Positions 1-64,000 of a stretch of 64,000 nt of DNA are shown here, piece by piece. Within the stretch, counting starts at the first letter, position 1. Each line of letters begins with the position of its first letter. The position numbers and the translations under genes are program-made. The stretch is from Thermocrinis sp. (GTDB taxonomy: Bacteria; Aquificota; Aquificia; Aquificales; Aquificaceae). The DNA lies in contig JAPYWH010000004.1 of NCBI GenBank assembly GCA_028276475.1, positions 1-64,000 of the forward strand, given 5' to 3'. The notes under the pieces were generated by a model. The model did no database searches. It was not told the origin of the DNA and saw nothing but the letters and a program-made list of their open reading frames with translations.

Positions 1-294
1 CTTGGCTACGATATAAGGTCAGAGGGCAAAGGAGAAGTCCGATACATAGAGGTTAAGGCAAAAAGCGACGAATCCTACGTGGAGCTAACAATGAACGAAT
101 ACCTAAAGGCAAGGCAACTTAAGGAAAGGTATTGGCTGTATGTTTTGTGCAACGCCCAAACAAACCCAACCCTTTACACAATAAACAACCCAGCAGAAAG
201 GCTTAAAATGGATAAAAGGGTGGTGGATGTTAGGTATATAATGCCACCGGAGGAATGGAAGGAAAAGGGAGAAAGGCATGAAGAGGTTCATTGA
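1..294 (+). CDS. C-terminal end of a DUF3883-containing (helicase-type) protein, 5' end outside window
   Basis: The reading frame is open from base 1, so the gene starts upstream of the window; the listed ATG at 79 is internal. The visible 97 residues contain the pattern GYDIRS...RYIEVKAK...ELTMNEYLKA, followed by a short beta-rich tail, which is the DUF3883 (NO VEIN C-terminal) nuclease-like fold usually found at the end of large SNF2-type helicases. The last 17 bases overlap the start of the DUF1156 methylase, so the two are translationally coupled. With the methylase and the DUF499 ATPase downstream it forms a gene set that recurs in prokaryotic defence islands. The helicase part itself cannot be seen here, so that part of the name is inference from family context. 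Confidence 0.75.
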   Translation, partial: LGYDIRSEGKGEVRYIEVKAKSDESYVELTMNEYLKARQLKERYWLYVLCNAQTNPTLYTINNPAERLKMDKRVVDVRYIMPPEEWKEKGERHEEVH

Positions 295-1798
295 AGAATT
301 GCTTCCAATAAAGGAAATCAGCGAAGAGTCCGCAAGGGAAAAAAACATAAGACACGGGCATATATCCACACTGCATATATGGTGGTCAAGAAAACCCTCA
401 ATAGCCTCAAGGGCAACCACCTACTCCGCTTTGGTGCCTGCGGAAAACATAGAGGAAAAAAAGAAATTTCTTTTGAAGATTGCCAAGTGGGAAAATTCCC
501 TCAACAAAGAACTCATAGAAAAGGCAAGGGAAGAAATAAAAAAGGAAAACGGTGGAAGGGTTTTGAGGGTTTTGGACCCCTTCTCGGGCGGTGGCTCAAT
601 TCCCTTGGAGTGCCTACGGCTTGGTTTAGAAACCCATGCCATTGATTACAACCCGGTGGCGGTCTTGATACTAAAATGCATCCTTGAATATCCCCAAAAG
701 TATGGAAGACCTCAAAAGGTGGTAGAACAAAACGGGTTTTACAAGCAAGAAAAACAGGAGAGCCCTCTTATAAAGGATGTCCAAAGGTGGGGAGAGTGGG
801 TATTGGAATCCGCAAAAAAAGAGATAGGAAGGTTTTATCCAACAGACGAGGATGGCTCCATACCCGTAGGATACCTATGGGCAAGGACTGTCCCTTGCCA
901 AAACCCCCTTTGCGGTGCAGAAATTCCACTAATCCGTCAGTTTTGGCTTGCCAAAAAGGAAAAGAAAAAGATTTCTCTTTATCCTTTTGTGTATAACAAA
1001 AGGGTGGAGTTTGCCATAGTGAAAAAGGAGGGCAACCAGTGGAAAGTTTTGGAGAGCTCGGTGGAAGGCTTTGAGCCAAAAGTCCCAGAAAACTTTGACC
1101 CAGAAAAGGGCACAACCGCAAGGGCAAAGGCAGTCTGCCTTGTGTGTGGAAGCACAGTAGAGGATGACGATGTCCGAAGGCTATTCAGAGAAGGAAAAGC
1201 AAGCCAAAGGATGACCGCAGTAGTTTTGAGCACCCAAAAAGGCGAGGGCAAAAGCTACAGATTGGCAACAGAAAAAGACCTGGAGTTTTACAGATTAGCG
1301 GAAGAGTATTTGGAAGAGAAAAGGAAAAGACTTTGGGAGGAATGGGGAATAGACCCTGTGCCGGATGAACCATTAAGACGAGTCCCTGTAACTTTTGGTG
1401 TAATCAATGTATGGGTTTATGGTATGAACACTTGGGGCGACCTTTTCAACTCCCGCCAAAAGTTAGCTTTAATTACCTTTACCGAAAAAGTCCGGCTTGC
1501 TTATAAAAAGATGTTAGAAGAGGGCTACGATAAAGATTACGCTAAGGCGGTGGTGAGTTATTTGGGGTTGGGGGTAAGTAGAGTAGTAGAATATATGAGC
1601 AATTTGTGCGTTCATGATAACACTCAAGAACGAACTGTTCATGTTTTTAGTAGGCAAGCCTTACCAATGGTTTGGGATTATTCAGAGCTAAATCCATTAA
1701 GTGAAGCTGTTGGGTCTTGGGAAAGTATGGTTTTTAGAAGAATGTTATTATCCCTCTCCCACCTCACCCAAATCCCACCGGTGGAAGCGGAGGAGTGA
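278..1798 (+). CDS. DUF1156 DNA methylase, N-terminal half (gene interrupted)
   Basis: The N-terminus (LPIKEISEESAREK...STLHIWWSRKP) is the DUF1156 signature. Residues around 105-125 hold the SAM-binding motif DPFSGGGSIPLE. Two cysteine pairs, near residues 205 (CQNPLCG) and 285 (CLVCG), suggest a zinc ribbon. The family is an amino-DNA methyltransferase whose catalytic DPPY motif lies further C-terminal. That part is missing: the frame stops soon after the conserved NPLSEAVGSWES stretch, and the catalytic half resumes near 3799 after the coiled-coil array. The start at 278 overlaps the upstream gene by 17 bases. It is either a broken gene or a split enzyme; the sequence alone does not decide. 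Confidence 0.8.
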   Translation: MKRFIEELLPIKEISEESAREKNIRHGHISTLHIWWSRKPSIASRATTYSALVPAENIEEKKKFLLKIAKWENSLNKELIEKAREEIKKENGGRVLRVLDPFSGGGSIPLECLRLGLETHAIDYNPVAVLILKCILEYPQKYGRPQKVVEQNGFYKQEKQESPLIKDVQRWGEWVLESAKKEIGRFYPTDEDGSIPVGYLWARTVPCQNPLCGAEIPLIRQFWLAKKEKKKISLYPFVYNKRVEFAIVKKEGNQWKVLESSVEGFEPKVPENFDPEKGTTARAKAVCLVCGSTVEDDDVRRLFREGKASQRMTAVVLSTQKGEGKSYRLATEKDLEFYRLAEEYLEEKRKRLWEEWGIDPVPDEPLRRVPVTFGVINVWVYGMNTWGDLFNSRQKLALITFTEKVRLAYKKMLEEGYDKDYAKAVVSYLGLGVSRVVEYMSNLCVHDNTQERTVHVFSRQALPMVWDYSELNPLSEAVGSWESMVFRRMLLSLSHLTQIPPVEAEE

Positions 1799-1805
1799 TT
1801 AAATT

Positions 1806-2222
1806 CTACTTTATAAGTCCCAAAACTTTCAACAAAAACTCAAGGGCGTTTTGATTTACAAGTATTACAGCAAAAAGCAAGATGATAAACATTATGGTAA
1901 ATTTGCGGTCAAGTTTGAGGATTTCTTCCTTGAGTTCTAACCTAACCTTTTCAATCTTTGCTTCCAGCCTTTCCTCCATAGCTTGCATTTCTGCCCTAAC
2001 TGCCTGTATTTCTGCCTTTAAGACTTGAATGTCTGCCTTACTTGCCAATTCTTTCGTAAGTTCATCCTTTAGTTCAAGTTTTTTCTGGATGGCGAGCTCT
2101 TCTGCCCTTTTTTCCATAACCTCAAGCCCTAACTCTATTGCCTGTGCTACTTTTCTTGCGGTCTCTTTTCCAAGCTTGTCTTCAAGCAGTTGCAAAAGTT
2201 CAAGGTCTATTGCCCTTGCCAT
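1806..2222 (-). CDS. coiled-coil protein with C-terminal membrane anchor, array copy 1
   Basis: A 138-residue member of a four-gene tandem family that all begin MARAIDLELLQLLEDKLGKE. The N-terminal helix is followed by a long Lys/Glu/Leu-rich coiled coil (about residues 35-110) and a hydrophobic segment near 113-130 (IMFIILLFAVILV), then a short tail ending LLKVLGLIK. The layout resembles the CCDC90/DUF1640 family and the Bdr proteins of Borrelia; that is a similarity in design, not proven homology. Copies are separated by only about 15 bases. It lies antisense inside the interrupted DUF1156 methylase. Function unknown. Confidence 0.75.
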   Translation of the reverse strand: MARAIDLELLQLLEDKLGKETARKVAQAIELGLEVMEKRAEELAIQKKLELKDELTKELASKADIQVLKAEIQAVRAEMQAMEERLEAKIEKVRLELKEEILKLDRKFTIMFIILLFAVILVNQNALEFLLKVLGLIK

Positions 2223-2237
2223 AGTTTTAAAAATATA

Positions 2238-2678
2238 TCACTTTATCAATCCCAAAACCTTCAACAAAAACTCAAGGGCGTCTTTGTTAAAAAGAATGAA
2301 GGTGAAAAGGAGAATGATAAACATTATGGTAAATTTACGGTCAAGCTTTAGGATTTCATTCTCAATCTTTGCAGAAAGCTCTGTCTTAACCTTGTTAATC
2401 TCGCCACTAAGTTCCTTTCTGACTAACTCTATTTTTGTTTCCAACCTTTGTTCCATCGCTTGCATTTCTGCCTTTAATGCCAATAAATCCGCCTTACTTG
2501 CCAATTCCTTCGTAAGTTCATCCTTTAGCTCAAGCTTTTTCTGAAGTGCAAGCTCTTCTGCCCTTTTTTCCATAACCTCAAGCCCTAACTCTATCGCCTG
2601 TGCTACTTTCCTTGCAGTTTCCTTTCCAAGCTTGTCCTCAAGCAGTTGCAAAAGTTCAAGGTCTATCGCCCTTGCCAT
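2238..2678 (-). CDS. coiled-coil protein with C-terminal membrane anchor, array copy 2
   Basis: A 146-residue paralogue of the flanking genes with the same first 20 residues and the same LEFLLKVLGLIK end. Compared with copy 1 it carries a slightly longer central coil (ELSGEINKVKTELSAKIENE) and a membrane segment ending FILFNKD rather than VILVNQN. The anchors of copies 2 and 3 match each other, while copies 1 and 4 share the VNQN version, which points to exchange between copies. The 15-base gap to its neighbours leaves room for little besides a ribosome site, so the array is probably one transcript from the promoter region near 3740. Confidence 0.75.
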   Translation of the reverse strand: MARAIDLELLQLLEDKLGKETARKVAQAIELGLEVMEKRAEELALQKKLELKDELTKELASKADLLALKAEMQAMEQRLETKIELVRKELSGEINKVKTELSAKIENEILKLDRKFTIMFIILLFTFILFNKDALEFLLKVLGLIK

Positions 2679-2693
2679 AGTTTTAAAAATATA

Positions 2694-3110
2694 TCACTTT
2701 ATCAATCCCAAAACCTTCAACAAAAACTCAAGGGCGTCTTTGTTAAAAAGTATGAAAGTGAAAAGGAGAATGATAAACATTATGGTAAATTTGCGGTCAA
2801 TGATGTTAAGTTTGTGTTCAAGTTTTAGTATTTCTTCCTTGAGTTCAGACCTAACCTTTTCAATCTTTGTCTCAAGCTTTGCCTCCATAGCTTGCATTTC
2901 TGCCCTTAATGCCAATAAATCCGCCTTACTTGCCAGCTCCTTTGTAAGCTCATCCTTTAGCTCAAGTTTTTTCTGAATGGCAAGTTCCTCTGCCCTCTTT
3001 TCCAAAACCTCAAGCCCTATTTCTATTGCCTGTACCACTTTCCTCGCTTCTTCCTTTCCAAGCTTGTCCTCAAGCAGTTGCAAAAGTTCAAGGTCTATTG
3101 CCCTTGCCAT
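2694..3110 (-). CDS. coiled-coil protein with C-terminal membrane anchor, array copy 3
   Basis: A 138-residue paralogue. The conserved N-terminal domain is the most divergent of the set (KEEARKVVQAIEIGLEVLEKR instead of KETARKVAQAIELGLEVMEKR). The coil contains an extra LEHKLNIIDRKF stretch just before the membrane segment. The end LLKVLGLIK is unchanged. Both the N-terminal helix and the anchor are conserved while the middle varies in length and sequence, so selection seems to act on the ends. No enzymatic motif is visible. Confidence 0.75.
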   Translation of the reverse strand: MARAIDLELLQLLEDKLGKEEARKVVQAIEIGLEVLEKRAEELAIQKKLELKDELTKELASKADLLALRAEMQAMEAKLETKIEKVRSELKEEILKLEHKLNIIDRKFTIMFIILLFTFILFNKDALEFLLKVLGLIK

Positions 3111-3125
3111 GGTTTTAAAAATATA

Positions 3126-3719
3126 TCACTTTATCAATCCCAAAACCTTCAACAAAAACTCAAGGGCGTTTTGATTTACAAGTATCAAGGTTAAAAAGAG
3201 AACAATGAACCATATGGTAAATTTGCGATCAAGCCTTAGCATTTCGTTCTCAATCTTTGCAGAAAGCTCTGCCTTAAACTTGTCAATCTTCCCATCAAGC
3301 TCTGCCCTCACTTTGTCAATTTTGCTGTCAAGTTCTGCCTTAAACTTGTCAATTTTCCCATCAAGTTCTGTCTTAATCTTGTCAATTTTACTATCAAGCT
3401 CTGACCTTACTTTGTCAATCTCGCCACCAAGTTCCTTTCTGACTAACTCTATTTTTGCCTCCAACCTTTGTTCCATAGCTTGCATTTCTGCCCTAACTGT
3501 CTGTATTTCTGCCTTTAAGACTTGGATGTCCGCCTTACTTGCCAATTCCTTCGTAAGTTCATCTCTAAGTTCAAGCTTTTTCTGGATGGCAAGTTCTTCC
3601 GCCCTTTTTTCCATAACCTCAAGTCCTAACTCTATTGCTTGTGCTACTTTTCTTGCGGTCTCTTTTCCAAGCTTGTCCTCAAGGAGTTGCAAAAGTTCAA
3701 GGTCTATTGCCCTTGCCAT
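3126..3719 (-). CDS. coiled-coil protein with C-terminal membrane anchor, array copy 4 (long form)
   Basis: The longest paralogue, 197 residues. It has the shared N-terminal domain, then about five successive 11-residue units of the type DK(V/F/I)(R/K)(S/T/A)EL(D)(S/G)KI, then the VNQN-type membrane segment and the LLKVLGLIK end. An 11-residue period is the hendecad pattern of a slightly right-handed coiled coil; in DNA it is a 33-base repeat. It is the first gene of the array in transcription order and sits just downstream of the inverted repeat at 3736-3766. The 33-base repeats give an easy route to length variation by slippage or unequal recombination. Confidence 0.78.
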   Translation of the reverse strand: MARAIDLELLQLLEDKLGKETARKVAQAIELGLEVMEKRAEELAIQKKLELRDELTKELASKADIQVLKAEIQTVRAEMQAMEQRLEAKIELVRKELGGEIDKVRSELDSKIDKIKTELDGKIDKFKAELDSKIDKVRAELDGKIDKFKAELSAKIENEMLRLDRKFTIWFIVLFLTLILVNQNALEFLLKVLGLIK

Positions 3720-3735
3720 GTTAATTAAAAATATA

Positions 3736-3766
3736 TTGACAATCGCAAAAATTTGCTATTTGTCAA
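3736..3766 (-). promoter_or_regulatory. imperfect inverted repeat upstream of the coiled-coil array (possible operator/promoter)
   Basis: TTGACAA at one end and TTGTCAA at the other frame a 31-base imperfect palindrome whose inner arms (GCAAA/TTTGC) also match. It lies 17 bases upstream of the first array gene on the minus strand. Read on the minus strand the first arm is a perfect -35 hexamer (TTGACA), and AT-rich candidates for a -10 (CAATAT, TATATT) follow, but the spacing is too long for a clean sigma-70 promoter. It could be a promoter with an operator or a relic of the insertion. Confidence 0.4.
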
Positions 3767-3798
3767 GTCCGACCGGAGGCTATATAATTTTTAGCACT

Positions 3799-5051
3799 GT
3801 GGAGTTGAAGGCAAAAACAAAGAAAATCTTAGTTCCCACTGTGCTTCAATCGTCCGCCACCGAGCTTCCTTATCCCGACAACTACTTTGACGCAATATTC
3901 ACAGACCCGCCATACTACGACAACGTGCCCTACTCTTACCTTTCGGACTTTTTTTATGTTTGGCTAAAGCGTAGCATAGGAGACCTATACCCGGAGCTCT
4001 TTTCCACTCCTTTAACTCCCAAATCAAAGGAAATAGTAGCCTATTCCCACATAGAAGGTGGCTACGAAGCAGGAAAAAAGTTCTTTGAAGACATGCTCAA
4101 AAAAGCCTTTCAAGAAATACACAGGGTTTTAAAACCCAATGGCATTGTGGTAATTGTATATACCCACAAATCTACTACGGGATGGGAAACACTAATAAAC
4201 TCCCTTTTGGATTCCGGTTTGGTTATCACTGCCAGTTGGCCCATAGACACCGAGATGAAATCAAGGCTTAGGGCTCAAGATTCTGCGGCATTGGCGAGCT
4301 CTATATACATAGTGTGCCGAAAGCTTGAAAGGGAAGAGTTGGGATGGTTTGAAGAGGTTAAAAAGGAGGTTATAAAAGAGGTGGAAAGAACTGCGGAGGA
4401 GGTTTGGAAGGCGGAAATTAGAGGGGCGGATTTTTTTGTGTCTTGCATTGGTCCTGCCCTAAAGGTGTTTGGAAGATACAACAAGGTTATGACATACGAA
4501 GGAGAGTTGATAAGGGCGGACAGAATATTGGAGTTGATCAGAGAAACAATAACAGACTATGTGATCAAACAGATATTCCACAATGGCATAGCCCAGGTGC
4601 TAAGTGCCCTTACGAGGTTTTATGTGCTTTGGCGTTGGGCTTATGGCTCTTCCGCGGTTAATTACGACGATGCCAGAAAGTTAGCCCAGGGCTTGGGAAT
4701 AGAACTTGGTAAATCAAGGAACTTTATAAGAATAGAAAAGGACAAGGTCAGGCTTTTGGGACCCACCGACAGGAAGATAGAAGAGATAGAAAGCCTGAGG
4801 GAAAAGGATATGATAGATGTGATCCATTGGGTTCTGCTTTTGTGGAGCAAAAACCAGAGAGAAGAGCTAAAAGAGGTGCTATCTACCACAGGATACGGAG
4901 ATAAGGACTACTTTTATAGAACCTGCCAAGCTATTAGCGAGGTTTTACCGCCGGGAAACGATGAAAAGAGATTGCTTGAGGGGTTTTTGGCAGAGAGTAA
5001 AAGAGTTATGGCAAAATTAAGAATAGAGACCAAACAAAGGGGGTTGTTTGA

Positions 5052-5055
<4 letters not shown>
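3799..5055 (+). CDS. DUF1156 DNA methylase, C-terminal catalytic half (gene interrupted)
   Basis: This part carries the catalytic motif IV TDPPYYDNVPY followed by SDFFYVWLKR, typical of the second half of DUF1156 methylases, and runs to a normal C-terminus (KQRGLFE). The ORF is formally open back to 3205, but everything before about 3770 is antisense to the coiled-coil gene and should not be part of the protein; GTG at 3799 is one possible start and no good ribosome site is visible. Its frame differs from that of the N-terminal half at 278-1798, so simple read-through is impossible. The stop overlaps the DUF499 start (ATGA), so it may still be translated from an upstream transcript. Confidence 0.72.
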
Positions 5056-9532
<4,477 letters not shown>

Positions 9533-9535
9533 GTC

Positions 9536-10564
9536 TTACCTCCTTTCAAGCTCTTGGCTAATGATCTTTGCTATGTTTAAAAAGGCTTTTGCGGACGCAG
9601 ATTCTGGATAGCTTTCTACCACCGGCACTCCCGTGTCTGAGGTCTCCGAGACCTCCGGCTCTATGGGGACAGAACCTAAAACGTTCAGCTCGTAGGCTTG
9701 GGCAAAACCGAGCACCCTTCCCTTTCCAAAAATGTAGTATTTGTTGCCAGTTTCTGGGCATATAAAGTATGCCATGTTTTCTATAACTCCGAGCACTGGA
9801 ACACCCACCTCCTTGAACATAACCACCGCTTTTTTTACGTCCGCAAGGGCTACATCCTGAGGAGTTGTTACCACTATTGCACCGTCCATCTCCACCGTTT
9901 GGGCAAGGGTCAGTTGCACATCGCCCGTGCCCGGTGGCAAGTCCAAAACCAAAAAGTCCAAAGTGCCCCACTTCACATCAAAAAGAAACTGCGTCAGTGC
10001 CTTCATGAGCATGGGACCGCGCCATATTAAGGGTGTATCCTCGGAGGGTAGCAAAAAGCCTATGGACATCACCTTCATTCCGTATTTTTCCGCGGGGATG
10101 ATCCGCTGGAAGGCATCCACCTCTACCTTTTGGTTTTTTACGCCAAGCATGGTTGGCACGCTGGGTCCGTAAATGTCCGCGTCCAAAAGTCCCACCTTGT
10201 AGCCAAGTTTGGTAAAAGCAACCGCCAAATTGACCGCCACGGTAGATTTGCCCACACCACCCTTTCCACTGCCCACCACGATGAGATGCTTTATACCGGG
10301 CAGTCTTCTTCTCTGAAAGGCTGGGCTTTGCTGTGGAGGGGGAGCCATGTCCGCAAACCTGACCCTCACCTCTCCTATACCCTCCACACCCTTTAAGGCT
10401 TGCATAGCTTTTTCCCTTATTTCCGACTCTAAGCTTCTATCCGGTAGCATGAATATAACCTCAAGGACATTTCCCACAAGCCTTATATCCTTCACAAGTT
10501 CAGAGAGCTTTTTGTTAGCCACCGTCTGATTGGCAAGCGTGTCCATTATCTCTTTTACCGCCAT
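9536..10564 (-). CDS. Mrp/ApbC/NBP35 family Fe-S cluster carrier ATPase
   Basis: A 342-residue cytoplasmic P-loop ATPase. An N-terminal DUF59/MIP18-like domain (about 1-85) precedes the deviant Walker A GKGGVGKSTVAVNLA and the switch DLPPGTGD. Such proteins bind and pass on 4Fe-4S clusters as dimers. The usual C-terminal CPxC pair reads CPETG here, so only one of the two cluster cysteines is present; cluster binding may be altered or use other residues. It is the first gene of a two-gene unit with the NifS-like protein. A start 36 bases from the opposite-strand exonuclease promoter region is plausible. Confidence 0.88.
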   Translation of the reverse strand: MAVKEIMDTLANQTVANKKLSELVKDIRLVGNVLEVIFMLPDRSLESEIREKAMQALKGVEGIGEVRVRFADMAPPPQQSPAFQRRRLPGIKHLIVVGSGKGGVGKSTVAVNLAVAFTKLGYKVGLLDADIYGPSVPTMLGVKNQKVEVDAFQRIIPAEKYGMKVMSIGFLLPSEDTPLIWRGPMLMKALTQFLFDVKWGTLDFLVLDLPPGTGDVQLTLAQTVEMDGAIVVTTPQDVALADVKKAVVMFKEVGVPVLGVIENMAYFICPETGNKYYIFGKGRVLGFAQAYELNVLGSVPIEPEVSETSDTGVPVVESYPESASAKAFLNIAKIISQELERR

Positions 10565-10624
10565 TTTTTACCTCCACAATCACAATATAATTTATAATTG
10601 GAAAAGCTGTTATGAGCTTTCTCA

Positions 10625-11257
10625 ATGAACTTAACTAAACTAAGGAGATGGTTCTACAGAAAGCTCTACAAGGAAAGCTTTGATGCTTTTAACTGGGAGA
10701 TAGACCTCAATAAGCCCGTAAAAGAGCATTGCTTTGTTGTCTTTGATACAGAAACCACGGGAACAGACCTCAAGAGGGCTAAGGTCCTCAGCATAGGTGC
10801 CTTCCGCCTGCAAGGGCTAACTTTAAAGTTTTCCGACAACCTAAACCTTAAACTCAAGGTCTCTATGGACAACTTAGAGAGCATAAAGGTGCATGGAATA
10901 ACTCCGGAGGATCTAAGGGAGGGAATTTCTCCTAAGGAAGCCTGCGAGAGGTTCCTTGAGTTTTCCAAGGGTTGCCTTTTGGTGGGCTACTTTGTAGATA
11001 TAGACATCGCGGTTATGAGAAACCTAATAAAAGATGCCTGCAACGGTGCCTTTTATCCTTACCACTTGGATGTGATAGACCTGCTCTCCGAGAAAGACCA
11101 AATACCCACCCTGGAGGAGCTTACCAAGAGGCTAAATTTACCCACATCCAACCTTCATGATGCCCTTGAGGACGCATACATGACTTCCCTTATCTTTATG
11201 AAGCTAATTAAAAGATTTCAAAACCACAGGGTAAAAGAACTGCGGTTAAAAGTTTAA
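10625..11257 (+). CDS. DEDDh 3'-5' exonuclease, DnaQ family
   Basis: A 210-residue protein. Exo I motif is VVFDTETTGTD, exo II lies around VGYFVDIDIAV, and exo III is HDALEDAYMT, giving the DEDDh active site. It resembles the proofreading epsilon subunit of DNA polymerase III or stand-alone DnaQ-like nucleases; I cannot say which from sequence alone. It is transcribed divergently from the Mrp gene and is followed after 23 bases by the polyprenyl synthase gene. Confidence 0.85.
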   Translation: MNLTKLRRWFYRKLYKESFDAFNWEIDLNKPVKEHCFVVFDTETTGTDLKRAKVLSIGAFRLQGLTLKFSDNLNLKLKVSMDNLESIKVHGITPEDLREGISPKEACERFLEFSKGCLLVGYFVDIDIAVMRNLIKDACNGAFYPYHLDVIDLLSEKDQIPTLEELTKRLNLPTSNLHDALEDAYMTSLIFMKLIKRFQNHRVKELRLKV

Positions 11258-11280
11258 ACAGTGCTTATAATTTTCTTTAG

Positions 11281-12183
11281 ATGTTGGAGCTTAGTCAGTT
11301 TAACCAGTTTATGCTTGATTACTTAGACCCGGAGATAAAGCTCGTAGAGGATGTGGGAAAGCATATCCTCTCTGCGGGTGGAAAAAGGCTCAGACCGTTG
11401 CTTATGATGGAAGTTTGCAGAATGCTTGGGGGAGATGTGGAAAGGGTGGTTCCTTTGGCGGTGGGCATAGAATACATACACATGGCTTCTTTGCTCCATG
11501 ACGATGTGGTGGATGGGGCACATACTCGGAGGGGAAGACCTTCTGCCAACGCCCTCTTTGGCAATCAGGCGGTAGTTCTTGGAGGAGACTACTTTTACGC
11601 AAAAGCCCTCTGGCTTTATGCCAATTACGGCAACCTTCAGGCGGTGGAAATGGTCAGCCGGGCAGTTATGCACATGTCCCAATCTCAGCTTTTGGAGCTT
11701 TTAGCCCTCGGAAAGCTCATTTCAGAGGAGGAATACTTCAGAATTATAGACGGCAAGACGGGTGCCCTCTTCGGGGCAAGCATGGGCGTGGGTGCCCTAA
11801 TGGCAGAGAGCCCTCTTGCGGAAGAGTTTTACCAGATGGGCTTGAAAGTTGGCAGGGCGTTCCAACTTATAGATGATGCTTTAGATTACTCATCCTCAGA
11901 GGAACGCCTTGGAAAGCCTGTGGGCAACGACCTGAGGGAGGGCAAATGCACCTATCCATTACTTTCTGTTTTGAACCACTTGGACCTGCAGTGGGTTTTG
12001 GAAAGGTTCGGCAGAGGAAACACACAGGAGCTAAGGGAAAGGGTGGCTTTGCTGGGTGGCGTGGAAAACACAAAAAGACGGGCAGAGGAAGAAATCGCAC
12101 CGGTTTTGGAGTTTGTTGGTAAGTTTGAAAACAGCCAAACACTACTCCAGCTAATTAGAGGCATAGTGAATAGGGATCACTGA
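11281..12183 (+). CDS. trans-isoprenyl (polyprenyl) diphosphate synthase
   Basis: A 300-residue protein with the first Asp-rich motif LLHDDVVDGAHTRRGRPS, GGDYFYAKA, and the second Asp-rich motif LIDDALDY followed by GKPVGNDLREGK. It condenses allylic diphosphates with isopentenyl diphosphate to a long chain, most likely the side chain of the respiratory quinone (octaprenyl/heptaprenyl type, IspB-like). Small residues upstream of the first motif would control the chain length but I cannot predict it. It is the last intact gene before the mobile-element region at 12.2-12.6 kb. Confidence 0.88.
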   Translation: MLELSQFNQFMLDYLDPEIKLVEDVGKHILSAGGKRLRPLLMMEVCRMLGGDVERVVPLAVGIEYIHMASLLHDDVVDGAHTRRGRPSANALFGNQAVVLGGDYFYAKALWLYANYGNLQAVEMVSRAVMHMSQSQLLELLALGKLISEEEYFRIIDGKTGALFGASMGVGALMAESPLAEEFYQMGLKVGRAFQLIDDALDYSSSEERLGKPVGNDLREGKCTYPLLSVLNHLDLQWVLERFGRGNTQELRERVALLGGVENTKRRAEEEIAPVLEFVGKFENSQTLLQLIRGIVNRDH

Positions 12184-12184
12184 A

Positions 12185-12400
12185 CTAATCTTCCGAGAGG
12201 ATGAGCAAAAGGTGGGGTGAGAGGGTCCCGTTTATGAAGGATTGCTCTCTAACAAAGACCTTCTTCACAACGCCACTGGTGGGTGCCCTTATTTGGCAGT
12301 ATTCTATTAGCTTTTTAGGCTTAACAAAACCATGACGATCCTCCAAAGCTAAAAGGGGGTCTAAACCTACCAAACCGTACAGCTTGGCAAGAAAGAGCAG
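12185..12400 (-). pseudogene. 3' remnant of a gene cut by the MITE-like element
   Basis: The minus-strand frame ending at 12185 stays open through a TTG at 12373 and runs into the end of the MITE-like element at 12400, where no gene start is available. The visible part (LAKLYGLVGLDPLLALEDRHGF..., then IRAPTSGVVKKVFVREQSFINGTL) ends with a pattern like a biotinyl/lipoyl-type barrel seen at the end of AstE/AspA-like deacylases. No matching 5' portion is seen beyond the element. I read it as the leftover tail of a gene lost during insertion and deletion. Confidence 0.5.
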
Positions 12401-12556
12401 AGACCGTTCTAAAAATACAAAACCTATTGAAAAGTTTCTGAAGAGTGATATGATTTTACCTGTGCAAAGCTTTCAGAGCTTGCTGTATGCCCGTTGTGGA
12501 ACCAAAGGAAGGAACCCTGGGGGACGTCCCGATGAGGGGTTTTTTAGAACAACCTC
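12400..12556. mobile_element. MITE-like element, short copy (157 bp)
   Basis: The ends are imperfect terminal inverted repeats: left GAGACCGTTCTAAAAAT, right TTTTTAGAACAACCTC. The first ~110 bases (from CTATTGAAAAGTTTCTG to GGAAGGAACCCTG) closely match the longer copy at 20347-20653, and both finish with a CCCGATGAGGG-TTTTTAGAAC end. It has no coding capacity. It lies between a truncated gene tail and the PpiD-like gene, and its right end is 11 bases from a motif also found at the element end at 23300. Confidence 0.7.
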
Positions 12557-12598
12557 GATGTGGAACTAATTTCTCACCCGAGGTTTTGTTAAAATTAG

Positions 12599-13930
12599 AT
12601 GTCCATGTATTCCCTGGTTTATAAAAACAAAAAGTTTGTAGCGGGTGTTATAGGTCTCGTGTCTTTAGCTTTCTTACTCTGGCTACTTTGGGTTGGGGGT
12701 GTAAGAGACATTGCCAATATAGGGCAGAACTGCGTAGCAAATGTGGATGGCACATGCATAACATTGAGAGACTACAGAAGGGAGCTTTTGAGGTACGGAA
12801 ATTTAGCACAAAACAAAGATATGGAGCGATTGTTAAAACAGCAAGTGCTTGAAAGTTTGATAGTTCAGGAACTTCTTTATGCAAGGGCAAAAAAACTTGG
12901 CTTTCTTGCCAGCAACCAGGAGGTCATAGACCTTATAAAATCAGACCCAAGCTTTCAGGAAAATGGCATATTTAGCACTTCCAAGTACAAAGAGAGCCTT
13001 GCCCGTCTGGGCTTGGAGCCAACGGAGTATGAGGAATACATAAGAAAAATACTAACCATACAAAAGCTACTGAACCTTATAGGCAACGGTGTTTATATGA
13101 AGCCAAAGGAGGAGGAAATTAACTTGCTTAGCCAGAGCTTTGAAATAAGCGGTAGGCTTTACATAATAAACCCGGAGGATGTATCGGTTAGCGTTAGTGA
13201 AAAGGAGATCCTTGACTTTTACACCCAAAACAGGGAAAGCTTTAAGAGGGAGCCCACAAAGGTAGTTCGGCTTTGGATAGAAAAAGACAAACAAAAAGCG
13301 GAAGAGATATACAGAGCCCTTAGGAATAGGCAAGAAGTTCCAAATTTTAAAGAGTTCAAACTGCCACAGCAGGAGGGAGAATTTCCCGCAGGGCTCAAGG
13401 GAGAGTTAAACAGGCTCAGCCCTACTGACCCCATAAGCTTGGTAAAGACAGGAGAGGGTTATGCCATAGTTTTTCTCTTCAAGGAGGAGACCGGCGGATA
13501 CAAAAGCCTGGAGGAGGTAAAAGCCCAGATTGAAAAGACACTAAAAGAGAAAAAAGCCCAAGAGCAGGTAAAGTCTTTGGCAGAGAGGGTTAAAGAGGAT
13601 CTAAAACAGGGCAAAGATGTTCCTTATAAGTTCTTTGAGTTTTCTAAGACGCCAGCCCTCCAGCTTCTCTCTGTAATGAAGCTTGGAGAAAAGGACCTCT
13701 TTGAAGTTTTGCTATCCAAAGAAAAGGTCTTTGGTCCTTATCCCTTGCTCAAGGGTTATGGAGTGCTGGTGGTTCAAGAGAGGAGCAAGAAGGAAATAGA
13801 CCAAAAGCAAAGGGCAGAGTTTATTAAAGACCTTATTTCCCTCAAAAAGGATGCTACCATAAACTACTACATAGAGAGCCTTAGAAAAGGTGCAAAGGTT
13901 AAAATAAACAGGGAGCTAATAGGAGGTTAG
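12599..13930 (+). CDS. membrane-anchored PpiD/SurA-like periplasmic chaperone (peptidyl-prolyl isomerase family)
   Basis: A 443-residue protein with a short cytoplasmic start, one membrane segment at about residues 13-32 (VAGVIGLVSLAFLLWLLWVGG), then a SurA-type N-terminal helical domain beginning VANVDGTCITLRDYRREL and a central parvulin-like region around residues 200-310. The layout matches PpiD, which helps outer-membrane proteins fold in the periplasm. The parvulin domain is degenerate by eye, so chaperone activity is likelier than catalysis. The start follows a TAAAAT box after the element debris. It ends 3 bases before citryl-CoA lyase. Confidence 0.75.
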   Translation: MSMYSLVYKNKKFVAGVIGLVSLAFLLWLLWVGGVRDIANIGQNCVANVDGTCITLRDYRRELLRYGNLAQNKDMERLLKQQVLESLIVQELLYARAKKLGFLASNQEVIDLIKSDPSFQENGIFSTSKYKESLARLGLEPTEYEEYIRKILTIQKLLNLIGNGVYMKPKEEEINLLSQSFEISGRLYIINPEDVSVSVSEKEILDFYTQNRESFKREPTKVVRLWIEKDKQKAEEIYRALRNRQEVPNFKEFKLPQQEGEFPAGLKGELNRLSPTDPISLVKTGEGYAIVFLFKEETGGYKSLEEVKAQIEKTLKEKKAQEQVKSLAERVKEDLKQGKDVPYKFFEFSKTPALQLLSVMKLGEKDLFEVLLSKEKVFGPYPLLKGYGVLVVQERSKKEIDQKQRAEFIKDLISLKKDATINYYIESLRKGAKVKINRELIGG

Positions 13931-13933
13931 AGG

Positions 13934-14713
13934 ATGGAAAAGAAGTGGAGAACAGCCATCACCCAGCATGTGGGTCATGAAACCTACATAAGGGGCTACA
14001 GGCTCTTGGACTTGGTGGGCAACCTGAGCTTTGCCCAAGCTATTTATCTGATCCTGAAGGGAGAACTGCCCACAGAGAAGGAGTCCAAGATGATGGAAGC
14101 TATGTTGGTTTCGGTCATTGATCATGGCATTGCGCCACCCTCCGCAATAGCCGCAAGGGCTGTGGCATCTGGTGGGAACTCTTTAAATGTTGGTGTTGCG
14201 GCGGGTGTGCTTGCCTTTGGCTCCGCCCACGGGGGTGCTTTGGAGGATGCCATGAGGTTCCTCCAGGAGGGTGTAAAAAGTGGCAAAAGTGTGGAAGAAA
14301 TAGTCAAAGAGTACTTAGAAAGTAAAAAGCCCATACCCGGCTATGGACACAGATACTACAAGGACTTTGACCCAAGGACCAAAAGGCTCATGGACATAGC
14401 CAAGGAGCTTGGCTTTTATGGACCACACTGCAGGTTTGCGGAGAATGTGGAAGAAGAGATCGGTAGGCAAAAGGGCAAAAGGTTGGTGCTCAATGTGGAT
14501 GGTGCTATAGCGGCGGTGGCATCTGAGATGGGCTTTGACTGGAGGCTCGGAAAGGGCTTTTTCATAATAGGAAGGGTGCCGGGGCTTGTTGCCCATGTGT
14601 ATGAAGAGCTCACCACAGAAAAGCCCTTCTCCAAGAGATTGGACGAGGAAACGGAAGTGGAATACACCGGAGTGCCACCAAGGGAGTTGCCAGCGGAGTT
14701 TAAAAGGGTTTAA
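13934..14713 (+). CDS. ccl: citryl-CoA lyase (reductive TCA cycle)
   Basis: A 259-residue citrate-synthase-fold protein without the large domain of full citrate synthases. Conserved catalytic patches are GSAHGGALEDAM and PGYGHRYYKDFDPRTKR, and a VDGAIAAVASEMGFD stretch. In Hydrogenobacter the reductive TCA cycle cleaves citrate in two steps, citryl-CoA synthetase and then this lyase, which releases acetyl-CoA and oxaloacetate; length and sequence style fit that enzyme. The synthetase genes are not in the window. It lies 3 bases after the PpiD-like gene and 33 bases before sod. Confidence 0.85.
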   Translation: MEKKWRTAITQHVGHETYIRGYRLLDLVGNLSFAQAIYLILKGELPTEKESKMMEAMLVSVIDHGIAPPSAIAARAVASGGNSLNVGVAAGVLAFGSAHGGALEDAMRFLQEGVKSGKSVEEIVKEYLESKKPIPGYGHRYYKDFDPRTKRLMDIAKELGFYGPHCRFAENVEEEIGRQKGKRLVLNVDGAIAAVASEMGFDWRLGKGFFIIGRVPGLVAHVYEELTTEKPFSKRLDEETEVEYTGVPPRELPAEFKRV

Positions 14714-14746
14714 AATAGAAAAAAATCTCAATTAGGAGGTATTGCC

Positions 14747-15382
14747 ATGGCGGTGCATAAACTTCAACCCAAGGACCACCTTAAGCCCTCCAACCTAAAG
14801 GGCATATCCAACGATCAGGTGGAGCCTCACTTTGAGGCACACTACAAGGGCTATGTAACCAAATACAACGAAATCCAGGAAAAGCTGGCGGACTTGAACT
14901 TTTCCGACAGGTCCAAGGCAAACCAAAACTACTCCGAATACAGAGAGCTAAAGGTGGAAGAAAGCTTTAACTACATGGGTGTGATCCTGCACGAACTATA
15001 CTTCGGACACTTAGGGGCAAAGGGACAGCCATCAGAAGCCTTTAAGAAGAAGGTGGAAGAGGACTTTGGCTCTTGGGATGCCTGCGTGCAGGAGCTGAAG
15101 GCAGCGGGCATAGCTTTTAGAGGATGGGCGGTGCTTGGCTTGGACATATTCTCCGGAAGGCTTGTGGTAAACGGTTTGGATGCCCACAATGTGTATAACT
15201 TCACGGGTCTTATTCCGCTCATAATACTTGACACCTACGAGCATGCCTACTATGTGGATTACAAGAACAAAAGACCTCCATACATAGATGCCTTCTTGGA
15301 AAACATAAACTGGGATGTGGTCAATGAAAGGTTTGAGAAGGCTCTGAAGGCTTACGAAGCCATGACAGACTTTGTTAAGTGA
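14747..15382 (+). CDS. sodB: Fe/Mn-type superoxide dismutase (probably Fe)
   Basis: A 211-residue protein; the sequence is very close in style to the Aquifex pyrophilus iron SOD as I remember it (HKLQPKDHLKPSNL..., EAHYKGYVTKYNEIQEKL). Metal ligands are the His of PHFEAHYKGY, the His of VILHELYFGHL, and the Asp and His of LDTYEHAYYVDYKN. It removes superoxide in the cytoplasm, useful to a microaerophile with oxygen-sensitive reductive TCA enzymes; its position behind citryl-CoA lyase fits that. A clear AGGAGG-type ribosome site precedes the ATG. Confidence 0.93.
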   Translation: MAVHKLQPKDHLKPSNLKGISNDQVEPHFEAHYKGYVTKYNEIQEKLADLNFSDRSKANQNYSEYRELKVEESFNYMGVILHELYFGHLGAKGQPSEAFKKKVEEDFGSWDACVQELKAAGIAFRGWAVLGLDIFSGRLVVNGLDAHNVYNFTGLIPLIILDTYEHAYYVDYKNKRPPYIDAFLENINWDVVNERFEKALKAYEAMTDFVK

Positions 15383-15388
15383 TCCCTT

Positions 15389-15403
15389 GGGGGCTCCGCC
15401 CCC
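15389..15403 (+). promoter_or_regulatory. GC hairpin abutting the start codon of the THEP1 gene
   Basis: GGGGGC-TCC-GCCCCC forms a 6-bp perfect stem with a 3-base loop directly before the ATG at 15404 and 6 bases after the sod stop. It occupies the place where a ribosome site would be. It could act as a weak intrinsic terminator for sod (no U-run follows) or limit translation of the next gene. Confidence 0.45.
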
Positions 15404-15925
15404 ATGAAAATAATACTTACCGGCGAGCCGGGTATAGGAAAGACTACCCTCATAAAAAAGCTACTCCAAAGACTCGGAGACAGGGCAATAGGCTTTTGGA
15501 CGGAGGAGGTAAGGGACCCAAAAACTAAAAAGAGAACGGGTTTTAAAGTGATCAGCACAGAAGGCAACGCCCAGCTCTTTGCCAGCAAGTTTTTCACCTC
15601 CAAGCATTTGGTAGGGTCCTACGGAGTGAATACCACCCGGTTTGAGTCGGTAGTCCTTCCCCTTTTGGAAAAGGCAAAAAAAGCAAAGGACCTTTACATA
15701 GTCATGGACGAAATCGGAAAGATGGAGCTGTTTTCTGCTGGTTTTAGGGAGCTGGTGAAAGAGATCCTTTTCAACCCAAAATACAAGGTAATTGCCACCA
15801 TTCCCATAAGGGATGTGCATCCTTTGGTGAGGGAAATCAGAAGGCTTCAGGGGGCAGTGGTTATTGAGGTAGATAAGCAAAACAGAGATTTTTTGGTGGA
15901 AGAGATACTAAAACTTTTGGATTAA
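15404..15925 (+). CDS. THEP1-type nucleoside-triphosphatase
   Basis: A 173-residue small P-loop NTPase of the THEP1 family, known from thermophiles including Aquifex. Walker A is TGEPGIGKTT at residue 5; the family pattern FWTEEVRD follows; Walker B is IVMDEIGKMEL near residue 105. It hydrolyses several NTPs in vitro; the cell role of the family is unclear. It follows sod with a hairpin in place of a normal ribosome site, and precedes an FNR-like flavoprotein gene by 14 bases. Confidence 0.88.
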   Translation: MKIILTGEPGIGKTTLIKKLLQRLGDRAIGFWTEEVRDPKTKKRTGFKVISTEGNAQLFASKFFTSKHLVGSYGVNTTRFESVVLPLLEKAKKAKDLYIVMDEIGKMELFSAGFRELVKEILFNPKYKVIATIPIRDVHPLVREIRRLQGAVVIEVDKQNRDFLVEEILKLLD

Positions 15926-15939
15926 AATAGAAAAGGCTA

Positions 15940-16725
15940 ATGTATCCAGTATTAAAGAAGGAGCCATTAAGCGAGGATTACTTTATTTTAAGTGTAAGGG
16001 CGGAACATCTAAGAAGGTCCCAAGCTGGTCAGTTTGCCCTTTTGCAACATACTGAACTCTCGGAGCCTATCCCTCTTTCCATCTTGGAGGTGAACGGAGA
16101 CGAGGTTAGCTTTTTGGTTAAGGTGGTAGGCAGGAGCACCTTGGAGCTAAAAGAGGAAGCCCAGCAGATATCATACATTGTGGGTCCTTTGGGGAAACCT
16201 TTCCCCGTGAAAAACTATGGCAAGGTAGCCTGCTTTGGGACAGGTTGGGGCATAGCGCCCCTCTATAATGTGGCTAAGTTTTTAAAGGCGGAGGGCAATT
16301 CCCTTGAACTCTATTTCCTTTCTGAGGATGGCTTTTTGCCTCTCAGAGAAAAGCTGGACGCCCTCTTTGACCGGGTTGAGGTGCTAAGGGAACCCAATAG
16401 GGTGGATGCGGATCTTATAATCTCCGCAGGTGGCAACAGGCTCTCAAGGGATGTGTTAAAGTTAAACCCAGAAACGCCACACATAGCCATGGTAAATACC
16501 CATATGTTGGATGCGGTGGGGCTCTGTTTGGTGTGCAGGGTGCTGGTGGACGGTGCTGTTAAGCTTGCTTGCTCGGATGGTCCGTGGTTTGATGCCCAAA
16601 AAGTGGATTGGGAAAACCTCATAAGCAGGGAGGACCTTTTTGCAGAACAGGAAAGGTTAGCCCTTGAAGAGTATCAAAAGCTACTAAGACGTAAAAATCT
16701 AAGAAAAACTTCCTCGGAGGTGTAG
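15940..16725 (+). CDS. FNR-like electron-transfer flavoprotein subunit (PyrK/NfnA/SudB type)
   Basis: A 261-residue protein: FAD domain (about 1-95) with a short flavin motif PIPLSI, NAD(P) domain (about 95-195) starting ACFGTGWGIAPL, then a 2Fe-2S motif C-x2-C-x11-C in GLCLVCRVLVDGAVKLACSDGPWFDA. NfnA, SudB and PyrK share this plan. The fourth ligand Cys normally upstream of the motif is absent here; in NfnA an Asp is reported to take part, so a cluster is still possible. No partner subunit (PyrD, NfnB, SudA) is adjacent, and the neighbour downstream is dapL, so its electron acceptor cannot be named. Confidence 0.72.
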   Translation: MYPVLKKEPLSEDYFILSVRAEHLRRSQAGQFALLQHTELSEPIPLSILEVNGDEVSFLVKVVGRSTLELKEEAQQISYIVGPLGKPFPVKNYGKVACFGTGWGIAPLYNVAKFLKAEGNSLELYFLSEDGFLPLREKLDALFDRVEVLREPNRVDADLIISAGGNRLSRDVLKLNPETPHIAMVNTHMLDAVGLCLVCRVLVDGAVKLACSDGPWFDAQKVDWENLISREDLFAEQERLALEEYQKLLRRKNLRKTSSEV

Positions 16726-16727
16726 AA

Positions 16728-17891
16728 ATGTTTGAGTTTTCCCAGAGGATTTCTCAGCTTCCTCCTTACCTTTTTGCCCAGATTGACAAGAAAAAGAGGG
16801 AAAAGATCGCCCAAGGGGCGGATGTTATTGACCTGGGAGTGGGAGACCCGGACATACCAACACCCAAGCCAATAGTAGATGCCATGAAAAGGGCAGTGGA
16901 AAAGCCCGAGCATCATAGATATCCCTCTTATGAAGGCATGCTCACCTTCCGCCAAGCGGTGGCAGATTGGTATAAAAGGAGGTTTGGTGTTGAGCTGGAC
17001 CCTCAGAAGGAGGTAATTACACTGATCGGTTCAAAGGAGGGGATCGCCCACTTTCCCTTAGCCTTTGTAAATCCAGGGGATGTGGTGCTTTGCCCAGACC
17101 CTGCCTATCCGGTCTATAAGATCGGCACCCTCTTTGCGGGAGGAGTCCCTTATATCCTGCCCTTGAAAGAAGAGAACAACTTCCTTCCGGACTTCAAAAG
17201 CGTTCCCTCCGATGTGCTAAAGAAGGCTAAGATCATATGGGTCAATTATCCCAACAACCCAACCTCTGCAACAGCTACCAGGGAATTTTACAAAGAGCTC
17301 ATAAACTGGGCAAAACAGCACAACATAATAGTGGCGTCTGACCTTGCCTACTCGGAGGTGTATTTTGATGGGGAAAGACCTCCATCCATATTGGAGATAG
17401 AGGGTGCAAAGGATGTTGCCATAGAGTTTCACTCCTTCTCAAAGACCTTCAACATGACCGGCTGGCGTTTGGGTATGGCGGTGGGAAACGAAAAGCTCAT
17501 AGCGGGGCTCGGAAAGGTAAAGACCAACGTGGACTCGGGGCAGTTCCAAGCCATCCAAGAAGCGGGCATTACCGCCTTAAACCTTCCCGAGGAGGAAATT
17601 CAAAAGCTGAGGGATATCTACAAGGAAAGAAGGGAGGTGATGACCAAAGCCCTCAAAGAGGCAGGCTTGGAGGTTTATCCTTCCAACGCCACCTTCTACC
17701 TTTGGGTGAGAGTGCCAAAAGGGTTTAGCTCCGCCCAGTTTGTAGAAAAGCTCCTTGAAGAATGTGCCATCGTTTGCACACCAGGAAATGGCTTTGGGGA
17801 ACACGGAGAGGGCTACTTTAGGATTTCTCTGACAGTCCCCACCCAAAGGCTATTGGAGGCAGCGGAAAGGATCAAAGGGCTCAGGCTCTGA
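16728..17891 (+). CDS. dapL: LL-diaminopimelate aminotransferase
   Basis: A 387-residue class I aminotransferase converting tetrahydrodipicolinate to LL-diaminopimelate in one step for lysine and peptidoglycan. N-terminal LPPYLFAQIDKKKREK, VIDLGVGDPDIPTP, the NYPNNPT motif and the PLP lysine in SFSKTFNMTGWRLG are as in DapL of the bacterial type 2 branch. The start lies 2 bases after the FNR-like gene, and the stop overlaps the CBS protein start by one base, so all three are likely cotranscribed. Confidence 0.88.
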   Translation: MFEFSQRISQLPPYLFAQIDKKKREKIAQGADVIDLGVGDPDIPTPKPIVDAMKRAVEKPEHHRYPSYEGMLTFRQAVADWYKRRFGVELDPQKEVITLIGSKEGIAHFPLAFVNPGDVVLCPDPAYPVYKIGTLFAGGVPYILPLKEENNFLPDFKSVPSDVLKKAKIIWVNYPNNPTSATATREFYKELINWAKQHNIIVASDLAYSEVYFDGERPPSILEIEGAKDVAIEFHSFSKTFNMTGWRLGMAVGNEKLIAGLGKVKTNVDSGQFQAIQEAGITALNLPEEEIQKLRDIYKERREVMTKALKEAGLEVYPSNATFYLWVRVPKGFSSAQFVEKLLEECAIVCTPGNGFGEHGEGYFRISLTVPTQRLLEAAERIKGLRL

Positions 17892-19168
17892 TGAAGGAAG
17901 TTGAACTTCGGGAAATTGCCACCAAGGTGCCAACCCTCAGCTACGACCTCTCCATAGTGGAGGCGCTAAAAATATTTGCAGAATATGGTATATACGACCT
18001 GTTGGTGGTGGTAAAGGATAGAAAACCCTTGGGCGTTGTTTCAAAGAGGGACCTTTTGATGGCACAGCACAGGTCAGACCTAAAGGTAGGAGACATAACC
18101 TCCTCCCTGCCGAAGGTAAAAACCTTCAAATCCTCCTTGGACAGACTGGAAGGGCTCTTTGACTTTTTTACCTTTAACAAAAAGCCTCTCATAGTGGTAA
18201 ATAAGGACGGCACTTACGCAGGCTTACTCTTTTACCATGTGCTTTTGCACTATTTCAGCGGTCTCAGGGAGGGCACTTCGCCCCTCTTTCAAAAGCTGAG
18301 GGAACTTTTTGGCACGGATGCATACTTTTACAACTTTTACCTGAAGGAGACAAAGAGGTTCAGAGAGGAAATGGGCACCGCCCGTTTAGAAAGCCTTTAC
18401 AAGCTTCTGTTGGAGAATGTAAAGGACCAGATAGAGGGAACCGCCTTCCTTTCCTTTGAAGACGGAGAGGTCTATGTGCTCTCTTCCAAAAGGGTGGAAG
18501 AAGAAAAGATAAAACTTCTTATGGAGGAGTTTCATCGGGAGTTTTCTTTGCTATACGGAGAGTCCAAACCGGTGCACGTGTGCGGTTTTTGTGTCCCATT
18601 GAAGGGTGTGAAAAGCTACGAAGAATTCTTCAGCCTAAGCTCCCAGCTAAAGGAAAGGCTAAACTCCACGCCCGATGTTTCCTTTTTCATATACCACGGA
18701 GTTCAGCCCTCTGTGGTGGTCTGTGAATACAAAGGAAGGGAGTACATAAAGCGGGTAATAGAAAAAATCAAAGAGGACTTTACGCAGATCCTTTGGAAGC
18801 TAAAGCACTCAGACAAGGAAATGTGGGAGTACGTCCTGCAAGATGCCTTTAAGGATTATCCATACTTTGAGATCTTTTACATAATCGGCGAAAGGGGTGT
18901 TCAAGTCTCCAACAATGTAATAAACCCAAGGATAAAGTATCCGATAAAGACCGGCAGGAAGGGTGCAGACAGGAGCGAAAAGCCTTACTTTAAAATGGCA
19001 AAGGAAGGGGACATATACATCTCCGAAATATATCTTTCTCAGGCAACGGACGATTTTTGCATCACCCTCTCCTCTAAGTTCAGATACGGAGAAAAGCTCT
19101 ATGTGCTGGCGGGGGACATAAACTACACAGAAGTGCACAAGCTTGTAAAAAGCTACGCCTTTGCCTAA
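17891..19168 (+). CDS. CBS-pair protein with a C-terminal PDC/Cache-like sensor region, cytosolic
   Basis: A 425-residue protein. The first 125 residues hold two CBS repeats (PLGVVSKRDLLMA; a second ending DGTYAGLLFYHVLL), which usually bind adenine nucleotides. The middle (about 145-300) I do not recognise, though its strand/helix pattern is like a degenerate cyclase fold. The last ~120 residues (YIIGERGVQVSNN..., GADRSEKPYFKMAKEGDIYISEIYLSQATDDF) look like a PDC/Cache sensor fold, which is normally extracytoplasmic; no signal or membrane segment is seen. It could sense a nucleotide and a small ligand. An intrinsic-terminator-like hairpin follows. Confidence 0.65.
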   Translation: MKEVELREIATKVPTLSYDLSIVEALKIFAEYGIYDLLVVVKDRKPLGVVSKRDLLMAQHRSDLKVGDITSSLPKVKTFKSSLDRLEGLFDFFTFNKKPLIVVNKDGTYAGLLFYHVLLHYFSGLREGTSPLFQKLRELFGTDAYFYNFYLKETKRFREEMGTARLESLYKLLLENVKDQIEGTAFLSFEDGEVYVLSSKRVEEEKIKLLMEEFHREFSLLYGESKPVHVCGFCVPLKGVKSYEEFFSLSSQLKERLNSTPDVSFFIYHGVQPSVVVCEYKGREYIKRVIEKIKEDFTQILWKLKHSDKEMWEYVLQDAFKDYPYFEIFYIIGERGVQVSNNVINPRIKYPIKTGRKGADRSEKPYFKMAKEGDIYISEIYLSQATDDFCITLSSKFRYGEKLYVLAGDINYTEVHKLVKSYAFA

Positions 19169-19183
19169 ATATAAATATTTTGA

Positions 19184-19206
19184 GCTGGGGGCTTTGAACC
19201 CCCAGC
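19184..19206. terminator. hairpin between converging CBS-protein and cytochrome peroxidase genes
   Basis: GCTGGGGG and CCCCCAGC form a perfect 8-bp stem with a 7-base loop, located in the 46-base gap between two converging genes. A T-run follows about ten bases later on the plus strand and an AT-rich stretch on the minus strand, so it could serve both directions. Confidence 0.6.
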
Positions 19207-19214
19207 AGCGGTCA

Positions 19215-20282
19215 TTATTTTTGAGGCTTTGGTGTGTTAGGTGAAGAGGGTGGTAAAACTGGCAATTTTAAGGCGTGCTCTGGTATCCTTCCAGTTAAGG
19301 AATCCAAGAATGCAACGATTTTATCAATCTCTTCTTTTGTTAAGGTGATTCCGAGTTCTGTCTCTCCCATTATTTTAACAGCTTCTCTTAGGTCCCATAC
19401 TTTTCCATCGTGGAAGTAAGGATATGTTCTTGTTACATTTCTTAAAGATGGGACTTTGTAAACATATTTGTCTGCTTCATTTTTCGTAACGTTGTATCTA
19501 CCTAAATCTTCAGGATCTTGGTATGGATACGGTTTGTAAATTCCAAATTTTTGGAACATGTTGCCACCTAAACCAACACCGTTATGACAAGATACACAAC
19601 CCTTTTCTATAAATAGTTTTAGTCCTTCCTTTTCAGTTTTCGTTAATACCTTTGTATTGCCTCTTAGGAATTCGTCAAATCTTGATGGTGTGACTAATGT
19701 TCTTTCAAAAGCAGCAATAGCTTTTGCTACGTTGTCATAAGTTACAGGATCTTTGTCTTGCGGGAATGCTTTCTTAAACGCTTTAACATATTCATCAATA
19801 GATTTTAATCTTTCCACTACAAGTTCTGGGCTTGGCATAGCCATTTCAACAGGATTCAAGATTGGTCCCTTTGCTTGTTCTTCTAAATCTTTAGCTCTTC
19901 CATCCCAAAATTGTGCAATGTGAAATCCTGCGTTTAATACAGTTGGTGCATTTTTCCCGCCTGTTTTGAAGCCATGTCCAAGAGATGTTTCAACATTATC
20001 CACTCCATAGGTTGCCAAATTGTGGCAGGTATTACAGCTAATAACACCACTTAAAGATAATCTTGGATCATAATAGAGCGTCTTTCCAAGCTCTACCTTC
20101 TCCTTTGTTGTTGGATTATCTGGTGGGGCTGGTATTTCTTTCGGTAGTGGTTGGAAGTATTTCCTCGCTTCCCTTAATAGAGCACTGTCACTATCCCTTT
20201 GTACTGCAATAGAATAAGTGGCAGCACCGAATAAAGCGGCAGACACCAATCCAACTATTGCCAGTTTTTTCATCTCTAGCAC
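19215..20282 (-). CDS. di-haem cytochrome c peroxidase (CcpA/MauG family), periplasmic
   Basis: A 355-residue protein with a signal peptide (KKLAIVGLVSAALFGAATYSIA) and two CxxCH haem c sites, CNTCH near residue 82 and CVSCH near residue 231. It reduces hydrogen peroxide with electrons from small cytochromes in the periplasm. Length fits the family. Codon use is visibly more AT-rich than in the genes on both sides, it has its own consensus promoter, and a MITE-like element sits directly upstream, all suggesting acquisition by transfer. Confidence 0.9.
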   Translation of the reverse strand: MLEMKKLAIVGLVSAALFGAATYSIAVQRDSDSALLREARKYFQPLPKEIPAPPDNPTTKEKVELGKTLYYDPRLSLSGVISCNTCHNLATYGVDNVETSLGHGFKTGGKNAPTVLNAGFHIAQFWDGRAKDLEEQAKGPILNPVEMAMPSPELVVERLKSIDEYVKAFKKAFPQDKDPVTYDNVAKAIAAFERTLVTPSRFDEFLRGNTKVLTKTEKEGLKLFIEKGCVSCHNGVGLGGNMFQKFGIYKPYPYQDPEDLGRYNVTKNEADKYVYKVPSLRNVTRTYPYFHDGKVWDLREAVKIMGETELGITLTKEEIDKIVAFLDSLTGRIPEHALKLPVLPPSSPNTPKPQK

Positions 20283-20308
20283 CTCCTTATTCGGTATTTT
20301 GATTATAT

Positions 20309-20337
20309 ATTATATGCAAATTTTTCTCATTTGTCAA
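20309..20337 (-). promoter_or_regulatory. consensus sigma-70-type promoter for the cytochrome c peroxidase gene
   Basis: On the minus strand TTGACA (20332-20337) and TATAAT (20309-20314) are separated by exactly 17 bases, a perfect match to both hexamers. A ribosome site AAGGAGGTG lies 5 bases before the ATG at 20282. The promoter ends 10 bases from the MITE-like element. Confidence 0.8.
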
Positions 20338-20346
20338 CTAGCAGCC

Positions 20347-20653
20347 GAGGCTGTTCTAAAAATACAGACCTATTGAAAAGTTTCTGGGAAGTGGCATAAT
20401 TTTACCTATGCAAAGCTTTCAGAGCTTGCTGAATGCCCGTTGTGGGACCGATGGAAGGAACCCTGAAGACGGGAGGGATTTTAAAATCCTTGCCATTGTC
20501 CAGCAGGTTCTGAAGGTAGCCCTTCTCTTCCCTGTTCTTGAGAGGAGAATACTCCTCTCCTCCTGCAAGGGAGCGCGGGACAGGGTGAGGAAAGGGTTAG
20601 TCCCTTTAGAGGCTGGGGGGACGGTCCCGATGAGGGATTTTTAGAACAGCCTC
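20347..20653. mobile_element. MITE-like element, long copy (307 bp)
   Basis: Perfect 17-base terminal inverted repeats, GAGGCTGTTCTAAAAAT at the left and ATTTTTAGAACAGCCTC at the right. The left ~110 bases and the right ~30 bases match the 157-bp copy at 12400; an additional ~150 bases in the middle include an internal inverted stretch (CTCTCCTCCTGCAAGGGAG region). It has no ORF for a transposase. It fills most of the 400-base gap between the peroxidase gene and trpA. No clear target-site duplication was found. Confidence 0.75.
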
Positions 20654-20685
20654 ATGCTGAGAAATTCTGTTAATATACAGGTAAG

Positions 20686-21510
20686 ATGGAAGGTGTTGGA
20701 GAAGGCAGGCTCGGAGCAAAGATAGAGGAGCTAAAGAAGGAAGGGGCAAAGGCTCTTGTCTCTTACCTAACGGTGGGCTATCCTACCTTTGAGGATTCTT
20801 TAGAAGCCTTTAGGGTTGTTCTCAGAGAGGGCACCGATATACTTGAGATCGGCTTTCCCTTCTCGGACCCGGTGGCGGATGGTCCCACCATCCAAAAAGC
20901 CCATCAGGTCGCCTTGGAAAATGGCACAAGGGCAAAGGATGTTTTTAACCTATCAAGGACTTTAAGGCAGGAGTTTGAAGGGGTGCCCTTCCTTTTGATG
21001 ACCTATTACAACCCAATTTTTAGGATGGGTTTGGAGAGGTTTGTAAAGCTTGCCAAGGATAACGGAGTAGATGGTTTCATAGTGCCAGACCTACCGCCGG
21101 AGGAGTGCTTGGACCTAAAAAGGGTGTGCGAAAGGGAAGGTATGTCCCTTGTCCTCTTGGCATCTCCCACCAGCACCGAAAAAAGGCTCAGGCTCATATG
21201 CCAGCACACAGACCATCTTACCTACTTTGTTTCCCTGACGGGGACCACCGGTGAGAGGGATGTCCTTCCTTTGGAGAGGCTGAAAGAACGCTTAGCCCTA
21301 TACAGGAGTGTATGCGAAAAGCCTGTGATGGTTGGCTTTGGCATCTCAAAGGGAGAGCAAGCTAAGGCGGTGGCTGAACTATCTGACGGTGTGGTGGTAG
21401 GTAGTGCCTTTGTAAAGCTCTGCGGTGAGAGAAGGTCTGAAGGGTTGAGGGAGAAGGTCAGGGAAATAAAGGAAAGCTTGCTTTCCCTTAGCCCTTCCAG
21501 AAATTTATAA
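20686..21510 (+). CDS. trpA: tryptophan synthase alpha subunit
   Basis: A 274-residue TIM-barrel protein that cleaves indole-3-glycerol phosphate to indole and glyceraldehyde 3-phosphate. The motifs LTVGYPTFEDS, LEIGFPFSDPVADGPTIQ (catalytic Glu) and the VDGFIVPDLPPEE (catalytic Asp) loop are intact, as is the phosphate site VGFGISKGEQ. It stands alone here, without trpB. It converges with nadE and overlaps it by 23 bases. Confidence 0.95.
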   Translation: MEGVGEGRLGAKIEELKKEGAKALVSYLTVGYPTFEDSLEAFRVVLREGTDILEIGFPFSDPVADGPTIQKAHQVALENGTRAKDVFNLSRTLRQEFEGVPFLLMTYYNPIFRMGLERFVKLAKDNGVDGFIVPDLPPEECLDLKRVCEREGMSLVLLASPTSTEKRLRLICQHTDHLTYFVSLTGTTGERDVLPLERLKERLALYRSVCEKPVMVGFGISKGEQAKAVAELSDGVVVGSAFVKLCGERRSEGLREKVREIKESLLSLSPSRNL

Positions 21511-23179
21511 CGGGCATACGCCAATCTCCGTTAAAGCTCCTTTTAGTTATCTTGGTGCCAAGGGGTGCTTGCTTTCGCTTGTATTCTGCCCTTCTGAGCA
21601 TATCAAAGACCTTTTCCACTACAGCCTTATCAAAGCCTCTGCGGACGATCTCTTCTTTTGAAAAGCCCTCCTCTATGTGCAGGCTCAAGATTTGGTCAAG
21701 AAGCTCGTAGGGTGGGAGGGTATCCTGGTCTGTTTGGTTGGGTCTTAGCTCTGCGGTAGGTGGTCTAACAAACAGCCCTTCGGGGATATCCGGCTTTATG
21801 GAGTTTCTATACCGGGCAAGCCTATAAACCATTGTCTTATAAACATCCTTTATTGGGGCAAAGCCTCCCGCCATGTCTCCGTATATGGTGGTGTAGCCCA
21901 CTGCAGACTCGCTCTTGTTGGAGGTGGAAAGCACAAGCCAGTGGTGTTTGTTGGAAAGGTAAAAGAGTATGTTTGCCCTTATACGTGCTTGGAGGTTTTC
22001 CTCCGCCAAGCTAATTTCTTCGCTCTCAAAAAGTTTTCTGTAGGTGTTAAAGAGTTCATCTATGGGATAGACCAAAAGCTCAATGCCCAGATTTTCTGCC
22101 AACTCAAAGGCGTATTTTTTGCTCTCTTCGGAGGTGAAGGGGGAGGGCATAAACACACCAACCACATTCTCCTTCCCAAGGGCATCCACTGCGAGGCAGG
22201 CGGTAAGGGCAGAGTCTATGCCACCGGATATGCCAACCACCGCCTTTTTGAAACCCGACTTAAGAAAGTAATCCCTCAAGCCAAGCTCCAAGGCTCTGTA
22301 TATCTCCTCTTCCTCCTCAAGCCCTCTCTCCACTCCGCCCTCAAGGTAGGGTAGTGCTCTTTCATCTTGTAGCTCCAAAAAGGACGGACAATCCACCCTT
22401 TTCTCCCTTAATCTTAAGTCCATAAGCCTTTTGCTTTTTACCTTCTCAAGGGGCAAGCTTACAGTTTTTACCATCTCCTTGAAGGCAGATGCCCTAAAGA
22501 TAAGCCTTCCCTCTGGGTCTATAATCAGACTTCTTCCGTCAAAAACCAAGTCATCCTGCCCACCCACCAAGTTTGCATACACCACATAAGCCAAGTTATC
22601 CTGAGCCCTCGCCTTCAAAAAACTTTCTTTGAACTGATATTTACCCACATAGTAAGGGGATGCGTTTATGTTTATGAGCACTTCCGCCCCGCACAGGGCA
22701 TAAAACCTCTCCCAACCGTCCGGATGCCATATGTCCTCGCACACAGAAAAACCCAGCTTAACACCGTTTAAAGAAACCATCAGGGGTTTTTCTCCCTTTC
22801 TGAAGTACCTTTTTTCGTCAAAGATCGAATAGTTGGGCAAAAAGGTCTTGTGATAAACGCCAAGAAGCTTTCCTCTACCTATCAGCACCAGAGAGTTATA
22901 AAGGTCTCCCTCGTAATAGGGCATGCCCACCACCGCAAGGGAGTTCAGCCTTTTTGAAAAGTCTATCATCTCCTCCAACTTTTTTTTGCATTCCTTCAAA
23001 AAGCCTATGCTGTGCAAAAGGTCCTGGGGAGGGTAGCCCGTAAGGGCAAGCTCTGGAAAGACAACAAGATGGGCAAGGTGATCTTGAGAAGCCCAGGCGT
23101 CGGCAATCTTCTTTAGGTTTCCCTCTAAGTCTCCTACTTGGAAGTTCAGCTGGGCTATGGTTATGTTTATGAACTCCAT
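21488..23179 (-). CDS. nadE: glutamine-dependent NAD+ synthetase
   Basis: A 563-residue two-domain enzyme. The N-terminal nitrilase-type glutaminase domain (about 1-265) has the Glu in FPELALTGYPPQD, Lys in YHKTFLPNY and Cys in FSVCEDIWHPDG; the C-terminal synthetase has the P-loop GISGGIDSALTAC and STSNKSE. It makes NAD+ from deamido-NAD+, ATP and glutamine in the cytoplasm. It is transcribed alone from the region of the small inverted-repeat element at 23.2 kb. Confidence 0.95.
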   Translation of the reverse strand: MEFINITIAQLNFQVGDLEGNLKKIADAWASQDHLAHLVVFPELALTGYPPQDLLHSIGFLKECKKKLEEMIDFSKRLNSLAVVGMPYYEGDLYNSLVLIGRGKLLGVYHKTFLPNYSIFDEKRYFRKGEKPLMVSLNGVKLGFSVCEDIWHPDGWERFYALCGAEVLININASPYYVGKYQFKESFLKARAQDNLAYVVYANLVGGQDDLVFDGRSLIIDPEGRLIFRASAFKEMVKTVSLPLEKVKSKRLMDLRLREKRVDCPSFLELQDERALPYLEGGVERGLEEEEEIYRALELGLRDYFLKSGFKKAVVGISGGIDSALTACLAVDALGKENVVGVFMPSPFTSEESKKYAFELAENLGIELLVYPIDELFNTYRKLFESEEISLAEENLQARIRANILFYLSNKHHWLVLSTSNKSESAVGYTTIYGDMAGGFAPIKDVYKTMVYRLARYRNSIKPDIPEGLFVRPPTAELRPNQTDQDTLPPYELLDQILSLHIEEGFSKEEIVRRGFDKAVVEKVFDMLRRAEYKRKQAPLGTKITKRSFNGDWRMPVINFWKG

Positions 23180-23197
23180 TCAAACACTATTATAAAA

Positions 23198-23314
23198 CTT
23201 GGGTGAGAAATTCAGAAAAGCTGGAAATCTCTTAAGAAAAGAGTTTTGGCAAGTAGGGGGCTTGTTATAGCTTTTTCAAGAAGTATCAAATATGGGGGTA
23301 ATTTCTCACCCGAG
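23198..23314. repeat. 117-bp inverted-repeat element between nadE and motA
   Basis: CTTGGGTGAGAAATT at the left is matched by AATTTCTCACCCGAG at the right (14 of 15 pairs). The interior is AT-rich and non-coding. The same right-end 15-mer AATTTCTCACCCGAG recurs at 12568-12582 just before the PpiD-like gene. Size and end structure fit a small non-autonomous element, but with only one complete copy this is a suggestion. Confidence 0.5.
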
Positions 23315-23364
23315 GTATTTAGTCTTATAGAATTTAAGCCCTCTTACGATATACTAATTTAACC

Positions 23365-24111
23365 ATGGACCTACTTACCATAGCGGGTATAATAGGGGGA
23401 CTTATTGCACTATTAATAGGTGCTGTATTAAAAGGTGCAAATATTCTGTTTTTGATACAGCCCGCCGCCTTTGTTATCGTGGTTCCCACAACTCTTTTTG
23501 CCAGTTTGGTAACCGTTCCTTTGTCTAAATTTTCTTTGATAATGCAAGGTTTGAAGATGGCTTTTTCTGGTGGTGGCAACGAACTTTTGGAAACAAAAAA
23601 CCAGTTGGTGGAGCTCGCCAACCTTGTAAGGAAGGAGGGCGTGTTAGCCTTGGAAAACAAAGCAGAAGAGATAAAAGACCCCTTTTTGAAGAGAGCCATT
23701 GACCTTATGGTGTTGGGGGTTGAAGAGCATGTTTTAGTTGAAAGCTTGGAGGCGGAGATCGCCAAAAAGGAGGAGGACTTTGAAATAGCGGTTGAATATT
23801 GGAAGAACTCCGCAGAGAGCGCACCCACCTTTGGACTTGTGGGGGCAGTCTTTGGTCTTATGAAAGCCCTGAGGAGTTTGGACAATGCCCAGGAATTAGC
23901 CCATGGTATATCCGCCGCCTTTGTGGCAACAGTTTATGGAATAACCTTTTCCTACCTTATATTCGGTCCTATGGTGAAGAAGATAAAGATCAAATCAAAG
24001 GAAGAGCTTGCTAGGATGTATATGATCGTTGACGCATGTAGGATGATGGTGAGGGGCGAAAACCCAAGGCTCATAGAAGAACACCTCAACTCCTTTGTGG
24101 AGGTTAAGTAG
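23365..24111 (+). CDS. motA: flagellar motor stator protein MotA
   Basis: A 248-residue inner-membrane protein with four hydrophobic segments: two at residues 4-22 and 30-55, and two near 150-200 (SAPTFGLVGAVFGLMKAL and an SAAFVATVYGITFSYLIFG pair). The long cytoplasmic loop between contains the charged face that contacts FliG. MotA and MotB form the proton-conducting stator. motB starts within its last base. Flagellar basal-body genes are 15 kb away. Confidence 0.92.
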   Translation: MDLLTIAGIIGGLIALLIGAVLKGANILFLIQPAAFVIVVPTTLFASLVTVPLSKFSLIMQGLKMAFSGGGNELLETKNQLVELANLVRKEGVLALENKAEEIKDPFLKRAIDLMVLGVEEHVLVESLEAEIAKKEEDFEIAVEYWKNSAESAPTFGLVGAVFGLMKALRSLDNAQELAHGISAAFVATVYGITFSYLIFGPMVKKIKIKSKEELARMYMIVDACRMMVRGENPRLIEEHLNSFVEVK

Positions 24112-24851
24112 TGGCAAGAAAGAAAAAGTGCCCCGAAGAAGTTTCGGAAAGGTGGGCAATCCCTTACGCGGACTTCTTGACACTACTGCTTTGTCTTTTT
24201 ATCGCCCTCTTTGCCATGGCTCAAGCGGGAAAGCAAGCGGCGTTAGAATATGCTCAAGCCTTTGCCAAAGCCTTTGGTATGCAACTTGTTCCCTTTCAGG
24301 AGAGCTTACCAAAGCAGATATTGCCCCAACCTGTGGTGCCAAGGAGCGAGCCCACAGAGAAGGGAAGAAGGATCCAAAGACAAATTAGGGAACTGGAGGA
24401 GATGTTAAAGTGGATGGGTTTGGAGGGTGAGTTCAAAGTCTCATTCGAAGTTATAGGTATTAGGTTGATATTGCAGGAGAAGATCCTTTTCTCGCCCGGC
24501 AGTGCAGAGCTAAAACCGGAGACTTATCCTATATTAGACAAACTCTATGAAATATTAAAGGATTTGCCAAACCCGGTTGAGGTGGAGGGTCATACAGACA
24601 GCATACCCATATCCACCGAAAAGTTTCCTTCCAACTGGGAGCTTTCAACCGCAAGGGCTTCTTCCATAGTTAGATACTTCATAGCCAAGGGTATTAACCC
24701 TGAAAGACTGAAGGCGTCCGGATACGCAGACACTAAGCCAATAGCTTCCAACGCTACGCCAGAGGGCAGGGCTCAGAACAGGAGGGTAGAGATAGTGATA
24801 CTCAATATAAAGGGTTCAGAGCTTACTAAACAGGAACCTCCACAGCCTTGA
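24111..24851 (+). CDS. motB: flagellar motor stator protein MotB
   Basis: A 246-residue protein starting with GTG that overlaps the motA stop. A positively charged tail (KKKCPEE) is followed by one membrane helix with the proton-carrying Asp in IPYADFLTLLLCLFIALFA, then a linker and an OmpA-like peptidoglycan-binding domain (VEGHTDSIPI ... NWELSTARASSIVRY ... ASGYADTKP). It anchors the stator to the wall. The 3' end overlaps the converging DegT-type gene by 26 bases. Confidence 0.93.
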   Translation: MARKKKCPEEVSERWAIPYADFLTLLLCLFIALFAMAQAGKQAALEYAQAFAKAFGMQLVPFQESLPKQILPQPVVPRSEPTEKGRRIQRQIRELEEMLKWMGLEGEFKVSFEVIGIRLILQEKILFSPGSAELKPETYPILDKLYEILKDLPNPVEVEGHTDSIPISTEKFPSNWELSTARASSIVRYFIAKGINPERLKASGYADTKPIASNATPEGRAQNRRVEIVILNIKGSELTKQEPPQP

Positions 24852-25869
24852 GGGTTTCTATTATAAAATCCACTTCCTCATCCGTAAGGTAGGGATGGAC
24901 GGGGATAGAAAAAACCTCTTCTTTAAATACCTTTGCCCTATCCAGCGGTAGATGTTCTGCATTTCTCAGCTCGTTCAAAAGATAACTATAGTAAATACGG
25001 GCATCTATACCCCTCTCCTTTAAAAGCTTTATAATGCGGTCCCTTTCCTTGTGCCTCAGGGTGTAAAGATGGTAAACGTGGTAAGCACCTTCTCTCTCTG
25101 TAGGATGGACAAAGGAAGAGTTTATGTGCTCTTTATATTTCTGGGCTATTTCCCTTCTCCTTTTGTTCCTTTGGTCCAAGTATTTAAGCTGGATGTAGCC
25201 TATGGCAGCTTGAAACTCAGTTATCCTAACATTAAAGGCGGGATGCTCCCCAAAGTCTATCCACTTTTTTACCTCTTTGGCAAGCTTGTCATCATCTGTG
25301 GCTATAACTCCCCCTTCTCCCATGGGCACATTCTTTGAGGCGTAAAAGCTAAAGGCGGATAGATGTCCCAAGCTACCTACCTTTTTTCCCTTGAACTCTG
25401 CGCCGTGGGCTTGGGCGGAATCCTCAAGCACATAAAAGCCGTACTTTTCAGATAACCCCATTATTGCATCCATGTCTGCGGGCTGACCGTAAAGATGGAC
25501 AGGAATTACCACCTTTGGGTTGTATTTCTTTACCGCATCCTCCAACTGGTTTGGATCCATGGTGTAGTATTCATCCACATCCACCACCACCGGCACACCA
25601 CCCGCCAAATAAACTGCGTCTATAGTAGCCATAAAGCTCATGGCAGGAACAACCACCTTCTGCCCTTCCACTCCGAGGGCTTTTAGGGCTATGAAGAGGG
25701 CAACGGTGCCCGAGCATACTGTAAAGGCATGCTTCACCCCCAAGTATTTGGCAAAGGCTTCCTCAAAGGCTCTTGTCCATTCACCTCTGGTGATCTTACG
25801 GCTTTTTAAGATGCTAAGGATTGCCTCCTTTTCCTCTTCAAAAAACCTCGGCTCTATTATGTTTATCAC
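24826..25869 (-). CDS. DegT/DnrJ/EryC1/StrS family PLP aminotransferase
   Basis: A 347-residue sugar-aminotransferase-type protein. The PLP Lys is in SFYASKNVPMGEGG; TVCSGTVALFIALKALG and EDSAQAHGAEFKGKKVG are typical. Members aminate keto-sugars for surface polysaccharides or glycoproteins; the exact sugar is not readable. It ends the minus-strand operon that begins with prfB, 9 bases after fmt, which suggests cotranscription rather than a shared pathway. Confidence 0.85.
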   Translation of the reverse strand: MINIIEPRFFEEEKEAILSILKSRKITRGEWTRAFEEAFAKYLGVKHAFTVCSGTVALFIALKALGVEGQKVVVPAMSFMATIDAVYLAGGVPVVVDVDEYYTMDPNQLEDAVKKYNPKVVIPVHLYGQPADMDAIMGLSEKYGFYVLEDSAQAHGAEFKGKKVGSLGHLSAFSFYASKNVPMGEGGVIATDDDKLAKEVKKWIDFGEHPAFNVRITEFQAAIGYIQLKYLDQRNKRRREIAQKYKEHINSSFVHPTEREGAYHVYHLYTLRHKERDRIIKLLKERGIDARIYYSYLLNELRNAEHLPLDRAKVFKEEVFSIPVHPYLTDEEVDFIIETLKAVEVPV

Positions 25870-25878
25870 GGCAGAAAA

Positions 25879-26775
25879 TTATAAAAGAAAATCCCCTCTG
25901 TAGCCTTTCAAAAACTCTTCTCCGGAGATCCTTTTACCCTTTTGATTTACAAGCTCCAAAATTTCCACCGCACCCTCTCCGCAGGCTACCACGAGCCTTT
26001 TGTTATCCAATATCTGCCCTTCCTCCCCTTCCAATCCTTCCACCCTCTTAGCTTTCAAAATCTTTAGCCTCTCTCCTTTGATGTTAAAACAGTAAGCGTT
26101 GGGATAGAATGCCCTTATGCGGTTTATTACACTCTGTGCGGATGCTTTCCAGCATATCCTGAGTTCTTCCTTGCTGACGGGTGGTGCATAAGTAGCCGAA
26201 CCCCTCTGAGGTTTTGGCTTGATCTCTCCTCTGAACCAACCTTTTAGTGCCTGAATCAGTAGTTTTGCCCCATCTTTGGCGAGCCTTTCAGACAAGGTCT
26301 GATAGTTGTCTTCTTCTTGGACCTTTATCACCTGTCTGAGTAGCACAGGTCCCGTGTCCATGCCTTCGTCCATGAGCATGACCGAGTTGCCCGTTAAAAG
26401 GTCTCCCGCCAAAAGGCTCCTCTGTATAGGAGATGCTCCCCTATATTTGGGAAGCAAAGATGCATGCAGGTTTATACAGCCAAAGCTTGGAAGCTCAAGG
26501 ACCTCTTTGGGAAGTATTCTGCCGTAGGCTACCACCACCACGCACTGAGGTTTTAGCTCCTTCAGTACAGAGTATATCTTCCCCTTACTCTCTGGCTGAA
26601 AGCACCTCAGCCCCTTCATAAGGGCATACTCCTTTACCGGTGGAGGTGTGAGCTTTTGTCCCCTACCCGCAGGCTTGTCCTGCTGGGTGATCACACCAAC
26701 CACCTCAAAGTGTTTTAAAAGTTCCTCCAAGGATGGAAGTGCAAAGGAGGGAGTGCCCATAAAGACAATTTTCAT
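25879..26775 (-). CDS. fmt: methionyl-tRNA formyltransferase
   Basis: A 298-residue enzyme formylating initiator Met-tRNA with 10-formyl-THF. The N-terminal domain has [13 protein letters not shown], the [15 protein letters not shown] catalytic stretch with the conserved Asn/His/Asp arrangement ([14 protein letters not shown]), and the C-terminal domain (about 205-298) binds tRNA. The start overlaps ribD by 4 bases. Confidence 0.93.
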
Positions 26776-27848
26776 TCTCTAACCATCTCCAGATAGATGT
26801 CCCCATCAAAGAACTTAAGCTCCCTTCTTTTTAACCTTATGGCATCCTCCACCCTTTTTACCCACAGGTCTCCAAGCCTTACTCCTTCCCCGATAAAAAT
26901 GGGCGCCAAAAAGATGCAGACCCTATCGTAAAGATCCTGTCGGAGGAAGCTGGTAAGCGTGCGGGCTCCACCTTCCACCAAAAGGTGCATAACCTCTTTA
27001 AAGTATAGCCCTCGGAGAACTTCCTGAAGGTTCAAAAGTCCATCCCTGTATTCAACCAAGAGGACCTCTACACCCTCCTCCTGTAGTGCTTTTATCTTGT
27101 CTTTGTCCTCCACCGCTGTTATCACAATGGTTTTAGCCTTTTTGTCCTTTACAAGGTTGCAATCCATCGGTATTCTTAGCCTTGGGTCCAAAACTATCCT
27201 TGTGGGATTTCTTTCCCACTCAAAAGCCCGAACCGTCAGACTTGGGTTGTCCCTAAGGACGGTGTTTATTCCCACCAACACTGCGGATGCCTCAGCCCTC
27301 AGCCTGTGGGCATATTTTCTGCTTTCTTCGGAACTGATCCATTTGCTATGATAATCCTTTGTTGCCAGAGAACCATCAAGGCTTTGGGCAAACTTAAGGG
27401 TTATGTAAGGTCTTCCCTTGGTTATGTATGTGAAAAAATCTTCGTTTAGCCTTTTTGCTTCCTCTTCCAAAACTCCCACTTTGACCTCTATGCCCGCTTC
27501 CTTTAGCCTTTGAACCCCCTTTCCGGAGACCAAAGGGTTTGGGTCCAAGGTGGCAATGACTACCCTCTTTACGCCCGCTTTTATTATGGCATCCACGCAG
27601 GGAGGAGTTCTTCCAAAGTGGGTGCAGGGCTCAAGGGTAACATAAAGGGTAGAGCCCTTGGCAGATTCACCGGCAATAGAAAGCGCCTTCGCCTCCGCGT
27701 GCGGCAGTCCTGCCCTTTCGTGGTTTGCCTGGGCTATAACCTTTCCCTCTTTAACTATTACACAACCTACGGTAGGGTTAGGGTGGGTAAGTCCCTTTCT
27801 CTCCTGAGCCAGCCTTAGGGCTAGCTCCATAAAGTATTGATCATCCAT
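26772..27848 (-). CDS. ribD: bifunctional riboflavin deaminase/reductase
   Basis: A 358-residue enzyme of riboflavin synthesis. The deaminase domain (about 1-145) has the zinc motifs HAEAKAL and [14 protein letters not shown]; the reductase domain follows ([26 protein letters not shown]). The track starts at a TTG, but the ATG at 27848 overlaps the DUF302 stop as TGATG and gives [11 protein letters not shown], the usual RibD start. A piece of this start is duplicated upstream at 28269-28292. Confidence 0.93.
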
Positions 27849-28228
27849 CAAAGGGACTCTTGGATGATCTCCTCCATCAACTTTTCCACTTCCTCCGCCA
27901 CGTCCTTGAGCTGAGGCTCTTGAAACATTTCAAGCATAGCTGTGGGTGCCATGGTGCTAACAACCGTCTTGCCATCCTTTTGGAATATAGCTATTCTGCA
28001 TGGTATGGCGTTGGATATGAAGGCGTTTTTGGAGAGCACTTGACTGGCGTGCCTTGGAGAGCAAACCTCCACGATCACACATTCGTAATCTATAGGCACC
28101 CCTTTGTTTTCGAGAATGTTAGAGACCTCATGCACAGCCATAACACCAAAGCCCTTAGCCTTGGCTTTCTCTTCCAAGGCGGTCCTTACCTCTTGAACAC
28201 TCTTTTGGGTTTCAAAATTCATAAGCAT
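27848..28228 (-). CDS. DUF302 family protein, copy A
   Basis: A 126-residue protein of the DUF302 family: N-terminal helix, VHEVSNILENKGVPIDYECVIVEVC, and the SNAIPCRIAIFQKDGKTVVSTM sheet. DUF302 proteins have a TBP-like fold; one well-placed Cys in CSPRHA and one in IPCR suggest metal or haem/sulfur chemistry, but no function is established. It differs from copy B at only two residues (I/V and Q/E). It is coupled to ribD. Confidence 0.85.
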   Translation of the reverse strand: MLMNFETQKSVQEVRTALEEKAKAKGFGVMAVHEVSNILENKGVPIDYECVIVEVCSPRHASQVLSKNAFISNAIPCRIAIFQKDGKTVVSTMAPTAMLEMFQEPQLKDVAEEVEKLMEEIIQESL

Positions 28229-28232
28229 GGCT

Positions 28233-28292
28233 TCACCTCCTGCTTAAGTCTTCTATTAGTTTATTATACTCCATAAAACGTTGGTCATCCAT
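28233..28292 (-). pseudogene. chimeric 19-codon remnant: ribD start fused to the tail of the LptE-like gene
   Basis: An in-frame mini-[22 protein letters not shown]-stop sits between the two DUF302 copies. The first eight codons correspond to the RibD start, the rest to the final codons of the gene at 28677. It is the scar of the tandem duplication and has no likely function of its own, though it keeps the TGATG stop/start overlap. Confidence 0.7.
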
Positions 28293-28672
28293 CAAAGAGA
28301 CTCTTGGATGATCTCCTCCATCAACTTTTCCACCTCCTCCGCCACGTCCTTGAGCTGAGGCTCTTGAAACATTTCAAGCATAGCTGTGGGTGCCATGGTG
28401 CTAACAACCGTCTTGCCATCCTTTTGGAATATAGCTATTCTGCATGGTATGGCGTTGGATATGAAGGCGTTTTTGGAGAGCACTTCACTGGCGTGCCTTG
28501 GAGAGCAAACCTCCACTACGACGCATTCATAGTCTATAGGCACCCCTTTGTTTTCGAGAATGTTAGAGACCTCATGCACAGCCATAACACCAAAGCCCTT
28601 AGCCTTGGCTTTCTCTTCCAAGGCAGTCCTTACCTCTTGGACACTCTTTTGGGTTTCAAAATTCATAAGCAT
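28292..28672 (-). CDS. DUF302 family protein, copy B
   Basis: A 126-residue near-identical twin of copy A with an identical ribosome site (AGGAGGTGAAGCC before ATG). Two substitutions only, while the flanking fragments have drifted more, so either the duplication is recent or both copies are kept alike by conversion or selection. It lies 4 bases after the LptE-like gene stop. Confidence 0.85.
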   Translation of the reverse strand: MLMNFETQKSVQEVRTALEEKAKAKGFGVMAVHEVSNILENKGVPIDYECVVVEVCSPRHASEVLSKNAFISNAIPCRIAIFQKDGKTVVSTMAPTAMLEMFQEPQLKDVAEEVEKLMEEIIQESL

Positions 28673-28676
28673 GGCT

Positions 28677-29120
28677 TCACCTCCTGATTAAGTCTTCTAT
28701 TAATTTATTATATATTATACCAAGGGCATCCTCCAGGGCGGAACGCTTTGGCAAATCTCCCTGTCCCCCAGAGGGCAAAAAGTAGGGAACCGCTACACTG
28801 TATTTATAACTTTTGCTTTGTGTTTTTAGCTCAAAGCTTAAAAACAGATTGTAGCTGTTTACCCTCTGAAAGGGCGAGAGCCCGGTGGGAATGTCTTTGT
28901 ATTCAAGAACCTCCACGGTTACTTTTTCTGAACCATTTCCACACCTTAGCTTTTCTCCCGCCTGGAGGAAAGCCCTTTCCACAGTCCCTCTCAATGCATA
29001 GTCCAAATAGTCGTCAGGGTAGGGATTTTTCAATTCACTTAGGCATACCTCTCCGCCGATGGCGGTTTGCAAAAGACCCAACCCAAGGGTTAAGCCTTTA
29101 AGGATTGCTTTGCCTTCCAC
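28677..29120 (-). CDS. secreted LptE-like (LPS assembly) protein, tentative
   Basis: A 147-residue protein with a hydrophobic N-terminus ([18 protein letters not shown]) followed shortly by a Cys, which may be a signal sequence although the lipobox is poor. The body has the LptE pattern: [14 protein letters not shown], then beta strands with a [10 protein letters not shown] stretch, and a C-terminal [16 protein letters not shown] helix. LptE plugs the LptD LPS exporter. Its first 31 bases overlap prfB. Its last codons are part of the 444-bp duplication. The family call is weak. Confidence 0.45.
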
Positions 29121-30202
29121 TTGAGGTATTCCTCTATAAAGGGGTCTATGTCTCCGTCCATGACCCTTTCCACATCACCCACCTCCAAGCCTGTGCGGAG
29201 GTCCTTGACCATTTGGTAGGGTTGGAACACATAGGACCTTATCTGGTATCCCCATCCAATTTCTGTTTTTTCTCCCTCTAAAGCCTTTTTCTTCTCCTCC
29301 AACTTCTGAAGCTCCAACTGATAAAGCTTGGCTTTTAATAGCTCCAAAGCCTTCATCCTGTTTTGGTATTGGGACCTTTCTTGTTGACAGGAGACCACAA
29401 TGCCCGTGGGCTTGTGCCTTATTCTAACTGCTGTGTCTGTTTTATTCACATACTGCCCGCCCGCACCGCTGGCACGGAAGGTCTCCATCTCAAGGTCTTC
29501 CTCCCTGATCTCTATGTTTATTGATTCATCTATCTGGGGCATCACGGAGACCGATGCAAAGGATGTATGACGCCTTGCGTTGGCATCAAAGGGAGATATT
29601 CTAACAAGCCTATGCACACCGCTTTCACTTTTCAGGTAGCCATAAGCGTAAGGTCCCTTTATTAGCACGGTGGTGCTCTTTATACCCGCCACATCGTCGG
29701 GTTGGTAGTCTATGACCTCCACCTCATAACCCTTCTTTTCAGCCCATCTTCTATACATCCTAAAAAGCATGTCCGCCCAATCGCAAGCTTCCGTCCCTCC
29801 TGCCCCCGCTTGGACGGTAAGATAGGCGTTCTTTTGGTCCATCTCACCAGAGAGAAAGACCTTTACCTCCAGCTCTTCTATTAGTTTCTCTGCGGTTTTT
29901 AGCTCCTCTTCTATCATCTGAAGGCTCTCGAGGTCCTCCTCGGAGGTGATCTCCAAGAGCTCCTCCACATCCCGTAGGGACCTCTCCACGCTTTTTAGAA
30001 CCCTTATGTTTTCCTCAAGCATTTTTCTCCTTTGGGTTAGGCTCTTTGCCCTTTCTCCATCGCTCCAAAAGTCGCCTTCTGCCATCTTTTTATCTATCTC
30101 CTCCAGTTCCCTTTCAAGGGCAGTAGGATCAAGACTAAGCTGGACATCCTCAAACCTCTCCTTTAACTCCTTTAGCTTCTCTTTGGACTCAACCAGTAGC
30201 AT
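29090..30202 (-). CDS. prfB: peptide chain release factor 2
   Basis: A 370-residue class I release factor. The stop-codon reading motif SPF occurs in [15 protein letters not shown] and the peptidyl-hydrolase motif is [18 protein letters not shown] (not PxT) marks RF2, which reads UGA and UAA. The reading frame is continuous from the ATG; the programmed +1 frameshift known from Escherichia coli prfB is absent. It heads the operon running down to the DegT-type gene. Confidence 0.94.
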
Positions 30203-30239
30203 AAGGGATAAATATAATCCACAAACTACTATTTAGGAA

Positions 30240-30255
30240 ATGCGAATATTTGCAT
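30240..30255. promoter_or_regulatory. 16-bp palindrome in the divergent prfB / SCP2-like intergenic region
   Basis: ATGCGAATATTTGCAT is palindromic except for one base pair. It lies between two divergent genes, 38 bases from the prfB start and about 85 bases from the SCP2-like start, where an operator would be expected. No regulator can be named. Confidence 0.3.
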
Positions 30256-30340
30256 GCTTTATAGGCATATAAGAAGTTTTTAAGTCTTTTCCTTCGGATT
30301 TGCGTTATTCTTCTACTGAAAAACCTTTGGGAGGTGAAAA

Positions 30341-30828
30341 AATGAAAAAGGCACTTCTTCTTTCTTTGGCCTTAGTTGGTAGTGCTTTGTCTGCCAATGT
30401 TTTTATGGGTCCCGAGTATGCAAAGGAGCTGTGCGAGGTTTGGAACAAGACGCCTAAAGCTAACGGAAGAGCTTGGGAAGAGCGAAAGCTGGATTTCGGT
30501 GCCAGAGAGGAAGATATTCTTGTATAGGGAAGATTGTTCGCCCGATAAGCAGATCCAACTTACCATAAAGAACGAAGGGAATAAGGCTGTATGCGTTTAC
30601 GGAGGACCAGCGAAGGATAAGAGGGGCAAAGATGACTTTTTGATGTATGCAGAAACCAAAAGATGGGAAGAGATGGGGAAGGGGGCATATGGACCCATGA
30701 AGGCGATGATGCTCGGAAGGCTCAAGTTTGAAGGTCCCAAGGGTGTTGCCATGAAGAACATGGGACCCTTTGAAGCCTTTCTGACCGCCTTGGGCAAACC
30801 TTCTTACGACGCCAGCAAGTGCCCTTAA
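30341..30828 (+). pseudogene. secreted SCP2-like protein gene with a frameshift
   Basis: ATG at 30341, preceded by GGGAGGTG, starts a signal peptide (MKKALLLSLALVGSALSA) and NVFMGPEYAKELCEVWNKTPK. After that the sense continues only in the next frame (LTEELGKSESW..., IFLYREDCSPDKQIQLTIKNEG ... CVYGG), running to a stop at 30828. The shift lies around 30450-30460 near GCCTAAAGCTAACGG. Pieced together the protein resembles small secreted SCP2 sterol-binding-like proteins of Aquificales (CVYGG..., GKLKFEGPK, MGPFEAFL). It could be a real inactivation, a sequencing error or rarely a programmed shift. The stop overlaps deoC by 4 bases. Confidence 0.65.
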
Positions 30829-31460
30829 CTAAGAATATCAAAAGTAGCGCTGGTGCCTATGCGTTCCGCACCAAGGGACAGGAACCTAAGCGCCTGTTCC
30901 TTGGTTCTTATACCACCGGACGCCTTGACCTTTAGCCTACCCTTTGAGGCAGAATAAAGCAGTTTAACATCCTCTTCTGTGGCACCTGGGAAAGAAAATC
31001 CCGTGGACGTCTTCACAAATTCCATGCCACTTTCTGCTATAAGCTCCACCGCAAGCTTCTTTTCCTCTTCGTTAAGGTAGCCCGCCTCAATTATTACCTT
31101 CCTTACAAAACCCTCCGTGTTTCTGCCGATAGCAACGAGCTCTTCCCTAACGTAGGAAAAATGACCGCTTTTTAGGGCGGAGAAGTTCATAACAATGTCC
31201 AGCTCCTTTGCACCCCTTTCCAAGCTTTCCAAACACTGGGACAGTTTTTGCTCTTTGGTATCCATTCCAAAGGGAAAGCTAACCACCGCACACACCACCA
31301 ACTCCTCTCCCGCCAGTTCTACCGCCCTTTTTACCCAGTAAGGATGGACGCAGACCGCGTAGACCTTTAGCTCTATGCATCTTTTGATTTGTTCTTCTAA
31401 ATCCTTTTCGGTGGTTTGAGGTTTGAGTATGGAGTGGTCTATGAACTTGGCTATATCCAT
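30825..31460 (-). CDS. deoC: deoxyribose-phosphate aldolase
   Basis: A TIM-barrel class I aldolase of about 211 residues interconverting deoxyribose 5-phosphate with acetaldehyde and glyceraldehyde 3-phosphate. Motifs: FIDHSILKPQTTEKD, the catalytic Lys in FVKTSTGFS, and VKASGGIRT. The track ORF is longer, but its first 33 residues are antisense-like filler overlapping trxB; the ATG at 31460 (MDIAKFIDHS) is the better start and overlaps the trxB stop by 10 bases. Confidence 0.92.
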   Translation of the reverse strand: MDIAKFIDHSILKPQTTEKDLEEQIKRCIELKVYAVCVHPYWVKRAVELAGEELVVCAVVSFPFGMDTKEQKLSQCLESLERGAKELDIVMNFSALKSGHFSYVREELVAIGRNTEGFVRKVIIEAGYLNEEEKKLAVELIAESGMEFVKTSTGFSFPGATEEDVKLLYSASKGRLKVKASGGIRTKEQALRFLSLGAERIGTSATFDILS

Positions 31461-32380
31461 GAGCTCACGCGGTAGGTAAGGTCGTGGTATATAGAGAGTA
31501 GAGCCTTTGCCCCATCCCCTGCGGCGGTAATTATCTGCTTTGCAAATATGTTGGTGCAATCTCCCGCCGCATAGATACCCCTCTCGGAGGTTCTGTTGTT
31601 GCAGTCTATTATGATCTCGCCCCTATTGGTAAGCAATACTCCCAGTTTTTGTGCCAGCTTGGTGTTTGGCTCCAGTCCTATTTCCACAAAGAGCCCTTCC
31701 ACCTCCAACCGGTATGTTCTGCCCTTTTCCAAGTCTTCCACCACAACACCCTCGAGAAACACACCGTCTCCTTCAGCAGACACAACCTTGTGCCTGAGGA
31801 GGGGAATGACCCTCTCGTTCCCTAACACCTTTTCCCTCAACACTTCATCCGCCCTAAATTGGTCAGAGATCTCCAAAAGGTAGATGGTGCTCGCATAATT
31901 TAACAACTGCTCTGCCGCCTCAAAGCCCGAGTTCCCTCCACCTACCACAGCCACCTTTTTGTTCTTGAAGAAGGGTGCATCACAGGTGTAGCAGTAGGAT
32001 ATACCTCTACCGGTGTATTCCTTCTCTCCGGGCACGTTTAGCCTTCTGTGCTCTGCACCCGTGCAAAAGAGTATGGTTTTTGTCCTGAAAGATTGTCCAG
32101 ACGCGGTTCTCACCTCAAAGCCATCGGATAGCTTTTCCACATCCACCACTTCGTCCAATATGGGTTCCACTCCCAACTTTCTCATATGTTCCATCATCTT
32201 TTCCACAAGGATGATGCCATCCACCATGGCATAGCCCAAGTAGTTTTCAATGTTGCCCGCCTTTATCACTTGCCCTCCCACCTCTTTGGTGATCAGCACG
32301 AAGTCCATCTTCTTCCGTGCTGCGTATATTGAAGCAGAAATGCCCGCAGGTCCTCCGCCTATTATGGCTAATTGCTTCAT
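31451..32380 (-). CDS. trxB: thioredoxin reductase-type FAD/NAD(P) disulfide oxidoreductase
   Basis: A 309-residue flavoprotein with the FAD motif IGGGPAGISASIYAAR, the redox-active pair C-Y-T-C in ISYCYTCDAPFF (usual form CATC), the NAD(P) motif VVGGGNSGFEAAE and the C-terminal FAD motif GIYAAGDCT. It reduces thioredoxin or a related small dithiol protein. It is coupled by overlaps to the fumarase beta gene upstream and deoC downstream. Confidence 0.88.
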   Translation of the reverse strand: MKQLAIIGGGPAGISASIYAARKKMDFVLITKEVGGQVIKAGNIENYLGYAMVDGIILVEKMMEHMRKLGVEPILDEVVDVEKLSDGFEVRTASGQSFRTKTILFCTGAEHRRLNVPGEKEYTGRGISYCYTCDAPFFKNKKVAVVGGGNSGFEAAEQLLNYASTIYLLEISDQFRADEVLREKVLGNERVIPLLRHKVVSAEGDGVFLEGVVVEDLEKGRTYRLEVEGLFVEIGLEPNTKLAQKLGVLLTNRGEIIIDCNNRTSERGIYAAGDCTNIFAKQIITAAGDGAKALLSIYHDLTYRVSSWI

Positions 32381-32931
32381 AGGTCTATCCTTGCGAACCT
32401 CCTTCTGCCCTCTTCAAAGATATCCCCGCCGTAGATGTCGTTGGCGACTATTACAGGAAAATCTTCTACCACAAGCCTTCTTATGGCTTCCGTGCCAAGG
32501 TCCTCATAGGCTATTACCTCGGATGATTTTATTGCCCTTGCCAGAAGGACTGCCACTCCACCCACCGCCGCAAAATAAACCGCCTTATATTTGACCAAAA
32601 GCTCCTTCACCTGAGGACTTCTATAACCTTTACCTATCATGCCCTTTAGACCCAGTTTTAGAAGAGGTTCCACATACTTGTCCATCCTTATGGCGGTGGT
32701 GGGTCCAGCAGAGCCTATTACCTGTCCGGGCTTTGGTGGAGTAGGTCCCACATAGTATATGATCTGTCCCTTTAGGTCAAAGGGTGGTGGCTCTCCCCTT
32801 TGCAGGGCTTCTACCATCCTCTTGTGTGCCGCATCCCGGGCGGTGTATATGACACCGCTTATGAGTACCCTGTCCCCCGCCCTTAGGCGTTCTACGGTTT
32901 CATCTGTTAAAGGTGTTTCAATTCTTATCAT
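32377..32931 (-). CDS. class I fumarate hydratase beta (C-terminal domain) subunit
   Basis: A protein of about 184 residues matching the C-terminal domain of class I fumarases and L(+)-tartrate dehydratase beta: GDRVLISGVIYTARDAAHKRM, GPTPPKPGQVIGSAGPTTA and YFAAVGGVAVLLA. The partner alpha subunit, which holds the 4Fe-4S cluster, is not in the window. Fumarase is part of the reductive TCA cycle. ATG at 32931 (MIRIETPL) is preferred over the upstream start, which would run into the tRNA promoter. Confidence 0.88.
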   Translation of the reverse strand: MIRIETPLTDETVERLRAGDRVLISGVIYTARDAAHKRMVEALQRGEPPPFDLKGQIIYYVGPTPPKPGQVIGSAGPTTAIRMDKYVEPLLKLGLKGMIGKGYRSPQVKELLVKYKAVYFAAVGGVAVLLARAIKSSEVIAYEDLGTEAIRRLVVEDFPVIVANDIYGGDIFEEGRRRFARIDL

Positions 32932-32935
32932 GTGG

Positions 32936-32941
32936 TATAAT
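32936..32941 (+). promoter_or_regulatory. -10 box for tRNA-Phe
   Basis: A TATAAT hexamer ends 14 bases before the mature 5' end of tRNA-Phe, the right distance for a -10 element. No good -35 hexamer is seen at the expected place. Confidence 0.45.
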
Positions 32942-32955
32942 TTTAATACCAAAGA

Positions 32956-33028
32956 GGCCCGGTAGCTCAGTTGGTAGAGCACCCGGCTGAAAACCGGGGT
33001 GTCGGCGGTTCGAGTCCGCCCTGGGCCA
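32956..33028 (+). tRNA. tRNA-Phe (GAA)
   Basis: A 73-base cloverleaf: acceptor stem GGCCCGG/CTGGGCC, D-arm AGCTCAGTTGGTAGAGC, anticodon loop CTGAAAA with anticodon GAA, T-arm GGCGGTTCGAGTCCGCC, discriminator A. CCA is not encoded. It lies between the divergent fumarase beta gene and the radical SAM gene. Confidence 0.96.
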
Positions 33029-33059
33029 TCTTACAAACTGAAGCATAAATTTTTACCCT

Positions 33060-33998
33060 ATGCTCAAAGAAAAGAGCACCTACTATTCGTTAAAGGACTA
33101 TTTAAAGGAAAAGTATGGCAGGAGGGTTCAGAAGATCACCGTGTCTTTACCCTTTACTTGTCCTAATATAGACGGCACGAAGGCTGTGGGAGGTTGCACC
33201 TACTGTTTTTCTGGCACAAGACCCGCCCACCTCAGCCCCAGCGTGCCACTGAAAAAACAGATAGAGGAGGGCATCCTACGGGCAAAGGAAAGGTATGGCA
33301 AAAACATACTCTTTTTTGTTTATTATCAGTCCTACTCTAACACCTACGGAGAGAGGGATTACCTAAAGAGCATTTACGACACCGCCTTAGAGTTTGACGA
33401 GGTGGTAGGGATTGATGTGGGAACAAGACCGGATTGTGCCCCCGAGTGGGTGTTGGACCTTTTGGAAAGCTACACCCAAAAAGGTTTGGAGGTGTGGGTG
33501 GAGTATGGACTTCAGTCTGCCAACTTTACCACCCTCAGAAGGATCAACAGGGCGCACGGAATCTCGGACTTTGTGGATGCGGTCCTGAGGACTAAAAGGA
33601 GAAACCTAAAAGTTTGTGCCCATGTGATACTGGGACTTCCCGGGGAGGATGAGGAGGATATGTTAGAAACTGGAAAGCTCCTATGCGCCCTATCCATAGA
33701 CGGCGTTAAAATACACCCGCTTCATGTTATAAAGGGAACCAAGATGGCACAGCAGTATTTGAACGGAGAGTTTGAGGTTTTGAGCCTTCAGGAGTATGCA
33801 AAAAGGGTAGTGGACCTAATAGAGATCCTACCTCCCAATGTGGTGATCCACAGGCTAACGGGGGAGGTGGAGGAAGACAGGCTCATAGCACCAGATTACT
33901 GCACCTACAGGAAAAAATCGGAGGTCCTTCAGGCTATCCAAAGGGAAATGGAAAGTAGAGGTAGCTATCAGGGCTGTAAGTCTCCCTTCAACCGATGA
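33060..33998 (+). CDS. radical SAM protein, TIGR01212/YhcC type
   Basis: A 312-residue protein with the cluster motif in the form CPNIDGTKAVGGCTYC, typical of the YhcC group, followed by VYYQSYSNTYG and GLQSANFTTLRRINRAH. It resembles the radical SAM core of Elp3-like enzymes; a role in tRNA or protein modification is guessed for the group but not proven. The stop overlaps the CDF transporter start by 4 bases. Confidence 0.85.
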   Translation: MLKEKSTYYSLKDYLKEKYGRRVQKITVSLPFTCPNIDGTKAVGGCTYCFSGTRPAHLSPSVPLKKQIEEGILRAKERYGKNILFFVYYQSYSNTYGERDYLKSIYDTALEFDEVVGIDVGTRPDCAPEWVLDLLESYTQKGLEVWVEYGLQSANFTTLRRINRAHGISDFVDAVLRTKRRNLKVCAHVILGLPGEDEEDMLETGKLLCALSIDGVKIHPLHVIKGTKMAQQYLNGEFEVLSLQEYAKRVVDLIEILPPNVVIHRLTGEVEEDRLIAPDYCTYRKKSEVLQAIQREMESRGSYQGCKSPFNR

Positions 33999-35152
33999 GC
34001 AAGGAACACTGGGCTTTAATCGCACTTTTGGTTAATCTACTGCAGTCCCTTGCCAAGTTTGTAGGTGGTATTTTATCCGGTAGTTTGTCTCTGATCGGGG
34101 AATCGGTTCATTCCCTCTCGGACTCCTTTGCCTCCGTGATCACATACATCTCCATAAAGTTCTCTAACAAAAAAACCGAGAGATTTCCCTACGGGCTTTA
34201 CAAGCTGGAAAACTTAGCCTCTGTGGTGATTTCTTTCTTTCTACTTTTGGCAAGCTACGAGATAATAAAGAGGGCTTTTTCCCAAAAAGTGGAAATAAAG
34301 GAAGAGTTTTGGGGCATTGGTGCGGGAATTGTGGTCTTTTCTCTCCTTAGCTCCCTTAGCCTTTCTATGCTGGAAAGGTGGGCGGGCAAAAGGTACAACT
34401 CTCCAGCCCTCATAGCGGACTCCTATCACACCCTAACGGATGCCTTTGGCTCCTCTTTGGTGCTTTTGAGCTTTGTAAGTGCTAAGCTTGGGTACCAGTT
34501 GGACAGATACTTTGCGATGGCTGTGAGCCTTTTGATCCTTTGGACTGCCATAAGCATACTCAAAAGGGAGTTTGCGGTGCTTTTGGATGTTTCCGCCGAC
34601 GAAAAAACCTTAGAGAGAATGAGGCAGATCATACTAGACTTTGAAAACATAAAGGAAATAAAACATCTTTATGTTAGGTCCTCTGGAGGAAGGCTCTTTG
34701 CGGATATTACGGTAGCCATAGAGGGTTGGAACTTCCACCACATTCATCAAACGGTGGATGCTTTGGAAGAAAGGCTAAAGAGGGAGATTCCTGGGTTGGA
34801 GATGGTCTTTATCCATTACGAACCGGTGGGAGGGATAAAGCCAAGGGTGGGAATACTTTTGGACGAGGAGCAAAAGGTTTCTTCCCACTTTGAAAACACC
34901 AAATACTTGGCCATATTCTCCGATGGGAAGAGGGAGCTTTTAAAGGAGATCTCTGGCGATGAAAGGGAGATATCTCAAATATTGGCAGAAAGTGGAGTGA
35001 ACATTGTAGTATGCGGGTGGCATCCCGAGGACCAAACCGCCAGGCTTAACATGAGCAGGGCGGGTATATTTGTGTGGGAGACAGAAGAAAAAAACCCATA
35101 CATAGCCCTTTCTCAGATAGCTAAATGTATAAGGGAGTGTAAGGATGGATGA
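33995..35152 (+). CDS. cation diffusion facilitator fused to a NifX/NifB-type (dinitrogenase cofactor-binding) domain
   Basis: A 385-residue protein. The first ~200 residues form the six-helix CDF exporter, with metal-site segments ESVHSLSDSFAS and DSYHTLTDAFGS; then a cytoplasmic ferredoxin-like CDF domain (about 205-285). The last ~100 residues (PRVGILLDEEQKVSSHFENTKYLAIF ... ESGVNIVVCGW) match the RNase-H-like fold of NifX/NifB C-terminal domains that bind metal-sulfur cofactors. CDF proteins export Zn, Fe, Co or Mn by proton antiport; the extra domain may sense metal. It overlaps tsaE by 8 bases and is two genes upstream of the encapsulin. Confidence 0.82.
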   Translation: MSKEHWALIALLVNLLQSLAKFVGGILSGSLSLIGESVHSLSDSFASVITYISIKFSNKKTERFPYGLYKLENLASVVISFFLLLASYEIIKRAFSQKVEIKEEFWGIGAGIVVFSLLSSLSLSMLERWAGKRYNSPALIADSYHTLTDAFGSSLVLLSFVSAKLGYQLDRYFAMAVSLLILWTAISILKREFAVLLDVSADEKTLERMRQIILDFENIKEIKHLYVRSSGGRLFADITVAIEGWNFHHIHQTVDALEERLKREIPGLEMVFIHYEPVGGIKPRVGILLDEEQKVSSHFENTKYLAIFSDGKRELLKEISGDEREISQILAESGVNIVVCGWHPEDQTARLNMSRAGIFVWETEEKNPYIALSQIAKCIRECKDG

Positions 35153-35564
35153 GGTCTTTTTGAAGGACGAACAAGAGACTATAAACTTTGGAAAAGAGTT
35201 TGCCAAAAGGCTAAAGGGGGATGAAGTAATATGCCTACTTGGAGACTTGGGGTCGGGCAAAACTACCTTCGTAAAAGGGCTGGCAGAAGGTTTAGGAATA
35301 AGGGAGGGCTATCAGATTAGAAGTCCCACCTTTACAATCGTCAATGAGTATCCCACCCAAAGGGGAAGGCTAATACACATAGACCTGTACAGGGTGGAGA
35401 ACTTTGATGTGGAGCAGTTTGTGGGGGAAGGCGTAGTGGTGGTGGAGTGGGCAAGGAACTTAGAGCTTTGCGATTGTATCCTTGAGTTTCTGTTTGAAGG
35501 AGATGGAAGAAGGGTAATGTTAAAATTTAACAAAAAGGAGGTGCGCTATGGACTTTCTGGGTAG
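35145..35564 (+). CDS. tsaE: tRNA threonylcarbamoyladenosine biosynthesis ATPase TsaE
   Basis: A 139-residue ATPase needed with TsaB, TsaD and TsaC for t6A37 of tRNA. Walker A is GDLGSGKTTFVKGLA; SPTFTIVNEY and HIDLYRVEN are family hallmarks. The start lies within the end of the CDF gene; the encapsulin ribosome site AAAGGAGGTG is inside the 3' end of tsaE. Confidence 0.93.
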   Translation: MDEVFLKDEQETINFGKEFAKRLKGDEVICLLGDLGSGKTTFVKGLAEGLGIREGYQIRSPTFTIVNEYPTQRGRLIHIDLYRVENFDVEQFVGEGVVVVEWARNLELCDCILEFLFEGDGRRVMLKFNKKEVRYGLSG

Positions 35565-36393
35565 AGACCAATCACCCCTTACGCAGGAAGAGTGGTCCGC
35601 ATTAGAGGAGGCGGTTATAAGGGTGGCAAAGAATACCTTAGTTTGCAGAAGGTTTATGCCCGTGGTTGGTCCTATAGGTGCAGGGCATCAGGTTATATCT
35701 TACGATGTGTTTCTTGGGGTGGAGCCCGGTAGCTGTGAGGTGAGACCCGGAGAGGAAGCCCAAACCTGCGAGCCGGTTAGGGTAGGCAAAAGAATACACA
35801 TAGTTCTTCCCACCATCTATAAACCCTTCTCCATAAGCTGGAGGGACCTTGAACACTGGAGGCAGTTTAACCTGCCCATAGATACATCCACCGCGTCCGC
35901 CGCAGCCTTTGCCACCGCTGTGGCAGAAGACACTCTTATAATACACGGCAACAAAAAGCTGGGTATAGAAGGGCTTCTGACGGTGGAGGGGAGGCAAAGC
36001 ATCTCAATGAGCGACTGGGATGTGATGGGAAATGCCTTTAACGATGTGTCCTTGGGTGTGGTAAAGCTAACCGAAAGCGGATTTTTTGGTCCATACCATC
36101 TTCTTTTGAACCCAAAGGATTACTTCAAGCTAAACCGCGTCTATCACAACACAGGGCTCCTTGAGATAGAGCAGATAAAGAAAATAGTCAGTGAAGTTCA
36201 CACCTCCGCCATAGTGCCAGAGGGAAAGGCTATACTGGTCTCCGCCGGTCCCCAGAACATGGACATAGTGGTAGCCCTTGATGTGTCCCTTGCCTATGTG
36301 GAGACAACCAACATGGTTCATGAATTCAGGGTAATGGAAATTTTGGCACCAAGGATAAAACGTCCGGGTGCTATTTTAGTTATTGGTAAGTGA
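35548..36393 (+). CDS. family 1 encapsulin shell protein
   Basis: A 281-residue HK97-fold shell protein. The N-terminus MDFLGRDQSPLTQEEWSALEEAV, RRFMPVVGPIGAG, the E-loop region and the end VVALDVSLAYVETT ... EFRVMEILAPRIKRPGAI are typical of the CFP29-like family. Encapsulins enclose an enzyme (peroxidase, ferritin-like or other) that carries a short C-terminal targeting peptide. No neighbouring gene encodes such a cargo and I saw no GSL-type tail here. The start overlaps tsaE by 17 bases, so it belongs to the radical SAM-CDF-tsaE run. Confidence 0.92.
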   Translation: MDFLGRDQSPLTQEEWSALEEAVIRVAKNTLVCRRFMPVVGPIGAGHQVISYDVFLGVEPGSCEVRPGEEAQTCEPVRVGKRIHIVLPTIYKPFSISWRDLEHWRQFNLPIDTSTASAAAFATAVAEDTLIIHGNKKLGIEGLLTVEGRQSISMSDWDVMGNAFNDVSLGVVKLTESGFFGPYHLLLNPKDYFKLNRVYHNTGLLEIEQIKKIVSEVHTSAIVPEGKAILVSAGPQNMDIVVALDVSLAYVETTNMVHEFRVMEILAPRIKRPGAILVIGK

Positions 36394-36943
36394 TCGCCTT
36401 CCAGAGGACTTCTGCCAACTCCTCCTCCAAGCCCGCCTCCCTTTCCATTATTCCACCCTCCACTAAAAGGAACGTTCTCTCCAAAGTGCCCACCACCACC
36501 GCTAAAGCCAACTCCCTTCTGACCTTGATAATTCCCTTCTTGAAACCTTCATCCATGAACTTCATCAGGGCGTCTTTAGGGAGGTTTTGAAAGTTCTTTA
36601 CCTCTTCAGCCCTCAGATAGTGGAACAAGTTTATGAACTTAAAAGCTTGCGGATTCTCAAAACAAAAGTTCAAGAATGTTTTTACAAGCTTGAAAAACCT
36701 GTTTTTTATTGATGTCTTCTCTTCAGCCACTGAGATCAGCTCTTCATACAGCCTTTCAGCGTATGTGGAGAAGAGGGTGCTAACGATCTGATCTTTACTA
36801 ACAAAGTGTCTGTATATGGCACCCTCTGTTATACCCACATCTTTAGCAATATCCTTTATGGTGGTCTCCCTTATGCCCTTTTCCGAAAACAGCTTGAGGG
36901 CGGATTCTAAAATTTTTTCTTTGGTGTTTTGATGGCGTGGCAC
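36380..36943 (-). CDS. TetR/AcrR family transcriptional regulator
   Basis: A 187-residue regulator. The N-terminal helix-turn-helix (SEKGIRETTIKDIAKDVGITEGAIYRHF) is clear, the ligand-binding domain is not typed. It faces the encapsulin gene tail to tail with a 14-base overlap, so it might regulate neighbours but no operator was found. It lies just after polX in the same direction. Confidence 0.88.
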   Translation of the reverse strand: MPRHQNTKEKILESALKLFSEKGIRETTIKDIAKDVGITEGAIYRHFVSKDQIVSTLFSTYAERLYEELISVAEEKTSIKNRFFKLVKTFLNFCFENPQAFKFINLFHYLRAEEVKNFQNLPKDALMKFMDEGFKKGIIKVRRELALAVVVGTLERTFLLVEGGIMEREAGLEEELAEVLWKAITYQ

Positions 36944-36945
36944 AT

Positions 36946-38679
36946 TTATCTATTATACCTTTTTCTCCTAACAAACTCCCTTATTTCCTCCACAGTTCTC
37001 GTGTTTAAAATGTCCTCTTTCTTTGCCCATCCCCTTCTTGCCAAACCTAAACCGATCTTTAAATACCTTAGGTGGCTCGGTGCGTGGGCATCGGTTACTA
37101 TGGCAACGGGCGCGCCCTTTTCAACGCACTTTCTGACCATTTCTGGGGATAGGTCTGCCCTGAACGTGTTTAGCTCCAACGCGGTTCCTGTCTCCTTTGC
37201 CAAGTTTATTATCTGTTCCATGTTGAGAGGGTAGCCTTCTCTGCTTCCGTAAGCCTTTCCAGTGGGATGTCCTATTAAATTCACATAGGGGTTTTCTATC
37301 GCCCGCAAAATTCTACAGGTGTTATCCTGTCCAAAACGTGTATGTATGGAAGCCACCACAAAATCAAACTCCTCTAAAAATTCATTGGGAAGGTCCAAAC
37401 TGCCATCGGGAAGTATATCCACCTCGCACCCTTTAAGTATATAAAAGCCCTTTTTGTTATAGTAGCTGTTTAACCTCTCTATTACCTTCCACTGTTCCCT
37501 GTATCTTTGGACATCCAAACCCTTTGCCACCCTTGCGGAGGGGGAATGGTCTCCTATGACGATGTACTGCAATCCCAGCCTGTAGGCGGTCTCCGCCATT
37601 TCCTCAACGCTACCAAGCCCATCGCTCCAGTTGGTATGCATATGAAAATCGCCCTTTATATCTTCCCATTCCACAAGCCTTGGTAGCTTCCTCTCCAAGG
37701 CAAGCTCCACCTCTCCCACATTTTCCCTTAGCTCGGGCGGAGGACAATCCATACCAAGAAGTTCATAGACCTCTTCTTCCGTTCTTCCACCCAACCACTC
37801 CTCCGTATCTGCCCTAAAGACGCCGTATTCGCTCAACTTTAATCCCTTAGCTTTTGCTATATCCCTTATCCTAACATTGTGTTCCTTTGAACCCGTGAAG
37901 TATTGGAGGGCAGAGCCCCATTGATGGGGTTCAACAGTCCTGAAATCCGCCTGTTTTCCGTTTTTTAAAATCACACTGGACTTCGTTTCTCCCTTAAGTA
38001 GAATATCCTGAACTTCATCAAATTTAGTAAAGTGCTCATGCAGTGCGGACCAAAACCTTCTATCCGCAGAAACCAAGAGGTCTATATCTCCAACGGTTTC
38101 CTTTCTCCTCCTTAAGCTTCCCGCCAGCTCTATGTTTTGGTAAAGTTCCCCAACTTTTTTCATATGTTCTAAAAGCCTTTCGCCCAATTGATAAGCTTCT
38201 ATAAGGGACATACGCTCTTTACTCTTTTCATACAGTTCAAGCCCTCTCATTATGTTCTGTAATTTTTTCTCCCTTATACCGGGCAAGGTAGCAAGCATAC
38301 CACTTCTAACAGCCCTTAAAAAGTCATCCTTAGTTCTGACATTTAGCTTTTCGTAGGCTAACCTTAGGGTTTTTGGACCAATGCCGGGCACATCAAGAAG
38401 TTCAAGCAGATCCTCCGGCACTTGCTTTTTCAGCTCCTCGTATTTGGATATTTTCCCAGTTCTTAGATACTCCAATATTTTACTTACAGAAGATTCTCCT
38501 ATTCCGGGTATTTGGTATATCTTGCCAGTTTTAACCAACTCCTCCACATCCACTCCTAACTCAGAGAGGACCTCCGCCATCCTTCTGTAAGTGTTTATTC
38601 TGTAAGGATTTTCTCCTAAGAATTCCATAATGCCTGCCATCTTAGAGAATATTTCTGCGATCTCTTTATTCTTGGACAT
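36946..38679 (-). CDS. polX: DNA polymerase X family protein with PHP domain
   Basis: A 577-residue protein. The first ~80 residues are the 8-kDa-like domain, then helix-hairpin-helix segments (IPGIGESSVSKI, VPGIGPKTLRLAY, LPGIREKKLQNI), the polymerase core with GSLRRRKETVGDIDLLV, and a C-terminal PHP phosphoesterase domain starting KGDFHMHTNWSDG with IGDHSP and HPTGKAYG. Such proteins fill gaps and process 3' ends in base excision repair. It overlaps fliM by 14 bases at the end of the flagellar operon. Confidence 0.92.
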   Translation of the reverse strand: MSKNKEIAEIFSKMAGIMEFLGENPYRINTYRRMAEVLSELGVDVEELVKTGKIYQIPGIGESSVSKILEYLRTGKISKYEELKKQVPEDLLELLDVPGIGPKTLRLAYEKLNVRTKDDFLRAVRSGMLATLPGIREKKLQNIMRGLELYEKSKERMSLIEAYQLGERLLEHMKKVGELYQNIELAGSLRRRKETVGDIDLLVSADRRFWSALHEHFTKFDEVQDILLKGETKSSVILKNGKQADFRTVEPHQWGSALQYFTGSKEHNVRIRDIAKAKGLKLSEYGVFRADTEEWLGGRTEEEVYELLGMDCPPPELRENVGEVELALERKLPRLVEWEDIKGDFHMHTNWSDGLGSVEEMAETAYRLGLQYIVIGDHSPSARVAKGLDVQRYREQWKVIERLNSYYNKKGFYILKGCEVDILPDGSLDLPNEFLEEFDFVVASIHTRFGQDNTCRILRAIENPYVNLIGHPTGKAYGSREGYPLNMEQIINLAKETGTALELNTFRADLSPEMVRKCVEKGAPVAIVTDAHAPSHLRYLKIGLGLARRGWAKKEDILNTRTVEEIREFVRRKRYNR

Positions 38680-39616
38680 CTTGCATCAGCTTAAAAGCCT
38701 TTTTGTTCTTTGAATGACCTAAAACACCCAAGAACTTTTTTATCCCCTCCACATAAATTTCCACAGGTTCCCTTGTGGGCTTGTCCAAGGTTATTGTATC
38801 CCCTACTTTAAGGTTGTATAGTTCTCCTAAAGTAATTTTGGTATAGCCAAGTTTTACGCTTATATGCAAAGGCGCTCCGAGTATAGCCTTCAGTAGCTTT
38901 TCATAATCCTCGGGACTCCTTTCAAGGACACCCTTTAGAATTTCCTTATAGGGTTCTATTCCCTCCTGAGGTATGGCAAACAAAACGTAGCCGTCGCCCC
39001 CTTCCAGACTAACCGTAAGCCTTAAAACTATGTATTTTTCCTTCGGTCTTGCAAACATAAGTATGGCTGGGTTTGTTTCTATACCTATTGGAACTGGTTG
39101 CACGTTCATAATAGTTCGCCAGGCTTCCTCCAACTCCGCATACATAACCCTAAGCACTCTTTCTATTATTCTCATCTCCACCTTTGTGAATTCCTTCCCC
39201 TCAATCTTGTAAGGTTTGGCAGAACCACCAAAGACGTTGCTTACAACCATGTATATTAGCTTTGGGTCAAGGATGATCATAAAATTGCCTTTGAAGGGAT
39301 GGAGGTTGAAATAACCCACCGCTGAGGGAGAGGGGAGCTTTGAAATAAGCTCACTGAACCTCACAGAACTTACGCCCTCCTTTATTATCGTTGGCACACC
39401 CGCTATTACTGAAACTAAACCCCTTTTTATACCGCTCGCCCATCTTTCAAAAACAAGCTCCAAGCTTGGCAATCTTCCTGCGTATATATGCTCTAATGCT
39501 GATACATCAAAGGGTTGAACCTCTTTGTCAGTTTTTACCTCTTTTCTCTCCTCCTCCTTTCCGAGGGTCTTTAGGAGTAGGTTTATCTCCTCTTGGGATA
39601 AAAGCTGTTCATCCAT
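38666..39616 (-). CDS. fliM: flagellar motor switch protein FliM
   Basis: A 316-residue C-ring protein. The N-terminal LLSQEEINLLL segment, which binds CheY-P, is present; the middle CheC-like domain and a C-terminal SpoA-like domain (KLGYTKITLGELYNLKVGDTITLD) follow. It sits 2 bases after fliF. FliG and FliN are not in this run. Confidence 0.93.
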   Translation of the reverse strand: MDEQLLSQEEINLLLKTLGKEEERKEVKTDKEVQPFDVSALEHIYAGRLPSLELVFERWASGIKRGLVSVIAGVPTIIKEGVSSVRFSELISKLPSPSAVGYFNLHPFKGNFMIILDPKLIYMVVSNVFGGSAKPYKIEGKEFTKVEMRIIERVLRVMYAELEEAWRTIMNVQPVPIGIETNPAILMFARPKEKYIVLRLTVSLEGGDGYVLFAIPQEGIEPYKEILKGVLERSPEDYEKLLKAILGAPLHISVKLGYTKITLGELYNLKVGDTITLDKPTREPVEIYVEGIKKFLGVLGHSKNKKAFKLMQDVQE

Positions 39617-39618
39617 GA

Positions 39619-41130
39619 TTAGCCTTTACTCTTTAACCAGGCTTTTATGATCTTAGCTATCTTTTGGGGTTCTTCCTTTGCCAACTTGGAGATGGCTTCT
39701 ATACTTGCCACTTCTTTTGCCTTTATCCTTATCTCTTCAACCCCTGCCAATTCTTCCAGCTCGGAGGGAACTGATGTAGGAACGGGTGGCATGTAAGCGG
39801 TGGGGGCTGGCTTTTTCTTTAGTCTCCTCAAGGCAATGAGAAGGGCTACAAAGGATACCAAACTAAACACAAGCAACGCAGCCCACTTTATATACTCTGC
39901 GTAAGAAATGGGTGGCTTTTCCATCTCTGGTTTCTTGAAGGGGACAGAAACCACGTTCAGCACATCACCCCTGTTTGGGTCTATACCTGCGGATGCCTGA
40001 ACCATCTGTTTTACCTTTTCCAAATCTACGCCTTTAAGGTTGCTGTCTATCATCACACCCACGTTTAACCTTCTGACCTTTATCAGAGGGTCTTGAGTAT
40101 ATACCTCTTTCTTGCTAACTTCGTAGTTGGTTATGGTTTCGCTCTTTTCTGAAGTTAATGGTCCTCCGGCACCCTGCACTGCACCCGCACCCGGGGGAAC
40201 ATTGGCGCCCGCACCCGGCACTCCCCCAACAACCGCCCCGAAGGTTCTCTCCTTTTTCTTCTGCTGACTGACTATGGCTGTCATGTCCGGGTCGTAGATC
40301 TCTTCTTTTTGTTCCCTCTTGGTAAAGTCTATGTCTGCGGAGACCTTTACCTTAACGGTGCCCATGCCTAAGGCTTCCTCCAGGGTCCTTTGAATCTTCC
40401 TCTCAAGGTTCTTCTCAAACTCTGCCTTTAGCTTAAGCTCCTTATCTTTTAAAATTTCATCTTCTTCAATCAATGCGGTAAGGTCTCGCCCCTTGTCATC
40501 CACCACAACCACCTTCTTTGGGCTCAGTCTTGGGACGCTCAGGGCAACCAAGTTTCTTATTGCTTTTACTTGCTCTGGCGACAGCTCATGCCCGGGTTTT
40601 AACCTTATCAGAACACTGGCGGTGGGCTCATCTTCCTCCCTTAAGAATATGGACTTTTCTGGCATGCCAATGTTTACCTTTGCATAATCAACTCCCTCAA
40701 TTCTCATTATGGTCCTTGCCAACTCTCCCTCCACCGCCCGCTTGAAATTTACCTGATTTTGAAAATCTGAGACACCAAAACGCTCCTTATCAAAGACCTC
40801 ATAGCCCACTATACCCTTGCTAGGAACTCCCTTAGCAACAAGCTTTAGCCTCAGGTCTCTTGCCTTGTCCTCTGGCACAAAAATGGTGGAACCATCTGGG
40901 CTCAGCTTGTATTTAATGCCCTCTTTATCCAGCTCAGAAAGAACTGCGTTTAGATCCTCACCGCTTAATCCTCCGTAGAGGACCACATAGTTGGGTGTTC
41001 CCGCATAGAAAAGAAGCAAAGAGAGTAGGGTTAGAACCGCAAGGGGCACACCAACAACGAGAACCTTTTGGGAAGTGCTAAGGGAGAGGAACTTTTCCTT
41101 CAACTGGTTCAAGGTGTCCTGCCAAGCCAT
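39619..41130 (-). CDS. fliF: flagellar MS-ring protein FliF
   Basis: A 503-residue protein with two membrane helices, near residues 24-44 (VLVVGVPLAVLTLLSLLLFYAG) and 425-445 (WAALLVFSLVSFVALLIAL), and a large periplasmic part with the YscJ-like domain. A Gly/Pro/Ala-rich loop (about 305-330) is disordered. The C-terminal tail, IAKIIKAWLKSKG, is the FliG-binding helix. It is the base of the flagellum. Confidence 0.93.
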   Translation of the reverse strand: MAWQDTLNQLKEKFLSLSTSQKVLVVGVPLAVLTLLSLLLFYAGTPNYVVLYGGLSGEDLNAVLSELDKEGIKYKLSPDGSTIFVPEDKARDLRLKLVAKGVPSKGIVGYEVFDKERFGVSDFQNQVNFKRAVEGELARTIMRIEGVDYAKVNIGMPEKSIFLREEDEPTASVLIRLKPGHELSPEQVKAIRNLVALSVPRLSPKKVVVVDDKGRDLTALIEEDEILKDKELKLKAEFEKNLERKIQRTLEEALGMGTVKVKVSADIDFTKREQKEEIYDPDMTAIVSQQKKKERTFGAVVGGVPGAGANVPPGAGAVQGAGGPLTSEKSETITNYEVSKKEVYTQDPLIKVRRLNVGVMIDSNLKGVDLEKVKQMVQASAGIDPNRGDVLNVVSVPFKKPEMEKPPISYAEYIKWAALLVFSLVSFVALLIALRRLKKKPAPTAYMPPVPTSVPSELEELAGVEEIRIKAKEVASIEAISKLAKEEPQKIAKIIKAWLKSKG

Positions 41131-41133
41131 GGC

Positions 41134-41415
41134 TTAAACCTGCATCCTGTTTAACTCTTGAAAGGCTTCCACCAGCTTGTTCCTAACCTGAATGAGCAGG
41201 TTCAGGGCAATGCCCGCCTTTTCAAACTCAACCACCATCTGATGCAGGGGTATGTCCGCACCTTTTAGCACCGCATCCTTTATGGCTTCAGCCTTCTGCT
41301 GTTCCTGATTGACCCAGTGAATGAACTTGGAAAGTTCGTCCAGAAAGCCCGGGGAACCTGCCTTTGCCCTTCCTCTTTCTGGGCTGATAGTAAGATTTAT
41401 AGGCTTTATCTCCAT
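41134..41415 (-). CDS. fliE: flagellar hook-basal body protein FliE
   Basis: A 93-residue export-gate/rod adaptor. The C-terminal two thirds, VNQEQQKAEAIKDAVLKGADIPLHQMVVEFEKAGIALNLLIQ, are typical. Its start overlaps the flgC stop by 10 bases. Confidence 0.9.
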   Translation of the reverse strand: MEIKPINLTISPERGRAKAGSPGFLDELSKFIHWVNQEQQKAEAIKDAVLKGADIPLHQMVVEFEKAGIALNLLIQVRNKLVEAFQELNRMQV

Positions 41416-41819
41416 AGCTCTAAGGTCCTCTGGGCTATTTCCCTGGTGGCGTAAAAGGCGTTTAGGTTTGCCTCATAACTTCTAACTGCAGTTATCATGT
41501 CTGCCATTTCCTTTACAAGCTCCACGTTGGGTTTTTGCACATAACCTTCCTGGTTTGCCCTTGGGTTTGTAGGGTCGTAAACTAATCTAAAGGGCTCGTT
41601 GGATTGCCGGATTTCCACCACCCTTACGGGCACCTCTCCCATGGATAGATTTTTGGGGTCCTCAAGGGCTTGAAAAACAACTTCCAGCTTTCTGAAGGGT
41701 TCGCCGTTTGCCCTGTAAGATTCGTAATTGGCCAAGTTGGAGGCTACCACGTTCATCCTCACCCTCTGGGCATACATACCGCTGGCGGATATGTTAAAGG
41801 CACGGAAAAGGTCGTTCAT
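41406..41819 (-). CDS. flgC: flagellar proximal rod protein FlgC
   Basis: A 137-residue rod protein. The N-terminal NISASGMYAQRVRMNVVASNLAN and the C-terminal NVELVKEMADMITAVRSYEANLNAF helix are family signatures. It overlaps flgB by 4 bases. Confidence 0.94.
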   Translation of the reverse strand: MNDLFRAFNISASGMYAQRVRMNVVASNLANYESYRANGEPFRKLEVVFQALEDPKNLSMGEVPVRVVEIRQSNEPFRLVYDPTNPRANQEGYVQKPNVELVKEMADMITAVRSYEANLNAFYATREIAQRTLELWR

Positions 41820-42187
41820 TGCCTACCCTCCTTTATTATGTTGTTTAGCTCATCCACACTGCCCCTTATCATCCTCATGTATGCTTCGTAAGCGACCCTG
41901 TTTTGGGTAAGCTTTGCCATCTCCTCCTCAAGGCTAACATTGTTAAAATCATTACCCACGAGCCTTCTTTGAACCTCTACCACCTTAAACCCCTCTCCAC
42001 TTTTGGGGTTTATATGCCTTTCCCTCGTGATTTTTAGCTTGCCCACACTTTCTTCCTCCATGACCACATCCTTTGCCCTGTAGTTGGGTGTGTCCGCGTT
42101 GGCTATGTTGCTCAGGATCACCTTGTGCCTTTTCCATACAAAGCTCAGGTGTGGCAGAACCTTGTCAATGCCCTTGAAAATATCCAT
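41816..42187 (-). CDS. flgB: flagellar proximal rod protein FlgB
   Basis: A 123-residue rod protein. HKVILSNIANADTPNYRAKDV near residue 20 is the family signature; the C-terminus (EEEMAKLTQNRVAYEAYMRM) forms the coiled coil of the rod. It starts immediately after the TPR protein stop. Confidence 0.93.
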   Translation of the reverse strand: MDIFKGIDKVLPHLSFVWKRHKVILSNIANADTPNYRAKDVVMEEESVGKLKITRERHINPKSGEGFKVVEVQRRLVGNDFNNVSLEEEMAKLTQNRVAYEAYMRMIRGSVDELNNIIKEGRQ

Positions 42188-42188
42188 A

Positions 42189-44006
42189 TCATTCCCCCCA
42201 AAGGCTAACTATAAGCCTACCTAATATATTATCTGTCTTTTCAGCCCTTTTGACAACCCACTGGAGGGTTTCCTCATCCTTGGTTAAACCGCTCAGCCTT
42301 GCCAGCCTAAGGGCGGTAAGCCAATAGAGGTTATCTTCCTCCTCCGATCTCTCCAAATAGCTTTTGTAAAACTCCTTAGCCTTTCCGAAATTTCCCAGCG
42401 AGTAGTAATAATCTCCAAGCTCAAGAAGGGCGGTGGGTATGTATCCCTTCAGCCTTTGGGATTTTTCTAAGTCTTTGGTTTGCAAAGCTGTCTCAAGAAG
42501 TTTTTTGTTATCGGAGAAAAAGCCCAGGAGAAACAGTGCCTCAGTGTGATCCTCTCCAGTAAGCTGATCTTTGACCTTACTCAAGAGCTCCACCCCCTCC
42601 TTTTCCTTACCCGTTAGCAAAAATTCCTGTGCCCTTAGAAAGCTCTTTGTGGGTTCCCCAACCACATCCAAAAGCCCCACATAATCCAGCTTTCCCCTGT
42701 AAAGGAAGCCCCTCAGCAGTGCGGAAGCGTCAAAGAGTGTGAGGAAGTTCCTTTCATTGACCTTGTATAGGGCTTCAACAAACTCAAAATCTTTGTCTTC
42801 ATAAGGGTTTAGCCTACTGTATTGAGCCTCTAAGCTCTTATAAAAAGGTTCCATGTTTATTTTTATGTCCTCCACCGTTAAATAGCCCTCCCTTGAGACC
42901 TTTGCCCTTTTCAAAAGCTCCACGTCCATAAGCTTTTTGTCCTTTAAAGAGTAATAATAGACACCCAGTACAGAAGGTAATCCGTAGCTTTTGGTGTAAT
43001 CAATCCAGGCTATTTTCAAGAGTAACGGTTTGTACCAACTGAGTTTGTATTTATCAATGAAATCCTCATAAAACCAGAGCTGTGAAAGGGCAAGCTTTAG
43101 GGTAAGGTCAGTTAAGGGGTCTCTATCTTTCATAAGCTCTTGCAATCTCTCCATAGCCTCCGAGTAGTTTTTGTTGCCCAGGTTTATAAAGAGCAAGAAA
43201 TAGCTACTTTTGTCTGCATACCTCCTGTATAAGTCCTTCCTTCGCAGTAGCTCAAAGTAAAAGAGGCTGTTTCTCCAGTCTTGAAGTATGTAATAGGACA
43301 AGGCTAACCTGTATAAGAAATGGGGGTCCTCCTCTAAGCTTCTGTTCTGAGCCCTTGCCTGTGTCAGCTCAGAGAGGGCTTCTTTAAACTTACCCTGGTT
43401 GTAAAGGTAATACCCCCTTATGAGAGAAAGCATGGACGGGTCCACACCCTCTTCCGATATTCCAAGGTTCTCTAAAAGCTCTATGTTTTTTGTGCCTCCT
43501 TCCAAGGCGTCCGCATACAAAAACTTCACCAAATACTTTTTCTGATTGCTGTTTTTGTATAGACTAAGGTAGATCTCCTTGGCTTTGGAGTACTCTTCCA
43601 AAAGTAGATATATGTCTCCCAAAAATTCTTTTTGAAGGTCTGTATAGTTTGCCCTTTTAAAGTAATAGGGATACATATTCAAAAAGGCGATGGCGGAGAG
43701 AAGACCCTTCTTGTCAGCCTTTGAGTAGGCAAGAAGGGCGTATGCCCTTCCGAGCCACAGATAGGCAAGCTCTCCATAATAACCATTTCTATCCAAGTTA
43801 AAGGCACTTGTTAGATCCCTTATCGCATCCTCGTAGTTGCGATTTTCCAAGTTTATGGAGCCACTGTAAAACTCTCTTTGGGCTAAGGCGGTGTTTTCGG
43901 AAAGCCTTTCTTGGGAAAAGGAAAGCATGAGGCTAAAAATGACCAGTAGCAGTTTAGCCCACAGCCACCGATAACCTTTCCAGCCAACCCTTTCTGTAGC
44001 TGTCAA
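42189..44006 (-). CDS. large TPR-repeat protein, probably exported, upstream of the flagellar rod genes
   Basis: A 605-residue ORF (TTG start in the track) with a hydrophobic segment near residues 17-30 (KLLLVIFSLMLSFSQ) that looks like a signal peptide, followed by repeated TPR-like helix pairs (FYSGSINLENRNYEDAIRDL; YYYSLGNFGKAKEFYKSYL). An ATG at MLSFSQ would remove the signal. The start region overlaps tgt by about 50 bases. It adjoins flgB with a 1-base gap, so a link to flagellar or envelope assembly is possible; no specific function is recognised. Confidence 0.7.
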   Translation of the reverse strand: MTATERVGWKGYRWLWAKLLLVIFSLMLSFSQERLSENTALAQREFYSGSINLENRNYEDAIRDLTSAFNLDRNGYYGELAYLWLGRAYALLAYSKADKKGLLSAIAFLNMYPYYFKRANYTDLQKEFLGDIYLLLEEYSKAKEIYLSLYKNSNQKKYLVKFLYADALEGGTKNIELLENLGISEEGVDPSMLSLIRGYYLYNQGKFKEALSELTQARAQNRSLEEDPHFLYRLALSYYILQDWRNSLFYFELLRRKDLYRRYADKSSYFLLFINLGNKNYSEAMERLQELMKDRDPLTDLTLKLALSQLWFYEDFIDKYKLSWYKPLLLKIAWIDYTKSYGLPSVLGVYYYSLKDKKLMDVELLKRAKVSREGYLTVEDIKINMEPFYKSLEAQYSRLNPYEDKDFEFVEALYKVNERNFLTLFDASALLRGFLYRGKLDYVGLLDVVGEPTKSFLRAQEFLLTGKEKEGVELLSKVKDQLTGEDHTEALFLLGFFSDNKKLLETALQTKDLEKSQRLKGYIPTALLELGDYYYSLGNFGKAKEFYKSYLERSEEEDNLYWLTALRLARLSGLTKDEETLQWVVKRAEKTDNILGRLIVSLWGE

Positions 44007-45087
44007 AGTTGCCCTCCTCTATTGCCCTTCTTGCACCTTCCATAAGCCTGTGGTAGAAGTGGAGATTGTGGATGGTGTTTAAAATATAGGCGGAGATCTC
44101 TTCTGCGTGGAAAAGGTGTCTCAGGTAAGCCCGGGAGAAGTTCTGGCAGGTATAACAGTTGCACTCCGGGTCTGGTGGAGAAAAGTCCTTTTTGTAAATT
44201 TCCTTTCTTATGTTCAACTTTCCTTGGGAGGTAAATAGGGTCCCAGTGCGTGCCATACGGGTGGGTGCCACGCAGTCAAACATATCAACGCCCACCCCTA
44301 TTGCCATCAAAAGGTCCTCGGGCATACCTACACCCATTAAATAACGGGGCCTTTCCCAAGGAAGTTCCTCGCAGACCAGCTGTGCCATCTCTACCATAAT
44401 TTCCTTTGGCTCTCCCACCGACAGACCCCCTATGGCATACCCAAAAAGTTCCCTCTCCATGGTCCTCAAGGCGGACTCTCTTCTTAGGTCCTCAAAGAAG
44501 GCCCCCTGAACTATGCCAAAGAGCACCTGATCCTCCCTCGTCTTTGCCTTTATGGACCTGTCAAGCCATCTCAGCGTTCTCTCTAAGGCGGACTTGGCGT
44601 AGGCGTAGGTGGTAGGGTACTCCACACACTCATCCAAGGGCATGATTATGTCCGAACCAAAGACTTCCTGAGCCTTTATCACAAACTCTGGCGTAAAAAA
44701 GTGGGTGTCCCCTGCCAGATGGTCTTTAAAATACACGCCATCCTCTTCCACCTTCACCTTGGACCTTCCGTCCTTTAGCCGATCCTTAGAGAGAGAAAAT
44801 ACCTGAAAGCCTCCGCTGTCTGTAAGTATGGGCTTTTTCCAGCCTATGAAGTTGTGTAGTCCTCCCGCACTTTCTATCACTTCAAGCCCGGGGCGGAGGT
44901 ATAGGTGGTAGGTGTTTCCCAAGATTATCTGGGTGCCAATATCTTCCAAAAGTTTGTGGATCATAGCCTTCACGGTTCCCTGAGTGCCCACTGGCATAAA
45001 CACGGGCGTTTCTATGACTCCATGAGGTGTATAAAGCCTTCCCCTCCTTGCCTTTCCGTCCGCCTTTAAAACCTCAAACTTAAACAT
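43954..45087 (-). CDS. tgt: queuine tRNA-ribosyltransferase (tRNA-guanine transglycosylase)
   Basis: An enzyme of about 377 residues exchanging G34 for preQ1 in GUN tRNAs. Catalytic DSGGFQVFSL, GNTYHLYLRPG, YAIGGLSVGEP and the zinc site in CNCYTCQNFSRAYLRHLF are present. The ATG at 45087 (MFKFEVLKADGKARRG) overlaps the fabG stop as TGATG and is preferred to the longer track ORF. Confidence 0.94.
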   Translation of the reverse strand: MFKFEVLKADGKARRGRLYTPHGVIETPVFMPVGTQGTVKAMIHKLLEDIGTQIILGNTYHLYLRPGLEVIESAGGLHNFIGWKKPILTDSGGFQVFSLSKDRLKDGRSKVKVEEDGVYFKDHLAGDTHFFTPEFVIKAQEVFGSDIIMPLDECVEYPTTYAYAKSALERTLRWLDRSIKAKTREDQVLFGIVQGAFFEDLRRESALRTMERELFGYAIGGLSVGEPKEIMVEMAQLVCEELPWERPRYLMGVGMPEDLLMAIGVGVDMFDCVAPTRMARTGTLFTSQGKLNIRKEIYKKDFSPPDPECNCYTCQNFSRAYLRHLFHAEEISAYILNTIHNLHFYHRLMEGARRAIEEGNFDSYRKGWLERLSVAVG

Positions 45088-45824
45088 CAGAACATTCCGC
45101 CGTTTATGTGTATAACCTCCCCAGTTATGTAATCTGCCATAGGAGAGCACAAGAAGGCTACCATACCCGCCACATCCTCCGGCTTTCCAAACCTCTGCAG
45201 GGGTATGTTTTTGAGATACTCTTTTTTTATATCCTCCGAGAGCACTGCGGTCATGTCCGTCTCTATGAACCCGGGTGCGATGGCGTTGACCGTTATGTTT
45301 CTACTTGCCAGCTCCTTTGCCAAACTCTTGGTAAAGCCCAAAAAGGCAGACTTGGTGGCAGAGTAATTCACCTGACCCACATTGCCCATAAAGCCCACCA
45401 CGGAGGAGATGTTTATGATCCGCCCCCAGCGTTTCTTTAGCATGCCCTTTACCACCAAGGAGGTTAGCAAAAAGGTTCCCGTTAGATTTACCCTCATAAC
45501 CTCCTCCCAATCCTCCAAGGACATCCTTATAAAGAGCTTGTCCCTTGTAATGCCTGCGTTGTTGACGAGAATATCCACGGGACCCACTTCCTTTTCAATC
45601 CTTTCGTAGGCGGATTTTATGGAATTGTGGTCCGAAAGGTCCATGGCAACGCCTAAGGCTCTCTCTGAGATAGATTTGGCAACCTGCTGAGCCCTCTCCT
45701 CATCCCTGCCGGTAATCACCACAAAGGCACCCGCCTTAGCCAAATACTCCGCTATAGCCCTTCCTATACCCCGGGTAGAGCCGGTAATGAGGGCTATTTT
45801 GTCTGGGAGGTCTATGCAAAGCAT
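45087..45824 (-). CDS. fabG: 3-oxoacyl-[acyl-carrier-protein] reductase
   Basis: A 245-residue short-chain dehydrogenase of fatty acid synthesis. TGSTRGIGRAIAEYL binds NADPH, NNAGITRDKLFIRM and the Ser-Tyr-Lys set in INISSVVGFMGNVGQVNYSATKSAF are intact, and the C-terminal YITGEVIHINGGMF is standard. It leads the minus-strand run that continues to polX. Confidence 0.93.
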   Translation of the reverse strand: MLCIDLPDKIALITGSTRGIGRAIAEYLAKAGAFVVITGRDEERAQQVAKSISERALGVAMDLSDHNSIKSAYERIEKEVGPVDILVNNAGITRDKLFIRMSLEDWEEVMRVNLTGTFLLTSLVVKGMLKKRWGRIINISSVVGFMGNVGQVNYSATKSAFLGFTKSLAKELASRNITVNAIAPGFIETDMTAVLSEDIKKEYLKNIPLQRFGKPEDVAGMVAFLCSPMADYITGEVIHINGGMF

Positions 45825-45831
45825 GAAAAAA

Positions 45832-46629
45832 TTATAATTCTTTGAGCTCTTCTCGGGTGATGTATTTTTGAACTCTTTCTATGCGCGAGCATTTGCCAGA
45901 ACCTTCATCTATCTCCGCCAAAACGCCGTTAAAGACCACATCTTCCTTTTCTTCCACCTCAAACCTCTGGGGCAGTCCTGTAAGGAATTTCCTTATCACA
46001 TCCTCCGACTTCATACCTATGGCGGAATACCAGCATCCAGACATGCCCACATCGCTAACATAGCCTGTGCCTTTTTTGAGTATGACCTGGTCTGCGGTGG
46101 GCACATGGGTGTGGGTGCCATAAACCAAGCTTGCCCTTCCGTCTACGTATATGCCAAAGGCGGACTTTTCGGAGGTTGCCTCTCCGTGAAAATCCACCAG
46201 AATTATGGGCGTTTGTTCTCTTATTTCCTCGTATATCCTGTCAAAGGTTGAAAAGGGATTTTCCAAGTTTGGGTCCATAAAGACCCTTCCCATAAGGTTT
46301 ATCACCGCAAATTTTACACCCTTCTTTTCGTAGATGCCATAGCCCTTTCCTGGTGCTCCCTCTGGATAGTTCGCAGGTCTCAAAAGGTCCGGCGTGTTTA
46401 TAAACTCCAAAACTTCCTTTTTGTCCCATATGTGGTTGCCAGAGGTCATCACATCCACACCAATGGCTTTTAGCTCCTCATAGACCTTTTTGTTTATGCC
46501 AAAGCCTCCTGCGGAGTTTTCCACATTAACCACCAGCACATCAAAGGTGCCGGGGTGGGATATGGCATAGTATTTGAGGGCTTTTCTTCCGGGCTTTCCT
46601 ATTATGTCTCCTACGATCAAGAATTTCAT
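45832..46629 (-). CDS. YmdB/TIGR00282-family metallophosphoesterase
   Basis: A 265-residue protein: VGDIIGKPGRKALKYY, VNVENSAGGFGINKKVYEEL, TSGNHIWDKKE, VDFHGEATSEK and GTHTHVPTADQ give the di-metal site. Members in Bacillus and Deinococcus are 2',3'-cyclic-nucleotide phosphodiesterases. It lies just downstream of tRNA-Leu and 7 bases before fabG in the minus direction. Confidence 0.9.
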   Translation of the reverse strand: MKFLIVGDIIGKPGRKALKYYAISHPGTFDVLVVNVENSAGGFGINKKVYEELKAIGVDVMTSGNHIWDKKEVLEFINTPDLLRPANYPEGAPGKGYGIYEKKGVKFAVINLMGRVFMDPNLENPFSTFDRIYEEIREQTPIILVDFHGEATSEKSAFGIYVDGRASLVYGTHTHVPTADQVILKKGTGYVSDVGMSGCWYSAIGMKSEDVIRKFLTGLPQRFEVEEKEDVVFNGVLAEIDEGSGKCSRIERVQKYITREELKEL

Positions 46630-46642
46630 AGGGCTATTATAA

Positions 46643-46726
46643 TGCGGGTGGAGGGAGTTGAACCCTCACGGGCGTAAGCCCACGGGATCCTGAGTCCCGC
46701 GCGTCTGCCAATTCCGCCACACCCGC
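46643..46726 (-). tRNA. tRNA-Leu (CAG)
   Basis: An 84-base class II tRNA: acceptor GCGGGTG/CACCCGC, D-loop GAATTGGCAGACGC, anticodon CAG in ACTCAGGA, a long variable arm (GTGGGCTTACGCCC), T-arm GGTTCAACTCC, discriminator A. CCA is not encoded. Confidence 0.95.
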
Positions 46727-46765
46727 TCTGTTTTGTATTATATTTTATATAAGCAGGAGGAGAAA

Positions 46766-46978
46766 ATGATTCCAATTGAAAAAAATGGCAATGTGCAGGA
46801 CGAGTTTATTGAAGAACTAAAGAGAAAGAACGCCACCGTAACGGTCTTTTTAACAAGAGGAAACAGAATAACCGGTAAGATTATCAACCACGACAAATAC
46901 ACGGTGCTTTTAGAAGTGGAAGGAGAGCCAAACTTGATTTACAAACACGCCATAAGCACCATAGTAGTCGGTGGTTAA
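46766..46978 (+). CDS. hfq: RNA chaperone Hfq
   Basis: A 70-residue Sm-like protein. The track ORF starts earlier, but ATG at 46766 has an AGGAGG-type ribosome site and gives MIPIEKNGNVQDEFIEELKRK. Sm1 (VTVFLTRGNRITGKIINHDKYTVLLE) and Sm2 (NLIYKHAISTIV, the YKHA variant of YKHAIS) are clear. It forms hexamers pairing small RNAs with mRNAs. It is directly followed by hflX, the common hfq-hflX order. Confidence 0.93.
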   Translation: MIPIEKNGNVQDEFIEELKRKNATVTVFLTRGNRITGKIINHDKYTVLLEVEGEPNLIYKHAISTIVVGG

Positions 46979-48091
46979 ATGAAAGCGATCCTAGTCCTTC
47001 TTCTTTCCTCGGAGACAAAGGAGGAGTTTAGGGAATCTTTGGAGGAACTAAAGGAACTGGTAAGGGCTGTAGGTGGTAAAGTTCTGGGTTATATCTACCA
47101 AAGAAAGCACTCTCCAGACCCAAGGTATTACATAGGTGCAGGAAAGGCTCAGGAGCTAAAGGAAGTTATCAGTGGAACTGGCGCGGACTGCGTGGTCTTT
47201 GACAGCTTTCTGTCTCCCTCTCAGGTGGCAAACTTAGAGGAACTTTTAAAGGTAAAGGTCTTTGACAGGGCGGACTTGGTGCTTGAGATCTTCTCAAGAA
47301 GGGTAAGGAGCAAGACCGCCAAGCTTCAGGTGGAACTGGCAAGGCTCACCCATGAACTTCCAAGGCTTTACGGAAGGGGAAAGGAGCTCTCCCGTTTAGG
47401 CGGTAAAGTGGGCACAAGAGGTCCCGGTGAGCAAGAGGTTGAGGTCAAGAAAAGGGCAATAAAGAGAAAGATAGAGCAGATAAAACAGGAGCTTGAAGAA
47501 GTGAAAAGACAGAGAAGGGAGCAAAGAAAACGCAGAGAAAGACCGCTTGGAGATACAAAGGTGGTTAAGGTTGCCCTGGTGGGCTACACTAACGTGGGAA
47601 AATCCAGTTTAATGCAGGCTCTGACGGGAAGGGAGACCTACATACAAGACATGCCCTTTGCCACCTTAGACACAAAAACCTCCGCCAAATTCCTTTTCCC
47701 AGACATCAAAATCCTCATCACAGACACGGTAGGGTTCATAAGAAAACTACCTCCAGAGCTTATAGAATCCTTTAAGGCGACCTTGGAGGAGGTCCAAGAG
47801 GCGGACATACTTTTGCATGTGATAGACATCTCGGACCCAAAGTGGTTGGAAAAGGTCAAAGTGGTGCAGGGTATTCTTAGGGAGCTCTCTGCGGAGGACA
47901 AGCCCACCATATACGTCTTTAACAAGGCGGACAAGGTGGTAAGTAAGGAGGAGGACATAAAGCTTTTGACGGAGCCTGCCTTTTTGGAGGGTAGGTCTGT
48001 GGTGATCTCCAGCAAGCTTGGGTGGGGGCTTGGAGAACTTTTAAAGGCTATAAGGGAAAAGGTGGAAGAACTGGCAGGAGCGAGCCTATGA
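46979..48091 (+). CDS. hflX: ribosome-associated GTPase HflX
   Basis: A 370-residue GTPase. The N-terminal HflX domain contains RKHSPDPRYYIGAGKAQEL and a coiled-coil arm (KRAIKRKIEQIKQEL), and the G domain has GYTNVGKSSL (G1), DTVGFIRKLP (G3) and NKAD (G4). It splits stalled ribosomes under stress. It starts at the base after the hfq stop and overlaps purA by 4 bases. Confidence 0.93.
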   Translation: MKAILVLLLSSETKEEFRESLEELKELVRAVGGKVLGYIYQRKHSPDPRYYIGAGKAQELKEVISGTGADCVVFDSFLSPSQVANLEELLKVKVFDRADLVLEIFSRRVRSKTAKLQVELARLTHELPRLYGRGKELSRLGGKVGTRGPGEQEVEVKKRAIKRKIEQIKQELEEVKRQRREQRKRRERPLGDTKVVKVALVGYTNVGKSSLMQALTGRETYIQDMPFATLDTKTSAKFLFPDIKILITDTVGFIRKLPPELIESFKATLEEVQEADILLHVIDISDPKWLEKVKVVQGILRELSAEDKPTIYVFNKADKVVSKEEDIKLLTEPAFLEGRSVVISSKLGWGLGELLKAIREKVEELAGASL

Positions 48092-49383
48092 ACTTGGTGA
48101 TTTTAGGTGCCCAGTGGGGCGATGAAGGAAAAGGAAAGGTGGTTGCTTTGCTTTCGGAAAATTACGAGGTGGTGGTGCGCTACCAAGGGGGTAGCAACGC
48201 AGGACACACAGTAGTCATAAACGGAGAAAAGTTTATCCTGCACTTGCTACCCACGGGCATACTGCACCCTCACACAGTGGGCGTCATAGCCCAAGGTATG
48301 GTGGTTGATTTGGAGCTCTTGGTAAAGGAGATCAAAGATATAGAGAGTAAGGGGCTAAGGGTAAGAGACAGGCTATTCATAAGCGACAGGGCACACTTGG
48401 TGCTTCCCTACCACAAGGTTCTGGATTCTCTTTTGGAGAGAAAGGGGAAAATCGGCACCACTTTGAGGGGCATAGGTCCCGCTTACATGCTAAAGTATGC
48501 AAGGAAGGGTATAAGGGTCTGCGACCTTTGGGACAAGGACCGCTTTTACTCTTTGGTGAAGGACAACTTGGAGTTTGTGGAAGAGCTATGTAAGAAGGTC
48601 TATTGTGAGAACTTTGAACTAAAGATAGAAGAGGTATTAGATCGTAGTCTTGAAAACTTTGAGGAGGTCAAAGACTGTGTAATAGACACCTCCCAGTATC
48701 TCCTTGAAAAGCGAGAGGGTATCCTCTTTGAAGGTGCCCAGGGAACCCTTTTGGATGTGGATATTGGAACATACCCTTACGTGACCTCCTCCAACTCCTC
48801 CGCTTTGGGGCTCTCTGCGGGAACAGGACTGCCACCAAAGTTTTTCTCCAACGCCAAATTTTACGGAGTTTCTAAGGCTTACACCACAAGGGTAGGAGAG
48901 GGTCCCTTTCCCACCGAGCTGAAGGACTCCACAGGGGAGCTGTTGAGGGAAAGGGGTGGTGAGTACGGTTCCACCACCGGAAGACCAAGAAGGTGCGGTT
49001 GGTTGGACTTGGTAGCCCTAAAGCATGCGGTCAGGCTAAACGGCTTGGATGGCATAATCCTTACAAAGCTGGATGTTTTGGATGCCTTTGATGAGATAAA
49101 GGTCTGTGTTGCATACCAGCTGGAGGATAGAATAATAGAAAACTTCCCAGCCAGCCTTACACTCTTGGAAAGGGCTAAGCCTGTGTATAAAAGCTTTGAA
49201 GGCTGGAAAGAGAGCACATACGGTGCGGTAGATAGAAGGGAGATCCCAAAAAAGGCTTGGGATTACATAAACTTTATCCAAGAGTGCGTGGGTGTGCCGG
49301 TGGTCATGCTATCCACAAGTCCAGAAAAGGATAAGTACCTCTGGTTGGAAGAAGAGAGCTATGAAGGTGCAAATATTGGTTAA
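48088..49383 (+). CDS. purA: adenylosuccinate synthetase
   Basis: A protein of about 431 residues making adenylosuccinate from IMP, Asp and GTP. The P-loop-like GAQWGDEGKGKVV at the start, YQGGSNAGHTV, RGIGPAYMLK, EGAQGTLLDVDIGTYPYVTSSN and TTGRPRRCGWLDLV are intact. ATG at 48088 overlaps the hflX stop; the track start at 48022 would extend into hflX. Confidence 0.95.
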   Translation: MNLVILGAQWGDEGKGKVVALLSENYEVVVRYQGGSNAGHTVVINGEKFILHLLPTGILHPHTVGVIAQGMVVDLELLVKEIKDIESKGLRVRDRLFISDRAHLVLPYHKVLDSLLERKGKIGTTLRGIGPAYMLKYARKGIRVCDLWDKDRFYSLVKDNLEFVEELCKKVYCENFELKIEEVLDRSLENFEEVKDCVIDTSQYLLEKREGILFEGAQGTLLDVDIGTYPYVTSSNSSALGLSAGTGLPPKFFSNAKFYGVSKAYTTRVGEGPFPTELKDSTGELLRERGGEYGSTTGRPRRCGWLDLVALKHAVRLNGLDGIILTKLDVLDAFDEIKVCVAYQLEDRIIENFPASLTLLERAKPVYKSFEGWKESTYGAVDRREIPKKAWDYINFIQECVGVPVVMLSTSPEKDKYLWLEEESYEGANIG

Positions 49384-49531
49384 TGGAAAGGATGTAAAGC
49401 TTAAGGACTTCCCTCAGAGGGCTCTTTACAACTTGGTCCTTGGCTTTTTGAAAAGCCTAAAGCTGGAGGAGGAGCCAAAAAAGATCGTTATAGAGATTGA
49501 GGTTAAGGAGAGAGAACAGAAAGTAGATTAA
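49361..49531 (+). CDS. small hypothetical protein
   Basis: A 56-residue basic/acidic protein (MKVQILVNGKDVKLKDFPQRA...), read from ATG at 49361 inside the purA end. A beta-hairpin, a helix (LYNLVLGFLKSLKL) and a final strand suggest a small alpha/beta fold. I do not recognise it. It is the last resident gene before the restriction-modification pair. Confidence 0.6.
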   Translation: MKVQILVNGKDVKLKDFPQRALYNLVLGFLKSLKLEEEPKKIVIEIEVKEREQKVD

Positions 49532-49541
49532 AATTATCCAG

Positions 49542-50771
49542 ATGGAGGCTACAAGGATAATAGATGCTCTCAGCGTTAGCGACGGGCTCGTTTTGTCCGC
49601 AAAACTTTTTAAAAATGTTCAGTTTATTTACGAACTCTACTTAGCTCAGCTTGAATTAAAAGCATTAGGAGTAAAATTTGAAATCTCAAAGGGATACAGA
49701 AATTTTAAGATTTTTAACGGAAAAGAGGATATAAAAAAGAGAAGTGCTTACTTTGAAGAAGTAGATGGGGAATATACTCACTACTTCATGATAACACAAA
49801 AAAATAGGACGAATTCTGTAAATCAGTATCTAACCCACTGGTTTTATCCCTATAAAGGTAAATTTCATCCACAGATGATCAGGGCTTTAATAAATATAAT
49901 AGGAGTCAGAGATGGGCAAATAGTTTTAGACCCGTTTTCTGGCAGCGGAACTACTGCGTTAGAGTGTATGCTGTTGGGCGTAGATTTTATTGGCTATGAT
50001 ATATCTCCACTCTGCGTAATAATAGACAGGGTCAAAACCGAGTCTGTTTATGCTTTAAGTGAAATAGAAGGTTTGAAAAATGATATACTGAAACACTCCA
50101 TAACACTGAAGGGCGAAGAGTATTATAGTTTTTTGGATAAACTGACAAATAACGAAATTGTCAAGAACTTTTATAAGCTTGTAAGACTTATAGCCATAAG
50201 CGATCTTTCCAGAAGAAAAAAGGATTACAAAAGTTCTTTTATAAAGAATCTTCACTTAATGCTACTTTCTGTAAAAGATATGAAAGAAATAAAAGAAAGT
50301 TTGAATCTTTCGTTCGGGAAAATTAGCATTGAAGAGGGAGATGCAAGAAACTTAAAGCTACCGGATAACTCTGTGGATGGAATAATAACATCACCACCCT
50401 ATTCAATAGCCCTCGATTATGTCCAGAACGATTTACATGCACTGAAAGATTTAGGATATAGCCATAGAGAAATTAGGGAGTGGTTTATTGGAGTTAGGGG
50501 AAACGGTAAAGAGCGTATTGAACTGTATAACGAGGATATGAAAAAAGCATACAAAGAGATGTATAGAGTTCTAAAGCCAAACCGCTATGCGGTCATAGTT
50601 ATAGGAAACGCCAAATATCAGGGAAAGGAAATAGATACGGTGGGCTTTACGATTGATTATATGGAAAGCTTGGGGTTTAAGCTTGAGGAAAACATAGACA
50701 AGATTATTTTTGGTCTTTATAACGTAATGAAGGACGAGAATATCCTCGTATTCAAAAAACATAATGGATAA
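49542..50771 (+). CDS. type II DNA methyltransferase (probable N4-cytosine or N6-adenine)
   Basis: A 409-residue amino-methyltransferase. SAM motif DPFSGSGTTALECMLLG lies near residue 130 and the catalytic motif TSPPYSIALDY near 290; TSPPY is more common among N4-cytosine enzymes. Codons are clearly richer in A/T than in purA and rluD on the two sides. It overlaps the nuclease gene by 8 bases. Recognition sequence unknown. Confidence 0.85.
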   Translation: MEATRIIDALSVSDGLVLSAKLFKNVQFIYELYLAQLELKALGVKFEISKGYRNFKIFNGKEDIKKRSAYFEEVDGEYTHYFMITQKNRTNSVNQYLTHWFYPYKGKFHPQMIRALINIIGVRDGQIVLDPFSGSGTTALECMLLGVDFIGYDISPLCVIIDRVKTESVYALSEIEGLKNDILKHSITLKGEEYYSFLDKLTNNEIVKNFYKLVRLIAISDLSRRKKDYKSSFIKNLHLMLLSVKDMKEIKESLNLSFGKISIEEGDARNLKLPDNSVDGIITSPPYSIALDYVQNDLHALKDLGYSHREIREWFIGVRGNGKERIELYNEDMKKAYKEMYRVLKPNRYAVIVIGNAKYQGKEIDTVGFTIDYMESLGFKLEENIDKIIFGLYNVMKDENILVFKKHNG

Positions 50772-51408
50772 AGAAGCTTACATAAAAACGCTTGAAGACA
50801 TCATAGCTAACTTCATAAAGCCGTTAAAGCACATTCCTTTTAACATAGTGATAAAAGCTATAAGCGGGAAAAATGTTCTGAAATTTGATGAAAATAATCC
50901 AGAACATAAAGAGGTTTTGAAAGTGTTGATACAAGTAGCAGAAGGAATAGGAAGAAGAATTAATGAGCGGGGAATAGTAAGAACGAGAGCTAACGAAGTG
51001 GGAAATGACATAGAGAGATATGTTCTGGAAATTTTCAAAAAGCTTGAAATAAATGCCAAGCGCCCAAAGGGAAAATCAGCCGGATATCCTGACATTGAGT
51101 TTGAGTTTAACGGAAAGACTTACTACTTGGAGTGTAAGACTTTTAATTTAGAAAATTTAGATAGCACTTTTAGAACTTTTTACTTCTCACCTTCTGAAAA
51201 TTTTAAAGTAGAACACGAAACTATACATTTCATGCTTTCCTATGAAGTTGTGAAGCTAAAAGACCGTTATAAGGTCAAAAGCTACAAGATAGTCTCGTTA
51301 GAGAATTTATTGGTTGACCTAAAACCGGAATTTAACTCAGATAATAAAAGGCTTTATTCAAACGAGCACGGAGCACAGATATTAGCAGAAGGTGAAATAC
51401 CACTGTGA
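50764..51408 (+). CDS. type II restriction endonuclease, PD-(D/E)xK type
   Basis: A 214-residue protein. The nuclease core is GYPDIEFEFNGKTYYLECKTF, i.e. PD-x(13)-ECK, with an upstream conserved Glu in NDIERYVLEIF. It starts inside the end of the methylase gene, the expected coupling of a type II R-M pair, and shares its AT-rich composition. The next gene starts at the base after its stop. Confidence 0.8.
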   Translation: MDKEAYIKTLEDIIANFIKPLKHIPFNIVIKAISGKNVLKFDENNPEHKEVLKVLIQVAEGIGRRINERGIVRTRANEVGNDIERYVLEIFKKLEINAKRPKGKSAGYPDIEFEFNGKTYYLECKTFNLENLDSTFRTFYFSPSENFKVEHETIHFMLSYEVVKLKDRYKVKSYKIVSLENLLVDLKPEFNSDNKRLYSNEHGAQILAEGEIPL

Positions 51409-52356
51409 ATGGTTAGGGGAGTCCAAGAAATCCTTGAATTTCTTGTGGAAGAAGAAGATCGTTTGGACAGATTTTTGGCAAGGGCTTATCCGGACTTTTC
51501 AAGGAGCTATTTGCAGAAGCTAATAGAGGAGGGGTATGTTTTTGTGGAGAACCAAGTTATCACGAAACCCTCAAAAAGGCTAAAACCGGGAGAAAAAGTT
51601 TTACTCTTGGTGCCAGAACCCGAGCCCTTGGAGATCCCTCCCGAAAACATTCCCATAAGGATAGTCTATGAAGATGCCCATCTTTTGGTGGTTGTCAAGC
51701 CCTGTGGCATGGTGGTGCATCCTTCGCCCGGTTATACTACCGGGACCCTTGTGAATGCCCTTCTCTATCATGTGAAAGACCTCTCCTCCGTTGGTGGTGT
51801 AGAAAGACCAGGGATAGTCCATAGGTTGGATAAGGACACCATGGGGCTTATGGTGGTGGCAAAGGGCGACCAGGTGCACAGAAGTTTGGCGGAACAGTTC
51901 AAAGAAAGAAAGGTCTTTAAGCTGTACAGGGCAATAGTTCAGGGAATAGTAAGCTGGGAACACAAAGTGGTGGAAAGTAGCATAGGAAGGCATCCCATAG
52001 ACAGAAAAAAATTTGCGGTAGTGGAGGGCGGAAAGTATGCCAAGAGTGAGTTTTTCGTAAAGGAAAGGTTTCCCAAACACAATGCCACACTTCTTGAAGT
52101 AAGGCTCCACACGGGAAGAACTCACCAAATTAGGGTGCATGTTTCTGCCCTTGGGCATCCCATACTGGGAGACAGAACTTACGGTTTTAAACCGGCGAGC
52201 GTCTCAAAGGAAATCCTTGAGTTGATGGGAAACTGCCATATGCTTTTGAGCTACAAACTTGGCTTTTTCCATCCGGTAGATAATAAATGGCTTGAGTTTG
52301 AGGTGGAGGATGTGGAGCCTTTCAGTAAAGTGCTCAACTACTTAAGAGCTTCTTAA
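51409..52356 (+). CDS. rluD: RluD-type 23S rRNA pseudouridine synthase
   Basis: A 315-residue protein. An S4 domain (EEDRLDRFLARAYPDFSRSYLQKLIEEG) precedes the catalytic domain with GIVHRLDKDTMGLMVVAK (catalytic Asp) and LHTGRTHQIRVHVSALGHPILGD. It modifies helix 69 or related sites of large-subunit rRNA. The convergent lpxB overlaps by 23 bases. The GC content returns to the local norm. Confidence 0.9.
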   Translation: MVRGVQEILEFLVEEEDRLDRFLARAYPDFSRSYLQKLIEEGYVFVENQVITKPSKRLKPGEKVLLLVPEPEPLEIPPENIPIRIVYEDAHLLVVVKPCGMVVHPSPGYTTGTLVNALLYHVKDLSSVGGVERPGIVHRLDKDTMGLMVVAKGDQVHRSLAEQFKERKVFKLYRAIVQGIVSWEHKVVESSIGRHPIDRKKFAVVEGGKYAKSEFFVKERFPKHNATLLEVRLHTGRTHQIRVHVSALGHPILGDRTYGFKPASVSKEILELMGNCHMLLSYKLGFFHPVDNKWLEFEVEDVEPFSKVLNYLRAS

Positions 52357-53419
52357 AGAGTGCCCTAAGGCGGTTTATACTACCCTCTCCACCCAGTTCA
52401 GCCTTTAGCCTTGCAAAGGCTTCCTTTTGCCTTTGAGCGTCTATGTTGAGGGCTACAGATACAAGCTCTTGCCACGGTCTTTGAACTACCTCTGGGATCA
52501 CACCCTCCTTTAGTATTAAGTTGGTTAGGGCTATGTGGGGAACTTTTACCAACCTCTTTCCCACCCAATAGGTAATAGGATTAACCCGATAGAAGACCAC
52601 ATGGGGAACTTCCAAAAGGCTAAGCTCCAGCTCTGCAGTCCCGCTTGCCACAAGCCCAAACTTGGCATAAAAGGAAAGGTTGAAGTTTGGCTTTTCTAAA
52701 TCCAAGGGGGTAAAAACCTTCACGGGCAAACCTTTAAAAAGCTGTTCCAACTTTCTTCTGAAGGGTTCAAAGGTGGGAATAACTGCGGGCAGTTTGGTTT
52801 TTTCATACAGGGCTTTGTAAGCCCTTTTGATGTATTCGCCGTGATTTTTTATCTCACTCCAACGACTACCGGGCAAGATCACCAAATAATCTTCCCACTC
52901 CACCAAACCCTTTACCTTTTCTTCTGGCAGTGTGGGTTTGGCTAAATCGGTGAGGGGATGTCCCACAAACAGGGCTTCCTTTCCGTATTTTTTGTAAAAC
53001 TCCACCTCAAAGGGTAGGATAACCACAAGGTAGTCCGCTAACTTTGAGATCACCTCCGCCCTACTTTCCTTCCAAGCCCAAACTTGGGGGGATATAAAGT
53101 ATATGACCTTCTTTACTTTGTCCCTTATCCTTTTCAGGAGGGGAATGTTAAAGGCGGGTGCGTCGCAGAGGATAAAGGCATCCATATCCCTCGCAAAGCT
53201 CTCTATCTTGGAGTAAAGCCTTAAAACCCTTGGAATTTTTGGAATGGCTTCCCATATGCCTACCACGGAGATGTCTTCGTATCTTGCGATGCTTTTAAAA
53301 CCAAGGGCTTCTAAGTTTTCATCAGTTAAACCAAAAAATTCCACCGTGCCAAAGTCTTTGAATATAGCCTGCAGGTAGTTGCTGGCAGACCTTTCCACCA
53401 CAGAAACAAAAACTTTCAT
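52334..53419 (-). CDS. lpxB: lipid-A-disaccharide synthase
   Basis: A 361-residue GT19 glycosyltransferase joining UDP-diacylglucosamine and lipid X. IDAPAFN-type motif appears as CDAPAFNIPLLKRIR, VIYFISPQVWAWKESRAEVI, FVGHPL and LPGSRWSEIKNH are hallmarks. Its end is slightly short compared with proteobacterial LpxB. Its start overlaps the preceding hypothetical gene. Confidence 0.92.
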   Translation of the reverse strand: MKVFVSVVERSASNYLQAIFKDFGTVEFFGLTDENLEALGFKSIARYEDISVVGIWEAIPKIPRVLRLYSKIESFARDMDAFILCDAPAFNIPLLKRIRDKVKKVIYFISPQVWAWKESRAEVISKLADYLVVILPFEVEFYKKYGKEALFVGHPLTDLAKPTLPEEKVKGLVEWEDYLVILPGSRWSEIKNHGEYIKRAYKALYEKTKLPAVIPTFEPFRRKLEQLFKGLPVKVFTPLDLEKPNFNLSFYAKFGLVASGTAELELSLLEVPHVVFYRVNPITYWVGKRLVKVPHIALTNLILKEGVIPEVVQRPWQELVSVALNIDAQRQKEAFARLKAELGGEGSINRLRALFKKLLSS

Positions 53420-53832
53420 TTAGCTTTTAAAAAGACTTTAAAATTGCCCTCCGGCTCCCTTTCCACTCTGCCCACCACGCGGTCCCTCTCCACAAAAAAG
53501 GCGTAGCTTATCTCCACCCTCCCAGAACTTCTGACGCTAACATAACGCTCTGCGGTGTAATTTTGCGTTGAATTTCTAAAGGTCGCCTTCAGATAGGCAC
53601 CATCGTGGTGCTCCATAACCTCCACAAAGGAAACTTCCATGTAGTTGTTGTCTTCTACGCACTCTTTCCAAAGGGAGGAGAGCAGGCTACCAGAGAGGCT
53701 AACGCTTACGCCAAAGTCAAGGTCTTCCTCTTCCACTTCCTTTAAAAGGTTCTGCAACTTCTCCTCAAGAAACTTTCCTAACCTTTGAACCTTCTCAAGA
53801 GCCTGCTCTTTGTAGCTCTCCTCTATGGGCAT
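53416..53832 (-). CDS. hypothetical protein upstream of lpxB
   Basis: A 138-residue acidic protein: an N-terminal helix (EQALEKVQRLGKFLEEKLQNLLKEVEEED) followed by beta-rich sequence with no recognisable motif, no signal and no membrane segment. It is coupled to lpxB by a 4-base overlap and lies 8 bases after the oxidoreductase gamma gene. Confidence 0.65.
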   Translation of the reverse strand: MPIEESYKEQALEKVQRLGKFLEEKLQNLLKEVEEEDLDFGVSVSLSGSLLSSLWKECVEDNNYMEVSFVEVMEHHDGAYLKATFRNSTQNYTAERYVSVRSSGRVEISYAFFVERDRVVGRVEREPEGNFKVFLKAK

Positions 53833-53839
53833 AAACCTA

Positions 53840-54553
53840 TTATACTAAAGCCTTCTTTGGAGGCGGTGGCAAAAATGGTTCAAGTCCCTGCTCCTGTGCC
53901 CACCTTTGAGCCATCTCGTATGCTGCCCTTGCGGTGTCCAAATTCTTTTGTATGAGCTCTAATTTCTTTTTGAACTTCCTTTCCAAGGCAGAGTCCAAGG
54001 ATGCAGTTCCACCCGACGCCACGAACTTCTTGAGGAACCTGGACTTTATACCTTCCTCTATGGATTCCACACCCACTCCACCTATGGCACCAAAGAGGGC
54101 TCCAAGCATAGCCATGTTGGTGGAAAGCTCTGTGCCCGCTATGTCTATGGCAAACTTGGTGGCGTTGAAGTTCAAAACCTTTACCTCCAAGCCCTCCAGA
54201 TATTCCTTGTCCTCTTCGGTGAGAAGGTCTTCTTCTGAGTTTATGATGATCAAACCGTTCCTTTTTATGCCAGAGTAAAAGGGCATGGTGTAGGATTTAC
54301 CCATGGTGATCACCTGCGGGTGAAAGACCATGATCACGTCTGGATAGACCACCTCTCCTCTATCAAAGATGGGCTCTACGCCAATACGGGCGTAGCTCTC
54401 GGCTGGTGCCATCCTCTTTTCTGCACCAAAGAAGGGGTTTGAGACCGCATAGTATCCTTCATAGTCCGCTGCGGTGGCTATTATATGGGCGGCGGTAACC
54501 GCACCCTGACCGCCCAAAGCGGGCATCCGTATGTTTACTCTCCTTCTTGTCAT
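53840..54553 (-). CDS. 2-oxoacid:ferredoxin oxidoreductase, gamma subunit
   Basis: A 237-residue subunit. PALGGQGAVTAAHIIATAA, the catalytic-domain partner of the TPP enzyme, then a tail with a helical end (LELIQKNLDTARAAYEMAQRWA) longer than in most gamma subunits and Pro-rich at the end. In the reductive TCA cycle such enzymes carboxylate acetyl-CoA or succinyl-CoA. It overlaps the beta gene by 4 bases. Confidence 0.88.
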   Translation of the reverse strand: MTRRRVNIRMPALGGQGAVTAAHIIATAADYEGYYAVSNPFFGAEKRMAPAESYARIGVEPIFDRGEVVYPDVIMVFHPQVITMGKSYTMPFYSGIKRNGLIIINSEEDLLTEEDKEYLEGLEVKVLNFNATKFAIDIAGTELSTNMAMLGALFGAIGGVGVESIEEGIKSRFLKKFVASGGTASLDSALERKFKKKLELIQKNLDTARAAYEMAQRWAQEQGLEPFLPPPPKKALV

Positions 54554-55410
54554 AGCAGTCCCTCCTCTTTTTTGCGGTTTATAACCTCTTGGGCTTCTGG
54601 AGTTGCATACTCAAAGAAGGCGAACCTTTCTTTGTCCCTTGCCCTTGATTCCTCCAAGCCATCGTCGGAGTTCAAACCTATCTCAAGTATGCAAGGGGTA
54701 TAAAGGTGTATGTAAGTGGGTCCCACTTCCCTTGCCACATATATAGCCTTTTTGACTACCTGCTCTACCCTCTTAGGAGAAGACACAGTTAGCCTTGCCA
54801 CATAGTGGCAACCGGAGTCTATTGCCAACTGCCACATGGGGACCTTTTCAAACTGCTTGCCTTTGGGTGCCATCTTAAAGACATGCCCTTTGACGGTGGA
54901 ACCGCTCTCCTGACCTCCCGTGTTTGCATACACCTCGTTGTCAAAGCATATGGTGGTGATCTTTTCCTGTCTAAAGAAGGATTGCAGTGTGCAGTCAAGA
55001 CCTATGTCTATAATGGCACCGTCGCCAGCCAAAACTATCACATCCTTTACCTTGTCTGGAAATCTCCACTCAAGGACCCTCTTTATACCGCTTGCCACTG
55101 CGTTTTGGTTTCCAAAAAGAGAATGAACAGTATGAAGGGCTATGTGTGGGAACACCAAAGAGGTGCAACCGGTGGAATTAACAATTATAGTGTCCTCGGG
55201 TGCGGGAAGGGATGCAAGGATATACCTAAAAGCCATTGATTCGGGACAGCCTGCACAGAGGGAGTGCTCCTCTATCAGTTCCTTGGCGTAGGGCAGGTCC
55301 ATAACACCCCTTTTGGGGTTGCCCCAGGTTGCCCTTTCTTCAAGGTCTATGATTTCTCTTGGGACAAATTCCCTAAGTGCTTCGTTTACTTGGTAGATCT
55401 TATATGACAT
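54550..55410 (-). CDS. 2-oxoacid:ferredoxin oxidoreductase, beta (TPP) subunit
   Basis: A 286-residue subunit. It has the TPP motif GDGAIIDIGLD...NEVYANTGGQESGST, and cysteines in SLCAGCPE, STGCTSL and YTPCILE that would hold a 4Fe-4S cluster. The substrate (pyruvate, 2-oxoglutarate or another) is not obvious by eye. The stop overlaps gamma. Confidence 0.9.
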   Translation of the reverse strand: MSYKIYQVNEALREFVPREIIDLEERATWGNPKRGVMDLPYAKELIEEHSLCAGCPESMAFRYILASLPAPEDTIIVNSTGCTSLVFPHIALHTVHSLFGNQNAVASGIKRVLEWRFPDKVKDVIVLAGDGAIIDIGLDCTLQSFFRQEKITTICFDNEVYANTGGQESGSTVKGHVFKMAPKGKQFEKVPMWQLAIDSGCHYVARLTVSSPKRVEQVVKKAIYVAREVGPTYIHLYTPCILEIGLNSDDGLEESRARDKERFAFFEYATPEAQEVINRKKEEGLL

Positions 55411-56608
55411 GCTTTACCTCCTTTCCAAGTATTTTTAAAACTTCTTTGACTATTACTTCAGGAGGCATTGTCATACCGCCTGCCACCCTTGGGGCTCCTA
55501 TTATATCTGCGTCGGAACGTTTGTAAAGATACCTTCTGACTTCCCTCTCCAGCCATCCGACCACGTTGAACTCGGGCACAAAGATGGTCTTGGCGTTCTT
55601 TGTGGCGTTTATCAGCTCCTCAATGGGGAATGGTCTTATGGTTTTTAGCTTTACCACCCTTGCCTTTATTCCTTCATCCTCAAGAAGTCTTACTGCTTCT
55701 TTGGACTGGGCTGCGGCGGTTCCACAGGCAACAAACACGATTTCCGCCTCTGGGTCTCCAAACTCCTCTATGAGACCTCTGAGGTAGTGCTTTGCGTAAG
55801 GTCTTGACCTCTCTATGGCGGACCTTACTTCGAACTGCCAACTGGCGTGGGTAGCATAAGAGATATAGTTGGACTTCATAACAAAGGGGTCCCTGAGGAA
55901 CCTTCCGGGAGGAATTTCTGCGTCTATGACCGGCATTGGAGATTTGTATGGGTCATAGGGAGGTAGGGCTATATCATCAGGAGGCAACATTATTGCTTCT
56001 CTGGTGTGGGAGACAAAAAAGCCGTCCACTGCGGTGATGATGGGCACATGGACCTCGGGCTTTTCCGCCACCACAAAGCCCGCTATGATCATATCAAAGA
56101 GGTCTTGGGCATTTTCTGCGTACCAGATCATGCATCCTGTATCCAAAAGGAAAGAAACCTCCAAGTTGTCGGGCTGTATGGAAAGTGGAGAGTTTATACC
56201 CCTTGCCATCAAAACCAATTGGACTGGGATCCTAGTGCCAGCCCACATGGGGAAGTTTTCCATCGCCCTGAGGGTTCCGGGTCCGGAGGTAGTAGTTATA
56301 GACCTTGCCCCCGCCATAGCACACCCTGCCAGCTCAGACATAACGCCAAACTCGGACTCACCCCTGAAATAGACACCCACATATCCCTCTACCCACAGCT
56401 CACCAATCAAATGCGCCGCCTCAGACTGAGGGGTTATAGGATAAGAAACGGATGCATCCACCGAAGACCTTTTGACTGCCTCTTTGACCGCCTCGGAACC
56501 GGTCATAAAGTGTTTGGTCCTCGGGGCTTCAAAAAGCAAATAGTCGGGTGAGACCACCCTCTGACCTGCCCTGTTGTATATAACCTTCTCTGTAGAAGCT
56601 TGTGCCAT
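55400..56608 (-). CDS. 2-oxoacid:ferredoxin oxidoreductase, alpha subunit
   Basis: A 402-residue subunit. TGSEAVKEAVKRSSVDASVSYPITPQSEAAHLIGEL and RSITTTSGPGTLRAMENFPMWAG are typical; the C-terminal transketolase-C-like domain ends VVGWLEREVRRYLYKR. An AAGGAGGTG ribosome site precedes the ATG. No ferredoxin-like delta or epsilon subunit gene is seen on either side, unlike the five-subunit enzymes described in Hydrogenobacter. Confidence 0.9.
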   Translation of the reverse strand: MAQASTEKVIYNRAGQRVVSPDYLLFEAPRTKHFMTGSEAVKEAVKRSSVDASVSYPITPQSEAAHLIGELWVEGYVGVYFRGESEFGVMSELAGCAMAGARSITTTSGPGTLRAMENFPMWAGTRIPVQLVLMARGINSPLSIQPDNLEVSFLLDTGCMIWYAENAQDLFDMIIAGFVVAEKPEVHVPIITAVDGFFVSHTREAIMLPPDDIALPPYDPYKSPMPVIDAEIPPGRFLRDPFVMKSNYISYATHASWQFEVRSAIERSRPYAKHYLRGLIEEFGDPEAEIVFVACGTAAAQSKEAVRLLEDEGIKARVVKLKTIRPFPIEELINATKNAKTIFVPEFNVVGWLEREVRRYLYKRSDADIIGAPRVAGGMTMPPEVIVKEVLKILGKEVKHVI

Positions 56609-56706
56609 ATTACACCTCCTTTCCTAAAAAATTTAAGTTAAATGTATTTTGGGGGCAAATTTTCATTATGATTTTACTCAGCCTTGTTTAGATATAAAAT
56701 AAAAGC

Positions 56707-57054
56707 ATGCCTTGGCTCTTGAGAGTCAAAAAGAAGTTTAACGCGGCGCACTTCTTGACCAACTACCACGGAAAGCCAGAACCTTTGCACGGTCATACCT
56801 GGGCGGTGGAGGTCTTCTTGAAGGTGCATACCTTGGACGAGGGCGGTATGGGTGAGGACTTTGTGGAGATCTCTAAGTTTCTTGATGTTATCCTTCCAGA
56901 CTACAAACTGTTGAACGAGGTGTTTGACTTTTCTCCCAGTGCGGAGAATGTGGCAAAATGGCTCTACGAAAGGGTTAAAGAGAGATATCCAACTGTCCAA
57001 AAGGTGGTGGTTTGGGAGACAGAGGACTGTGGCGCAGAATACTTTGAGGTATAA
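56707..57054 (+). CDS. 6-pyruvoyltetrahydropterin synthase/QueD family protein, PTPS-III-like
   Basis: A 115-residue tunnelling-fold pterin enzyme. Zinc ligands are His15 (FNAAHFL) and His28/His30 (LHGHTW). The catalytic Cys of QueD, normally in KCxxLHGH, is absent; the sequence is GKPEPLHGH with Glu25. A Glu near the HGH motif is the mark of PTPS-III (FolB-replacing) enzymes that make 6-hydroxymethyl-dihydropterin for folate. So a role in folate rather than queuosine is more likely. Its last codons are part of a 33-bp direct repeat leading to ctaA. Confidence 0.78.
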   Translation: MPWLLRVKKKFNAAHFLTNYHGKPEPLHGHTWAVEVFLKVHTLDEGGMGEDFVEISKFLDVILPDYKLLNEVFDFSPSAENVAKWLYERVKERYPTVQKVVVWETEDCGAEYFEV

Positions 57055-57104
57055 TTTTAGAACTATGCGACATGCTTTGAGGTATAACTTTAGAGCTATG
57101 CGAC
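57042..57104 (+). repeat. 33-bp imperfect tandem repeat carrying a -10-like box and start codon
   Basis: CTTTGAGGTATAATTTTAGA at 57042 and CTTTGAGGTATAACTTTAGA at 57075 begin two near-identical units that each end in CTATGCGAC. Copy 1 includes the queD-like stop. Each copy provides a TATAA(T/C) box and an in-frame ATG for ctaA. Confidence 0.75.
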
Positions 57105-57955
57105 TGGTCTTAGGCTTAGCTATACTTTTTACCTATTTAGTAATGATCTGGGGAGGAGTAGTAAGGAGCACGGACTCGGGTCTGGCGTGCCCCAGTTGGC
57201 CCCTCTGCTACGGAGACCTCAGCCCACCCAAAGAGACTTCAGCCAAGCTGGAAATGGGACACAGAACGGTCAGTAGCCTTGCGGGGCTCTTTGTGCTCTT
57301 GACCTTCATCTATGTTTGGAAGCGTTTTAAAGGATTGCCTAGACTTACCTCTGCCCTGGCTTTGCTTTTTACTGTGAGCGCTGCCTTTACGGGCATGAAG
57401 ATGATAAAATCGGAGGCTCCCAACCTTAAGTATGTTAGTCATATGCTCTTGGAATCCTTTCACATATACGAGTCCATGCTCATCCTGGGCTTCCTTGTGC
57501 TAACTTACAGGTTCATTCAAAAAGACAAGCCTACTGGTGATGGTATTCCCCTTTGGGCTTACGCCTTTGCCCTTGCCACCATGATCACGGGTGTGTTAGT
57601 TAGGTATACGGGCTCCGGCGAAGCTTGCGGTCATGAGTGGCCCACATGTGCAGGTGCCCTTATCCCAGACCTTTCTAACTGGCAAGTTGCCCTGCAGTTT
57701 ATTCATAGGAACATTTCTTACTTAACCTGGTTGGCTTTCTTGCTTTACTTGGTAGTTTCAAGGAGTCGGCTGGCACTCTACACCTTTGCCCTGATAAACC
57801 TTCAGTTTGTATCTGCCATCTCCATGGTGGTTAGTGGTTTCTTCCTTCCTTTGGTTTTTCTTGACGTCGCCTCCGGCTTTTTCCTCTTTACCTGGCTAAC
57901 CTATCACCTAAAGTTAGGAGAACCACAACCAAGCTTGAGGACCGTATGGCAGTAA
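57065..57955 (+). CDS. ctaA: haem A synthase (COX15/CtaA family)
   Basis: An 8-helix membrane protein of about 296 residues. WGGVVRSTDSGLACPSWPLCYGDLSPP holds the conserved Cys pair region, EMGHRTVSSLAG the haem-binding His, and a second set appears as VRYTGSGEACGHEWPTCAG and FIHRNISYLTWL. It converts haem O to haem A. ATGs at 57065 and 57098 are both possible because of the 33-bp repeat. It overlaps ctaB by 10 bases. Confidence 0.9.
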   Translation: MRHALRYNFRAMRLVLGLAILFTYLVMIWGGVVRSTDSGLACPSWPLCYGDLSPPKETSAKLEMGHRTVSSLAGLFVLLTFIYVWKRFKGLPRLTSALALLFTVSAAFTGMKMIKSEAPNLKYVSHMLLESFHIYESMLILGFLVLTYRFIQKDKPTGDGIPLWAYAFALATMITGVLVRYTGSGEACGHEWPTCAGALIPDLSNWQVALQFIHRNISYLTWLAFLLYLVVSRSRLALYTFALINLQFVSAISMVVSGFFLPLVFLDVASGFFLFTWLTYHLKLGEPQPSLRTVWQ

Positions 57956-58824
57956 AGACCTTAGTAAAGATGGCTTCTCTTAAAGATTACATACTCCTTA
58001 CAAAGCCGGGTATTGTCCTTTTGGTGCTCATAACCACCCTAACGGGTATGTATTTTGCCCAGAGGGGTATGCCTCCGGCGGGGCTTGTTTTTTGGACTTT
58101 GCTTGGCACCGGCTTGGCTTCTGCGGGCTCTGCAGTTCTGAACCAATACTTTGATAGAGACATTGACGCCCTGATGGAACGCACCAGGTCAAGACCCCTT
58201 CCCCTTGGCAGTGTGGCACCATCCCACGCCTTTTGGTTCGGAGTATCTCTACTTTCCCTCTCCTTCCTGATTATGTTCTTCTTTACAAACCCTATAGCCA
58301 CCTTCTTTACCGCCTTGGCGTCTTTTTTTTATGTTTCTGTATACACCCTTAGCCTTAAAAGAAAAAGCCCCTTGGCTACGGAGGTAGGGGGTGTCTCCGG
58401 TGCCATGCCCCCGGTTATAGGCTATACTGCGGTTGCTGGAAGCCTGAGCCTTGAACCTCTCATCCTCTTTTTGATCATGTTCATATGGCAACCTCCCCAC
58501 TTTTGGGTTCTGGCTATAAAGTACGCCCAAGATTACAAAGTGGCGGGTATTCCTACAATGCCTGTTGTGAGAGGCATAGAGCATACAAAGGTTAGGACCC
58601 TTCTATACACCGCTGGGCTTTTGCCAGTAAGCCTTCTGCCCTACTTTTACGGAATGGCTGGTGAAATATACTTTTTGTCCGCATCCCTGCTGAGCTTGGT
58701 TTATTTAACCCTAACCTTAAGGTTTGTTTTTTCAAAGGAGCCAAAGGGTGGATTTTTGTTTTTCTACTCAATCCTATACTTAGCCCTTCTATTTACCGTC
58801 ATGGTCTTTGATATGAGGAGATAG
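57946..58824 (+). CDS. ctaB: protohaem IX farnesyltransferase (haem O synthase)
   Basis: A 292-residue UbiA-family membrane protein with nine helices. NQYFDRDIDALMERTRSRPLPLG binds farnesyl diphosphate through Mg; the second motif region is VAGIPTMPVVRG. It farnesylates haem B. ctaA-ctaB together prepare haem A for an aa3/ba3-type terminal oxidase, not in the window. Confidence 0.92.
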   Translation: MAVKTLVKMASLKDYILLTKPGIVLLVLITTLTGMYFAQRGMPPAGLVFWTLLGTGLASAGSAVLNQYFDRDIDALMERTRSRPLPLGSVAPSHAFWFGVSLLSLSFLIMFFFTNPIATFFTALASFFYVSVYTLSLKRKSPLATEVGGVSGAMPPVIGYTAVAGSLSLEPLILFLIMFIWQPPHFWVLAIKYAQDYKVAGIPTMPVVRGIEHTKVRTLLYTAGLLPVSLLPYFYGMAGEIYFLSASLLSLVYLTLTLRFVFSKEPKGGFLFFYSILYLALLFTVMVFDMRR

Positions 58825-58826
58825 TG

Positions 58827-60104
58827 ATGGAAAGATCGCTCTTTTTACTTTCTATTGTCTCTTTGGGTCTTGGTGGTCTTTTGGCTTTTTTGGTGGCGCT
58901 GGCGCGCACGCCAATTCTTTATAAACTCTTCCCTCCCGGATACTTTTACCATGCCTTGGTGGGACATGTGGATTTGGCTATTGTGGTCTTTTTGCTCACC
59001 TTTACCATGCTCCTTTGGAACAGATTTATGCCAAAGAGGGATTCTATTAGCTTTTATCTTGTCCTTTTGGGCTTCTTGGGTATAGCCCTTATTTCCTTCT
59101 CCGGCAAGGGCACCGCAGTCTCCAACAATTACCTTCCTACCATAGACCATCCCCTCTTTTTTGCAGGTGCTATACTTTTCTTTTCTGGCTTTTGGCTTGC
59201 GAGCCTTGTTAGGCTTGATTTAGCGGTAAAGAACTTATTCTCCAAGGACCCAATTATGAACAGCTTGAGCACAAGCATAGTCTTAGCCCTTATGATGCTT
59301 TTGGCAACCTTAACCTCCGCACCAAAGACGGGCAGTCATTCGGAGCTTTACCTCTTCTACGAAAGGCTCTATTGGGCACCTGGGCACATCCATCAGTTTT
59401 TGAACGGTGCGGTTTTGCTCTTTGCGTGGTATTTCTTAGCTAAACTCTTGGGAGCTGGGCACGGGTTAAAACTCTTGAGATATGCGAACCTTTCCTTTAT
59501 TTTCTTTTCAGTGCTTTTGGTGTTGGTGCCTGTAATCTTTGAGGACCCCGTCTCAAGGTCTGCAAAGGTTTTCACTGAGATATCCTACGCCATAGGACTT
59601 GGCATTCCTATCTTTTTACACGCCTTTAACATCCTAAGAAGACCCGTCTTTAACTATTCTGTTTATTCCATTACTCTTTGGCTTTCTATGCTCCTTTACT
59701 TTCTTGGAATTTTTATCGCTTACGCGGGATTGAAGTCAGACCTTAGGGTTCCCGCCCACTATCACGGTGCGGTAACTAGCCTAACCTTAGCCCTCATGGG
59801 CATTTCCTACTATTTGGTAAAGGAGTATGGCTGGATAAGGGATTTTCCAAAGACCGCAAGGTTTCAGCTTTTTATGTATGGGTTTGGTATGGTGCTCTTT
59901 ATTCTGGGACTTTACTTTGCGGGCTTTAAGGGTGCCCCAAGGAAGACCTACGGCACAGGCTTTACCGATGACCCCTTTGTGCTCTTGTCCCTGGGGTTGA
60001 TGATGGTGGGCACTGTGTTTGCAGTCATCGGTGGCGTTGTCTTTGTTATCTCTATGCTAAGGATCAGCCTTAAGGGTAGATATGCCAGTATTTCTGCTAA
60101 CTAA
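58827..60104 (+). CDS. haem-copper oxidase subunit I-like integral membrane protein
   Basis: A ~425-residue protein with about twelve hydrophobic helices. His-bearing segments are YHALVGHVDLAI, YWAPGHIHQFLNG and VPAHYHGAVTSLTLALMG, which sit where helices II, VI and X of oxidase subunit I have His ligands. The double His of helix VII that binds CuB is not seen. It may be a divergent oxidase or nitric-oxide-reductase-like relative, or an assembly or haem protein. The ATG at 58827 follows the ctaB stop by two bases, so it belongs to the haem A operon. Confidence 0.65.
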   Translation: MERSLFLLSIVSLGLGGLLAFLVALARTPILYKLFPPGYFYHALVGHVDLAIVVFLLTFTMLLWNRFMPKRDSISFYLVLLGFLGIALISFSGKGTAVSNNYLPTIDHPLFFAGAILFFSGFWLASLVRLDLAVKNLFSKDPIMNSLSTSIVLALMMLLATLTSAPKTGSHSELYLFYERLYWAPGHIHQFLNGAVLLFAWYFLAKLLGAGHGLKLLRYANLSFIFFSVLLVLVPVIFEDPVSRSAKVFTEISYAIGLGIPIFLHAFNILRRPVFNYSVYSITLWLSMLLYFLGIFIAYAGLKSDLRVPAHYHGAVTSLTLALMGISYYLVKEYGWIRDFPKTARFQLFMYGFGMVLFILGLYFAGFKGAPRKTYGTGFTDDPFVLLSLGLMMVGTVFAVIGGVVFVISMLRISLKGRYASISAN

Positions 60105-60852
60105 CGACGATGGATACTTTTCTGAGGGTATAAGGTCCCTGAGGGAAGAGCTAAAGAGTCTTGGAAGGGTTATAACGATTGCCCCTGATAGAAATCTCAG
60201 CGGTGTGGGACACTCTTTGACCTTCAGCATGCCCTTGAGGATCAGGAGGGTAGATGAGGACTTTTGGACGGTTATAGGAGGAACTCCCGCAGACTGTGTG
60301 CATTTGGGCTATTATGTTATGCTTGAGGGAAAAAAGCCAGACATGGTATGCTCGGGTATAAACGAGGGTCCCAACTTGGGCGAGGACATAACCTACTCGG
60401 GCACTGTCTCCGGTGCCATGGAGGGCAGAATTCTCGGAATACCCTCCGTAGCCTTCTCCGCCTTTGGAGGAGAGAGTAAGAATTTTTCAGAGATTGCAAG
60501 GGTGGCAAAAAAGGTGGTTATAGAGGTTTTAGAAAAGGGCATGCCTGAGGACACCTACTTGAACGTGAATATTCCCGATTTGCCCCAAGACCAAATAAAG
60601 GGCTTTTTGATCACCAAGCAGGGCAGGAGGGCATACAAAGAGAAAGTTTTAAAACTCCTTGACCCGGGCAAAAAGCCCCTTTACTGGATCACCGCCACTG
60701 AGTTTGGATGGCACTTGGAGGAGGGCACCGACTACTGGGCTGTTTATCACCGCTACGTGTCCATAACACCCTTGCAACTGGACTTAACCAACTACAGGGC
60801 TATGGAGATCCTTAAAAAGCGTTTAAAATTTACTACAGAGGTGGAAAAATGA
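60082..60852 (+). CDS. surE: 5'/3'-nucleotidase SurE
   Basis: A 256-residue phosphatase. The N-terminal LLTNDDGYFSEGI, APDRNLSGVGHSLTF, the GTPADCVHLG and SGINEGPNLGEDITYSGTVSGAMEG motifs are complete. It dephosphorylates nucleoside 5'/3'-monophosphates. It begins 23 bases before the end of the preceding gene. Confidence 0.95.
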   Translation: MPVFLLTNDDGYFSEGIRSLREELKSLGRVITIAPDRNLSGVGHSLTFSMPLRIRRVDEDFWTVIGGTPADCVHLGYYVMLEGKKPDMVCSGINEGPNLGEDITYSGTVSGAMEGRILGIPSVAFSAFGGESKNFSEIARVAKKVVIEVLEKGMPEDTYLNVNIPDLPQDQIKGFLITKQGRRAYKEKVLKLLDPGKKPLYWITATEFGWHLEEGTDYWAVYHRYVSITPLQLDLTNYRAMEILKKRLKFTTEVEK

Positions 60853-61412
60853 GTGATACGGTGGGTGGAAAGAATGAGTTGTCTGCCATAAAGGCACCGC
60901 TGCTTAGGGAAGTAAAGAAAGGAGAGACAAGGAGACACATAATATCTGTGCTCGTGCGCAATGAACTTGGAGTTCTCGCCCGTATTGCAACACTCATAGC
61001 AGGTAAGGGATACAACATAGAGGGATTGTCGGTGGGAGAGACCCACGAGAAAGGTTTTTCTTTGATGACCATAGAGGTAATAGGGGACGATGTGGTAATA
61101 GAGCAGGTGGTAAAACAGTTAAGAAAGCTCATAGATACCATAAAGGTTAGGGACCTGACAGACAGCCCCCATGTGGAAAGGGAGCTTGCCCTGATAAAGG
61201 TATATACCGCCACCCCAAGGGCAAGGGATGAGGTTCTTAGACTTACAGAGATCTTTAGGGGTAAGATCGTGGACGTCTCTCCAGATACCTACACGGTGGA
61301 GATCACGGGGGACGAGGACAAAATAAGTGCCTTTGTAGAACTGGTCAGACCCTTTGGCATAAAGGAGATGGCAAGGACTGGAAAAGTTGCCCTGGAGAGG
61401 GAAGGTGTTTAG
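60849..61412 (+). CDS. ilvH: acetolactate synthase small (regulatory) subunit
   Basis: A 187-residue protein. The ACT domain at the start (HIISVLVRNELGVLARIATLIAGKGYNIEGLSVG) binds valine; the second ACT-like domain ends VRPFGIKEMARTGKVAL. It activates and feedback-inhibits the IlvB subunit, which is not here. It overlaps surE by 4 bases. Confidence 0.94.
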   Translation: MSDTVGGKNELSAIKAPLLREVKKGETRRHIISVLVRNELGVLARIATLIAGKGYNIEGLSVGETHEKGFSLMTIEVIGDDVVIEQVVKQLRKLIDTIKVRDLTDSPHVERELALIKVYTATPRARDEVLRLTEIFRGKIVDVSPDTYTVEITGDEDKISAFVELVRPFGIKEMARTGKVALEREGV

Positions 61413-61413
61413 G

Positions 61414-61911
61414 GTGATCTTTGAGAACTTTTATCTTAACAAAGAGCTTTTTTATCTCATAAACCATAATAGACATCCCCTTTTGGATGCGTTCTTTTCC
61501 AAATTCTACCTTTTGGGCAAGGGTTGGGTTTTAATCCCGATCTTTATCGGCTTGTTTATTTTTCAAAAGTCAAGCCTTAAGTTGTTTTTATACACCATGG
61601 GCATATCCACCATCCTGGTGGAGGTTTTAAAGCGCCTCACCAAACAACCAAGACCCGCAACCCTTTTAGAGGATGTTTATCTTTTGGAGCCTTTGCACCT
61701 GAGCTCCTTCCCCTCGGGAGATAGTGCGATGGCTTTTGCCTTGGCTAGCTTTTTCCTCTGGCTCAATCCAAAGGTGGGTTTTGTCTTTTTGGTCTATGCC
61801 CTTCTGATAGCCTACGGTAGAATATATTTGGGAGCACACTTTCCCCTTGATGTTTTTGCGGGAGCCCTCATAGGCATTTTCTCCTTCTTGCTTGCCCTAC
61901 GCCTTGCATAA
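61414..61911 (+). CDS. PAP2-superfamily lipid phosphatase-like membrane protein
   Basis: A protein of about 166-174 residues with five or six hydrophobic helices. The motif set is KRLTKQPRP, FPSGDSAMAFAL and GRIYLGAHFPLD. The middle motif has Asp where PAP2 enzymes have His (PSGH), but the nucleophile His of the third motif remains. Undecaprenyl-diphosphate or lipid A phosphatase are possible roles. The start is uncertain; GTG at 61414 just after ilvH or GTG at 61405 fit. Confidence 0.75.
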   Translation: MIFENFYLNKELFYLINHNRHPLLDAFFSKFYLLGKGWVLIPIFIGLFIFQKSSLKLFLYTMGISTILVEVLKRLTKQPRPATLLEDVYLLEPLHLSSFPSGDSAMAFALASFFLWLNPKVGFVFLVYALLIAYGRIYLGAHFPLDVFAGALIGIFSFLLALRLA

Positions 61912-61917
61912 AGGGTT

Positions 61918-63141
61918 ATGTGGTTTTTGGTTGGTCTCTTCTTTTTCATCTTTGGCAATTGGCTTTTGGGACTAACCTCTTTGGATGAGGGTAGAAACGC
62001 CTCAGTGGTTTTAAACATGCTAAGCTCCAAAGACTTTTTGGTGCCCTATTACAACTGTCAGGTGCGCTTTGAGAAGCCACCCATGCTTTACTATTTTGGA
62101 TTAGTCTTTGCCAAACCCTTTGGATTGAACGAGTTCTCTCTTAGGTTGGTCTCTGGGCTTTCTGCCTTTGGTGTGGGAATTTTCACATACCTTATGGCAA
62201 AGCTTTTCTTTGACAGGGAAACCGCCCTTAAGTCCTTTTTTGTGCTTGCTACGTTGCCCCACATGTGGGTGGAGTCAAGGGCTTTTGTCCCCGAGATGCT
62301 TCTTAACTTTTTTATGCTGGGAGGTCTTTACTTTTTCTTAACGAACAGAACCACCTTGGGCTGGCTCTTTTTAGCCTTTGCCTTTTTAACCAAAGGACCG
62401 GTGGGCATGTTTTTACCTCTGGGTGCCTACTTGATCCTCAGAAGAGATCTTGCATTTCTTCAATTAAGGGGCATCCTCCTTTTTCTGTTGGTGGGCGGAA
62501 GCTGGTATTATCTCATGCTCTATAACTTTGGCTGGGCATACTTTCAAAAGTTTTTCATTTATGAAAACATAATGAGATACACGGGGCAAGCTATCACCCA
62601 TCCCTATCCCTTTTATTACTATCTTATTGTGCTTGCCATTGCCTTCATTTTCTACCTTCCAACCATTCCAAAGCTCTTTAAAAAGGAGTCAAAAACTCTT
62701 CCCTTCTTGCTTTGGGCTGCGTTTGTGGTTGTTTTTTTCAGCCTTGCCAAAAACAAACTGCACCATTATATAATCTTTTCTTATCCTGCCCTCTCCATAG
62801 CCTTCGCCTACCAGCTTTCCATGGATTACATAAAGAAGGTTTTGGTGATAGCCACTGTCTTCCTCTTATGTTTAAGTGTGGGTGTGTATTTTTATGAAAA
62901 AAACCGGTTTCAAACAAAGGCACTGCCCTTTCTAAAGGATTTTGACGGACCCATATATTTCTACAGAGGGGCAGAGATATCCTCCATTCCCTTTTATTTG
63001 AAAAGATGCGTGCCGAAGACAGACCATATTCCCAATCACAGGGCAATGCTCGTAAGCAAAGAGGACATAAGGGAATGCAGGGAAATTTTGAGGGCAAGGG
63101 AGTTTGACGGCAACTACAGACTTTACATGTGTGAGCCTTAG
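61918..63141 (+). CDS. GT39/ArnT-like glycosyltransferase, polytopic membrane protein
   Basis: A 407-residue protein with about ten hydrophobic segments. The first periplasmic loop has TSLDEGRNASVVLNML (catalytic Asp-Glu) and VRFEKPPMLYYF, typical for dolichyl-/undecaprenyl-phosphate-mannose-type transferases such as ArnT, and FLTKGPVGMFLPL. The small C-terminal part is soluble. It would transfer a sugar from a lipid carrier to lipid A or proteins. It overlaps convergent frr by 4 bases. Confidence 0.82.
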   Translation: MWFLVGLFFFIFGNWLLGLTSLDEGRNASVVLNMLSSKDFLVPYYNCQVRFEKPPMLYYFGLVFAKPFGLNEFSLRLVSGLSAFGVGIFTYLMAKLFFDRETALKSFFVLATLPHMWVESRAFVPEMLLNFFMLGGLYFFLTNRTTLGWLFLAFAFLTKGPVGMFLPLGAYLILRRDLAFLQLRGILLFLLVGGSWYYLMLYNFGWAYFQKFFIYENIMRYTGQAITHPYPFYYYLIVLAIAFIFYLPTIPKLFKKESKTLPFLLWAAFVVVFFSLAKNKLHHYIIFSYPALSIAFAYQLSMDYIKKVLVIATVFLLCLSVGVYFYEKNRFQTKALPFLKDFDGPIYFYRGAEISSIPFYLKRCVPKTDHIPNHRAMLVSKEDIRECREILRAREFDGNYRLYMCEP

Positions 63142-63680
63142 CCAAGGATCTCCTTTTCTTTGGCTTCCGTTAACTGGTTTATTTCCTCAATGTATTTGTC
63201 TGTTAGCTTTTGGAGTCTTTCTAAAGCCCTCTTTATCTCGTCCTCGGAAATGCCCTCCTGATCCTCTATTAGTTCCTTTGCGTCCCTCCTTATGTTTCTA
63301 ACCGCCACCCTTGCTTCTTCTGCCATCTTATGAAGCATGCGCACTAATTCTCTTCTTCTCTCCTCCGTTAGAGGTGGTAGAGTTAGCCTTAGGACGTTTC
63401 CTTGCTTTTGGGGTGTTAGGTTTAGGTTTTCTATTATAGCCTTCTCCACAAGCTCCACCGCTCCCTTGTCCCAAACCTGCAGGACTATTTGGTTTGCCTC
63501 CGGGACGCTTACGGAAGCCAACTGTTTTATAGGGACCTTTGAGCCGTAATAATCTACCTTGATCTCTTCAACTAAAGCGGTGCTCGCCCTTCCTGTCCTC
63601 AAGCCAGCTATCTCGTTCTTGAAATACTGAACCGCCTTTTTCATATCCTCTTCTGTGCTTTTGAAAATCTCCTCCATCAT
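63138..63680 (-). CDS. frr: ribosome recycling factor
   Basis: A 180-residue protein that with EF-G splits post-termination ribosomes. LRTGRASTALVEEIKVDYYGSKVPIKQLASVSVPE and LTEERRRELVRMLHKMAEEARVAVRNIRRDA are diagnostic. It is transcribed from a short gap facing the ferredoxin gene. Confidence 0.95.
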   Translation of the reverse strand: MMEEIFKSTEEDMKKAVQYFKNEIAGLRTGRASTALVEEIKVDYYGSKVPIKQLASVSVPEANQIVLQVWDKGAVELVEKAIIENLNLTPQKQGNVLRLTLPPLTEERRRELVRMLHKMAEEARVAVRNIRRDAKELIEDQEGISEDEIKRALERLQKLTDKYIEEINQLTEAKEKEILG

Positions 63681-63751
63681 GTTTAATGATTATAGCATTT
63701 TTCTTGATGGTAATCATCCACGCCCTACTAAAATGGGTATAAAATTTCCCT

Positions 63752-64000
63752 ATGGCTAAGGTGAAGATCAACGGGAAGACCTTTGAGATTCCACCGGGTG
63801 TTAGGTTTGGAGAACTGCACCATGAGATAGAAAAGGCAGGCGTGGAGTTTGGATGCACCGACGGACAGTGTGGTGTGTGCGTCTGCACTGTAAAGAAGGG
63901 TTTGGAATGCCTTGCGGAACCCTCAGACACGGAGGAGGAAACTCTCTGGAGGATCGGCGAATACGAGGAGAGCAGAAGGCTAATCTGTCAGTTGGTGATA
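63752..64000 (+). CDS. 2Fe-2S ferredoxin domain protein, 3' end outside window
   Basis: A plant-type ferredoxin start from ATG at 63752: AKVKINGKTFEIPPGVRFGEL, then FGCTDGQCGVCVCTVKKG-LEC with the cluster cysteines (spacing slightly unusual, CGVCVC). The visible 83 residues run to the window edge without a stop. Could be a small ferredoxin or the N-terminal domain of a larger protein such as fumarate reductase iron-sulfur or a xanthine-dehydrogenase-like subunit. Confidence 0.8.
   Translation, partial: MAKVKINGKTFEIPPGVRFGELHHEIEKAGVEFGCTDGQCGVCVCTVKKGLECLAEPSDTEEETLWRIGEYEESRRLICQLVI

Follow-up and report, generated by a model that had tools for sequence, protein, structure and literature searches.

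Two-bundle ferritin-like proteins are known as cargo of encapsulins. The Bfr cargo class of Family 1, which has been reported from certain Firmicutes, Aquificae, Chloroflexi and Cyanobacteria, comprises proteins with two four-helix bundles and targeting peptides (PMC8346489), and Andreas and Giessen (2021) counted a few Aquificae among the bacteria with such two-bundle cargos (PMC8346489). A review that treats them as 'Bfr-like FLP' describes a complete centre in bundle 1 and a variable bundle 2, and proposes a model in which the two bundles correspond to a dimer of bacterioferritin and the protein could assemble into a 12-mer cage within a shell of T=1 or T=3 (PMC11202242). The published consensus of the targeting peptide is L(F)X1V(I)X2X3L(I) (PMC11202242), and the peptide of Myxococcus xanthus reads PLTVGSLRRGG (PMC7925596).

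In this study, we analysed a window of 64,000 nucleotides (G000:C22:1-64000), by which we mean the whole stretch of DNA considered here, from the draft assembly of a Thermocrinis-like bacterium in the family Aquificaceae (1.298 Mb in 68 contigs, 97% complete). The forward-strand gene at 35548-36393 encodes an EncA-like Family 1 encapsulin shell of 281 aa (PF04454, 6.4e-69), which scores 262.9 bits against the curated family model NF041155 (encap_f1; cut-off 100) and belongs with the HK97-type shells. Its closest solved structures in the PDB are those of M. xanthus EncA (1.8e-68), its nearest named relatives are from Thermocrinis MAGs at 97-98% identity, and it is the only encapsulin shell copy in the genome. 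We consider it very probable that this gene provides the shell of an iron-storage compartment whose cargo is an unlinked tandem Bfr-like protein, encoded at G000:C48:5755-6639.

The shell gene is the last in a run of four overlapping forward-strand genes at 33060-36393. The run begins with a radical SAM protein of the MnmL/YtqA family (33060-33998; TIGR01212, 414.6 bits against a cut-off of 180), whose connection to the compartment is not evident, and continues with a CDF cation-efflux transporter (33995-35152) and with TsaE, the ATPase of the tRNA t6A system (35145-35564; PF02367, 1.7e-32; TIGR00150 above its cut-off). By its profile matches, the CDF domain assignment is certain (PF01545, 1.9e-39; PF16916, 7e-15), and a C-terminal NifX-like (Nitro_FeMo-Co) domain is probable at residues 292-364, where PF02579 scores 24.9 bits (2.5e-5), just under the Pfam cut-off of 26.3. 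The overlaps amount to 4 nt between the radical SAM stop (33998) and the CDF start (33995), 8 nt between the CDF stop (35152) and the TsaE start (35145), and 17 nt between the TsaE stop (35564) and the shell start (35548). On the opposite strand, a gene for a TetR-family regulator (36380-36943; PF00440, 6.4e-17) is convergent with the shell gene, their ends overlapping by 14 nt. The preliminary description of this locus, in which the shell gene was coupled to tsaE and the CDF-NifX gene with no cargo beside it, is borne out: the genes overlap, no credible cargo was found among the window genes examined, no scanned neighbour falls in a known cargo class, and the targeting-motif tails listed for the window belong to short ORFs only, which we read as spurious.

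Elsewhere in the window, a DUF1156-type DNA methyltransferase gene is apparently split (278-5055). Its N-terminal part lies at 278-1798 (PF06634, 4.7e-21) and its later part within the ORF at 3205-5055, and between them stand four paralogous coiled-coil genes on the opposite strand (1806-3719), whose products have almost the same N-terminus; next comes a DUF499 gene (5052-7628). Two tandem DUF302 genes (27848-28228 and 28292-28672) encode proteins that are 98% identical (124/126), and the pair is, judging by this identity, a very recent duplication or a case of ongoing gene conversion.

The surroundings of the shell gene differ among relatives. The CDF and TsaE genes adjoin it in five of the seven genomes of the genus, and relatives of the window CDF were not found beside the shell at the loci read from other genera of Aquificaceae. 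Therefore, the metal exporter gives no clue to the cargo. The TsaE-shell overlap is best interpreted as recent in origin or incidental; it may set expression and says nothing on the contents. In other genera, the neighbours vary by lineage, except for eight cases in which the ferritin gene is adjacent. The TetR gene accompanies the shell gene in more lineages than CDF and TsaE do, and is a candidate regulator; it also adjoins the shell in G001, G002, G033 and G034, four genomes in which neither CDF nor TsaE was found next to the shell. A coupling unlike that in Thermocrinis was observed in three relatives (L005, L006 and L007, at 8846-10700), in which a long uncharacterised gene (~612-615 aa) starts within the end of the shell gene, with an overlap of 4 nt, and its product begins with MKEKWKVIE or similar. 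In one genome of the sister family (G068), a distant CDF gene (L187:2027-2929; 27% identity to the window CDF) converges on an adjacent shell-ferritin pair; in the other genomes with an adjacent pair, no such CDF was found next to it.

The scan for C-terminal targeting peptides proposed in the preliminary description was run over ~75% of the genome (1,383 ORFs of at least 100 aa, motif in the last 30 residues), and the tandem ferritin was found by it. Five ORFs carried the motif. One was the ferritin, the sole member of a known cargo class in the scanned part; another was long and terminated in LSVGYIY, and the remaining three measured 106-120 aa. Since ~2.5 such tails are expected by chance against the five observed, the tail in this single genome proves little, and the weight lies on its conservation. 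A narrow peptide pattern, searched over the whole genome, gave 62 matches including the ferritin site; ten of them lay outside the broadly scanned stretches, and the pattern fell near the C-terminus in just two of these, within ORFs that are 53 and 70 aa long. The GSL motif was discarded as a sole search term, its many matches falling in short or wrong-strand ORFs. Three other candidate cargos were rejected as well: the genome has no DyP peroxidase, and its rubrerythrin (C6:5701-6132) and hemerythrin (C57) are without a targeting peptide.

The tandem ferritin-like protein has 294 residues and is encoded on the forward strand of another contig than that of the shell (G000:C48:5755-6639, equal to L061:5755-6639); the ORF spans G000:C48:5746-6639, and 5755 is its second possible start. 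PF00210 matches the protein in two stretches covering both halves (8.4e-20), and a profile comparison pairs one half with the other across 128 columns (E 2.9e-17), giving the two consecutive ferritin-like four-helix bundles that characterise Bfr-like FLP cargos. The ferroxidase centre of bundle 1 is complete, with all six bacterioferritin di-iron ligands (E17, E47, H50, E92, E122 and H125) conserved in nearly all orthologues, and bundle 2 is variable, again as in that cargo group. S195 stands in the place of E47 in bundle 2, and every orthologue has S, K, Q or N there, so that one bridging glutamate is lost and the second site is probably inactive or modified. A methionine occupies the haem-ligand position (Met52 of Bfr) in both bundles, as M48 in 72 of 73 orthologues and as M196 in 73 of 73, and both residues align to the EM..H of solved Bfrs; this suggests that a haem between the two bundles is possible. 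The protein reached neither the bacterioferritin equivalog cut-off of TIGR00754 (35.2 bits vs 125.55) nor that of NF058679 EncB_fam (43.9 bits vs 90). Its C-terminus, RRLTVGDLRRKE, is an EncA-type targeting peptide (LTVGDL), whose motif agrees with the published consensus (PMC11202242).

The distribution of the two genes was evaluated in 136 Aquificia genomes, with ferritin presence called at E below 1e-30. Both the shell and the tandem ferritin were present in 71 genomes, the shell alone in three, the ferritin alone in three, and neither in 59. Because related genomes are not independent, ferritin presence was permuted within genera, which gave a mean of 66.1 joint occurrences against the 71 observed (p = 0.00017). 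Genomes with both genes stand alongside genomes without either in genera g2, g3, g5, g12 and g20, some of them incomplete drafts. All three genomes with the shell alone are drafts (65-87% complete), and two drafts (G047 and G100, 94% and 89% complete) encode a peptide-bearing ferritin, with no shell found.

The peptide itself is strongly retained. The pattern [LF][TS][VI]Gx[LI] occurs in the last 25 residues of 70 of the 73 orthologues with an intact C-terminus and in none of 13 single-domain homologues, none of whose genomes yielded a shell. Within the tail, G288 is conserved at 99% and L290 at 96%, while residues 272-284 are mostly at 23-51%; the sister-family orthologues differ in the linker and still end ALTVGSLF or AFTVGSLF. 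Two exceptions end FSVGKP and LTVGRP, and their genomes contain shells. The third exception (L194:1483-2397) comes from a genome in which no shell was found, G073, and has ALTVGSLF in another reading frame, which could reflect a sequencing error or gene decay following the loss of the shell.

Concerning gene order, the shell and ferritin genes are non-adjacent in 63 of the 71 genomes with both: they lie on different contigs in 48 genomes, many of which are fragmented drafts, and on one contig, 41 kb to 1.36 Mb apart, in 15. The ferritin gene is directly downstream of the shell gene in the remaining eight, from three other genera (g5, g12 and g15), and every single-contig genome with both genes outside g5 has them unlinked. 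The single-contig genomes and the adjacent pairs together indicate that the two genes are neighbours in some lineages but not in most Aquificaceae. A cargo gene within the shell operon, which is usual and not strictly required for Family 1, was not found here. The persistence of shell and cargo together without linkage is apparently new.

A novel type of cargo, or one connected with the neighbouring CDF-NifX exporter and TsaE, seems highly improbable to us. CDF proteins move divalent metals, and the overlapping CDF, TsaE and shell genes are probably co-transcribed, which would favour a role of the exporter; however, CDF and TsaE adjoin the shell in five of the seven genomes of the genus and were not found at the shell loci read from other genera of the family, the exporter is a membrane protein without a targeting peptide, and the genome already encodes a peptide-tagged member of a known cargo class. 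It is also very unlikely that the tandem ferritin makes a bacterioferritin-like cage free in the cytoplasm, with a coincidental or unrelated tail motif, although bacterioferritins build cages on their own, a relative of 306 residues was deposited alone as 'Bacterioferritin' (PDB 9VIW), and the two genes are unlinked here. A free cage would not readily account for a tail that is better conserved (G288 and L290) than the residues just before it (272-284), for a peptide that persists in otherwise different orthologue tails and is absent in single-domain homologues, for the adjacency to the shell gene in eight genomes, or for the joint absence of both genes within genera. There is a small but real chance that the shell holds another protein in addition to the tandem ferritin: M. 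xanthus EncA, with several ferritin-like cargos and a flavin reductase, is a precedent (PMC11202242), and about a quarter of the genome was covered by the narrow peptide pattern alone. Yet no further credible peptide-bearing candidate was found, rubrerythrin and hemerythrin being without the peptide.

The assignment of the unlinked tandem ferritin as cargo revises the earlier picture in several respects. The view that the cargo must be encoded elsewhere or be of a new kind holds in its first half, given a peptide-tagged ferritin on another contig that co-occurs with the shell; the second half falls, since Bfr-like cargos with two bundles had been described before (PMC8346489, PMC11202242) and the kind of cargo is therefore known. 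The guess of iron handling, drawn from the transporter, stands by way of the ferritin, while the CDF-NifX gene, found at the shell in five of seven genus genomes and not at the loci read from other genera of the family, loses its place as the basis. The puzzle of a shell with no visible cargo disappears with the finding that the preliminary description had named as its refutation, a known cargo gene elsewhere in the genome that has a matching peptide and conserved co-occurrence.

In the proposed compartment, the LTVGDL peptide of the ferritin would bind to the inner surface of the shell, and Fe(II) would enter via the shell pores, be oxidised at the di-iron centre of bundle 1, and be mineralised either within the shell or in a ferritin cage inside it. 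Bundle 2 would probably be structural, and a haem held between the bundles by M48/M196 could pass electrons for iron release. We also put forward, as a tentative and rather doubtful extension, a dispersed cage-in-a-cage in nearly all encapsulin-bearing Aquificaceae, in which a haem-bridged 12-mer cage of tandem Bfr would sit inside a much larger shell, the M48/M196 haem would drive iron release, and selection would keep the unlinked shell and cargo together.

What is apparently new, from the comparison of these sequences, is that the same cargo serves Aquificaceae shells without adjacent cargo, linkage being generally lacking, and that the haem-ligand Met position is conserved in both bundles. 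No paper on an Aquificaceae encapsulin, or on an unlinked shell and cargo that are retained together, was found in the open-access literature searched, which leaves out most subscription journals. Assigning the cargo by looking beside the shell gene fails for most Aquificaceae, and a genome-wide peptide search combined with a co-occurrence test assigned one cargo to 71 shells together. This recipe could be extended to other shells with no cargo assigned, of which 90 Family 1 systems are on record (PMC8346489). Additionally, the two genes offer a heat-stable system for testing whether a ferritin cage sits inside an encapsulin cage.

Compared with the known systems, the protein reported here shares with the Bfr cargo class the two bundles, the C-terminal peptide, and the complete ferroxidase centre in bundle 1; that class was described in Family 1 operons, whereas the cargo gene here is not beside the shell gene. 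The M. xanthus system EncA/EncB/EncC/EncD (T=3) has the closest solved shell sequences and an LTVGSL-type peptide like the one here, and its locus tags EncB (MXAN_3557) and EncC (MXAN_4464) show that cargo genes can be far apart there too. In contrast to the two-bundle Bfr-like cargo here, EncB and EncC are small half-ferritin decamers. A full-length homologue of the cargo is available as PDB 9VIW chain A (3.5e-129), whose tail ...RFTIGGLRE is of the same type; literature searches found no paper on it, and it was deposited alone, unlike the pairing of shell and ferritin proposed here. In M. tuberculosis, the ferritin BfrB was proposed as a cargo and is encoded outside the shell operon, as is the case here (cited in PMC8346489 and PMC11202242), although BfrB is a single-bundle protein forming a 24-mer and the present cargo is tandem. 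With M. xanthus EncC and M. tuberculosis BfrB, therefore, a cargo that is not linked to its shell has precedents.
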